NCBI GenBank assembly: GCA_003215655.1
Contig: QCKB01000011.1
Span: 1 to 38,632, forward strand
DNA from: Prochlorococcus sp. AG-409-J16
GTDB lineage: Bacteria; Cyanobacteriota; Cyanobacteriia; PCC-6307; Cyanobiaceae
Direction of reading: 5' to 3'
DNA length: 38,632 nucleotides
Below the pieces are notes generated by a model. It was given only the letters and a program-made list of their open reading frames with translations, was not told where the DNA came from and did no database searches. The position numbers were made by a program, and so were the translations under genes. Within the stretch, counting starts at the first letter, position 1; each line of letters opens with the position of its first letter. This document shows positions 1-38,632 of the stretch, piece by piece.

Positions 1-1
1 A

Positions 2-439
2 TGGCCTGCTGGAATTGGCGGCAAAGGGAATGCTGGTGTGGCGGGTTATATCCGCAACACACCTGGTGCCATTGGCTATGTCAACCAGTCATATATCAAA
101 GGTGTAGTCAAGGCTGCTGCTCTTCAAAACTTGTCTGGCGAGTATTTGAAGCCAACCACAGCTACAGGTGCTACAGCACTCAACGGCATTCGACTAGACC
201 AAAACTTGGCTGGTCAGAATCCCAATCCAACTGCAAAAGGCGCTTATCCAATTGCTACGTTGACCTGGGTCTTGGCCTATGAGACAGGTAATGGCTCTAA
301 GACGGAAGCCATTAAAGAAGCTTTAAACTACCTATTAAGCGATAAGGCTCAAAACAAAGCCCCTTCACTTGGCTTTGTTCCTCTGAAGGGTGACATCCTT
401 AACAAGGCACGCGCTGCCGTAAATAGGCTTGGAAACTGA
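2..439 (+). CDS. pstS: Phosphate ABC transporter substrate-binding protein PstS (C-terminal part)
   Basis: The open frame enters from the left edge (first full codon at base 2) and ends at TGA 437-439, so about 145 C-terminal residues are present. The stretch around AGYIRNTPGAIGYVNQSY followed by a YPIATLTWVLAY segment is characteristic of PstS, the periplasmic phosphate-binding protein that feeds PstCAB. The late YPI...W region and the LGFVPL tail close the second lobe of the binding fold. A terminator hairpin follows within 50 bp, so this is the end of a transcript. Its position beside arsenate genes fits, since arsenate enters cells through phosphate transporters. The N-terminus and signal peptide lie outside the window. 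Confidence 0.9.
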   Translation, partial: WPAGIGGKGNAGVAGYIRNTPGAIGYVNQSYIKGVVKAAALQNLSGEYLKPTTATGATALNGIRLDQNLAGQNPNPTAKGAYPIATLTWVLAYETGNGSKTEAIKEALNYLLSDKAQNKAPSLGFVPLKGDILNKARAAVNRLGN

Positions 440-486
440 GTTTTAGGGTCAATTTAATAGGAGCTTTGATCAACTCCAAAATTTTT

Positions 487-515
487 AAGAGGGGTATTTT
501 TTAACCCCTCTTTTT
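487..515 (+). terminator. Rho-independent terminator of pstS
   Basis: An AGAGGGGT arm pairs with ACCCCTCT across a T-rich loop, followed by a T run. It lies 48 bp after the pstS stop. The opposing arsJ gene ends at 555, so the hairpin separates convergent transcripts. Confidence 0.85.
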
Positions 516-554
516 ATTGGCTATATAAAGATTTGAAATCATTTAATTATGGAC

Positions 555-1826
555 TTATAGCGAACTTCCTTTAAGCGATACAGGGTTAATTAATGATGGT
601 AGACGTAAGCTACTTAACCATGAGAAGAGCACGAGTACACTGGAGCACCATAAACAAAGTTGCATCCCTATAGTTGCATTCTCTCCAAGCATAAATAAAG
701 CTCCTGAAAGTAATGTTCCTAGAAGCCTGCCGGCTGCATTCGCCATGTAATAGAAACCAACATTCAGGCTCACGCTATCTGCATCGGTATAAGCCAACAC
801 CATGTAGGAATGGATAGATGAGTTCATTGCAAAAACCACTCCAAAAGCAATTAAGCCAGCGGTAATAGCAATGCCTGGATCACTCTGCCTCCACAACGCA
901 ATAGCGATGAGTCCAGGAATTGCAGTAAGAACAGCACTCCAAAACTTAATTGTAGAAACTCCTGGGCTGGATTTTTTGCCCCAGACATTCCTTAAAGTAG
1001 GCGCTAACGCCTGCACAAAGCCGTAACCAATCACCCATAGTCCTAGAAAAGCTCCAATCTCTGAAAAGTTCCAGTTAAGAGATGTCTCTAGAAAAACAGG
1101 TAATGCAACGACAAACCACACATCTCTAGCTCCAAAGAGAAAAAAACGTGCCATAGAAAGTGCGTTGATCCCTTTGGATTTTGAAAATAGATCTTTAAAC
1201 ATCGGCTTCTCCTTCATACGCCCCATATCACCAGGCAAGACCAGAGTCAAAACAAAAGACAGAGCCAGGCCAAATGCCATTAGCTCAACGGCCTTATTGA
1301 AACCAAAACTAATCAGCAAAACTCCACCCAGAAAAAATCCCACACCCTTGAGAGCATTTTTGGAACCTGTTAGAACCGCAACCCATTTAAATAATTGCTT
1401 TTTACCTTTCTGTTCTTCTTCCGGCGTTTCAGGAACAACTGTTTTGATTGCACTCTTTGCACTCATTTTGTTGAGGTCTTTGGCGATGCCACTGATTGCT
1501 TGCGCAACCATGACATAACTAACGCTTAACAACTTTGGCCAACTAGCAGCAACAGGAACCAACATCAGTAGAGCACCTATCTGCAGAAGAGTTCCCGCCC
1601 ATAGGGTTAGTCGTAAGCCATAGCGAGCACCAATCCAGCCGCCATACAAATTGGTAATGATGCCAAAGAACTCATAAAAGAGAAAAAGAAAAGCAATTTC
1701 TAAAGCTGTATATCCAAGCTGATGGAAATGAAAGACCACCAACATGCGAAGAGCGCCATCAGTCAGAGTGAAAGCCCAGTAATTGGTTGTTACAACGCCG
1801 TATTGCTGTAAAGCTGAAAGTTTCAT
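555..1826 (-). CDS. arsJ: ArsJ-type MFS organoarsenical efflux permease
   Basis: This 423-residue protein has about twelve hydrophobic segments, as in a major-facilitator transporter. It opens with QQYGVVTTNYWAFTLTDGALRMLVV, recognisable as the ArsJ start (shown here in pieces: NYWAFTLTDGALR). In characterised bacteria ArsJ exports 1-arseno-3-phosphoglycerate, the unstable product made when GAPDH uses arsenate in place of phosphate. The gene lies 3 bp downstream of a GAPDH gene on the same strand, the typical arsJ-gapdh pair, and arsR is divergent upstream. The ATG at 1826 gives a normal family length. The assignment is strong because protein and neighbourhood agree. Confidence 0.88.
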   Translation of the reverse strand: MKLSALQQYGVVTTNYWAFTLTDGALRMLVVFHFHQLGYTALEIAFLFLFYEFFGIITNLYGGWIGARYGLRLTLWAGTLLQIGALLMLVPVAASWPKLLSVSYVMVAQAISGIAKDLNKMSAKSAIKTVVPETPEEEQKGKKQLFKWVAVLTGSKNALKGVGFFLGGVLLISFGFNKAVELMAFGLALSFVLTLVLPGDMGRMKEKPMFKDLFSKSKGINALSMARFFLFGARDVWFVVALPVFLETSLNWNFSEIGAFLGLWVIGYGFVQALAPTLRNVWGKKSSPGVSTIKFWSAVLTAIPGLIAIALWRQSDPGIAITAGLIAFGVVFAMNSSIHSYMVLAYTDADSVSLNVGFYYMANAAGRLLGTLLSGALFMLGENATIGMQLCLWCSSVLVLFSWLSSLRLPSLINPVSLKGSSL

Positions 1827-1829
1827 CGA

Positions 1830-2864
1830 CTAACTCTTATCCTTAGAACCCAATGACACCACATGAGAAACAAGGTCTGCCATCCGACAGCTATAACCCC
1901 ATTCGTTGTCATACCAAGCGAACACCTTTAATTGATTTCCATCAACAACCATCGTTGACAAGGCATCAATGATTGAACTTCTTGAATCATTTACATAGTC
2001 AATAGAAACAAGAGGCTTCTCTTCATAGCCAAGAATGCCTTTCAAATCTCCTTCGGAGGCACTTTTAAAAGCTTGGTTCGCTTCTTCTACGGAGATTTTG
2101 CGATTTAACTCAAAGACAGCATCCGTGAGAGAGGCATTTAGGAGTGGAACACGAACAGCATGTCCGTTTAATTTGCCTTGAAGCTCGGGGAAAATCATTC
2201 CTATAGCTTTAGCCGAACCAGTTGTAGTGGGGATGAGGCTTTGAATACTGCTGCGTGCTCGCCTTAAGTCGCTTTTAAAAGAGTCAATTGGAACCTGTGT
2301 ATTGGTGATGTCATGAAGAGTGGTAATAGCTCCATGCATGATTCCAAAGTTTTCATGGACGACTTTTACGACTGGCGCCAAGCAGTTAGTTGTGCAAGAA
2401 GCAGCTGTGACAACACGATGAATATTTGGGTCATACAGGTTGTGGTTAATTCCATAGACGATGTTGAGTGCTTCTTCTCCTGCAACTTGTCCTGTTACTG
2501 GACAAGCAACGATGACCTTACTTAGTCCGAGTTTGTCGAAATACGGGCTAAGGGCTTCTGGAGTTTTGTTCTTACCCGAGCAATCCAAGACAATATCTAC
2601 GCCTGCATCTCTCCATGGGCAAAGGGTGAAATCACTTTTCTGGGCGTAGCTCAAAACATGTTCATCAATCAGTATTTGAGACAAGCCAGATCGAATCGAA
2701 TGAGTCCAACGCCCATGAACAGAATCAAACTCAAGCAAATGCGCAGCAATTTTTGCATCACCAGCAGGATCATTAATCTGAACTAACTCAATATTTGGTC
2801 GACCCCATAAAGCACGAAAAACAAGACGACCTATGCGCCCAAATCCATTGATTCCAATTCGCAT
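1830..2864 (-). CDS. Glyceraldehyde-3-phosphate dehydrogenase, arsenate-detoxification type
   Basis: This 344-residue GAPDH has the N-terminal Rossmann motif INGFGRIGR, the catalytic loop ASCTTNC (active-site Cys near residue 157), and the C-terminal WYDNEWGYS signature. The longest frame begins at a TTG at 2873. The ATG at 2864 places the family-standard MRIGINGFG at the N-terminus and is preferred. It is followed after 3 bp by arsJ and divergent from arsR, so it is probably the arsenate-accepting enzyme making 1-arseno-3-phosphoglycerate rather than the Calvin-cycle enzyme. That role is inferred from context. Expression is probably controlled by ArsR through the operator at 2926-2943. Confidence 0.9.
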
Positions 2865-2925
2865 GCAAGACAATTGCAGAAAAACCGAAGAGCCCCACGA
2901 AGCGACCCATCAACTTATTTTGATA

Positions 2926-2943
2926 CATCAAATCCACTTGATG
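2926..2943. promoter_or_regulatory. Putative ArsR operator between GAPDH-arsJ and arsR
   Basis: CATCAA and TTGATG form a perfect inverted repeat with a 6-bp spacer. The core ATCAA-N6-TTGAT is the type of half-site used by SmtB/ArsR repressors in cyanobacteria. It lies 62 bp upstream of the GAPDH ATG and 58 bp upstream of the arsR ATG, so a single repressor could control both directions. Confidence 0.7.
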
Positions 2944-3001
2944 AAGGCGAATTCTCAAATTCTTATAAAATCAAATCGATATTTCTTTGGCTGCTTCGTT
3001 A

Positions 3002-3322
3002 ATGGGTTCAGTCGTAGCCCAATCACAGGCGAGAGACCTGCTTAAAGCTTTGGCGGATCCTCTGAGATTGCAAATCATTGAATCCTTGTCTGGCGGAGAA
3101 AAATGTGTCTGCGATCTCATTCAAGAGATAGGTCTTGCTCAATCAAAGATTTCCTTTCACCTTAAGGTCCTTAAAGAGTCTGGCCTTATCACTGATAGGC
3201 AAAGTGGGCGCTGGGTTTACTACAAACTGGATATAAGTGCATTAAATGAATTACAACTTTGGCTGAAACAACTCACACAAGACTGTCAGAAATCATCAGC
3301 TAGCTGTGAAAACAATGCGTAA
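3002..3322 (+). CDS. arsR: ArsR/SmtB-family arsenic-responsive repressor
   Basis: This is a 106-residue winged-helix protein. The metalloid-sensing motif GEKCVCDL (Cys 35 and 37) matches the CVCDL box that binds As(III) in ArsR proteins. It is followed by the recognition helix region QSKISFHLKVLKESGLI and a wing ending GRWVYYKL. Two more Cys occur in the C-terminal tail. The longest frame starts at TTG 2987; the ATG at 3002 is preferred. It is divergent from GAPDH-arsJ with an inverted-repeat operator between them, indicating autoregulation and control of the detoxification pair. Its 3' end overlaps the opposing small ORF at 3300-3437 by 23 bp. Confidence 0.9.
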   Translation: MGSVVAQSQARDLLKALADPLRLQIIESLSGGEKCVCDLIQEIGLAQSKISFHLKVLKESGLITDRQSGRWVYYKLDISALNELQLWLKQLTQDCQKSSASCENNA

Positions 3323-3437
3323 TGCTGAGGCAACTAATCCTTGAAGTCGCTGGTATTTCTAGAAGCGTGCAAACAGCAAGCAAGTCATCCGTGCCAACTT
3401 TGAGCTGCTCAGCAAGCTCTAAAACTCTGATCGTCAT
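3300..3437 (-). CDS. Small IF2-N-like protein overlapping the integrase stop
   Basis: This 45-codon ORF begins at an ATG whose bases overlap the integrase TGA (ATGA), so translation is probably coupled to the recombinase. The first 25 residues (TIRVLELAEQLKVGTDDLL and on) strongly resemble the N-terminal domain of translation factor IF-2, a short three-helix fold that also occurs alone. Small DNA-binding helical proteins beside integrases often act as directionality factors. Whether this one does is inference only. It could be a fragment of a longer gene, and the tail after residue 30 does not look conserved. It runs antisense into arsR by 23 bp. Confidence 0.5.
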   Translation of the reverse strand: MTIRVLELAEQLKVGTDDLLAVCTLLEIPATSRISCLSITHCFHS

Positions 3438-4654
3438 TTCGCTACTGGATATTGATCGAATGATTCAGCCAAATCTCTCGTCTTAAACCTGGCATAGCTC
3501 AAAAGGTGAGTATCCAAGGTGTGCCCCATTGCATCAGCTATTTGCTTCGGTGCTCTGTAACTCCCATCTAACTGAGGACGGTTGTGTCCGTAATAGGCAT
3601 AGCGATGCCTAAAGCTGTAAGGGGTAAGTTCCTCCTTCTCTTTGGCAGCCTCAGAACGCAGTGCCTTCCAGAGGTCTTGTCTTCTTAGATAAGTCCCAAT
3701 CGCTTCACCTGCCTTTCCCTCTTTCCCTAAAGGTGGTAATGACTCATTGGCTGCAACTCTTGCTTTCAATGTGAAATTCCAATCCACTGGAGTGCCGTCA
3801 ATATCAAGAACCCATATAGGAAATAACTGACGAGGTTCCGTAGTTTCACCTTTGCGACCTCCTTTGGATTTTTGATAGCTGGTCCATAGTTCTGCCCCAT
3901 TTTGCTTGGTATGGATCTCACGTAGGTCTTCTGGTCTTAAGCCATAAACAGCCATTAACTGAATAGCAAATCTCCATCGATGACCCGTGTCATTTTGAGG
4001 TAACCCTTCAACCAACCTGATGATTTGAGAATCAGTAAGAGGGAACCCAATTCTTTTGGTCTTAGTCACAACCTCGTCATCACTCATTGCTGGTGGAAGC
4101 CATGAGGAAGGAAAATCTCGACGCTGAACACAGAAATTCAGGAATGAATAAAGGGCCAATCTCATATGACGACGCTGTGCTGTTCCCTTCCCCCATTGAT
4201 CAAGCGCTATCTCAGAAAGCTTTGGGCCATTCGATGATCTCCTTCCACTATTCAGAACAGCAATAGCTCTATCAAGAACGGGTTTGTACTTAATTTTCCA
4301 GGTCGAATCTTTAACTCTGGTTTTGAACTTCCGGAAGTTTCTTATTGCCTCTTCCCAATCCAATTCGACTTTGCTGCTAGCTGAATCTGCAATTTGAAAA
4401 GCAGTTCTTAAATCAATTTTCTGATGGTGTTCTAAATAGATCGTTGCTGCAGTTTCGATTCTTTTTAAAGCTGGTATCCAATCGGATTCTTCCCAGTAGT
4501 AAGGGAGAGAGATGGATTTGATATTGGGTTTCTTCCCAACTTGAAGACGAATCTTCCCACGGTCATTCATCACCATCCATCCGACAGGACAAGTTGCCTT
4601 GAGTCCTTGGCGGAAACTTTTCACCCAATTGGCATCTTCTGCACGTTTAGGCAT
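3434..4654 (-). CDS. Tyrosine recombinase / integrase
   Basis: This 406-residue protein has a SAM-like core-binding part (about 95-180) and a C-terminal catalytic domain. Visible catalytic residues are Arg240 in VYGLRPEDL, a Lys-rich KSKGGRKG beta-hairpin region, Arg349 in PYSFRHRYA, His378 in MGHTLDTH and the nucleophile Tyr387 in LSYARF. The usual first His of the HxxR box is Tyr346, a change seen in several phage-type integrases. The start codon faces a 45-bp copy of the 3' end of tRNA-Pro 161 bp away, consistent with site-specific integration at that tRNA. This layout resembles tycheposon recombinases of Prochlorococcus; the subfamily is inferred. The frame is intact, so the enzyme may be active. 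Confidence 0.88.
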   Translation of the reverse strand: MPKRAEDANWVKSFRQGLKATCPVGWMVMNDRGKIRLQVGKKPNIKSISLPYYWEESDWIPALKRIETAATIYLEHHQKIDLRTAFQIADSASSKVELDWEEAIRNFRKFKTRVKDSTWKIKYKPVLDRAIAVLNSGRRSSNGPKLSEIALDQWGKGTAQRRHMRLALYSFLNFCVQRRDFPSSWLPPAMSDDEVVTKTKRIGFPLTDSQIIRLVEGLPQNDTGHRWRFAIQLMAVYGLRPEDLREIHTKQNGAELWTSYQKSKGGRKGETTEPRQLFPIWVLDIDGTPVDWNFTLKARVAANESLPPLGKEGKAGEAIGTYLRRQDLWKALRSEAAKEKEELTPYSFRHRYAYYGHNRPQLDGSYRAPKQIADAMGHTLDTHLLSYARFKTRDLAESFDQYPVAK

Positions 4655-4688
4655 AGATGACCTAGTGCTGTCTTAAGGGTACCTATAT

Positions 4689-4710
4689 TTTCCACGCAAA
4701 TCCGTGGAAA
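4689..4710. promoter_or_regulatory. Inverted repeat in the integrase promoter
   Basis: TTTCCACG and CGTGGAAA form a perfect 8-bp inverted repeat with a 6-bp spacer, 34 bp upstream of the integrase ATG. It could be an operator or a recombinase arm-binding site. It lacks a T tract in either direction, so it is not a standard terminator. Confidence 0.5.
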
Positions 4711-4815
4711 CGGGATCATTAGCGTTCACTTACGTTCAATTCAATTCCGTCTTATGCAAGGCAGGAACTTAGTTATTGGTTAGCTTTTCTGTGTATCACT
4801 TGAGATGACCGTATG

Positions 4816-4860
4816 CTTTGGGAGCACTAGGTCGCAGGTTCGAATCCTGTCGCCCCGACT
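4816..4860 (+). repeat. Attachment-site copy 1: 3' part of tRNA-Pro(TGG)
   Basis: These 45 bp match the anticodon-loop-to-acceptor portion of cyanobacterial tRNA-Pro: CTTTGGGAG with anticodon TGG, a T-arm GGTTCGAATCC and an acceptor strand CGCCCCGA. No 5' half precedes it, so it is not a functional tRNA. An identical 45-bp copy lies at 6912-6956, with degenerate copies further right. Together with the adjacent integrase this marks an attachment site. Confidence 0.85.
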
Positions 4861-4893
4861 GGCTTTTGACTGATCTCAATTGAGAAAGGGGCG

Positions 4894-4961
4894 CTGTAGG
4901 GGGCGCTAGCTTATTGCAATAGCTTGTCCCTACAGCCTTTTGGTGCGTCGTAAGCGCCCCC
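4894..4961. repeat. Competing inverted repeats next to the attachment site
   Basis: CTGTAGGG (4894-4901) pairs with CCCTACAG (4928-4935), while the overlapping GGGGGCGCT (4899-4907) pairs with AGCGCCCCC (4953-4961). The two stems share a left arm and exclude each other. Related GC-rich sequence (AGGGGGCGCTAG) recurs at about 6773-6784 and, more weakly, after the decayed copy near 8870. The block therefore travels with the tRNA fragment. Accessory-protein binding or an RNA structure are both possible. Confidence 0.45.
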
Positions 4962-5016
4962 AAGTGGAACTATGAGAATCAAATGGACTAACTAAGTCAT
5001 AGGGCCAACTTTCTGT

Positions 5017-5050
5017 CAAAAAAAAGCACCCACCAAATCGATGGGTGCTT
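5017..5050 (-). terminator. Rho-independent terminator of the porin gene
   Basis: Read leftward, AAGCACCCA pairs perfectly with TGGGTGCTT (9 bp) and is followed by a run of eight or so T. It begins 22 bp past the porin stop. Confidence 0.9.
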
Positions 5051-5072
5051 CAAATTTGATTTAAAGGAATTA

Positions 5073-6485
5073 TTAGAACTGGAAAGTTGTTTTAACTAAG
5101 CCACCGGTAACGTCATCAGCACCATCTTTCTGAATTGTGAAAAGAGCAGGTGTAAGGGTGACATTGTCACTAACAGCCATTGAGTAATAAACCTCATAAG
5201 CCAGAGGATCGTCATAGCCAGAGTCATCTCTATGGCCTTCGGCAGTGCCGATTGCTACTCCAAGATCATTACCTTCAGCACCGAAATCGCTCCACACAAC
5301 TCCAATAGACCATGTGGTCTCATCTTCGATGTTGTTGGTGTCATCTTCCTTTTCAGGAGTTTTCCATCCCATGCCTGCGCTGAATGCAAGGCTGTTTTCT
5401 AGTCGATAGACGCCGCTAATTCCATAGGCGTCATAGTCATTGGTATTTGCAGTGTTTGTTGAGTTCCCTCCATCAGAAGTGGTGTAAATAGCAGCAACTG
5501 TGAAGTTATCTCCATTCCAAGAAAGCTGAGCACTTAAATCATCAGAACCTTGTTCTGTTAAAACACCTTGAGATGCATCATCTGCTTCATCAGAAACAAA
5601 GAGAAGTGATGCGCTCAATTGATTTTGTGAGTAGGTGATACCTGCTCCAGCACCCATTGCTTTGCTATATGCAGCATTAGCTCCTGCATGGGTCAAGACA
5701 TTCAAAATGGAATCACTTGGATATGCACTGGGCCATACGCCAAGTAGATCATCTTGACGAAGCTTTGCACCAAATGTTGCGTTAAAGTTATCGCCTACTG
5801 GGAATTTGTAGTAAGCACGGTGGAGATTTAACCCATCACTACTGTTGAAAGCCGTCTCCAAGCGTGCACTGCCCATCATTCCAAATGGATCCATGTTGTT
5901 GAAGTTGCCAGTTCGAATAACCGTTTTCAACAAATCCTTACCAGTAAAGCTTGTATGAGCCATTAGCTTGGTGTCGTAATTAAAAGTGACTGCTTCCTTA
6001 CCGCTGACTCCATCAACACCACCAACTACAAAACTAGTTTTTCCCATAATCATGGTTCTTGGAACATGTTCTCCATGTCCCATAGCTGAGTGATCCATAC
6101 CACCTGCATCTGCTACTAGTTCTGAGGAACGACCTTTGATTACAGAAAGTTCAGATCCGAACTCAGTGATTAGGCGACTCTCTTCTTGGTTAACCTGGGC
6201 AACTTCGCCGAGGCAGGTGTTAAGAAGGTCAGCTGCTTCATAGCGAGTCATGCTGCCTTGAGGATTGGCTGCTAAACATCCATGGCGTTCAGCGAGTTGA
6301 GTTAAGGCCTGATGCGCCCAATCATTTGGATGAACATCAGAGAATTCTGAGATGCTCTTGACTTCTGAACTAGAAGCTGAGTAGACGGAAATACCATTGA
6401 CATTTAACTCAGCGGCATTGGCAGCCATAGGAGCTACAAGGCCCAACGCAGCTGGCGCTACCAGCAATTTCTGAAAAAGTTTCAT
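5073..6485 (-). CDS. Som-type outer-membrane porin with SLH domain
   Basis: This 470-residue protein has a signal peptide of about 24 residues (basic start, hydrophobic core, ANAA cleavage site). An S-layer-homology domain (about 46-95, FSDVHPNDWAHQAL ... MTRYEAADLLN) anchors to peptidoglycan. A long beta-strand-rich barrel follows and ends in the aromatic terminus TTFQF typical of outer-membrane proteins. This is the cyanobacterial Som/OprB-like architecture for small-solute diffusion. A His/Met-rich insert, MDHSAMGHGEH, between the SLH part and the barrel is unusual and might bind a metal. The ribosome-binding site GAGGA is 6 bp from the ATG. The gene lies alone between two identical tRNA-derived repeats, so it looks like cargo of an integrative element. 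Confidence 0.88.
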   Translation of the reverse strand: MKLFQKLLVAPAALGLVAPMAANAAELNVNGISVYSASSSEVKSISEFSDVHPNDWAHQALTQLAERHGCLAANPQGSMTRYEAADLLNTCLGEVAQVNQEESRLITEFGSELSVIKGRSSELVADAGGMDHSAMGHGEHVPRTMIMGKTSFVVGGVDGVSGKEAVTFNYDTKLMAHTSFTGKDLLKTVIRTGNFNNMDPFGMMGSARLETAFNSSDGLNLHRAYYKFPVGDNFNATFGAKLRQDDLLGVWPSAYPSDSILNVLTHAGANAAYSKAMGAGAGITYSQNQLSASLLFVSDEADDASQGVLTEQGSDDLSAQLSWNGDNFTVAAIYTTSDGGNSTNTANTNDYDAYGISGVYRLENSLAFSAGMGWKTPEKEDDTNNIEDETTWSIGVVWSDFGAEGNDLGVAIGTAEGHRDDSGYDDPLAYEVYYSMAVSDNVTLTPALFTIQKDGADDVTGGLVKTTFQF

Positions 6486-6501
6486 TTGTTCCTCACACGA
6501 A

Positions 6502-6519
6502 AAGTGCAGAAATGCACTT
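6502..6519 (-). promoter_or_regulatory. Hairpin in the porin 5' leader
   Basis: AAGTGCA and TGCACTT form a perfect 7-bp stem around a 4-nt loop, 16 bp upstream of the porin ATG and just before its ribosome-binding site. In the porin mRNA it would sit beside the initiation region and could affect translation or stability, or it could be a DNA operator. Confidence 0.4.
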
Positions 6520-6708
6520 GGGCATTATTAGCAATACTTGTAAATTGGTCACCTTAGAGTGTGATAATTACCACATATTGGATCTCAAACTTTAGAAAAG
6601 ACAGATAACTAGTAAAAACTTGCTCATTCCTTAAGTCAGATTAGGACAATCAATATCAGCACCTAAGAGCAAGAATCTTCCATAGAAAGATCTGGTTAGG
6701 AGGTGTTC

Positions 6709-6758
6709 ATGGATCGAGTTTTGAACAAACTAGTTTTCCCAAAGCACTAGGTCGCAGG
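6709..6758 (+). pseudogene. Gene start truncated into a partial tRNA-Pro fragment
   Basis: A very strong ribosome-binding site (TTAGGAGGTG, 6697-6706) precedes ATG 6709, but the frame stops after 13 codons (6750), exactly where a 16-bp piece of the tRNA-Pro repeat (AGCACTAGGTCGCAGG, 6743-6758) begins. A run of nine G and the GC-rich block AGGGGGCGCTAG follow. The picture is of a gene 5' end cut off at a recombination junction. The original gene cannot be identified from 13 residues. Confidence 0.45.
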
Positions 6759-6911
6759 GGGGGGGACGCTCTAGGGGGCGCTAGAAGGTTGAAAGCCCTT
6801 TAAATACGTTCTAATTCCTTGCAATATTGAGTCTCAAATCGATTTTTATCATTTCTAAAGGCCCTTTTATAGCAATGGTTATGAGCAAGTCTCATCCTTT
6901 GAGGCATTGTC

Positions 6912-6956
6912 CTTTGGGAGCACTAGGTCGCAGGTTCGAATCCTGTCGCCCCGACT
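6912..6956 (+). repeat. Attachment-site copy 2: 3' part of tRNA-Pro(TGG)
   Basis: This is identical over all 45 bp to 4816-4860, while the flanks differ completely. The two copies bracket the porin and lie 2,096 bp apart in direct orientation, as expected for an excisable or formerly excised segment. Confidence 0.85.
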
Positions 6957-7037
6957 AGGGATAATCTTTTATTTGCAATGGTTTTGGCTATTATCTAGTC
7001 AGCCCAATATTTTGTTGGCCCCCTTGAAAGTCGACTG

Positions 7038-7166
7038 TCAATCAAATACAGAGTAGCCATTGCTTTGTTCTTGCTTATCTGCTGGTAGCTCAGTAACGGT
7101 GAGGTATATAAACAGGATTGTGAGCGGGCAGAAAACGATCCGAGCGATAGGCCAGAAGTAGCGCAT
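7038..7166 (-). CDS. Micro-ORF, single-span membrane protein (cluster gene 6)
   Basis: This 42-residue protein has one hydrophobic segment (about 8-24, ARIVFCPLTILFIYLTV) and a polar C-terminus. Its ATG overlaps the TAA of the upstream ORF in TAATG, which implies coupled translation. It is the last gene of the leftward arm of the micro-ORF cluster. I do not recognise the family. Confidence 0.6.
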   Translation of the reverse strand: MRYFWPIARIVFCPLTILFIYLTVTELPADKQEQSNGYSVFD

Positions 7167-7282
7167 TAGTCCTCTCTGGGTATTCCCATATTTCTGTTCT
7201 TCTTGTCCTTATTGATCTCCTCCTTGACCTTGTTGTAGTAAGTGATCTCTTCAGGATCATCTGAACCAAGTCCATATCCCAT
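7166..7282 (-). CDS. Micro-ORF, small soluble charged protein (cluster gene 5)
   Basis: This 38-residue protein starts MGYGLGSDDPEEITYY and is rich in Lys, Glu and Asp with no membrane span. A longer frame in the same DNA (7090-7275) is Arg-rich and looks like a shadow. This frame was chosen because both its ends fit the coupled arrangement, with TAATG to the next gene. Function unknown. It is the only clearly soluble protein of the leftward arm. Confidence 0.6.
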   Translation of the reverse strand: MGYGLGSDDPEEITYYNKVKEEINKDKKNRNMGIPRED

Positions 7283-7336
7283 CGTTGCTGCCAGGTAAAT
7301 CTTGTGTTGTCTATGAGAGGTAAGAGTCACCGATCT

Positions 7337-7459
7337 TTATTGCTTTCCAAAAAACCTTTTGAATTGCCAAACCAGGTAAGCAGTAGTTCCTACAAATAAA
7401 AACAAACCGACAGTCCCTACTGCTCGATTGGCGGCTTCAACAGTTGGCCAGTTATCCAT
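7337..7459 (-). CDS. Micro-ORF, single-span membrane protein (cluster gene 4)
   Basis: This 40-residue protein has a short polar N-terminus (MDNWPTVEAANRA), one span (about 13-32) and a basic tail (QFKRFFGKQ), suggesting the tail faces the cytoplasm. Its ATG overlaps the end of the upstream ORF by 8 bp. The size and topology resemble small photosystem or cytochrome-complex subunits, but no such subunit is recognised. Confidence 0.65.
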   Translation of the reverse strand: MDNWPTVEAANRAVGTVGLFLFVGTTAYLVWQFKRFFGKQ

Positions 7460-7652
7460 CCTTTTTACCTTTACCAAATAAGGGGCCTGTAAACAAAAAA
7501 TAGCCAATAGCTACTAGAAACAAAACAAAGGCAATGAGGTTTGGGAGTATCCCTCCAATAATTTCAGCCTTAGCGAAATAAGTATTCGCTGCTTCGAGAC
7601 CTAGAACGCTCATAACGACAAATAATCGGGCGTAATTATCAGCAAAATTCAT
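7452..7652 (-). CDS. Micro-ORF, two-span membrane protein (cluster gene 3)
   Basis: This 66-residue protein starts at ATG 7652 (MNFADNYARLF); the TTG at 7658 is less likely. It has two hydrophobic segments (about 9-25 and 33-55) and a basic tail ending GKGKKDG. The ATG is coupled to the upstream stop by TAATG. A clearly related, disrupted copy exists at 18500-18722, also preceded by the end of the same upstream ORF. The pair is therefore an old conserved unit in this genome. Function unknown. Confidence 0.7.
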   Translation of the reverse strand: MNFADNYARLFVVMSVLGLEAANTYFAKAEIIGGILPNLIAFVLFLVAIGYFLFTGPLFGKGKKDG

Positions 7653-7759
7653 TACCAATCTGGGTAGATGAAATCATCACCTATTTGTTCCTCATAGAAG
7701 TCCCCTGCTGCGATGCCTCTTTGGTAAGCGTAGAGAAATGTAAGGAGTAATTGGCGCAT
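7652..7759 (-). CDS. Micro-ORF, small amphipathic protein (cluster gene 2)
   Basis: This 35-residue protein has a hydrophobic start (MRQLLLTFLYAYQ) and an acidic, aromatic end (DDFIYPDW). Both stop and start overlap the neighbours (TAATG). The DFIYPDW tail and its junction to the next ORF recur in decayed form at about 18506-18531, which supports it as a real gene. Confidence 0.6.
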   Translation of the reverse strand: MRQLLLTFLYAYQRGIAAGDFYEEQIGDDFIYPDW

Positions 7760-7932
7760 TAGTTTTCATCTTTCTTTCTAAACCCTTTCCACACCAGTGG
7801 ATTTTGACCTTTGGTCATCACAGTGATGGCACGGCCAAGAAACCAAGAACCCACGAGAAATCCAACAGCAGCAATCCCATAAAGAAGGTTTACTTGGCCA
7901 GTCGTCCCTAATAGATAAAAGGTGTTATGCAT
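7759..7932 (-). CDS. Micro-ORF, two-span membrane protein (cluster gene 1)
   Basis: This 57-residue protein starts at ATG 7932; the longer frame would need TTG 7950. It has a hydrophobic N-terminus, a main span (GIAAVGFLVGSWFLG) and a basic tail. The span and what follows resemble the protein at 17369-17548 (GVLVGSWLFGAA), so the two are probably paralogs. It is first in the leftward operon and couples to the next gene through TAATG. Confidence 0.65.
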   Translation of the reverse strand: MHNTFYLLGTTGQVNLLYGIAAVGFLVGSWFLGRAITVMTKGQNPLVWKGFRKKDEN

Positions 7933-7999
7933 CCCTCTATTAAAAGTCAAAACTACTCATAATCATGTCGTGACGTTTAGCAAACGCTAGAAAGGACAC
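7933..7999. promoter_or_regulatory. Divergent promoter region of the micro-ORF cluster
   Basis: Only 67 bp separate the leftward and rightward micro-ORF operons, so both promoters and any shared operator must lie here. A CATAAT hexamer and a 5-bp inverted repeat CGTTT-AGC-AAACG (7974-7986) are visible. The rightward gene has AAAGGA before its ATG. One regulator could control both arms. Confidence 0.5.
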
Positions 8000-8134
8000 A
8001 TGAACCACCTCATTGCTACCTACATCAATTTCATCCAGACCATTGGAGTCTTGGTGACCTTTGGTGTTGCTGCCTATGCGGTTAAACAGATGCTGTTTTC
8101 TGTAGAGAAGGTACAAATCAAAGTAGAAGACTGA
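8000..8134 (+). CDS. Micro-ORF, single-span membrane protein (rightward gene 1)
   Basis: This 44-residue protein has one span (about 5-27, TYINFIQTIGVLVTFG and on) and a mixed-charge tail. The ribosome-binding site AAAGGA is 5 bp from the ATG. It opens the rightward arm. No known family is recognised. An opposing 87-aa frame over the same DNA has biased composition and is dismissed. Confidence 0.65.
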   Translation: MNHLIATYINFIQTIGVLVTFGVAAYAVKQMLFSVEKVQIKVED

Positions 8135-8135
8135 A

Positions 8136-8306
8136 GTGGATGCTCTTGACCCACTAAGCCAGGTTGCTGGAGGTAATGCTTCTTCTCCGCTGCTTCTGAT
8201 CATGGGATGTATTGGAGCGTTTTTTGCTGGTGCTTTGATAACCTCGCTAATGAGAGGAAGGAAAGAGCAGGGTTGGTTTCAAGGGAAGGAGAAAGACGAT
8301 CAATGA
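8136..8306 (+). CDS. Micro-ORF, single-span membrane protein (rightward gene 2, GTG start)
   Basis: This 56-residue protein is read from GTG 8136, one base after the previous stop. It has a polar N-terminus, one span (about 18-38, LLLIMGCIGAFFAGALI) and a strongly charged tail (RGRKEQGWFQGKEKDDQ). Its TGA overlaps the next ATG (ATGA). Unknown function. Confidence 0.65.
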   Translation: MDALDPLSQVAGGNASSPLLLIMGCIGAFFAGALITSLMRGRKEQGWFQGKEKDDQ

Positions 8307-8434
8307 CTAATCGCGAACGGAAATTTTATGACGACTCGTATGAAGAGGTAGAAGAACGACTCAGGGAGCAAGATTCAGACGAAGAAGATCGTGCTTACTT
8401 CCCTGTTGAGGAGTCAAAACCTCCCCATTACTAA
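8303..8434 (+). CDS. Micro-ORF, highly acidic soluble protein (rightward gene 3)
   Basis: This 43-residue protein consists mostly of Asp, Glu, Arg and Tyr, with no membrane span, and probably forms one amphipathic helix. Start and upstream stop overlap in ATGA. Among mainly membrane products it could be a soluble partner or regulator; this is inference. Confidence 0.6.
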   Translation: MTNRERKFYDDSYEEVEERLREQDSDEEDRAYFPVEESKPPHY

Positions 8435-8447
8435 AAGGAGAGAAGAG

Positions 8448-8573
8448 ATGAAACCTCATGCTCTAATACTTGTTCTCGTCTTATTAATGACTTTGGGCGA
8501 ATAGCAACAACATTTGTGTGCAATAGGGGCACTATGGGCTTTGCCTTGGGTTCTTTCCGAAACGCAAAAGTAG
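8448..8573 (+). pseudogene. Micro-ORF interrupted by an in-frame TAG (rightward gene 4)
   Basis: An excellent ribosome-binding site (AAAGGAGAG) precedes ATG 8448. The frame codes a hydrophobic segment (MKPHALILVLVLLMTLGE), meets TAG at 8502-8504, and then stays open for 22 codons with a second membrane-like segment (AIGALWALPWVLSETQK) before TAG 8571. A single base change would restore a 41-residue two-span protein. It could be a recent nonsense mutation, a sequencing error, or a real 18-residue peptide. Confidence 0.5.
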
Positions 8574-8597
8574 AATAGAAATACGCTGCTAATACAA

Positions 8598-8735
8598 ATG
8601 GGATTTCCACACTGCCCGATTTGTATAGCTTTAACGTTTGTAGCCCTTTGCTTAGGAGCTTCTCGAAGTCTCTTGTTATTGTTTCTTTTTAGGGTGTTTT
8701 CAAAGAGAAGAAATACTTTTGTCTTTAATTTTTAG
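8598..8735 (+). CDS. Possible micro-ORF, hydrophobic protein (rightward gene 5)
   Basis: This 45-residue ORF has a CPIC motif near the N-terminus, one hydrophobic stretch (ALTFVALCLGASRSLLLLFLF) and a basic tail. It follows the micro-ORF cluster in the same direction by 24 bp. There is no clear ribosome-binding site, so support is weak. Confidence 0.35.
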   Translation: MGFPHCPICIALTFVALCLGASRSLLLLFLFRVFSKRRNTFVFNF

Positions 8736-8788
8736 CGTCCTAAACCCTGGTGACTTTCATTAGCCTTATTAAGGACTGAAGCCTTTTA

Positions 8789-8900
8789 CTTTGGGTGCAA
8801 TAAATTGCAGGTTAGAAGCCTGTCGGCCCGATTGACTTTTTGCGAATCTTATCTGACAAAGGCCAGCTCTAGGGGTAGAGAGATTATTGCAACCTGGCTT
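8789..8900 (+). repeat. Decayed attachment-site copy with its flanking block
   Basis: The 45 bases 8789-8833 align without gaps to the tRNA-Pro repeat with 36 matches by my count (TTTGGG, GCAGGTT, CCTGTCG and CCCGA are kept). The following ~65 bp also resemble the flank of copy 1 (GACTTTTTG..., CTCTAGGGG, ATTATTGCAA). It lies just beyond the micro-ORF cluster. It is probably the oldest junction of the series. Confidence 0.65.
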
Positions 8901-9052
8901 ATCTAATGCGATGTGCCGGTGATTCAGCTACATCCTTGTGGAATCTTGAAAATTGATTAACTGAGTTTGTTAGTGGAGGCTGAAGAGATTCCCTTTTTCA
9001 TAGAAATTCCAAGAGAGATATGTAATGCTTCTTCGAGTCGTAATTTCTTTTG

Positions 9053-9442
9053 ATGGCGAAATTTGATAGTTCAACTCCTTTCATCCTTATCGCTCGTATT
9101 AAAGTTAAGCCAGGAAAAGTTCAGGAATATTTAGAACTTGCTATTAAAACTGATGCAGCAGTAGAGGCATCTGAACCAGGGATGTTGCATCACACCTTTG
9201 ATCAAGACCCTGAGAATCCTCTCTGCTTTACATGGTCAGAGGTCTACAAAAATGATGATGCTTTTCTTGCACACTTAGCTAATCCACCAGTCGGAGATTA
9301 TTTGCAAGGTCATGCGCAGTTAGGAGATGAATTCGCTGTTGACGTTTATGGAACCGTTGGCGATAAATGCAAAGCTGCTATGGAGGCAACAGGCCTTCCA
9401 TTGAAAATTTTTGAGAGTAAGTGTGGATACAGCAGGGTATAA
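9053..9442 (+). CDS. Antibiotic-biosynthesis-monooxygenase (ABM) domain protein
   Basis: This 129-residue protein has a ferredoxin-like dimeric alpha/beta ABM fold. The domain opens with ILIARIKVKPGKVQEYLELA, continues with EPGMLHHTFDQDP and TWSEVYKNDDAFLAHLANPPVGDYL, and ends in a Cys/Gly-rich tail. Family members range from quinol monooxygenases to haem-binding or structural proteins, so the substrate is unknown. The ATG at 9053 follows a TTG at 9050; the ATG is preferred. It stands alone between the last attachment relic and a convergent DUF1499 gene. Confidence 0.7.
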   Translation: MAKFDSSTPFILIARIKVKPGKVQEYLELAIKTDAAVEASEPGMLHHTFDQDPENPLCFTWSEVYKNDDAFLAHLANPPVGDYLQGHAQLGDEFAVDVYGTVGDKCKAAMEATGLPLKIFESKCGYSRV

Positions 9443-9445
9443 GAA

Positions 9446-9778
9446 TTAAAGGGTCTTCGCTAATTGCTTTAATAAATGGTTAACTCTTCCACGATTAACC
9501 CCGAGATCACTTAAACCAATTCTGGAAGCTGATTTGATTTGAATAATTCTTTTATTGAGTATAAATATCTCAAGCTCATCTGGAAATCTAAAGATTAAAC
9601 TCCGGCAAACACCTTTCCAATAATTATTGCTTTCTTCTAAAATTATTGTTCTAGGAATGTTTCCCGCAATATTTTTTAGTTGATTAAAGGCCTTTTCCGC
9701 ATCTTTAAATTCTTTTTCAATGAAAACGCAATTCAAAGGGCTAATGCAAGCAGTTAGAGCAGATCGAGGAGACGCCAT
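9446..9778 (-). CDS. DUF1499 family protein
   Basis: This 110-residue protein ends in the DUF1499 signature IKSASRIGLSDLGVNRGRV, with the earlier segment ISPLNCVF where the family has its conserved Pro-Asn-Cys. The central SLIFRFPDELEIFI strands fit as well. Members are widespread in cyanobacteria and proteobacteria with unknown biochemical role. It is convergent with the ABM gene, with a 3-bp gap. Confidence 0.7.
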   Translation of the reverse strand: MASPRSALTACISPLNCVFIEKEFKDAEKAFNQLKNIAGNIPRTIILEESNNYWKGVCRSLIFRFPDELEIFILNKRIIQIKSASRIGLSDLGVNRGRVNHLLKQLAKTL

Positions 9779-9859
9779 ATTAAAGGAATGAAATTAGTAA
9801 GCCAAAAAAGGTTTTAAGAAGCTTGATTTAGAATCTCTGGAGTTCAAAGGGACATAAAT

Positions 9860-10064
9860 TCTGCCCCTTTGTATTTGAATGGTTCTTTCCGCTGTAGATA
9901 TTGGCACAAATATGAACAGCCTCTTCATTAGTGAGAAGTGATGTTGTTTACAAATCTAGGAATTTTGCCCATTCAGCAGTATGTTGATACACAGGTTTTG
10001 GATCAGCACTTTCAATAACAATCCAACCTTCTAAGGATCCTGTTGCATGATAAGGGGAAATGAA
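9860..10064 (-). pseudogene. Remnant of a DUF3303-family gene
   Basis: Read leftward, a frame without a start codes FISPYHATGSLEGWIVIESA then PKPVYQHTAEWAKFLDL, TAA, then TTSLLTNEEAV. This matches the second half of DUF3303 proteins (glycine-rich W-I-V-I-E strand, H-x-x-E-W helix, then a T-P-x-L-x-x-E-E-A end). An upstream TAA (10065-10067), the internal TAA and the lack of a start show that it is broken. The rest of 9779-10311 holds nothing else I can support. Confidence 0.55.
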
Positions 10065-10311
10065 TTAACTCACGGATAAGGTGCACTAGTCGTTAAAACC
10101 TGTATGCATTTTTCTGGTACCAACCAGGTGTAATCTTCCAGTGCTGAACATAGAGCATGAGATTTTGTGAGAATCGCTCGTATACAACAGACTAGGACTG
10201 GTTTGTTTTCAAATATCTAGTTTTTAAAGTTTTTCTTAGCTTAAGAGTGCAGATGATTCTGAATAATAGAAATAATGTTTTCCTTTTCTATTTGGGACTT
10301 AAGTTAAGAAA

Positions 10312-10563
10312 TTACCTATTTAAAGTTCTTTTGGCACATTGACTAACTGAAGTCTTATCGTTTTTCTCTTCATCAAGAATCGCAGTTAATGCACAGTCAC
10401 AAAAGCCTTCTATAAAAGCTTCTTGAACTCCTACTAGGACAGGGTTTGCTTTAGCAGAAAGCACACATTCACTAAATTGATCCTGTGGATAGGCTATGGC
10501 TTTTGGTAAAGGGACTGAAAAAAACATCAAGGCAGTAATAGTAACAATAATCAAACGGCTCAT
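10312..10563 (-). CDS. Small secreted Cys-containing protein
   Basis: With start ATG 10563 the protein (83 aa) begins with a textbook signal peptide (MSRLIIVTITALMFF, then an AIA cleavage site). The mature part holds four Cys, two as CDC, in PQDQFSECVLSAKAN...GFCDCALTAIL. Longer starts at 10641, 10602 and 10587 are possible; the one at 10641 directly abuts the stop of the upstream glycosyltransferase. Unknown family. Its place at the end of the glycan operon suggests a periplasmic or envelope role. Confidence 0.55.
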   Translation of the reverse strand: MSRLIIVTITALMFFSVPLPKAIAYPQDQFSECVLSAKANPVLVGVQEAFIEGFCDCALTAILDEEKNDKTSVSQCAKRTLNR

Positions 10564-10641
10564 AAACATTGCAAGTCGACTGTGCATTCCTTGGTAATCC
10601 ATAGACAAAATCAGTCTATAGTTCTTTCTTGGAATTATCAT

Positions 10642-11973
10642 TTAGAAAACATATGTCTCTTTTACTATTTGTTCTTTTTGTATTTCTAGTATTTGCTCAG
10701 GCAATAAATAATCATCATTGGCTTGAGTCTTTAGTTTAACGAGATCTGAGCTACTAACTTTACGATAATACGAAGTTTCATCTTTTCTTGCATAATCAGA
10801 TTGATTTATATAATGTATATATCCTATTGTTTTTATAGGAAATGTATAGTTATCAGTTTTATTTGGGCTACTAAGCTGAAAATTCTGAATTCCCATTGAA
10901 TTATATAGACCAAATGTTGGAGGTAAGTGAGGGCAAGGAGTAAAGATTGGATTGACTAGAGATGGGTTTAAAATTATTAGCTTAGTGTTTCTATGCTGGG
11001 CAATAGGTATACGTGAAAAAAGTGAACTGCAATCTAATGGGTTTTGATTCTGAGCGTCCAAATTTTTATTAAGTAATGCAGGAATTTCCCTTATCCTTAA
11101 ATAGTATGGGAGATTAGGATCGAAATCATTATTTCTTTCTTTCATAAGCTTAATTAGATATTCATTATAATTCGAACCGTTACTACATCCTGGAAAGATA
11201 CTGAACTCATCAAGATCAGCATTAAGGTGCATATTTGATCTTGAATAAGAAGCAATGACTTTTGCTAGATTTACAAGTATAGGGCTTAATACATAAAAGA
11301 AATCAATGCCTTGCCTCCCTGATCCTTCTATATATGAATCGTCCTTGGCTGGGGTATTCCTATGTACATAGTTACAATCAGACTCTATGATTAGTAGTTT
11401 TATATTGACTTGATTAGCCAATGAAATCAATTTATCTATTTCTTTTTTATTAGGTATTCCCATGATGCTTAAATCTAAGAATATAATGAATAAATTAATC
11501 CCTATTTTTGAGTAGTATTTGATATATCTACTAGCGTATGTATAATCATTTGAGCATAGAGTTGATATACTATTTATACCTGATGAGTATCTTTCTTTGT
11601 ATTCATGTATATCCGAGATGAATTCAGTAAGATCTAATATTTTTAATATATATTTTCTGGATTCTCCAAGAGAAAGCTCTAATGTATCAAGCTTGACGTT
11701 TGATAAATTATTTGGGATTGAGACTTTAATCGATATATATTGAGCCGACATCCATACAGTAAATGAGATTGATTCATTGTTCAGATTGATTTTATCTGTC
11801 GAACATGTCCTATTTGCATCTTCTGCTAAACGTGCTTTAACTGATATATCTCTCTTGTTAATATCATCTCTTATTAGATTAGAAGCAGTAAATATTTCAA
11901 GCTTATCTCCGATCCTTATGCAGCAGTTGTATGTTGAATGCAAACCATAACTAACCTCTAATTTTCTTCTCAT
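10642..11973 (-). CDS. Glycosyltransferase, family 92/DUF23-like
   Basis: This 443-residue protein has a GT-A-type catalytic core in its middle. YASRYIKYYSKIGINLFIIF corresponds to the start of GT92/DUF23 domains. The metal-binding DxD element is in HLNADLDEFSIFP, and a later GYIHYINQS segment resembles the family C-terminus. It probably adds a sugar to a surface polysaccharide or exported glycan. Unusually AT-rich codon use (ATA, AAT, TTA) matches its three operon partners and differs from genes such as GAPDH, suggesting acquisition. Acceptor and donor are unknown. Confidence 0.65.
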   Translation of the reverse strand: MRRKLEVSYGLHSTYNCCIRIGDKLEIFTASNLIRDDINKRDISVKARLAEDANRTCSTDKINLNNESISFTVWMSAQYISIKVSIPNNLSNVKLDTLELSLGESRKYILKILDLTEFISDIHEYKERYSSGINSISTLCSNDYTYASRYIKYYSKIGINLFIIFLDLSIMGIPNKKEIDKLISLANQVNIKLLIIESDCNYVHRNTPAKDDSYIEGSGRQGIDFFYVLSPILVNLAKVIASYSRSNMHLNADLDEFSIFPGCSNGSNYNEYLIKLMKERNNDFDPNLPYYLRIREIPALLNKNLDAQNQNPLDCSSLFSRIPIAQHRNTKLIILNPSLVNPIFTPCPHLPPTFGLYNSMGIQNFQLSSPNKTDNYTFPIKTIGYIHYINQSDYARKDETSYYRKVSSSDLVKLKTQANDDYLLPEQILEIQKEQIVKETYVF

Positions 11974-12046
11974 GAATTTATAGGATCTTTTAATTGCATT
12001 ATAAATCTAGGATTAAGCCAAAGTCAATTAATCATTAGGTTGCTCA

Positions 12047-12925
12047 TTATACAATGAGATCTAATTCATTGTAGATATAGTTGAATTTTCTTGAAAGCTG
12101 CTTCACTTCCTTGGATGACAATGTTTCTTTTAACAGTTTCTTTAAGTTGTGATCATTAACTCTAGAACCAATTTTAGGATTAAATCCCTTTGAGTATTGC
12201 TTGAATCGGTGAAGGTCTAAATTGATATGCTGGAATAAAGAGCTGTCTTTTCTATCTATACCTTCTTTTAATAACTTCGTGACTTGGGCATTTGTAACTT
12301 GCTCTACATACCAGCTATTGAATGATAAAAGTCTTTCTTTGAATTCTTTATTTGAGATTTCGTTTCTTGTTTTGTATGGAATATTCTCTGGATTGAAATC
12401 CTCATATCTTAATAGCATATGATTTTCTTGTGGTTTTGATGTCGCTGATATTAAGGCCTTATTTGAGTCTATCCATCTTTGAGTAGAGACTTCTAATGCT
12501 TCCTTCACGTTATACTCCCTGTAACTTATGAAAGGATTAGCCAGTCGCTTTGTTAAATTATATATTACATCTAATGGATTCCTTGTTACGAATATCCAAT
12601 AAGAATCTGGAAAGATATTTTTAATATACTCTACGGAAAATATATTTACAGGTGTATGGTCTATGACTGGAATAGTATTAGTAAAGTTCGGAGGATTAAA
12701 CTTTCTTCTGATTGCATTTGTTTTATCATGATAATTATCAAGATTATCTTTCTCCTCTTCTTGATTGTCAGTTCTCCAGGCAAAGTAAAGCCGATGATCT
12801 TCAACTGGCAGCATTAGGGATAGCCACCTATAGGCCAATTCAAATGATATTGCTGTTGTTCCAGATCCTCCACATCCACAAACGAAAATTCTATCTGATT
12901 TTGGAATATAATTAAAGGTATGCAT
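12047..12925 (-). CDS. Sulfotransferase (PAPS-dependent)
   Basis: This 292-residue protein has the 5'-phosphosulfate loop FVCGCGGSGTTAIS near residue 14 and the 3'-phosphate-binding strand WIFVTRNPLDVIYNL near residue 110, the two hallmarks of PAPS sulfotransferases. A RYEDF element near residue 172 also fits. It would transfer sulfate from PAPS to an acceptor, most likely a glycan made by the flanking glycosyltransferases. Spacing to its neighbours is 34 and 73 bp on the same strand. Acceptor unknown. Confidence 0.8.
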   Translation of the reverse strand: MHTFNYIPKSDRIFVCGCGGSGTTAISFELAYRWLSLMLPVEDHRLYFAWRTDNQEEEKDNLDNYHDKTNAIRRKFNPPNFTNTIPVIDHTPVNIFSVEYIKNIFPDSYWIFVTRNPLDVIYNLTKRLANPFISYREYNVKEALEVSTQRWIDSNKALISATSKPQENHMLLRYEDFNPENIPYKTRNEISNKEFKERLLSFNSWYVEQVTNAQVTKLLKEGIDRKDSSLFQHINLDLHRFKQYSKGFNPKIGSRVNDHNLKKLLKETLSSKEVKQLSRKFNYIYNELDLIV

Positions 12926-12959
12926 TTTTGATTTACATAATAGGTTCGAATTATTTACT

Positions 12960-14048
12960 TTATAACCATCTGGATAGGTGGATTGGTAATTGATCTATCA
13001 GTTTTGAATCAGATATTAATGAAAAATTCGAATTACTTTCTGCTTTAAATAATTCGTACATATGACGAACTACATGAACGCAATCAACTGGGTACTTCCC
13101 AATAGCAACTTCAGCTGCTAGCACAATTCCATCCACTCCATGTGAATACAGATTAAAAAGGTCTGATATCTCTGCTTTTGAAGGTAAGGCTTCTTCAAGC
13201 ATTGAATCAAGCACATTAGTAGCGACATAGCAAGGTACTTGGTATTCCTTGCATTTGGACAAAATAGAACTTGTAGCTAAAGGTATTCTTGAAATAGAGA
13301 TTTCCCTGGAGAGATCTCCTCTGTCAATAAGAATTCCGTTCGCTTTTCTTAATATAGATTCTAGATTAACAATGCCTTGCTTTGATTCAATTTTAGCAAC
13401 GATTCTAGGAATTTTATTAGAATTTTTATTTTTTTCTATTAAACCCTTTACTAGGTCAAGATCTGTCTCTTTATTTGTGAATGAAACAAATATCGTGTCT
13501 ATTTCATTGACATACTTGGAAATCGAATATATATCGAAATCTGTAAGTGGCTTTAGATTTAAGGATCTTCCAATTACATCTACAGCTTTGTTTGGCTTTA
13601 CATTACCTTTGTTTATGGTTACAGCATTTATGTGACCATCTTTATAGTTAATGGATTCAATCTCTATTACAAGGCCTCCTGAATCTATTCTTAGCAGATC
13701 GCCATTTTTAGCTTGATCGAATATTTCTGAATGATTTAAAACAAAATCTGCATTAGGTATCGTTGATGAGTCTTTTCCTACTATTAAGATTTTTTCACCT
13801 TCTTCATATTGCTCTTTTCTAGGCTTGCCATGGATTCTAATCTGAGCTCCTTGCGTATCAATTGAAGGTTTTATTCCAATTCCTTTAAAGAGATCTATAT
13901 ATTTTTTTAGTAATTCTGAATTCGAATGTGATAAATTGATCCTAAAACAACTAGCGCCAGCATGCTTAAGTTCAGAGATTATTTTTTGATCAAAGGAAGA
14001 TGGTCCAATGGTTGTTATGATTTCATTTTGGCGTAATATATTGCTCAT
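12960..14048 (-). CDS. Pyruvate-kinase-like protein lacking the C-terminal domain
   Basis: This 362-residue protein covers the pyruvate kinase A/B barrel. Visible residues are TTIGPSS, FRINLSHS (Arg36, Asn38, Ser40), IDTQGAQIR (Asp64), a B-domain around 75-160, AKIES (Lys219, Glu221), RGDLS (Asp245), ATNVLDSM (Thr277) and DGIVLAAEVAIGKYPV. The substrate and metal positions are therefore kept. The allosteric C-terminal domain of ordinary enzymes (total about 470-590 aa) is missing, and the usual RGDLG is RGDLS. Its place between a sulfotransferase and a GT61 enzyme suggests a specialised role, perhaps a PEP or pyruvate step in glycan synthesis. That is inference; it could also be inactive in glycolysis. 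Confidence 0.8.
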   Translation of the reverse strand: MSNILRQNEIITTIGPSSFDQKIISELKHAGASCFRINLSHSNSELLKKYIDLFKGIGIKPSIDTQGAQIRIHGKPRKEQYEEGEKILIVGKDSSTIPNADFVLNHSEIFDQAKNGDLLRIDSGGLVIEIESINYKDGHINAVTINKGNVKPNKAVDVIGRSLNLKPLTDFDIYSISKYVNEIDTIFVSFTNKETDLDLVKGLIEKNKNSNKIPRIVAKIESKQGIVNLESILRKANGILIDRGDLSREISISRIPLATSSILSKCKEYQVPCYVATNVLDSMLEEALPSKAEISDLFNLYSHGVDGIVLAAEVAIGKYPVDCVHVVRHMYELFKAESNSNFSLISDSKLIDQLPIHLSRWL

Positions 14049-14094
14049 TTTAAATTTTCACACACATTAGATGCTAGTAATTATAACCTTACTT

Positions 14095-15093
14095 TCATTG
14101 GCTAAACAAAGCAGTCTTAAGGACTTCATCATAACATAGAGGAAGTACATTAGTACCTGAATTATTCGCCTTTTGTTTAACTTGGCTTTCTTCTGATTTG
14201 CTCAAGTAGCCCTTTAAGTAGACTTTTTTGTAATTGGAGACTACTAATCTTGCCAATTTCTCGTATACATTTGGGAACCCATCCTCATGTCCTACTTCTA
14301 TTAAAGTCGAGTTTTCATCCATGTAGATGATATTAGCTAATGCGGCACCATGTAAAGCTACCGCAACCCTAGCATTTGCAAAATATTTTATTTGGTCTAT
14401 TACTGTCAAATCTTCCATATAGATAATTGTATATCCATTTTTTTGAAGATCATTATGTAGTTCTTCTTGAGGAAATATCTTACGCAGTTCTGAATTATTA
14501 TTACTTGTACGCCTTTCTATAAATATTTTACTTGGAAGGCTTATGTCCTTTTCAAGTAATGATTTATCTATATATTCTCTTATGCTAAGTATTCCATTGT
14601 TGTGGTCAAATGAAAGGTCATTTTTATAGTGAACTGCTGGTAATATACAATCCTTAATAGAAAGAGGTACATTCCTAAGAGGATAGATGCGTTCTTTTAT
14701 ATTAAATATATTGAAATATTGGTAGGCATAATTTGGTAGGTCGTTAATTATTGAAGAATTATAATTCAAGCCATATTTTTTTGATATGCGCAGCATTGCA
14801 AGCATGTCAGGCAATGTATAAGCAAGAAAGTGATAGTAATTGGCACCGTGAAAATCTATTGATATTAATCCCTTATCAACTGTTATTCCATACAATTTTA
14901 TTCTCTTTAGAGCCTCTTTTCTAATATATTCAATATTCCTTCTATCCTTTTCATAGTTGATCATATGTTCTCTTTCGTAATCTAATTCTATATAGTTCCA
15001 TATGCAATAACCAATTTTACTTAGTATAGGTATTACTCCATTTAGTCTTTTGAAAGACCTTTTATAACCATTCAGTTCTTCGTAATACATCAT
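14095..15093 (-). CDS. Glycosyltransferase family 61 (DUF563)
   Basis: This 332-residue protein carries GT61 features: IDFHGANYYHFLAYTLPDML near residue 80, the donor-side element KIFIERR, and the signature block DQIKYFANARVAVALHGAAL followed by NIIYMDENSTLIEV. The HGAAL box is the best marker of the family. It is first in the leftward operon, so its 370-bp upstream region should contain the operon promoter. It probably builds the same surface glycan as the downstream GT92-like enzyme. Confidence 0.8.
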   Translation of the reverse strand: MMYYEELNGYKRSFKRLNGVIPILSKIGYCIWNYIELDYEREHMINYEKDRRNIEYIRKEALKRIKLYGITVDKGLISIDFHGANYYHFLAYTLPDMLAMLRISKKYGLNYNSSIINDLPNYAYQYFNIFNIKERIYPLRNVPLSIKDCILPAVHYKNDLSFDHNNGILSIREYIDKSLLEKDISLPSKIFIERRTSNNNSELRKIFPQEELHNDLQKNGYTIIYMEDLTVIDQIKYFANARVAVALHGAALANIIYMDENSTLIEVGHEDGFPNVYEKLARLVVSNYKKVYLKGYLSKSEESQVKQKANNSGTNVLPLCYDEVLKTALFSQ

Positions 15094-15463
15094 CGTACCT
15101 TATATATCTAATGAAGAAGCTTAGGGATATCTCTTCTTAATCTTATTATAGGTAGACTCTAATATGATTAAAACTTTAAGAAGCTGAAACCAATAGAGGT
15201 AGTTATCTCTTGAGCGTTTCCATGAATAATTCTGCATTCCTTGTTTTTATCCAATTAAGTCTTTTAAAATATTAGCTTCCAGTTTTGTAGCCTTTCACTC
15301 ATATCTGCTTTATAACTAGCTCAACGAAATAAAGCATGATTGTTAGCTGCTACCTACACAACTCTATTTTCTAAAGTCTTTAGGTCTTTTAAAACCTTAT
15401 CTATTCCTTGGTAGATGATCGAAATCGCCATACAATTTGAATGTCAGATCTTGTAAGGAAGCA
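15094..15463. other. AT-rich divergent intergenic region
   Basis: This region has 370 bp between divergent genes. It should carry the promoter of the glycan operon. I see no ORF, RNA or convincing operator in it. Confidence 0.4.
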
Positions 15464-15844
15464 ATGCCCTCAGAGCTAACACCTGAATTTTCACAGAAAG
15501 CCCAAGAGGAGGCTCAATGGGCTTATGAGAAGACAATGGAAAAGTTTTACTATTCAATGTTGGAAGTAGTTTTCCTAAGAATTAAAGGTCAACTTAGCCA
15601 TAGGGGTTTAAAAAAAGTAATTGATGTTGATCGATTAAGGAGTAATAACGAAAATATAGGTATTGAATTCAGTCAAAATACTTGGATGGCTTTAGCAGAA
15701 GCTTGGTCAACCGCCGAAATTATAGCTATAAATAAGATTTCTGAATTATATGGACTTGAGAGTGCTGACTTACATGACTTAAATATTTCTAGGAATTCCT
15801 TTCCTAAAGAGAAGAATTTTAAGGATGATTTAGGAAGTTCCTAG
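15464..15844 (+). CDS. Hypothetical helical protein
   Basis: This 126-residue protein is read from ATG 15464; the longer frame starts with TTG 15437. It is largely alpha-helical by composition, with a long charged N-terminal helix (SQKAQEEAQWAYEKTMEKF) and no signal peptide or membrane span. I do not recognise the family. Confidence 0.6.
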   Translation: MPSELTPEFSQKAQEEAQWAYEKTMEKFYYSMLEVVFLRIKGQLSHRGLKKVIDVDRLRSNNENIGIEFSQNTWMALAEAWSTAEIIAINKISELYGLESADLHDLNISRNSFPKEKNFKDDLGSS

Positions 15845-15874
15845 AATGAATTATGGAATTAGAGATTATTTCCA

Positions 15875-16936
15875 TTAGGTTACTGGTATGAACCTACTTC
15901 TTAGATCAGATACATTAGACATTTTAGTTGAATTGTTTAGTGAATCCTTTTCTCTAAGCCAACTTGAAAGTGATGTAATTGTTATATCCAGCTCATTAGC
16001 AAGGATTCTTAACTTTTTTAGATCAGCTCCATAGCCAGCTCTTTCAATCCAGTTAGCCATTAGTCCAATATCGTGCTCAATTAAATTCATAATTTTACGA
16101 GGAACCATAGAGTATTGAACTGATTGAGTTCCAGTACTCTTTATTTTTTGCCAAAGAGCTGCCATCTCCATACCAGTCAACTCTTCGCCAGCAATATTAA
16201 TAGATTCTCCCAGAAACATTTTTGGATTTTTAAAAACAGCTTTTACCCACTGTCCAACATCATCTACTGCTATCGTTTGCCAAACTTTGTCCTTGTCAAC
16301 CACTCCAGGGAATACTGTCTTAGAAATCTGAACACCCGGCAAATTAGTGTCAAAATTTTCGAAATAACTTACAGGTCGGATAATTGTTGAAATTTGTTTT
16401 AAACCATTAATCAATATGTATTCCTCAATACTCCACTTGCTAGTGAAATGACCTGGAGCAGGATCACTTTTTAGTGGGTCCTTTGGTTTACAAACAGAAC
16501 TAAAAATAAAGTGCTTTAAGGCCCCAGAATGGGCATGATTCTTAACTGCGTCGATTAAATTTTTACCTTGTGCTATTTCATAATCACGAACCATGCTTCC
16601 ACGACCCAGGACCCAACCCTTTGTAGGTGTCGTATTCCCAAATATCCCGTAAACCCCTGAGAAAGCACTTTCTAAGGTTTCGGCCTCTAGCAGATCTCCT
16701 TTGACGACATTTACATTTGGTAATTTAGCTAAATTCATAGCTTGCTTACTAAAGGGAGATCGAGCAATTGCTCGGATCTCAAAAATGCCACTTTTAGACA
16801 GATGGCGTACCACTGCAGTCCCTTGTCGACTTGTGGCCATAGTCACTGCAATAACAGGCCTTGGGCTTCCTGTGCCAATACCGTCAGGAGTACATTTATC
16901 ACCCTGAGGGAGTCCTATTCGAGATGAGAAGTCCAA
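15875..16936 (-). CDS. NmrA-like NAD(P)-binding oxidoreductase
   Basis: The Rossmann start VIAVTMATSRQGTAVVRHL begins near residue 28, followed by VNVVKGDLLEAETLESAFSG and the IFSSV strand of the NmrA/atypical short-chain dehydrogenase family. The ISTIIRPVSYFENF element is also typical. Most members bind NAD(P) as redox sensors or quinone/isoflavone-type reductases. The N-terminus is uncertain: the longest frame begins at TTG 16936 and carries about 27 residues with no counterpart in the fold, and no ATG lies upstream of the Rossmann motif. It is convergent with the preceding gene. Confidence 0.75.
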   Translation of the reverse strand: MDFSSRIGLPQGDKCTPDGIGTGSPRPVIAVTMATSRQGTAVVRHLSKSGIFEIRAIARSPFSKQAMNLAKLPNVNVVKGDLLEAETLESAFSGVYGIFGNTTPTKGWVLGRGSMVRDYEIAQGKNLIDAVKNHAHSGALKHFIFSSVCKPKDPLKSDPAPGHFTSKWSIEEYILINGLKQISTIIRPVSYFENFDTNLPGVQISKTVFPGVVDKDKVWQTIAVDDVGQWVKAVFKNPKMFLGESINIAGEELTGMEMAALWQKIKSTGTQSVQYSMVPRKIMNLIEHDIGLMANWIERAGYGADLKKLRILANELDITITSLSSWLREKDSLNNSTKMSNVSDLRSRFIPVT

Positions 16937-17115
16937 TTGTTAAGAGAAAACAAAAACAATATTGCGAAATGTAAAGCATTTTTTTTGAATACGTGGATTT
17001 TGGGCTTAGGCGTTTGGCTAAAGAATCTATGTCAACAGCTTGCTTGGTTTTTCAAGTAATAGCATTCCCTGCTTGCTCTTTGGGGTACCTGAGGCAGGAG
17101 GCTAGGGAAATAAAT

Positions 17116-17144
17116 CAAAAAGCCTCAAGTGCATATCGGAGGCT
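17116..17144 (-). terminator. Terminator hairpin
   Basis: AGCCTC (17121-17126) pairs with GAGGCT (17139-17144). Read leftward it is followed by five T, so it could end transcripts from the 17369-17548 gene. A weaker T-rich stretch on the other side might make it bidirectional. Confidence 0.55.
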
Positions 17145-17158
17145 CCTTTGATTTTTAA

Positions 17159-17184
17159 GGTCGATTGATCCCCATCACCCGACC
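17159..17184 (+). other. Stem-loop presenting the CCCCATCACC motif
   Basis: GGTCG (17159-17163) and CGACC (17180-17184) form a stem whose loop holds CCCCATCACC. The same 10-mer appears in the two ncRNA-like elements at 17266-17366 and 21571-21671. It is either a third, shortened relative or a shared binding motif. Confidence 0.4.
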
Positions 17185-17265
17185 GAAATGAGGCTAGTGA
17201 CTGTCAAGCAATTTGTCACCAGTAGATACACGCTATTTGTGTGCCTTTTTATATATCTGATGAGA

Positions 17266-17366
17266 TAAAAACACTACAAGTGGGGGTTGATTTTGGACTG
17301 AATCTCGCTTAGAAAACGAGTTCCCCATCACCTTGGCCCGAGCTTTAAGCAAGGGTCTTTTTTTTT
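17266..17366 (+). ncRNA. Candidate small RNA, copy 1
   Basis: About 100 bp is shared with 21571-21671: TGGGGGTTG, a CTTAGAAA block, TCCCCATCACCT, GGCCCG and GCAAGGGTCTTTTTTT. It has no coding potential. The 3' end folds as a terminator: GGCCC pairs with GGGTC around an inner GC stem whose sequence differs between copies while pairing is kept. An internal GGGG-CCCC pairing is also possible. The T run ends 2 bp from the stop of the opposing 59-aa gene. Together this fits a trans-acting sRNA or a mobile terminator element. I cannot match it to a named Yfr RNA. Confidence 0.55.
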
Positions 17367-17368
17367 AG

Positions 17369-17548
17369 TCAGTCATTTATGTCGTCTTTGCTTCTCTTTC
17401 CTTTGCTGTAATTCACAATTAAGGCATAGGCAGCACCAAAGAGCCATGAGCCAACCAAAACCCCAATGACTACAAGAACTATTTGCAATGCAGCTGCATA
17501 CCCCCCATCATTTGGGCCGTATTGCATTGCTGGGCTAAGAGGATCCAT
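17369..17548 (-). CDS. Small single-span membrane protein, paralog of cluster gene 1
   Basis: This 59-residue protein has a Gly/Pro-rich N-terminus (MDPLSPAMQYGPNDGG), one span (about 20-46) containing GVLVGSWLFGAA, and a basic tail. The span resembles FLVGSWFLGRA of the protein at 7759-7932. It lies alone, with its stop against the T tract of a convergent RNA element. Unknown function. Confidence 0.6.
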   Translation of the reverse strand: MDPLSPAMQYGPNDGGYAAALQIVLVVIGVLVGSWLFGAAYALIVNYSKGKRSKDDIND

Positions 17549-17747
17549 TTACCAATTAAAAGGCAAATTTCATTGAAAAGAATTTTTTTTTAAAGGTTCT
17601 ACGTGTTTATAAGTGATTAGTGATATGAGGGATTTGCACTCGAGCCCTTGTCCTTCAGGGACTCTCCATAGATTAAATACTTTGGCGCTCTGTGCAATTA
17701 AGAATAGATTCTTGCATTTTTATTAGATTTGGGAGACTTGAATTGGT

Positions 17748-17852
17748 ATGTCAGAACCTTTTGACTATCTAGGTTCCTTAGAGCTAACTACAATAGCTAT
17801 GCAAGATAACGAAACAATCATTGAAAAATATCGATTTATATGGAAGGTTTAG
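17748..17852 (+). CDS. Possible micro-ORF
   Basis: This is a 34-residue soluble ORF (MSEPFDYLGSLELTTIAM and on). A GGGAGA lies 11 bp upstream of the ATG, which is longer than ideal. No family is recognised. Confidence 0.35.
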   Translation: MSEPFDYLGSLELTTIAMQDNETIIEKYRFIWKV

Positions 17853-17925
17853 GATTGTTTATTAAATTTAAACTGTGAGTTAATTCTATGTATCTCTAAA
17901 CCCAGCTCTCTTTATTTGTAAACTT

Positions 17926-18333
17926 ATGACCGATATAAAAAAAGACTCTAATTCTTTAGAGGATTTCTCAGATGATCAAATAGCTGACATCATTAGGTCC
18001 AATGATGATCTGGATCAGGAAGATATAAGGTGGATTAAAGAGGAGAAAGAAGAATTAAATAGAAGAGTGATGGAAGGAAGTTATCAAAAGAAACCTTTTC
18101 GGAGAATATGGAAGGCAACGCTAGAAATTATTAGTCGATCACTATTTTGGTTCTTTATAGGAGGTTTTCTTTTCTCTTTCGTTTCGCTTTATGCTGCAAG
18201 TTATTGGTGGTTTTTCTTCTATTTAGTAAGTGCCTGTGCATGTATTTTTTATACTCCAAATAGGAAAGCTCTTAAGGAATTACTTGATGCTTGGCCAAAT
18301 TTTGTTGACTTTATACGCAGACGGAGAAAGTAA
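17926..18333 (+). CDS. Hypothetical two-span membrane protein
   Basis: This 135-residue protein has a charged cytoplasmic N-terminal half (1-62, acidic helices such as DDQIADIIRSNDDLDQEDI). Two aromatic-rich membrane segments (about 69-91 and 93-110) are joined by a tight turn, and the basic tail ends IRRRRK. The start is ATG. The family is not recognised. Confidence 0.65.
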   Translation: MTDIKKDSNSLEDFSDDQIADIIRSNDDLDQEDIRWIKEEKEELNRRVMEGSYQKKPFRRIWKATLEIISRSLFWFFIGGFLFSFVSLYAASYWWFFFYLVSACACIFYTPNRKALKELLDAWPNFVDFIRRRRK

Positions 18334-18499
18334 AGATGTTCAAATATTCATTGATCTTTTTTTCTGTTTTTATCAGGAATTGTCCTTTCTGTTCGTCTTT
18401 CCTGCTTATGAGCAGAATCTGCTGCTTTCAAAATTAATTGTATTTCTAAATCTCTTTGAAAGGGGCCTTTTAGGCTAAGACTCTAATGAAGTGTCAATA

Positions 18500-18722
18500 G
18501 ATAATGATTTCATTTATCCAGATTGGTAATGATTTTGCTGATAATTATCTTCGTTTATTATCATGACCAACACCCTAAGCCTTGAAGCCAGCTATACATA
18601 CATTGGCAAGGCTGAAATTCTCTGAGGGTTTTTGTCGAATCTCTTTGCTTTTTTATTTTTTTTACAGGGCGATTTGCTATTTTTTGTTTATTGGACCATT
18701 ATTTGGTAAACAGAAAAATAAT
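18500..18722 (+). pseudogene. Decayed copy of micro-ORF cluster genes 2-3
   Basis: The DNA here aligns with 7452-7690 read leftward. It starts with the end of gene 2 (DFIYPDW, then TAATG). It continues through FADNYLRLL, then stops, then IGKAEIL, another stop, and ends with TATTTTTTGTTTA and TTATTTGGTAAA, where the intact gene has FLFTGPLFGK. At least two in-frame stops and an indel break it. It lies just upstream of the SemiSWEET gene, whose ATG follows its end. Confidence 0.75.
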
Positions 18723-18724
18723 AC

Positions 18725-18997
18725 ATGATCAATCAAGTAATAAATGCTGATACATTTGGTTTTATAGCCGCTTTTCTAACGACAATTGCGTTTTTACCGC
18801 AAGTAATCAAGACATGGAGAACTAAAAAGGCTGAGGATGTATCAGTCGTGATGTTATTGACTTTTATCATAGGGCTTTTATTTTGGATAGTCTATGCAAT
18901 AAAGAGCAATGCTTTTCCAGTCCTTATTGCCAACATAGTTACCTTTATATTCAATGTTACAATCCTAATTTTAAAATTGATCTACGGAAAAAAATAA
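18725..18997 (+). CDS. SemiSWEET-type sugar transporter
   Basis: This 90-residue protein has three membrane spans, the full length of a bacterial SemiSWEET. The PQ motif is in FLTTIAFLPQVIKTWRTKKA, followed by DVSVVMLL. The second and third spans carry the conserved W and N of the family (FWIVYAIKSNAFPVLIANIVTFIFN). SemiSWEETs dimerise to pass sugars across the membrane; the substrate here is unknown. It begins immediately after the micro-ORF relic. Confidence 0.85.
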   Translation: MINQVINADTFGFIAAFLTTIAFLPQVIKTWRTKKAEDVSVVMLLTFIIGLLFWIVYAIKSNAFPVLIANIVTFIFNVTILILKLIYGKK

Positions 18998-19062
18998 TCC
19001 TCTTTAAGAATTGAATAATAATTTCTAACTATTATACCTTTTGCTAAAATAGAAAGAATAAA

Positions 19063-19680
19063 ATGGACTACAGACTTTTCTTTCCTGCGACTGAGCGAAA
19101 CAGAGGTCCCATCGGTTCCGCTCTTTCAAAAGTACTACCTGAGAGTGGAACCATACTCGAAATAGCAAGCGGTAGCGGAGAACATGGAGTGACATTTCAA
19201 AAAAGATTTCCAAATATTGTCTGGCAAACAAGTGATCCAGTCCACTCTTATAGAAAAAGCATTAGCGCATGGATTAATTATCATAATCTATCAAAAAAAA
19301 TGCCTGAACCTATAGATCTAGATGTTGAAAAAAGACCTTGGCCTTTATCTATAGAACTTAGGTCAACTCTTAAATCTATAGTTTGTATAAATATGCTACA
19401 CATTTCTGCATGGAGTTGTACAAAGGCTCTCTTTGAAGAAGCTGACAGTCTTTTAAAAAGTGATCACTTGCTTTTGATTTATGGTCCATTTAAATTGAAT
19501 GGTCATCACATTAGTGAAAGTAATTTACGATTTGATAAATCCTTGAAGGATACCAATTCGGTCTGGGGAGTTCGTGATTTAGAGGCGGTTAGTAAAATAG
19601 CGATAAATAATGGATTTGATGAAATCGATACTATAAAAATGCCTGCAAATAATTTTTTGTTGAATTATAAGAAGAAATAG
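19063..19680 (+). CDS. DUF938 SAM-dependent methyltransferase-like protein
   Basis: This 205-residue protein matches DUF938 end to end: FFPATERNRGPIGSAL, the SAM-binding glycine loop ILEIASGSGEHGV, WQTSDP, INMLHISAW, LLLIYGPFKLNGHHISESN, FDKSL, VWGVRDLEAV and the terminal MPANNFLL. The fold is a class I methyltransferase; substrates are not known for the family. The start is ATG. It stands alone on the plus strand. Confidence 0.85.
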   Translation: MDYRLFFPATERNRGPIGSALSKVLPESGTILEIASGSGEHGVTFQKRFPNIVWQTSDPVHSYRKSISAWINYHNLSKKMPEPIDLDVEKRPWPLSIELRSTLKSIVCINMLHISAWSCTKALFEEADSLLKSDHLLLIYGPFKLNGHHISESNLRFDKSLKDTNSVWGVRDLEAVSKIAINNGFDEIDTIKMPANNFLLNYKKK

Positions 19681-19791
19681 AAAATAAAGCTATTAATAAA
19701 CCATTGCTATTTATGATTTGATAATATTCTAGTTTTTGTTAATCTAATAAAATCAGAAAAGCACATAACCAAAAACATCTAAATTTATCGT

Positions 19792-20058
19792 TTGCGACTT
19801 TTTTTAGAATCACTGCTTCTTTATTTTCTCGAAAGAAAAACTTTAACCAAGTTTTATTTCAAGATTGTTTATTTGTTCAATATCGGAGTCATTTTTATAT
19901 CAGTTATTACTATAGCTAGGGTTATGAAAAGAGTTGAGTTGAATCCGGAAAGTGAGGAGGTCGGCAATGTATTCAAAATCATTGCGATTTCGGTTACTTT
20001 AATTCTCAACTTAATTGCCTTTAGTTGGTTGATTTTCTTTTCAGGCCTTATTAAATGA
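19792..20058 (+). CDS. Hypothetical small membrane protein (TTG start)
   Basis: This 88-residue frame has two hydrophobic segments (about 22-43 and 63-86) and an acidic middle (ELNPESEEVGN). No ATG occurs before the middle of the protein, so a TTG at 19792 is assumed. It may be a truncated gene. Confidence 0.4.
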   Translation: MRLFLESLLLYFLERKTLTKFYFKIVYLFNIGVIFISVITIARVMKRVELNPESEEVGNVFKIIAISVTLILNLIAFSWLIFFSGLIK

Positions 20059-20206
20059 CTTCTCTTTGATTTCAGCTTTTCTTTATATTTATTGGCAGTT
20101 TACTAGTATTTTTTTTGCTTCTAATTCATTTGACTTTTAATGAATTCTTAGTCTATTTGCTCTTTCGAACAGACGGTTCATAATATAGCTATCCGCAAAG
20201 CAAAAA

Positions 20207-20383
20207 ATGGGAGAAGCTAAACGGCGAAGAGATGCGAAATTACCACCTAGGACTTCAAGGAAGGAAACAAAGCCAAATTCTTTAAACATCTTTCTCAAAT
20301 ATCCAAGGCTTCCTCTTTATATAGGACTTCTTCTTGCCATTTATTTAGTATTCGATTGGATCCATCTTAATAGTCCTAGCTAA
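20207..20383 (+). CDS. DUF2839-like small membrane protein
   Basis: This 58-residue protein begins MGEAKRRRDAKLPPRTSRK, the hallmark of the cyanobacterial DUF2839 family, followed by one span (about 37-52). Its TAA overlaps the next ATG (TAATG), indicating a two-gene coupled unit. Function is unknown across the family. Confidence 0.7.
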   Translation: MGEAKRRRDAKLPPRTSRKETKPNSLNIFLKYPRLPLYIGLLLAIYLVFDWIHLNSPS

Positions 20384-20550
20384 TGACTGAAGCTAAATGG
20401 CAACCTACTGAACAGGAACTCGAGGTAATAGAGGCTGTTTGGATTCAAGTTAAAGGTGCTTGTGAAAAACTAAAAGAAGAAACCAAAGCAAAGGATGAGC
20501 ATGTAGCAAAAATGCTTCTAGACATGGCCCAAAACTATTACATTGAATAG
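20383..20550 (+). CDS. Small helical protein coupled to the DUF2839 gene
   Basis: This 55-residue soluble, charged helical protein (MTEAKWQPTEQELEVIEAVW and on) starts inside the stop of the DUF2839-like gene. The coupling suggests a partnership. Family unknown. Confidence 0.6.
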   Translation: MTEAKWQPTEQELEVIEAVWIQVKGACEKLKEETKAKDEHVAKMLLDMAQNYYIE

Positions 20551-20612
20551 CTATTAAAATTTTTTAGTTATAAGACTTCTTCAATCCTTTAGGGTTAAGA
20601 CATTTTCCGCTA

Positions 20613-20852
20613 ATGGGCAATTCATTACAAAAGGCATTTTTAGGTGTTATTTCAATTGGTGTTTCATGCATTGCAATCGAACTGATTCCAGTTTCTAGGC
20701 AAGCTGCCTATTGGAATCGTTGTTTAGACAATTCACTTATGTGGGCAAATGAATCATCAGACTTGATAAATTGGTCAAAGAAGGCTAAGGAATCTCTTGC
20801 AGTTGGACTATGCAATGGCGCGGTATACGAATCAAAATTAAAAACAGACTAA
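20613..20852 (+). CDS. Small exported protein with N-x-C ... CNGA pattern
   Basis: This 79-residue protein has an N-terminal hydrophobic segment (about 8-26) that serves as signal or anchor. The mature part opens RQAAYWNRCL and ends near VGLCNGAVYESK. Two other proteins in this window (31135-31347 and 36528-36887) have the same layout: a span, then N-x-C-[LI], then a C-N-G-[GA] near the end. The two Cys could form a disulfide in the periplasm. Function unknown. Confidence 0.65.
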   Translation: MGNSLQKAFLGVISIGVSCIAIELIPVSRQAAYWNRCLDNSLMWANESSDLINWSKKAKESLAVGLCNGAVYESKLKTD

Positions 20853-20934
20853 CTATCTAAATGTGTCCTTCTACATAAAAAAAACTCTTGTCTGGGCTTC
20901 ATTTGTTTATGATGAATGAAATTTAGTCAATAAC

Positions 20935-21090
20935 ATGAACAAACTTCTTCCATTAGCATTTGCTCTATCAATCTTTGCAAATCCTGTTTATTCCTGGGGT
21001 GGTGGAGATTGCCCTTATTCAAAGAATGGAGAAAATCAAAAAGTTTCTAATGACAAAGTAGAAGAGTCTGAATCTCCTAAGCGAAAATGA
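20935..21090 (+). CDS. Small secreted protein
   Basis: This 51-residue protein has a clear signal peptide (MNKLLPLAFALSIFANPVYS) and a mature part of about 31 residues starting WGGGDCPYSKNG and ending in a charged tail. It is too short for the usual ORF cutoffs. Unknown function. Confidence 0.55.
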   Translation: MNKLLPLAFALSIFANPVYSWGGGDCPYSKNGENQKVSNDKVEESESPKRK

Positions 21091-21151
21091 ATTTCGAGCT
21101 AGGAATCTGCCCTTAGTAGACTGTTGTTTAATTCAGAATAATCTAATTCTT

Positions 21152-21241
21152 TTAACCTATCTGTGTTAGCAGAAACAGGATTCCCTTTGATAGAGCCCAA
21201 CCAATAAACAAACAAATAAAAATTGCTCTTACAGTATCCAT
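21152..21241 (-). CDS. Micro-ORF, single-span membrane protein
   Basis: This 29-residue ORF is almost entirely one span (AIFICLFIGWALSKGILFLL). Size and composition resemble small thylakoid or envelope subunits, but none is recognised. No clear ribosome-binding site. Confidence 0.4.
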   Translation of the reverse strand: MDTVRAIFICLFIGWALSKGILFLLTQIG

Positions 21242-21570
21242 TAGATTTTTACGTTCAGTACACGTTATAGCTTAGTTAAATTTTTTCTTGTATACCCGGC
21301 TCTTTTCAATTTGAAAATTTAATTCTGATAAGGATTTCTATGAAGCTGATTTCAGTTTCATAGCATACTATTCACAGACATTTTATTAGTCTTTAAGTCT
21401 GATAGGAATTAAGGCAATTTAACGAACTTGGGCAACTCAAAGGGCTCCTCTTTAGATGAAGCTTCATAAAAGCTATAGATTCACTTAATTGGGAATTCAG
21501 GCAATACTAGTCGCTGCTGCTTCGGTTTCAGTAGAGACAAGCTAGTCATGACGCAAATTCTGTCCCAAAT

Positions 21571-21671
21571 ATAAAAAGGCTACTCATGGGGGTTGCATGA
21601 CTCTTCTTAATCTCTTAGAAATAAAGCTCCCCATCACCTAGGCCCGTAGCTTTTCGCAAGGGTCTTTTTTT
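21571..21671 (+). ncRNA. Candidate small RNA, copy 2
   Basis: This is the second copy of the element at 17266-17366, in the same orientation, with the same TGGGGGTTG, CTTAGAAA, CTCCCCATCACC and terminator (GGCCC...GGGTC plus seven T). Differences in the inner terminator stem keep the pairing. The surrounding 21242-21801 holds no ORF that I can support, so this element is the main content of that stretch. Confidence 0.55.
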
Positions 21672-21801
21672 ATTGCTAAAAGCTTCTTTGACTAGTAATT
21701 TTGGGGGGCAGGGGATTTGCAAGGATCATCCATCATCAAGCATGGTGTTAGGAAAATGAGTATTCATTGAAATCAATAGCTCAAAATTGGAGTGTTTCAG
21801 C

Positions 21802-22107
21802 TTAACCATTGATCGCATAATGATTACTTAATAATTCATCCATAACTCTGGCTCCTCTTGCTTTGCTGCCGGCAGCAACTGGATTCATTTGATCGAGTAG
21901 AGCTGCTAGGCATGTAATCCAGAAACTGCCTACGCATACACAAACAACCTTACATATGTGATCTGGAGCCACTTCAATGCAACCCTGAGTCCTGGAGACC
22001 TTGATGCTTTCGATTTGAGAGTCCAGCTCTAAATCCAATAACTCTGCTTCCTGCGGGGTGATAGGAGTACCTGCGGCATGACATTCGAGCAACATTTGGT
22101 AATTCAT
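21802..22107 (-). CDS. Hypothetical Cys-containing protein
   Basis: This 101-residue protein is read from ATG 22107; the longer frame starts with TTG 22140. The N-terminal half is acidic (GTPITPQEAELLDLELDSQI). A Cys-rich hydrophobic patch (HICKVVCVCVGSFWITCLAALL) could be a membrane segment or metal site, followed by a basic-acidic tail. Not recognised. Confidence 0.55.
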   Translation of the reverse strand: MNYQMLLECHAAGTPITPQEAELLDLELDSQIESIKVSRTQGCIEVAPDHICKVVCVCVGSFWITCLAALLDQMNPVAAGSKARGARVMDELLSNHYAING

Positions 22108-22152
22108 TTTTTTGACACTCGCGCTGTTTTGGCAAGTCAAGCTATGAATTTT

Positions 22153-22305
22153 TTACCACCTTGTAGGTGCATCGTGCATGAAATACCAACCGATCCATGC
22201 AAATAGATTCAGCCCAACAACAAATGCCCAGACTCGCCAAGGTTGATCTTTTGTTAGCTTGGTAGGAGTTAGCTTTGCCAGTGGTTTAATCCTGTTGAAT
22301 CTAAT
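22153..22305 (-). CDS. Small single-span protein, apparent ATT start
   Basis: A clean 50-codon frame ends in one span (VWAFVVGLNLFAWIGWYF) with a short acidic tail. It has protein-like composition (KPLAKLTPTKLTKDQPW). No ATG, GTG or TTG lies in frame between the upstream stop (TAA 22306-22308) and the conserved-looking region. The first codon after the stop is ATT, followed by RFNR. Either ATT initiates, as in infC genes, or an ATG has recently mutated to ATT. It is adjacent to the 21802-22107 gene on the same strand. Confidence 0.5.
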   Translation of the reverse strand: MRFNRIKPLAKLTPTKLTKDQPWRVWAFVVGLNLFAWIGWYFMHDAPTRW

Positions 22306-22528
22306 TTAGCCCTACTTATTTTAGAAGTAAGACGTTGGCTTTTGGAACTGCTAATTAGTTAAGCAAGTAAAACTTGATGGAGTAGCGATCCCTAGTCAAT
22401 TTATAAGTATATTAAATCCCCATGCCAATACTTAGCTCTTATGCCCCTTTAATTTAAATATCACCATACCTTTTTTCATTTATAGATCATGCTACTTTTT
22501 TCTAATTAAGTGTTTAAAGTATTAATCA

Positions 22529-22654
22529 ATGAAAAAAGACAAGCGAACATTTACTATAAACGAGTTTTTAGACAGTGTTTTAGTTTATCTAAGGAATATT
22601 AATAATAAATACCACCACACAAGATTGCAGAAGTTCTTAGGGATATGTAGATAG
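22529..22654 (+). CDS. Possible small basic protein
   Basis: This is a 41-residue ORF (MKKDKRTFTINEFLDSVLVY and on), basic, with no span. It could be DNA- or RNA-binding by charge. It is the only candidate in the 22306-22679 stretch. Weak ribosome-binding site. Confidence 0.4.
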   Translation: MKKDKRTFTINEFLDSVLVYLRNINNKYHHTRLQKFLGICR

Positions 22655-22679
22655 GTTGGAATGATGATTTGGTAATCCA

Positions 22680-22841
22680 ATGAACTCTTTGTTTTCAAAT
22701 GAAAGATCGAAATGGCTAGTTGCTATTTTCTTTATAGCAATCGGCATAGGCTTTACAGCAAAGAATGTCATCTCATATCCAAGTGAGTGCTTGCCTGGTG
22801 AATCTGTTGAATTAAGTAGTTTGATTCATCAGAATATATAA
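22680..22841 (+). CDS. Small exported or membrane-anchored protein
   Basis: This 53-residue protein has a basic N-terminus, one span (about 12-28, WLVAIFFIAIGIGFTA) and a short tail with one Cys (YPSECLPGE). Unknown function. Confidence 0.5.
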   Translation: MNSLFSNERSKWLVAIFFIAIGIGFTAKNVISYPSECLPGESVELSSLIHQNI

Positions 22842-22875
22842 ATAGGTATAGTTGGAAGGATTTCATTTTCCTTTA

Positions 22876-23370
22876 CTAAGGAGTTAGCTTTGGCCCCTCT
22901 CTTAATCTATTAAGAGCTTTAGAAATATGTTCTGGACTTTTTCTTAGTAAACGAGTACCTGCTTCAACTCGTTGTAATAAAACCAAGCTCACTATGGCTT
23001 CAGCTGAGGTCTTTCCATTGTCTTTCGAAAAAGTTGTTTTCCAAGGAAATTTCGCCCCAATATTATCTAATAGCCAACTTTTGAGAATAACCTCATCACC
23101 ATGCTTTAAGGCATTTATGTACTTGATATTCAAGTTAACTACTGGCATCTCGTATCCAATCTCAGAAATGTCAGCATAAGAAATGCCAACTTTTGAAAGG
23201 GCATCGACTCTTGCTTCCTCAAGCCAGTGCAAATATGCTCCATGCCACATCACTCCAGCATGATCAGTGTGCTGAGGTAAAACAATTTTCCTTAGAACCC
23301 AAGGATTTGCCATTTTCTGATGTAGTGCTACCTGAGTGCTTACCCACACAGAGAATTTATTTAAGATCAT
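22876..23370 (-). CDS. 4HBT-family acyl-CoA thioesterase
   Basis: This hotdog-fold protein has the active-site segment LPQHTDHAGVMWHGAYLHWL followed by EEARVDAL. The Asp in TDHAG is the expected catalytic residue of 4-hydroxybenzoyl-CoA-type thioesterases. YEMPVVNLNIKYINALKHGD is the matching central strand. In cyanobacteria relatives act on 1,4-dihydroxynaphthoyl-CoA or fatty acyl-CoA; which applies here is unknown. ATG 23370 gives 164 residues. ATG 23313 (MANPWVLRK) gives 145, the usual family length, and may be the true start. Confidence 0.8.
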   Translation of the reverse strand: MILNKFSVWVSTQVALHQKMANPWVLRKIVLPQHTDHAGVMWHGAYLHWLEEARVDALSKVGISYADISEIGYEMPVVNLNIKYINALKHGDEVILKSWLLDNIGAKFPWKTTFSKDNGKTSAEAIVSLVLLQRVEAGTRLLRKSPEHISKALNRLREGPKLTP

Positions 23371-23553
23371 TATCTCCCATAAGAGATATTCAAAGCATTG
23401 TCTTGATCTGATTTATAGGTAAAAAACACTATTCCGTTTTTACTTGGTTTTTGCCTAACAAGAAGTCTGTTAGCTAGCGAAGTTGGTTAATTGTCGAAAA
23501 GGTGACTACTTAGCGAGATAGAACTAGTCTGTTTTTATTGATTTATATACCCA

Positions 23554-23745
23554 ATGGCAGTCGCTACAACCACTAAGCCAGCAACCTCCCCTAAAAGAGC
23601 TGCAGCTACAAAGATTCAATCTCGCTATGCATCTACTCAAGCTAGGTTCGCTACTAGTAAGCTCATTCAGAACTTGGGGTCATCTAATGTTGGAGTTCAA
23701 TTTTCTTTCTTGAGTGAAATGAGAACTGCCTACGGAAGGGATTAA
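23554..23745 (+). CDS. Hypothetical small basic protein
   Basis: This 63-residue protein has an Ala/Thr/Lys-rich N-terminus (MAVATTTKPATSPKRAAATK) resembling nucleic-acid-binding tails, then a more ordinary C-terminus. Its TAA overlaps the next ATG (TAATG). Not recognised. Confidence 0.55.
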   Translation: MAVATTTKPATSPKRAAATKIQSRYASTQARFATSKLIQNLGSSNVGVQFSFLSEMRTAYGRD

Positions 23746-24014
23746 TGCGGAGGATATTAGCTTTTTGCTTTGGGGTACTTTTTATCCTGATGCAATGTCC
23801 AAGCTCAGCTTACTCAGCAGAAATTAGTATTGATGACCTTTTAATTCCCGAGGGTTCTTCTATCATTGAAGGTCGCGTTGGAGATCAAAAAACAGCTATC
23901 CAGAACGATGGGGGCTCATTGAGAATTGATGATCTGTTAGGCCCAGAAGATAACTTCCCTTTTCGAACTGATAACCATCGTGATAGTGGAACAGGAAAAT
24001 TCAATGCGTTTTGA
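23745..24014 (+). CDS. Secreted acidic protein with an internal IDDLL-PE repeat
   Basis: This 89-residue protein has a signal peptide (MRRILAFCFGVLFILM..., cleavage after AYSA). The mature part contains a duplicated motif, ISIDDLLIPEGSS and LRIDDLLGPEDNF. It is coupled by TAATG to the preceding gene. The next gene, 24192-24461, is also a secreted acidic protein of identical length with a FPF motif near the end. Unknown function. Confidence 0.6.
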   Translation: MRRILAFCFGVLFILMQCPSSAYSAEISIDDLLIPEGSSIIEGRVGDQKTAIQNDGGSLRIDDLLGPEDNFPFRTDNHRDSGTGKFNAF

Positions 24015-24191
24015 TACCTCTTTATTTAATAACCTTTAGCTCTAATGATTTCCAAGCCTGATCTGAGATGAAACCTTTCATGAAATTTGAACTCAAGAAA
24101 TCTTCTAAGTTAGAAGCCTTTAAACCAATTATGGCTTTGGATGGCTTATTGCCTTTTTGATGTAGATTGAGGTTTGTTTTAGAAGATTCTT

Positions 24192-24461
24192 ATGTTAAAG
24201 AAAATAAATAGGGCATTTCTTTTATCGATAATTTTTATGCTGATCTTCGTTTTGGGAGTTCCTCGAACTGATGCTTTAGTACAGGGATGGAGTCCAGAAA
24301 GAGAAGATGCATCTTCTCTTTCTGATAATGGAGATAATTATTCGAGTATTCCACCTTCCAATGATAATGAGAAATTAATGGAGGAAGAGAAATCTGATGA
24401 ATATATAGACTTCGGGAGTGAACAGGTCTTTCCATTCATTCCAGGATTGGATTCTTATTGA
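24192..24461 (+). CDS. Secreted acidic protein
   Basis: This 89-residue protein has a basic, hydrophobic leader (KKINRAFLLSIIFMLIFVLG) and a Ser/Asp/Glu/Asn-rich, probably disordered mature part that ends FPFIPGLDSY. It may be a distant paralog of the preceding 89-residue protein. Unknown function. Confidence 0.55.
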   Translation: MLKKINRAFLLSIIFMLIFVLGVPRTDALVQGWSPEREDASSLSDNGDNYSSIPPSNDNEKLMEEEKSDEYIDFGSEQVFPFIPGLDSY

Positions 24462-24509
24462 TTAATGATGAAACAATTATTCAAAATCCCTGATAATATT
24501 TTGGACCCT

Positions 24510-25802
24510 CTAAGCAGCCTTATTCTCTTTAAGGAGTTCAAACTTTTCTGCCATTGTTGGATTGTGTTTAGTTAGTTTCTTTACTGAAACATCCTGGGCT
24601 TTGTCATTAGCCAGTCGAAGATTCCTATCTGCCCCAATTAGCGCTTCCTTTGTCTTTTGTAGATGATCAATCGACTTGTCAATCTGTTGAATGGCAGTTT
24701 CAAATCGTCTTGCGGCAAGGTCATAATTTTTACTAAATGCATTTTTAAATAGCTCAAGGTTGCTTTCAAATTCTGTGATATCAATATTTTGTTCTTTTAC
24801 TCTTGAAAGCTCTGCTTTATATTCCATTGATTTTATGGCAGCATTTCTTAGAAGAGTGATTATGGGTAGGAAGCATTGTGGGCGAACAACATACATCTTA
24901 GGGTAGCGATGAGAAACATCAACAATTCCCGAGTTATAAAGATCACTTTCTGGTTCGAGTAATGATATTAGAACTGCATATTCACAACCTTTTTCTACTC
25001 TATCCTTATTGAGCTCTTTTAGGAAATCCTCATTTTTTTTCTTTGTGTTTGTGGCATCAGACTCGTTTTTCATTTCAAACATAATTGAAACAATTTCTGT
25101 TCCCGAATAGTCAGAGTCTCTAAATATATAATCGCCTTTACTTCCGGTTCTTATGTCATTATCTTTTTCAAAATATGCCTGAGGGAAGGCTGTTGCGCGT
25201 ATACGGTTGAACTCAGTCTCGCAGTGTTGCTCGAGAGATTCACCTAGCATCTTTGTCGACAATCTAATTTTCATATCACGTAGTCTTTGTATCTCATAGT
25301 CCTTATTTTTAATTTGGTACTCATACTTTTCTTTCAGAGATTTCTCTGCAATTTCTTTCTCTAGAGAGGCCTTTTCTAGATTATTTATTAAGTTATCACG
25401 TTCTTTTTGATATTTACTTACTGCTTCATTTATTTGAAGCTTATTTGAAAGAATCATATTTGATTTTAGCTGTTCTAGCTTCTGGGCGAGAGTATTTCTC
25501 TCGTTCTCCGAATTGTTTTTTGCTTGAGTTATTGCAAGTTTCTTTTCCACTTCAGCACCATCCAACTTCGATTGCAACTGTTGGATTTTATGTTCTCTAT
25601 TAATTATAGATTCTTGCATTTCCATTTTTATATTATTTTTTGCAATTTCAATTGATTTAATCTTATCCTTCTCTGCTAAATCAAGCCTATCAGATATTTC
25701 TGTTTGAAACTCTTGATCCCTTACTTGCCTGAGAATGTTCGCATAATCGGACTCATCTATTTTAAAGATTTTTCCGCAGTCTGGGCAGTTGATTTCATTC
25801 AT
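24510..25802 (-). CDS. DUF2130 domain protein with coiled coil
   Basis: This 430-residue protein starts with a CPDCGK half zinc-ribbon. A long coiled coil follows (about 20-180, Lys/Glu/Gln heptads). The DUF2130 domain (about 190-340) shows [43 protein letters not shown] and the YAVLISLLE strand. DUF2130 is related to PD-(D/E)xK-type nuclease folds, and the E-x-K within FEMKNE fits a catalytic core. Members are often near mobile or defence genes, but the role is not established. It is monocistronic. Confidence 0.8.
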
Positions 25803-25818
25803 TCCTGATTTATACCAA

Positions 25819-25836
25819 TAATAATGGTCATTATTA
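25819..25836. promoter_or_regulatory. Palindrome upstream of the DUF2130 gene
   Basis: TAATAATG-GT-CATTATTA has perfect 8-bp arms with a 2-bp centre, 16 bp upstream of the DUF2130 ATG. The position suits a repressor operator or a leader hairpin masking initiation. Confidence 0.45.
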
Positions 25837-26265
25837 AACCATTTGTATCCTCAAAATCTACCAATAGCAAGATTTTTGTTAAGGCTTCAAGAATTTATGG
25901 TTAATTGAAGTATTAGCAGGCCTCCTTAGGAAGATTGTTGATTTAATTCATCAAGTCGGACAGGATCATTGTTAAAAAACGCGACTATCCTTTCATAAAT
26001 AAGTAAATTACTTTATGAATTATCTGATCTTAGAAATGACCAGTTTGTCCATAAAACACCTAACCCCTAGTTTGATACGTTAAAGAATAACTGATTTATA
26101 GTTTTATAATCTGTTAGGATTTTGTAAACTAGCTAACATTTAACAAGATAATAGTACTTGATTTCATATTGTTCTTTCTATGCAATCTACAACCTTAATG
26201 AGAGTTTAATCATCTAAAGAACCCTTGACCTGTCTGAAAATATCGAATTTTATAATAATTTGTTC
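25837..26265. other. AT-rich intergenic region, no gene seen
   Basis: About 430 bp between two leftward genes. I find no ORF above noise, no strong hairpin and no RNA motif. Confidence 0.4.
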
Positions 26266-26571
26266 TTAGGAGCTAGCTGTAGACCTTCTTCTTATGACTC
26301 TTTTCCCCTCGGAAATATCTTCCGAATGATTGTCTTTGCCTTTATTACTTTCTTTGTCCCCGCCTTTTGATGTTTCATCATCTTCTTCCATATCTAGGCA
26401 AACACCTACGACCATTGCGGCTTCGATAGGGTTTGACAGATCACCAATAGTAACGAGTGCTTTGAGCACGAGTTGCATTCGAGCATCCTTAGGCAAGCCT
26501 GGACGTAGCTTTTTAACGGAATGCCATAGCTCCTTTGCAACTTCCTTGAGAAGGGCCTTGTCAGTATCCAA
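26266..26571 (-). CDS. Hypothetical protein with charged, disordered tail
   Basis: This 101-residue protein has an ordered helical N-terminal part (1-62, VAKELWHSVKKLRPGLPKDA) followed by an acidic/Ser/Lys-rich tail that switches to the basic end RRRSTASS. Not recognised. Confidence 0.55.
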   Translation of the reverse strand: MDTDKALLKEVAKELWHSVKKLRPGLPKDARMQLVLKALVTIGDLSNPIEAAMVVGVCLDMEEDDETSKGGDKESNKGKDNHSEDISEGKRVIRRRSTASS

Positions 26572-26844
26572 TGTGTTTGATTTGCAGACTATCTATTAAC
26601 TCTATTAGCCAGCAAAAATGATCACCTCAACTAATTGAGATCCCTCACTAAATTTATGGATTTTTGAGATGTAGCAGTACCGTGTCTTCCAGCCATGAAT
26701 TCTCCAAGAATTTCAAAAGACTTGGTAAGCAAGCTGATTAGATTCATTCTGCGCACATAGATATCAATACTTGCGTATAGGCCATCACACCTATTACCCA
26801 CTCAGGAAGAGAGTGGCTATGAATTAAGAAGTTGAACTTAAGTG

Positions 26845-26946
26845 ATGACGCCTTCTCAATTCCGCAAAAGTTTGTCCCAGGAGCTCTTCAATGCTTTTCT
26901 AGCTTTTGGAAAGCTCCTGAATTATCGGTTGCCAGGACAGCTTTAA
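26845..26946 (+). CDS. Possible micro-ORF
   Basis: This is a 33-residue ORF (MTPSQFRKSLSQELFNAF and on) with no recognised family. It is followed 60 bp later by a good terminator, which is the main reason to consider it. Otherwise 26572-27328 is empty except for that hairpin. The terminator could instead belong to an untranslated RNA. Confidence 0.3.
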   Translation: MTPSQFRKSLSQELFNAFLAFGKLLNYRLPGQL

Positions 26947-27006
26947 GCTGTCGAAGTCAAAGAAAGCTAATGATCAGGAGAAGAGATTGATTGTTGCAAG
27001 GGCAGT

Positions 27007-27032
27007 AAAAAGCCATGTAATGGCTTTTTTTT
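27007..27032 (+). terminator. Rho-independent terminator
   Basis: AGCCAT-GTA-ATGGCT is flanked by AAAA and followed by seven T. The strong stem and T run imply a real rightward transcript ending in an otherwise gene-poor stretch. Confidence 0.75.
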
Positions 27033-27328
27033 GCTTCTCACCTGCCTGTAATAAAGGCTTAAAAGGATTCAGGTCCATTTGTTAGGCATAAATGCTTAAG
27101 AGATTTTATACCTTTGTGACCTCTTTATCCATAGATTTTCTTCAGATTCTCATTAGTAGCCCTTATCGAGATGTTTAGTGAATCTTTTCATTCGGGGATA
27201 GTTCCGCTTTCTTCATCTTGAAGTATCTAACTCTATGGAGACATCGCTTTTGCTTAAAGGCTTTCGAGGAATCAGGCAGCAGAATTGAAATCAGCTATTA
27301 GCCCAGCGCGCGCTCTTCGATGTATCTA

Positions 27329-27366
27329 TTGACAGCGGTTGATTTACTAGCTAGTACGTATGTACT
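27329..27366 (+). promoter_or_regulatory. Promoter with LexA-box match before the DUF1651 operon
   Basis: A perfect -35 hexamer TTGACA (27329-27334) lies 17 bp before a TAGTAC -10-like element (27352-27357). AGTACGTATGTACT (27353-27366) overlaps that -10 and fits RGTACNNNDGTWCB, the published cyanobacterial LexA pattern, at every position. LexA bound here would block the promoter. The gene's ATG is 12 bp after the box, with AAAGG just before it. Confidence 0.65.
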
Positions 27367-27378
27367 CGCGCAAAGGTC

Positions 27379-27672
27379 ATGCAGTCTCGATCCCGTCAAG
27401 ACGTAAGTGGATGGTTGATTAGCCCGGAAGGAAATTGGTGTTATAGCTTCCACAAGGATCCAAAATCATGGAAAAGATACCCATTTGTATTTGTTGATAA
27501 GTGGAGCACTCAGGCAGATGGCAGCCCTTTGCAAATGAAGTACAGAAGCAAGTTGCCCTTGGATGAAGCGCTTGAATTGTGTGCCCAAATGTTGTTAGAC
27601 GGATGGCAAAAGCTGTCTTACCAATTTGATGAAGGTAATGGTAATGAATTTATTGATGAGCTCGCAGCATGA
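27379..27672 (+). CDS. DUF1651 family protein, probably LexA-controlled
   Basis: This 97-residue protein matches DUF1651, a family largely confined to marine picocyanobacteria: SGWLISPEGNWCYSFHKD, a W-K-R-Y-P-F-V-F-V-D strand, MKYRSKLPLDEALELC and LLDGWQKL. Function unknown. The promoter carries a LexA-box match over its -10, so expression may rise after DNA damage. The TGA overlaps the next ATG (ATGA), making a two-gene unit. A second DUF1651 gene (36129-36410) also lies beside a LexA-box match. Confidence 0.75.
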   Translation: MQSRSRQDVSGWLISPEGNWCYSFHKDPKSWKRYPFVFVDKWSTQADGSPLQMKYRSKLPLDEALELCAQMLLDGWQKLSYQFDEGNGNEFIDELAA

Positions 27673-27848
27673 ATCATCAAGAACTTGTTAAGTTAATTGC
27701 TAAAGAAATGCTAATTAAAGAAGGTAGTGGAAAGCTCGAAAGCTTTATTTCCTTGCATTGTCTTTGCAGCTACTTTTCCGAGATTAGTATTGATCAGCTT
27801 ATGGGCATAGCTAGCCAATACGGCATTAATTACCCATTGGACCTATAG
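27669..27848 (+). CDS. Small helical protein coupled to the DUF1651 gene
   Basis: This 59-residue protein (MNHQELVKLIAKEMLIKEG and on) has a HCLCSYFSEIS middle and no span. It starts in an ATGA overlap with the DUF1651 gene, so it should share its LexA-box promoter. A 26-bp perfect palindrome follows 7 bp after its stop. Family unknown. Confidence 0.6.
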   Translation: MNHQELVKLIAKEMLIKEGSGKLESFISLHCLCSYFSEISIDQLMGIASQYGINYPLDL

Positions 27849-27855
27849 GAGATCT

Positions 27856-27881
27856 GCAATAAGGGCATATGCCCTTATTGC
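27856..27881. repeat. Perfect 26-bp palindrome after the DUF1651 operon
   Basis: GCAATAAGGGCAT is followed directly by its exact reverse complement ATGCCCTTATTGC, 13 + 13 bp with no spacer. There is no T run, so it is not a standard terminator. It could be an RNA 3'-end stabiliser, a dimeric operator or a recombination site. Confidence 0.6.
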
Positions 27882-27925
27882 CTAGATATTTTAAGGGAAC
27901 GAAACCAATTCTTATGGAACCCGAT

Positions 27926-28087
27926 CTAGCTTTTAGCTGTAGTTGGGGTTTGTAGGGACTTAAGGTATCTCTTCCTTTGACCACTGTCATGGGGAGATAC
28001 ATACCAGCCTGCAGCTAATCGAGAATCAATTTCTTCAAAATCTGGTTGTGATTCCAAACGGAAGTTCTTTTTTCGTGTTCTTTCCAT
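27926..28087 (-). CDS. Hypothetical small basic protein
   Basis: ATG 28087 gives 53 residues (MERTRKKNFRLESQPDFEE and on). A longer start at 28123 adds a hydrophobic dozen. Basic and soluble, with LAAGWYVSPHDSGQRKRYL at the end. Not recognised. Confidence 0.5.
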   Translation of the reverse strand: MERTRKKNFRLESQPDFEEIDSRLAAGWYVSPHDSGQRKRYLKSLQTPTTAKS

Positions 28088-28288
28088 AAGACTTATATAA
28101 CACATTAATAGGTGTTTAATCAAATGAATTTTTCTCCCAACTCATATTCTGTGGAAAATTTTCTGCTTATTTGAGGCTTGTAAATTGTGTGTTGCCTCAT
28201 ATGCTTAGGATTCTTGTCTCCAATTACTTGGAATAATTGACAATTTTCAGGCACTTTCATATTTATGCAAAGGTAAATTCTACCTCTT

Positions 28289-28681
28289 TTATCCTCTTGA
28301 ACTCATTTCAATCAATTCTATTTTATAACCATCTGGATCTTCAACAAAGGCAATTATTGTTTTACCATGCTTCATTGGTCCTGGTTCTCGAACAACATGA
28401 CCACCTTTATTGACAATCTCTTCACATAATGTGTAAATATTTTCTACTCCTAAGGCGATGTGTCCAAATCCGTTGCCAAGCTCATATTCTTTTTTATCCC
28501 AATTCTCCGTTAGTTCTATAACTGTATTTTCTTCCTCTGGTCCGTAACCTAAGAAAGCCAGTGTGAATCGCCCAGAGGGATAGTCCTTACGCCTTAATAG
28601 GCTCATTCCAAATATGTCACAGTAGAATTCAATAGATTTTTCTATATCACCTACTCTAATCATTGTGTGAAGCATCCGCAT
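28289..28681 (-). CDS. gloA: Glyoxalase I (lactoylglutathione lyase)
   Basis: This 130-residue vicinal-oxygen-chelate protein has the four metal ligands of bacterial glyoxalase I: His5 (MLHTMIRVGD), Glu56 (VIELTENW), His74 (GFGHIALGV) and Glu122 (YKIELIE). The FYCDIFGMSLLRRKDYP and VEDPDGYKIE segments are textbook GloA. It converts the methylglyoxal-glutathione hemithioacetal to S-lactoylglutathione. The length is normal and it stands alone. Confidence 0.93.
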   Translation of the reverse strand: MRMLHTMIRVGDIEKSIEFYCDIFGMSLLRRKDYPSGRFTLAFLGYGPEEENTVIELTENWDKKEYELGNGFGHIALGVENIYTLCEEIVNKGGHVVREPGPMKHGKTIIAFVEDPDGYKIELIEMSSRG

Positions 28682-28912
28682 TTTTCATTACCTCTTTATA
28701 AGTGAAAACTATTGTATTTTGATAGTGAATTATTATACTTTAAAAGCATATAAATGGACTAATTTGATCAGTTGCCCCTATTTGGAGAGATTCTTTTCCA
28801 TAAACTCATCAAGAATCCAAGTGTTCGTCTTGATGGATTAGTTGATCTTGAATCATGCAAGTGAATAGGGTTAGACAATGCTTGTCATTAGAATATTTAA
28901 AGTGTTGACAAG

Positions 28913-29074
28913 TTATGCAAATGTCAGCTGAATGTGAGTTCTTGAGTAATCAATGCTCGAGGTACTTCGATTCTTCTTCTTCTTCTTTTTGGTTGTTGAC
29001 ATTTTCCCGTAGGACCTTTTGGTTTTGCACCCTATGCATTGTCCAACAATTCTTCTGGGGGTAGGAATAACCAT
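28913..29074 (-). CDS. Small CxxC, poly-lysine protein
   Basis: From ATG 29074 the protein has 53 residues: a QCIGCKTKR zinc-type CxxC, then a run of Lys (KKKKKK) and a Ser/Thr-rich end. Another ATG at 29143 in the same frame would add 23 hydrophobic-to-neutral residues, but a LexA-box match (29135-29148) overlaps that codon. The later start leaves the box 60 bp upstream, a sensible promoter position. Basic composition suggests nucleic-acid binding. Unknown family. Confidence 0.45.
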   Translation of the reverse strand: MVIPTPRRIVGQCIGCKTKRSYGKMSTTKKKKKKNRSTSSIDYSRTHIQLTFA

Positions 29075-29134
29075 CCACTCCTCTGGTTTAAAGACTTCAT
29101 AAGGTGAGGCAGCAACCACAACGATTAACCATGT

Positions 29135-29148
29135 AGTACACATGTTCT
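29135..29148. promoter_or_regulatory. LexA-box match
   Basis: AGTACACATGTTCT fits RGTACNNNDGTWCB at every position. It lies upstream of the preferred start (29074) of the leftward CxxC micro-protein gene. Confidence 0.5.
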
Positions 29149-29358
29149 ACTCGGTCAAAGACCTATTGTCAAGCTTCTGGCTTTTAAGCGTTAGGAATAA
29201 AGTTGAGAATTCAAAGTCTTGATATGGGTTATTGTTTTAGATGGTTTGGATAATCCTTTTCTACGCAATGAATTTGTTGATTGCTGCTCCTAACTTATTG
29301 AAATGAGATCATAGATTCTATTCTTCTTAACTAATTCAATTGTCTATTCTGATTATGA

Positions 29359-29715
29359 TTACTTAAATTTCCAATTACTAGTTTTTGTTGTTCTCATTAT
29401 GTGCCCAGTTTCTTTGATAATATCCTTATTGTCTAACAGTAACCTTTCAACTATGCCAGGCTCTGACTGATGAATGACAATAACCTGCTTCGGATTGTCA
29501 ATACTGACTCCTCTAAACAACGGAGTGATCTTATTTGAATTGTGGAGTCTTGCTGTTCCCTCACTGTCGAAGCTTTCTGCCCATTTTTCGAAGGGTACGT
29601 TTATTTCGAAGGTTGTAATTGAAATTGGATCCGAAACAATGCCTCTAGGAAGAGCATTTCCAACTGATAATCCAGCAATCGCTGTGAGCAATGAAAAAAT
29701 GACGGTCTTTTTCAT
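29359..29715 (-). CDS. DUF3764 family secreted protein
   Basis: ATG 29715 gives 118 residues, starting MKKTVIFSLLTAIAGLS with a signal-like leader; the longer frame from 29748 has no counterpart. The body TTFEINVPFEKWAESFDSEG, ITPLFRGVSIDNPKQVIVI and HQSEPGIVERLLLD is the DUF3764 pattern, found in marine picocyanobacteria. Function unknown. It stands alone. Confidence 0.7.
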   Translation of the reverse strand: MKKTVIFSLLTAIAGLSVGNALPRGIVSDPISITTFEINVPFEKWAESFDSEGTARLHNSNKITPLFRGVSIDNPKQVIVIHQSEPGIVERLLLDNKDIIKETGHIMRTTKTSNWKFK

Positions 29716-29830
29716 GATTATTTCTTGTCTCAGGTCATCATATATCAAACCATTGCTAGATAAATAATTATCTAAATCTAATATTGTGATATCTAAATAG
29801 GCATTTTCTTACATTAATAGGATTTAAATA

Positions 29831-30007
29831 CTAGCCAATTGGATCGAAGAAGCCTTTTCCCAAGAGATACCAGCCCATAAGTATTATGGGTCCAAGCCCA
29901 AATATAATTAATGCAAACTTCTGAGCAGTAGGGTTATCTCTTTCTATAGTAAGGGTTGCAGGATTGATTTTTTTTCTTTTAGTTACTCTTTTCTTTTTCT
30001 TAGACAT
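29831..30007 (-). CDS. Small basic single-span membrane protein
   Basis: This 58-residue protein has a very basic N-terminus (MSKKKKRVTKRKK), then one span (about 31-49) and a short aromatic end (KGFFDPIG). The topology is predicted with the N-terminus in the cytoplasm. Small cyanobacterial proteins of this layout are common but uncharacterised. Confidence 0.6.
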   Translation of the reverse strand: MSKKKKRVTKRKKINPATLTIERDNPTAQKFALIIFGLGPIILMGWYLLGKGFFDPIG

Positions 30008-30068
30008 TATTGGTTTATTAACTTTTAAGAGTATAAGACAGGTTGATCTAATCTATTTCTGGGAATAA

Positions 30069-30443
30069 TTAATTGATTATTTTATTAGGGACCCTTTTGA
30101 AAGATAAGGCAATTCTTCTTGCGATAATTAGGAATGGAAATATGAATTCTGTTCTTGCTTTTGAAGAAAAGGTTTTAGAAATCAATTTCAATAATGAGCC
30201 TGAGGGGCTTTTAACCTGTGCGCATATCCAGTTTATAGCGTTTGCCCCATGTAAGAATTCCCCTCCTATATATAAAACTGCACCTTTAGTATCCATGTCA
30301 TAACCCTTTGGCAAATCTTGGGGATTATTTCTTGCATCTTTGACTTGAATATTTGGAATATTACTTTTCAGTTCAAGCAGAGTAGCAAAATGATTGCAGA
30401 ATGGACATTGCCCATCATATATAAAAATAATGTCTGAATTCAT
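30069..30443 (-). CDS. DCC-family (DUF393) thiol-disulfide oxidoreductase-like protein
   Basis: This 124-residue protein has the DCC signature IFIYDGQCPFC near the N-terminus (CPFC at 13-16), a thioredoxin-like CxxC, and the later family segments VKDARNNPQDLP and GAVLYIGGEFLHGANAINW. The family is predicted to have redox activity. The partner is unknown. Confidence 0.8.
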   Translation of the reverse strand: MNSDIIFIYDGQCPFCNHFATLLELKSNIPNIQVKDARNNPQDLPKGYDMDTKGAVLYIGGEFLHGANAINWICAQVKSPSGSLLKLISKTFSSKARTEFIFPFLIIARRIALSFKRVPNKIIN

Positions 30444-30645
30444 CGGTTAATTATAGGTTGAGGTGGTGAGGATTTTAGTATTTCAACTGTAAATTCAATG
30501 TAAGGAAAGAGCAACTAATTAGCTTGAACAACTGAAGTTTTGGATTTTCTCATGCATTTTAGTGGAACGTCGTTCGAGTTTAATTCATCTTCAGCTGCCA
30601 AAATTAGATGTAATTGCTAGAAATAGGTTAATTGTGTTTTTAATA

Positions 30646-30825
30646 ATGACTGCTTCTAAAGCCCACCATTCTAATCCTTCAATTGATATCCCTGTAAAGC
30701 AAGCTTTTTTATTTGGCTCTTTGGTCGCGCTTGGTGCCACTTCAGCCGCCATTGGTTATGCGGTCTATGTTTCTTCGCCTTCATTGCAGGCCACTTTTTT
30801 AAAGCTTACTTCTATTGGTATATAG
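30646..30825 (+). CDS. Small single-span membrane protein
   Basis: ATG 30646 gives 59 residues; the longer frame from 30562 lacks protein-like features. It has a polar N-terminus (TASKAHHSNPSIDIP), one Gly/Ala-rich span (about 20-43) and a short tail. Unknown. Confidence 0.5.
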   Translation: MTASKAHHSNPSIDIPVKQAFLFGSLVALGATSAAIGYAVYVSSPSLQATFLKLTSIGI

Positions 30826-30883
30826 GCGTTTTGATCTAACCCATGATTCGATTGGTTCAAAGTTAGTCTGAGTTTTCTTAGTC

Positions 30884-30997
30884 CTAACTTGGAGGAGTGG
30901 TGGATCGTTGCATTCTCATGGCATTTAAAACACCAATGGAAATCAATAAAAGGCCGATATAAGCGCCTGAATAAATACTGAATGGGGGGATCACCAT
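30884..30997 (-). CDS. Micro-ORF, single-span membrane protein
   Basis: This 37-residue protein (MVIPPFSIYSGAYIGLLLIS and on) has one span and a basic, Pro-ending tail. It resembles small photosynthetic-complex subunits in layout but matches none that I know. Confidence 0.5.
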   Translation of the reverse strand: MVIPPFSIYSGAYIGLLLISIGVLNAMRMQRSTTPPS

Positions 30998-31134
30998 GAT
31001 TTTTTGATTAGAGATGACCTTAGCGACTGGAAGAGTGTTTTTGTGGTTTTTACGACTCTTTATCTAATGTGCCTGATATTTGCTGGCAGATTGATGCATA
31101 GATGAATAGTTTGGATAATAGTTGACTTTCCATA

Positions 31135-31347
31135 ATGACTCCAAGGGAAATGATCAGAGCGCATTCATACCCAGTTTTTGCTGCTGTGAGTACGGTCAGT
31201 TTGGTTCTAATCGCTGTATCACTGGCCCCAATAGCAAAATGGGCAAGGACTCAAAACGATTGCATTGTCAGGACTTTTCGTGTAGATGGTTCCAATAACG
31301 CTGGAATACCAGCAAAAGTCTGGAGCTGTAATGGTGGTGGAGATTGA
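31135..31347 (+). CDS. Small exported protein with N-x-C ... CNGG pattern
   Basis: This 70-residue protein has a span at about 13-31, then KWARTQNDCIVRTF and an end of VWSCNGGGD. It has the same layout as the proteins at 20613-20852 and 36528-36887. The two Cys may pair. Unknown function. Confidence 0.65.
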   Translation: MTPREMIRAHSYPVFAAVSTVSLVLIAVSLAPIAKWARTQNDCIVRTFRVDGSNNAGIPAKVWSCNGGGD

Positions 31348-31447
31348 TTTTAGTACTAAGAATTTCAATTTTATATACTAATTTAGTTAAAGAATAAAAT
31401 TGATCTCCAACATATTGGAAGGAATAAATCAAGTAGAATAAGAATAA

Positions 31448-31696
31448 TTATGAAACTCTTCTATATTCGTCAAAATTTCGGTTTGCCCAATGAGAATTTT
31501 CCATTGAAGCTTCTTTAGAAGAGCTCTCGTTATTAGTGTTTGGATTGTTTTTTGGGGATACTGCCTGTAATGGTATTTGAATTTCTATGAATTGTTTAGA
31601 TTGAGAGACTCTGGACATTTTTTCTTTTGCTGACTTGGCTAGTTTTTCTATAGAAAAACCGTTCACTTCTTTACGATGAGGCCAATAATTTTTCAT
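31448..31696 (-). CDS. Hypothetical polar protein
   Basis: This 82-residue protein is rich in Lys, Ser, Asn and Glu, with a probably ordered N-terminal half and a disordered tail (NNPNTNNESSSKEASMEN). No signal or span. Not recognised. Confidence 0.5.
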   Translation of the reverse strand: MKNYWPHRKEVNGFSIEKLAKSAKEKMSRVSQSKQFIEIQIPLQAVSPKNNPNTNNESSSKEASMENSHWANRNFDEYRRVS

Positions 31697-31890
31697 TTGA
31701 GCCTTTAGTAGATACCTAATAGAAACAAGGATTCTTGCTTTTTCCAGCTTTTGTTAAGCTTTTAATGCATTACCCTTTATTTTAAAATTAGAAAATTCAG
31801 TATTTGAAAAACTATAAGATGAAATTTATCAATCTCTTTATATTGGAATACATAAATAGCCTTGTAAGGGTTAATTTCAGAAGCATATCG

Positions 31891-31930
31891 ATCAAAAAGG
31901 TACTGCATCAGTAGCGAATAGCTTTTTGAT
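31891..31930. other. Nested inverted repeat in a gene-free stretch
   Basis: ATCAAAAAG (31891-31899) pairs with CTTTTTGAT (31922-31930), and inside it TACTG-CAT-CAGTA forms a second hairpin. It is the only structure I see in 31697-32004. It could be part of a leader RNA for the gene at 32005. Confidence 0.4.
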
Positions 31931-32004
31931 ATGAGAAGCTATATATTAATCAAAATCATCTTGCCAGCCTATCAATGACCCACTTCCTTCAAAAATTTAT
32001 AACC

Positions 32005-32145
32005 ATGTCAGATCTCAATCCGCTGAATAGTTTGCTTATTGGAGTTTCTATTATTGGGGCGATGTTTTTCGTATTAGTAATCTTTCTCGACAAGAGTAAG
32101 GATTTTGCACTTAAGAATGATTGGAGGAACAAAAAAGACGATTAA
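32005..32145 (+). CDS. Small single-span membrane protein
   Basis: This 46-residue protein (MSDLNPLNSLLIGVSIIGAM and on) has one span (about 9-28) and a charged tail rich in Lys/Asp. Same size class and topology as the micro-ORF cluster proteins. Unknown. Confidence 0.55.
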   Translation: MSDLNPLNSLLIGVSIIGAMFFVLVIFLDKSKDFALKNDWRNKKDD

Positions 32146-32218
32146 TAATGTACTAGAATAATATCATTATATTAATATAATTATTGGTTGCGTTTGCGTC
32201 TTAGCTTTATCGTAAAAA

Positions 32219-32452
32219 CTAATTCTTATCAGTCTCTTTATTTAAAACTAGGTTTTCAACTCGTGCGAAGACTTTTATTCCTATAGCTATTGAAGCTGCT
32301 GCTGTTAAAACAAAGGTTGTGATTTGCCCTATTGAACCTGCTTGGTAAACCTCTTGCTTTAGCAATGGGAAGTCAATTAATGATCCTATTGTTCCCCATA
32401 TAAGAACCCAGGACGATACATAGATGATTCCAAACCAATCTTTTTTGGTCAT
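32219..32452 (-). CDS. Two-span membrane protein
   Basis: This 77-residue protein has spans at about 7-26 (FGIIYVSSWVLIWGTIG) and 42-62, with a charged tail. This is a typical layout for cyanobacterial small membrane proteins (DUF2834-like shape), but the family is not certain. Confidence 0.6.
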   Translation of the reverse strand: MTKKDWFGIIYVSSWVLIWGTIGSLIDFPLLKQEVYQAGSIGQITTFVLTAAASIAIGIKVFARVENLVLNKETDKN

Positions 32453-32483
32453 ATGCTTAATGGAATGAATACTCTGCCTAAAG

Positions 32484-32711
32484 CTAGGCGGCCATATCCA
32501 TTATGCGTGCATCTTGTGCACACCAGTAATTCATTTCTTCTTCGCACCAGTCAACCCTATACAAAATGGTTTCTTGCCCTCCTAGGACCTCCTTTCTCCA
32601 ATGAGTTCCTTTTTTTAAATAGCCAAAAGCACACCACTTCCTAATCGTAGTTTCGCTAACACATAATTGCTTACTTGCTTGAGATTCAGATACCCATGGG
32701 TTGATCTTCAT
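32484..32711 (-). CDS. Small helix-turn-helix protein, excisionase-like
   Basis: This 75-residue protein has the segment WVSESQASKQLCVSETTIRK followed by WCAFGYLKKGTHWRKE. This reads as a winged helix-turn-helix of the MerR/Xis type: a recognition helix followed by a wing ending in a Trp/His-Arg motif common to cyanobacterial and phage Xis-like proteins. It could regulate an integrase or another mobile function. No partner recombinase lies next to it. Confidence 0.6.
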   Translation of the reverse strand: MKINPWVSESQASKQLCVSETTIRKWCAFGYLKKGTHWRKEVLGGQETILYRVDWCEEEMNYWCAQDARIMDMAA

Positions 32712-32937
32712 TTCAGTAAAACCAAAACACCCTTTGATAACGCTTTCATTAGCTTTTCGCTCCTCTTGAGTGAAGGAAGTACTTACTTATAGCCTTGGAA
32801 GTTTGGTTTTCAGGATATTCGCATGCTTAAAAGGGTTTAATTCAGCACTTGTTGTCTATTGCGAGATATTGGTACTTTCACCTATGGCGCTAATGGTTTT
32901 CATATAGCAATTTTTGGTAGTTCAAAAAATAACTGCA

Positions 32938-33126
32938 ATGACTTGCAAGCCAGAACTTGTACATGCAAGCCCTAATGGAGGCACAATTCATAAATACCCT
33001 TTAAGTGGTGGCAAAAGCTCTTTCCAGAGATTTCTAGGGTGCTATCTCGGTACTTGTAAATTCTGTAATGATTTTGACGAAGCTACTGATTACTTAAAAA
33101 AGTTGGAGCCTTTAGAGAGTAATTAA
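32938..33126 (+). CDS. Hypothetical CxxC protein
   Basis: ATG 32938 gives 62 residues; the longer frame uses TTG 32914. It has GGTIHKYPLSGGKSSFQRFL and then a GTCKFC pair that could bind metal or be redox-active. Not recognised. Confidence 0.5.
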   Translation: MTCKPELVHASPNGGTIHKYPLSGGKSSFQRFLGCYLGTCKFCNDFDEATDYLKKLEPLESN

Positions 33127-33278
33127 TCCCAATAGCTTTTTTATCCATTCGTTCTAATGCTTTGGCTAGTTCTTCCCTTGGTTTATCAATAAATCAAATC
33201 AGAACATTCAAAACTCAAAACTCTAAGCTCTTGCATTTCATATTTAATAGTGCACTATGGATTAGCTGAAACAGATTC

Positions 33279-33401
33279 ATGGCACTTTTAAGGGCAATTA
33301 CAACCTTCTTTGGAAAGATTGGCAAGTCAAAAGAAAAAATAAGTACAAGGACTTCATCTATGAGTTCAGAGACAGATGAGCAAATAACGATACTTGGTTG
33401 A
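33279..33401 (+). CDS. Possible small basic protein
   Basis: This is a 40-residue ORF with an amphipathic basic N-terminus (MALLRAITTFFGKIGKSKEK) and a Ser/Thr-rich end. It could be membrane-associated. Unknown. Confidence 0.4.
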   Translation: MALLRAITTFFGKIGKSKEKISTRTSSMSSETDEQITILG

Positions 33402-33530
33402 ATGATCTGAATATCAACCTGATCTCTCTACAAAAGGTGTGAGCCCTTTTTTCATGAAACAATTTTTTGTAATCTACTAAAGAGAGAGATGAATGATTTT
33501 AATTATTCATCGAATAATTTCCTTTAGTCA

Positions 33531-33785
33531 ATGAAAAGACAATCTTCTAAATTTTTTATTTCTAGAATCTGGATGCCAGCAATATGTTTTATATTTATAC
33601 TAATATTTATAGTGACTTATAATAAGTCTATTTTTAGGAACGGATATAATACCGCAATTGCATGTGTATTTAATTATCGCCCTTCAACATTAAGTAAATC
33701 AGGACTAACCTTAGCCGTAGAGGCTGCAAGTTATTGCGCATCAAATCCACCTTCTACCAATTGGAGCGGAAGTGATAGAAAATAG
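33531..33785 (+). CDS. Small exported protein with two Cys
   Basis: This 84-residue protein has a basic start, a span (about 13-31) and a mature part with Cys in AIACVFNYRPS and SYCASNPPSTNW. The layout is similar to the N-x-C/CNGG group but without the CNGG ending, so membership is uncertain. Confidence 0.5.
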   Translation: MKRQSSKFFISRIWMPAICFIFILIFIVTYNKSIFRNGYNTAIACVFNYRPSTLSKSGLTLAVEAASYCASNPPSTNWSGSDRK

Positions 33786-33842
33786 ATACCTTCATAATAG
33801 AGGCAAAATCTTATTTAATTATAAAAAGAATTAGTCTAGATA

Positions 33843-34025
33843 TTACTTGGATTCAAGTTCAGCACGTTTGTATAAAGCTTGGTTTAACTTGCCCGCTATA
33901 AATGGGATATGCTTAGAATATTTAGTTAACTCAATTCTTTCCTTTAGGCTGACCTCGGACCCTTGGCTTAGCTTGTTTATTATTGATTCAACTCTTTTTC
34001 GAGTTTCTGTTGTTAGTAATCTCAT
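33843..34025 (-). CDS. Hypothetical small helical protein
   Basis: This 60-residue, highly charged helical protein (TTETRKRVESIINKLSQGSE and on) has no span. The antisense frame here is also open but has poorer composition. Not recognised. The 34026-34343 stretch upstream holds nothing I can support. Confidence 0.5.
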   Translation of the reverse strand: MRLLTTETRKRVESIINKLSQGSEVSLKERIELTKYSKHIPFIAGKLNQALYKRAELESK

Positions 34026-34343
34026 TAGCTTATTTTATTAGAGAAACTTATTGATTTTATAAAAAAAAACCTTTATGTCAATATTTTTCATTGGTTGTAT
34101 TGATTTTATTTTATAAATAAAAAATCACAGGATATTTATAGCTCAATGGGAGATATCCTTCCTTTATGAATGCATGATTTCCTAAGAATGTTGCAGCTTC
34201 GTTGTATACCCAACTCTATTCTTCTGCAATTATTCGCACTCCCACTTTGACGAGGTGTGAGACGCCTCCCTCAAAGAGCATCTTCTTCAACCGTCTAATA
34301 GTCAAAATATACATAAACGTTTTATTGCAACGACTTTGGGCGG

Positions 34344-34363
34344 ATGTGTGCAAAAACACACAT
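34344..34363 (+). promoter_or_regulatory. Hairpin in the leader of the 34384 gene
   Basis: ATGTGTG-CAAAAA-CACACAT is a perfect 7-bp stem with a 6-nt loop, ending 20 bp before the ATG. The loop and position suit a leader regulatory hairpin. There is no T run, so it is not a terminator. Confidence 0.4.
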
Positions 34364-34383
34364 GATGTCTTAAGATTCTCTTT

Positions 34384-34629
34384 ATGAAGTTCTTAGACCC
34401 AGCTGAGCAGGTCCTGTTCCCGGCGATCCTTTCGTTGAGAGCGGATACGGCAGAGCTCTTAGCCGAAATGGCAGAAGAGCTTGAAACTAGCCTGGACGAG
34501 GTCCTAAGTTCAATTGCAGAGGATGCTGTTAGCGGTTTATCTAAGCCGACAATTTTCTTTAATGATGTTGTGATCCCAGATAGATGCAGTACTGATGATC
34601 TATTTCGATCTATGAAACAGGGTCCATAA
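34384..34629 (+). CDS. Hypothetical acidic protein
   Basis: This 81-residue protein has a helical, acidic middle (ADTAELLAEMAEELETSLDE), reminiscent of ribbon-helix-helix or helix-turn-helix proteins but without a clear signature. Not recognised. Confidence 0.5.
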   Translation: MKFLDPAEQVLFPAILSLRADTAELLAEMAEELETSLDEVLSSIAEDAVSGLSKPTIFFNDVVIPDRCSTDDLFRSMKQGP

Positions 34630-34720
34630 TCACAAAATCGAATAATTCATTATATTTTCAGACATTTTTCATAACAAAGGATCATAATTAGTATTAGTTT
34701 ATTGGAAATTTTAATTATTA

Positions 34721-34855
34721 ATGGCCTTGTCAAATGTGCTACTTTGGATTTCTATCCCCTTTGTATTAATTACTGCATATTTTGGAACTAGAAATGGTTT
34801 CTATAATAGTGATAATTACAAAGGTGATGGTTGTGCTCATGATGTAAAGAGATGA
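34721..34855 (+). CDS. Small single-span membrane protein
   Basis: This 44-residue protein (MALSNVLLWISIPFVLITAY and on) has a tail FGTRNGFYNSDNYKGDG that looks conserved. The same layout is common in Prochlorococcus. Unknown. Confidence 0.6.
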   Translation: MALSNVLLWISIPFVLITAYFGTRNGFYNSDNYKGDGCAHDVKR

Positions 34856-34920
34856 TTCTTTTATTAAATATCTAGTTAAATTGCTGAATAGTTTATAGAT
34901 AAGGTATATATTTTTTATTT

Positions 34921-35121
34921 TTAAGTTTTTGATTTACGTGATGTTTTTGGTTCTAGTACTTCAAGTAAAGTTTCCATTTCGGTCATCACAGTTCGAACTT
35001 CTCCTGGATCGGGGAGGGTTTGTTCCTCTGTTACTCCAGCATGCATAATACGTAGTTCCTTCCTTAGTTGTTTTAGGTGTTTAGTTACAAGCTCTTTCTT
35101 TTCAGCTTTTGTCAGTCCCAT
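34921..35121 (-). CDS. Hypothetical small charged protein
   Basis: This 66-residue helical protein is rich in Lys and Glu (MGLTKAEKKELVTKHLKQL and on), with a basic end TSRKSKT and no span. Not recognised. 35122-35541 holds no further gene that I can support. Confidence 0.5.
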   Translation of the reverse strand: MGLTKAEKKELVTKHLKQLRKELRIMHAGVTEEQTLPDPGEVRTVMTEMETLLEVLEPKTSRKSKT

Positions 35122-35541
35122 TGAACCTAGTGCTATATATTGTTCTATTCTATTACATTGAGGATCTTTAATCCAGAGCTTTCGTTTAATTAGACTTTAA
35201 CTTTCCCTTTCTTTTTCTTTACGGTTTCATATAGTGAAGTTTATTGATTACTTTTACGTAGGACCCATTCATTGACTAACTTGTAATTAATTCTCATTTT
35301 AAATGCATAATATTTATTTTTTATTGATAATTTCCATCTCTTTTATTACTTGTTAGCTTTTTCCTCGTACTCCACGCCTAAAGCTAGTTCATTCATTTCT
35401 CTTTATTATGAGTATTTTTTCAACCATAAGCCTTTTGAATATCTACTTGTTCAACTCTTGGCTCCTCTTCATTAAGTACTCCTTATTGGACTAATTTTTC
35501 AATGCAGTGTCTCCTTGAATTATCAAAGTAATACTTGTCTT

Positions 35542-35652
35542 ATGGCATTCATCATTCCTCCTAGGTTCGTAATGAGTATTTACACTTATCGCCAGATTGC
35601 TCATTGCTCGTTTAGATCAGTATCTTCAAATCGGCCAGACCTAATTCCTTAA
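35542..35652 (+). CDS. Possible micro-ORF coupled to the next gene
   Basis: This is a 36-residue ORF (MAFIIPPRFVMSIYTYRQIA and on). Its TAA overlaps the next ATG (TAATG), the main reason to list it. Composition is unremarkable. Confidence 0.3.
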   Translation: MAFIIPPRFVMSIYTYRQIAHCSFRSVSSNRPDLIP

Positions 35653-35789
35653 TGGACCAAGAACGCAAACTTCGCCTTGAAGCAGCTATGGCTGCATGGA
35701 AGGCTAAAGGAAATCAAAGGTTGGCTGACGCAGTAGCAGTAGCCCTTGAATCAGATCAAACAAAGATTAAAGCTCAAAAAGCCGCTTGA
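35652..35789 (+). CDS. Small helical protein
   Basis: This is a 45-residue Ala/Lys-rich helix (MDQERKLRLEAAMAAWKAKG and on) with no span. Likely a real small protein by composition. Function unknown. Confidence 0.5.
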   Translation: MDQERKLRLEAAMAAWKAKGNQRLADAVAVALESDQTKIKAQKAA

Positions 35790-35848
35790 GGCATATATCC
35801 GTCTAACCCTTCTCGCGATTAAAGAAAAAATCATATAGCTTCTAGCCA

Positions 35849-36076
35849 TTAATTTTCTTCACCGGTGATAGCGCAGAGAATCGCATTGGATTTTGTTTCT
35901 ACTGTTATTGGATTCCCTTTCAGGCAATTTGCCCTTGCATATAGCTTTTCATCTGTTTTGTTCAAACTACAATCTTGACTGTACAAAGCGATTAAAGCTG
36001 TATCCAGCACTAAAACTTTTGAGGCTGTGACATTCTCGACTTTCAAGCAGCAAGCCCCAAGTAATACCACCCACAC
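35849..36076 (-). CDS. Small Cys-rich secreted protein starting inside a palindrome (GTG start)
   Basis: This is a 75-residue frame from GTG 36076. It has a hydrophobic leader (VVLLGACCLKV, VLVLDTALIAL) and a mature part with spaced Cys (SQDCSLN, ARANCLKGNP, AILCAI). The start and first ten codons lie within the right-hand part of the left arm of the 38-bp inverted repeat. No in-frame ATG is available, so the N-terminus is uncertain. It is divergent from a DUF1651 gene across a LexA-box match. Unknown function. Confidence 0.45.
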   Translation of the reverse strand: MWVVLLGACCLKVENVTASKVLVLDTALIALYSQDCSLNKTDEKLYARANCLKGNPITVETKSNAILCAITGEEN

Positions 36077-36128
36077 AGTATAGTACAGAAGTACTATACT
36101 GTGTGGGTGGTATTACTTGGGGCTTGCT
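36049..36128. repeat. Perfect 38-bp inverted repeat with a LexA-box centre
   Basis: Bases 36049-36086 are the exact reverse complement of 36091-36128, with an AGAA spacer. The centre AGTACAGAAGTACT (36082-36095) fits RGTACNNNDGTWCB at every position. On each side a TATACT (36095-36100 and its mirror 36077-36082) can serve as a -10 element, giving mirror-image promoters. The right arm ends exactly one base before the ATG of the DUF1651 gene. Confidence 0.85.
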
Positions 36129-36410
36129 ATGCAAGGATTGCTAAAGCAGCATCAGACTTCTCGAGAAGGTCTTTGGATTCAAGACCCTTTAACTACAGCT
36201 ACCAAGCGTTTCCATTGCGATCATAAGAAAAATAGTGAAAGCAAGCAAAAGGTTTTTATCGATTCTGGAAGACCATTGCCACATCATCATGCTCTTTTGA
36301 AAAGCAGATCTTATGTTGATATAGAGGATGCAACGAAGTTATTGAACTCATTAAGAGATAAGGGCTGGATAGCTGTTCCTCCACAATGGGGAGACAATGA
36401 GGACATCTAA
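36129..36410 (+). CDS. DUF1651 family protein
   Basis: ATG 36129 gives 93 residues; the longer frame uses TTG 36117 inside the inverted repeat. It has EGLWIQDP, FHCDHKK, KVFIDSGRPLPHHHALLKSR, DATKLLNSL and DKGWI, all DUF1651 features. It lies directly downstream of a palindrome with a LexA-box centre, as the other DUF1651 gene at 27379 does. Function unknown. Confidence 0.7.
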   Translation: MQGLLKQHQTSREGLWIQDPLTTATKRFHCDHKKNSESKQKVFIDSGRPLPHHHALLKSRSYVDIEDATKLLNSLRDKGWIAVPPQWGDNEDI

Positions 36411-36527
36411 TTAAGATTAGATATTCTTAAATAGATATAGATTCGATCACTGATCTGATTTTTTAAGTTTATCTATATCTTATTCTATGTCTAAGAACCT
36501 TTTGAATATCAACAAAATAGGCTTTTA

Positions 36528-36887
36528 TTATATTTCGCCCCCGTTGCAAAATCTATTTGCCCAAGCATTAATCTCCCTTCTATTAAGGCCCGCTTCTGTA
36601 GGCATTTTCCTTTTAACAAACTGTCGAGAACCTTCTATGCATGTATTGTGGAATTGAGCCTGTCTAAAGCTTGGATATAGATAAATTACTACCGCCAAAG
36701 TGATTATCGAATAGCCAAGTGATTGCTTGTGATTACTTAGATATATTCTTGCGGACTTGCGTTTGATTAGGAACCAACGAAGCAGTCCATCAGGAAGACC
36801 AATCTGGACGAAAAGTAATTCCACCCACCATGGCAAGTCATTCCGTTGTTTGGTTGTCCTGGTTTTTGATTGGTTTTTATCGATCAT
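36528..36887 (-). CDS. Membrane-anchored protein with N-x-C ... CNGG pattern
   Basis: ATG 36887 gives 119 residues; 36917 is also possible. A basic cytoplasmic N-terminal part of about 55 residues is followed by one span (GYSIITLAVVIYLYPS), then RQAQFHNTCIEGSRQ and the end INAWANRFCNGGEI. It shares R-Q-A then N-x-C and the final CNGG with 20613-20852 and the CNGG ending with 31135-31347. Function unknown. Confidence 0.6.
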   Translation of the reverse strand: MIDKNQSKTRTTKQRNDLPWWVELLFVQIGLPDGLLRWFLIKRKSARIYLSNHKQSLGYSIITLAVVIYLYPSFRQAQFHNTCIEGSRQFVKRKMPTEAGLNRREINAWANRFCNGGEI

Positions 36888-37173
36888 TTCTAAAACCCAG
36901 TGGCCCTGAATTTGCAATGATATTAGGGTGAATGCCCTCTTCTTACATTAGCCTCTAACCAACGAATTGATGCACATTTAACTTTATATACCATACGCGA
37001 CCTCATATATATTCATCACAGGCCACATCTTATGTCCATTTATTATCCACTCCATCAGAGGCCTGCGATTTATAAAAACAGTTCTATTAATTGGACTTTA
37101 TAATCAAATTCGACTTATGAAAATAGATTTTATTCAACTCAGCTATCAAGGAATAAAGCTTTCACTAGGTCAT

Positions 37174-37365
37174 CTAGTTTTTTTCTCTAATCGAGATATT
37201 GAAGACTTGGCCTATACCAAAGTCAGCATTGTAGTCTAATACTTCTCCCTTTATTACTATTTGTTTGACCAATTTAAATATCATTATTAGTAAATCTATT
37301 AATGCGATAGTAAGCATTAGCGTTAGAAATATTGATCCATGACCTGGATTTGAACCGTTGTTCAT
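37174..37365 (-). CDS. Small single-span membrane protein
   Basis: This 63-residue protein has a polar Gly/Asn N-terminus, one long span (about 12-35) and a beta-like C-terminus (GEVLDYNADFGIGQVFN). Unknown. Confidence 0.55.
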   Translation of the reverse strand: MNNGSNPGHGSIFLTLMLTIALIDLLIMIFKLVKQIVIKGEVLDYNADFGIGQVFNISIREKN

Positions 37366-37488
37366 AATCTAGTCTATAAATTTCTAAAGTTAATATAGCC
37401 CTTATATAGTCGCTAGGCTTCCTCTCATTTTTATGTAATTTTTATCTTTTTTTAAGCTTGCTTAAGACTCTTGACGTCTTATTTGCGA

Positions 37489-37659
37489 TCAGGCTGCATA
37501 CACACCGATCATCCACCAGATTGACTGTATGTCTAATGAATGAAGTTGATGGAACAGTTGAGCCTTGCTTGCGAATTCAAAAAGGCCAATAAACGAAAGC
37601 CCAATCATGGCTAACCTCCCATTTGCGATCTCAGCGATTCTCATCTTTTGAGGAGACAT
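37489..37659 (-). CDS. hli: High-light-inducible protein (Hlip)
   Basis: This 56-residue protein has the chlorophyll a/b-binding-like helix AEIANGRLAMIGLSFIGLFE, containing the ExxNGRxAMxG motif (Glu10, Asn13, Arg15) that binds chlorophyll and pairs helices. A short C-terminal tail follows. Hlips are one-helix thylakoid proteins that protect photosystems under stress and are frequent in Prochlorococcus islands and cyanophages. It is too short for many ORF cutoffs. AGGAG-type bases were not seen before the ATG. Confidence 0.88.
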   Translation of the reverse strand: MSPQKMRIAEIANGRLAMIGLSFIGLFEFASKAQLFHQLHSLDIQSIWWMIGVYAA

Positions 37660-37748
37660 GAGGGGAAATACCTAGCTCTCCCCCTTTATAGCATATCTAA
37701 GGATTTTTACCTAGGCATTTGCACTGGGCTTCGGCTCTATGCGGGGCA

Positions 37749-37901
37749 TTATTTGTAATGGCTTAGTTCTTCAAGAAGCCAATAAGGTCTGTCCTTTCTC
37801 TCTTTGAGCCAGGCAAGACCTAGCAATGCCTCAATAGCGGCTTGCTTTCTAGGTAGTTGACAGGATGGAGATAAGGAATTGGAATTGTGGTTGTTTTTCA
37901 T
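37749..37901 (-). CDS. Hypothetical small soluble protein
   Basis: This 50-residue protein has a polar N-terminus, then RKQAAIEALLGLAWLKERKD and an acidic-aromatic end. No span. Same strand as the Hlip gene downstream, 89 bp away. Not recognised. Confidence 0.5.
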   Translation of the reverse strand: MKNNHNSNSLSPSCQLPRKQAAIEALLGLAWLKERKDRPYWLLEELSHYK

Positions 37902-38079
37902 GCGTTGTACTCTCTTCTATATTTATATTTAGTCAATATTTAGCCTAATAACTAATCTAGAAACATTTTTTTATTGATGACCAGGTTGCTCATGACACTA
38001 GGAGGACTATTCAGAAAAAGTTATATCCGTAATCCTCTGCTAGGTAACTATTGATGTTGTTGTTTTAGATTTAGTTGTT

Positions 38080-38439
38080 TTGAATGAAAATTTAGTCAGA
38101 ATCAGTAAGGAATATTTTTCACTTTTGACCAAGTACACACGAGGAGTAATTCTTGCTGCTTCAGCAGGGTGGGTTGCTGTACTTTTAAATATTTTCCCTG
38201 GATTGGGCGCTGGGTACATCTATCAACGTAGATGGAAGGCTTATTGGATCACATGCGCGGTTTCAGTTTTCTGGCTGATTATTGGTGTGATGCTTCAAAA
38301 TGGTATCGATCCATCTGATCCTGCCCCAAGCCAAACTGATCAGATTGGCTTTTATGGCCTTTTAGCAATTGCTTCAATCACTGCTGCTGAAGCAGGAATA
38401 TCAGTTACTCGTGCGAGAGAAGCCTCTAACAATGAATAG
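38080..38439 (+). CDS. Three-span membrane protein, cyanobacterial conserved
   Basis: This 119-residue frame is read from TTG 38080; no in-frame ATG occurs before the first span. Hydrophobic segments lie at about 23-40, 55-73 and 89-107. The first has NIFPGLGAGYIYQRRWKAYW, a TM2-like pattern found in many cyanobacterial proteins. The charged tail ends TRAREASNNE. A GC-rich hairpin follows 15 bp after the stop. Function unknown. Confidence 0.6.
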   Translation: MNENLVRISKEYFSLLTKYTRGVILAASAGWVAVLLNIFPGLGAGYIYQRRWKAYWITCAVSVFWLIIGVMLQNGIDPSDPAPSQTDQIGFYGLLAIASITAAEAGISVTRAREASNNE

Positions 38440-38454
38440 TTGAAAATCCATAAA

Positions 38455-38481
38455 GAAAGCCCCGCCAAAGGCAGGGCTTTC
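38455..38481 (+). terminator. Probable terminator hairpin
   Basis: GAAAGCCC-C-GCC-AAA-GGC-A-GGGCTTTC forms an 11-bp stem with one mismatch, 15 bp after the preceding stop. The T run is poor, so it may also serve as an RNA-stabilising 3' end. The remaining 150 bp to the window end hold no feature I can support. Confidence 0.6.
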
Positions 38482-38632
38482 AGGGTAGATCTAGAAGTCT
38501 TTCCTTGTTTCGACTCTAGGTCTTACTCCTCACAACATAATTATCCAATAAACAACCATGTCTGTGGACAGAGATAGATCTCTATATCAAGTGTCACAGT
38601 GACAGTTCGTCGCCTTGGACAAGGCCCCTGCA

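Follow-up and report, generated by a model that had tools for sequence, protein, structure and literature searches.

Tycheposons are among the closest described counterparts of the locus analysed here. In PMC10872708 they are summarised as large cargo-carrying elements of 4–200 kb that lie at one of seven tRNA genes and possess a tyrosine recombinase, and PMC10654061 presents them as mobile elements to which Prochlorococcus apparently resorts instead of canonical transfer mechanisms. The genomic islands of Prochlorococcus contain short unannotated ORFs together with phage- or light-responsive genes (PMC2518516). We analysed a stretch of 38,632 bases from Prochlorococcus sp. AG-409-J16 (hereafter the window, whose positions are used throughout). 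It contains a cluster of nine micro-protein genes, named A1 to A6 (minus strand, heading away from 7932) and B1 to B3 (plus strand, from 8000). We consider it likely that this cluster is the passenger block of a tycheposon-like island, which would have grown as one element after another inserted at the 3' end of tRNA-Pro(UGG); this degree of confidence applies to the genetic architecture and not to the function.

The likeness to tycheposons lies in the array as a whole, which combines a tRNA 3' end as target, a tyrosine recombinase, nutrient-type cargo and a modular content. Boundary copies derived from the tRNA are found at 4815–4859 and 6912–6955 (both exact) and at 8789–8831 (decayed), and the intact tRNA-Pro gene of this genome lies on another contig (C15). 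The recombinase (3434–4654) belongs to the array and not to the micro-gene block alone. Two features set the block apart from tycheposons: an integrase gene is missing from it, and its micro-protein families have no family model. Cargo is present in the array; the block alone measures only 1.8 kb, and contig breaks hide the full length that would be compared with the range of 4–200 kb. Integron cassettes provide a second comparison, i.e. small passenger segments lined up at a single site with apparently the newest nearest the anchor, but here the site is the 3' end of a tRNA and not attC hairpins, the recombinase is of another kind and the segments have their own divergent region. Coleman et al. 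reportedly observed in 2006 repeated tRNA-Pro pieces in hypervariable Prochlorococcus islands rich in small genes. Repeated tRNA-Pro fragments are common to those islands and to this one, whereas the fragments of the present island go together with particular micro-gene families and with arm-like repeats. HLIP genes are likewise multicopy, island-borne and encode small single-span proteins. In contrast to them, the nine proteins lack the chlorophyll-binding motif ExxNGRxAM: a motif scan found one site in the window, at 37492–37671, far from the cluster. A link to HLIPs was rejected on this ground, and also because an HLIP gene lies within reach in no more than a minority of the related loci. 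As far as our searches show, the micro-protein families and the swapping of their partners are undescribed; the original tycheposon and island papers could hold an earlier mention.

Along the window the array consists of a PstS/arsenic segment with the integrase, a tRNA-Pro end, a SomB porin, a second tRNA-Pro end, the micro-genes and a decayed tRNA-Pro end. The tyrosine recombinase of the innermost segment (3434–4654, minus strand) matches only general integrase models (PHROG integrase, 4e-12), and a copy 99% identical to it adjoins a tRNA-Pro fragment in the related locus L117. Beside it, and beyond the porin as seen from the micro-gene block, lies the exact tRNA-Pro(UGG) 3' end fragment at 4815–4859 (plus strand), followed by GGGGCGCT repeats spaced by 11 bp; the integrase and this fragment of its own are 2.1 kb further in than the micro-gene block. 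The middle segment carries a SomB-type iron uptake porin (5073–6485, minus strand; NCBIfam NF033921, 3.6e-43). The inner boundary of the block is the exact fragment of 44 bp at 6912–6955 (plus strand), upstream of which a truncated second tRNA-Pro remnant with arm-like repeats is present (6735–6790, plus strand). The outer boundary is the decayed 3' end at 8789–8831 (plus strand), followed by remains of arm-like repeats. It matches the 3' end of tRNA-Pro(UGG) at 35 of 43 positions, against a maximum of 26 in 200 simulated windows, and the region 8789–8952 gives a 74% alignment with the att region that adjoins the L117 integrase. The initial annotation had placed tRNA-derived attachment copies around the block, and these are real, one being exact and the other decayed.

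The micro-gene block is apparently the outermost of three segments stacked at the tRNA-Pro site. The simplest account would be successive integrations at one tRNA gene, the oldest segment lying outermost, an order that we infer because the contig with the intact tRNA-Pro is a different one. Each integration would regenerate the tRNA and push the older segments outward. The outcome would be a row of segments parted by tRNA-Pro 3' ends, of which the outermost copy is here the most decayed. Conserved gene ends would then serve as sites of homologous recombination by which neighbours are exchanged.

Several observations were made on the surroundings of these segments. The remnant at 6735–6790 lies inside a unit of 224 bp (6731–6954) in which a truncated piece of tRNA-Pro, a run of G and arm-like repeats precede a full tRNA-Pro 3' end, and this unit recurs at 77–83% identity in four related loci (L024, L097, L103 and L131). 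Upstream of the integrase, positions 1–3322 of the window encode the C-terminal part of PstS, then ArsJ, an ArsJ-associated GAPDH and ArsR, i.e. an arsenic-detoxification set adjoining phosphate uptake. In locus L176, which is contig C15 of this genome, the intact tRNA-Pro is followed downstream (positions 2035–4168) by genes for a RepA-like ATPase of the AAA_25 family and for two small proteins resembling DNA-binding ones; this is probably another integrated element.

The block itself consists of short frames arranged in two compact runs (7038–8434) that diverge from each other, with 67 bases between them. On the minus strand A1 (7759–7932) encodes 57 residues with one membrane span (dN/dS 0.18, 6 homologues); it aligns with members of the B2 family, and A1 and B2 are thus placed in one superfamily. 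A2 (7652–7759) encodes 35 residues with a conserved tail, DFYEE..GDDFIYPDW (dN/dS 0.29, 15 homologues), and A3 (7452–7652) a membrane micro-protein of 66 residues that belongs to a multicopy family (dN/dS 0.17). They are followed by A4 (7337–7459; 40 residues, one span, dN/dS 0.15, 18 homologues), by A5 (7166–7330), which has a GTG start and encodes a soluble protein of 54 residues predicted to form a helical hairpin (dN/dS 0.19), and by A6 (7038–7166; 42 residues, one span, dN/dS 0.22, 12 homologues), whose C-terminal end is variable. On the plus strand are B1 (8000–8134; 44 residues, one span, dN/dS 0.36, 9 homologues), B2 (8136–8306; 56 residues, GTG start, one span) and B3 (8303–8434), an acidic soluble protein of 43 residues (dN/dS 0.18, 9 homologues).

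Junctions between these genes are tight. A1/A2, A2/A3 and A5/A6 overlap by one base as TAATG, A3/A4 by eight bases and B2/B3 by four (ATGA), while A4/A5 and B1/B2 are separated by six bases and one base respectively. The intergenic region between A1 and B1 (7933–7999, 67 bp) aligns at 79–87% as one divergent unit in five relatives (L024, L067, L069, L070 and L209). No match to the sigma-70 consensus was found in 6900–8900, and we therefore claim no promoter. Hydropathy gives a single clear membrane span for A1, A3, A4, A6, B1 and B2; A5 and B3 are soluble and A2 is borderline. The positions, overlaps and sizes (35–66 residues) proposed by the initial annotation, its 67-bp region common to two divergent operons, and its picture of mostly membrane proteins accompanied by two soluble ones all agree with these data.

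The distribution of the families was determined in 400 sampled Cyanobiaceae genomes. The A3 family is present in 83 of them; a single genome has as many as 8 matches, and many of the matches are decayed. The family was not found in the other cyanobacterial families sampled, and all the named genome loci found belong to Prochlorococcus. The A5 family reaches 135 genomes, including those of a large genus (g18) in whose sampled members A3 was not found. The A1/B2 superfamily occurs in 133 genomes and extends to a few genomes above 2 Mb. Since many of the loci compared come from single-cell genomes, some absences or truncations may be assembly gaps.

Related genes are also found outside the cluster. 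Profile matches identify a further member of the A1/B2 superfamily at 17372–17548 (minus strand), and tblastn a decayed A2-A3 copy at 18434–18725 (plus strand) with stops inside the A3 match. A PQ-loop/SemiSWEET-like protein (18725–18997) lies directly behind this copy, and two more micro-protein families are encoded at 19792–20058 (MKRVELNPESEEVGN..) and 20613–20852 (MGNSLQKAFLGVISIGV..); in L069 the relatives of both are lined up in a single run immediately after A2. A second copy of A4 (G000, contig C1, 618112–618231) is situated about 200 bases from the contig end, which suggests that repeated micro-gene modules break the assembly.

As to function, we tentatively propose, without counting it as probable, that the proteins work mostly independently of one another, each as a single-span peptide with an accessory or regulatory part in the membrane machinery of the host, under conditions differing from ecotype to ecotype. 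This functional clause, which draws on membrane topology and distribution only, is the weak step of our reading. We read the families as a shuffled set of membrane and small soluble micro-proteins that stand alone and form part of the cargo of tycheposon-like islands, with a biochemical role that we infer.

The main rival to stand-alone host-membrane peptides, although rather unlikely, is that some of the proteins, A3 foremost, serve the element itself, by exclusion of a second element, control of excision at the membrane or export in vesicles or capsids. It draws on the position of A3 in surface-type loci. There the stop codon of A3 is exactly 102 bp from a convergent tRNA-Pro 3' fragment in 11 places, and 79–108 bp from it in 3 more. 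At this constant distance, and with several copies per island at most, A3 adjoins an attachment site. The interval contains two direct repeats of 8 bases spaced by 11 bases together with a terminator-like hairpin. Some elements have GAGATCCC as the repeat and others GAGGGACC, both copies changing together, and the corresponding repeats beside the integrases of the window and of L117 are of the GGGGCGCT and GGGTAGCT types. These repeats may be recombinase arm sites. Against a service to the element, many copies of A3 lie at a great distance from recognised tRNA fragments, no mobility protein resembles A3, many copies are decayed, and the adjacency to att may reflect no more than an element end inherited as a unit. 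The stronger proposition that every A3 copy stands beside an att site was rejected, as most copies are not near a recognised tRNA fragment. Also unlikely, in our judgement, is a related reading in which the proteins form a combinatorial membrane set shuffled gene by gene at the coupling junctions, A3 being a hallmark of tRNA-Pro-targeted elements and acting in their maintenance or transfer.

Two further observations concern the neighbourhood of these genes. In surface-type genomes (loci L200 and L201), A5 is also close downstream of an intact tRNA-Thr. An out-of-frame, helix-turn-helix-like stretch (..W.KIAEIYGVSPSTARRWS..) follows A3 in L118, L122 and L124 and was seen at many surface-type A3 genes; it is possibly a transposase relic.

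To the initial annotation the tight coupling suggested a fixed stoichiometry, as in a membrane complex. The idea that the nine proteins are subunits of one such complex, with translational coupling setting their proportions, is in accord with the gene overlaps, with the order A1-A6 kept in several low-light relatives (e.g. L070 and L071) and with the divergent unit conserved in five loci. But partners are exchanged at the coupled junctions themselves. Downstream of A2, always with the overlap of one base, is found A3, or an MSKVKL.. protein (MSKVKLNPEAEEV.., L069), or an MNYQLL.. protein (MNYQLLLECHAQG.., L082); TAATG overlaps also link unrelated replacement genes. A4 is followed by A5 or, in L073, L075, L076 and L078, by a DUF2905 protein instead, and B1 by B2 or by an MLNTYLL.. 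protein, with B3 next; in most relatives the MLNTYLL.. protein stands in the place of B2. Across many Prochlorococcus genomes the same families occur in varying subsets, orders, neighbourhoods and copy numbers. In the related loci 59 of 94 A3 matches, a count that takes in some partial copies, lack a neighbour from any of the other families, and A5 occurs without A3 across the whole sampled genus g18.

Partner exchange and solitary A3 genes argue against an obligatory complex of fixed stoichiometry and for reusable operon parts, and we regard the single complex as quite improbable. In low-light relatives A1-A6 tend to stay together, as do B1 and B3, so some pairwise interactions could still take place. 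Judged from their repeated swapping in relatives, the genes look like interchangeable mobile parts of the island and not like the subunits of one fixed complex. If partners are swapped by recombination, as proposed above for the passenger block, tight coupling would reflect compact reusable operon modules. It had also been suggested that the block is transferable as a whole. Its place in an island slot and its varied neighbours in relatives speak for transfer; against the wholeness, the block is devoid of an integrase, one att copy is decayed and the modules move and decay piecemeal.

We compared the nine proteins with known families, viruses and structures. Nothing above chance was obtained in Pfam, NCBIfam, PHROGs or PADLOC. 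The profiles of the A3, A5, A4 and A1/B2 families gave nothing significant against all PDB sequences, and in particular no match to a solved small subunit of cytochrome b6f, of the photosystems or of NDH; for A2, A6, B1 and B3 the check for known subunits was made in Pfam and NCBIfam only. Within this scope the earlier statement that no photosystem, cytochrome or NDH subunit is recognisable holds. The structural model of A5 is a helical hairpin (pLDDT 82) without significant match in a fold search, and that of A3 is one long helix (pLDDT 75), uninformative on function.

The same searches bear on an anti-phage or phage-derived module, i.e. holin-like or abortive-infection peptides, which we find highly unlikely. 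The island location, the phage induction of other Prochlorococcus island genes (PMC2518516) and very weak scores for a PHROG holin (0.06) and a PADLOC 2TM effector (0.04) point in its direction. These scores are however at chance level, and no match to an anti-phage defence system was found in PADLOC (best E-value 0.039). A pattern scan of 2.9 million viral contigs detected no relative of the A3, A1/B2 and A5 families, and each of the listed phage-record matches in the cluster region falls on the tRNA-Pro piece, with no micro-protein relatives among them.

Nine of the eleven possible ORFs are real genes. In other Prochlorococcus each of them has 6–18 homologous frames, and the conservation check (Ka/Ks) proposed in the initial annotation found all nine conserved, with dN/dS of 0.15–0.36; for B2 the only measure that could be computed was pN/pS, at 0.32 (pN 0.27, pS 0.85). 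In-frame stops are almost absent from the nine gene alignments while the other frames are stop-rich. The ratio is also lowered in the antisense frame −1, as expected from the coincidence of third positions, yet this frame is stop-rich. The alignments thus point clearly to purifying selection on the nine frames.

The two remaining ORFs were rejected as genes. B4 (8448–8504, plus strand, 18 residues) resembles the signal-peptide start of an SNase-domain protein of L117 (MKPHALLLVLFLVLAPPALA..), a secreted nuclease encoded after B3 in the place equivalent to B4; since it matches only the first residues of that signal peptide, it is probably the truncated remnant of an SNase-like gene and not an independent one. 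B5 (8598–8735, plus strand, 45 residues) has a single weak homologue with 50% identity, and constraint on it is undemonstrated. Of the "about ten" coupled micro-proteins announced initially, nine are retained. That most of the frames would be chance ORFs in a decaying island, as the many decayed copies in these islands and the failure of B4 and B5 might suggest, is refuted for A1-A6 and B1-B3 by this frame-specific selection and can be set aside.

Nine conserved families without match in the libraries consulted, clearly under purifying selection and swapped as operon parts, mean that current annotation misses part of the functional content of these islands. The fixed link of 102 bp between A3 and a tRNA-Pro fragment provides a marker for locating element ends, and it puts A3 forward as a candidate, open to test, for a membrane protein associated with the element.
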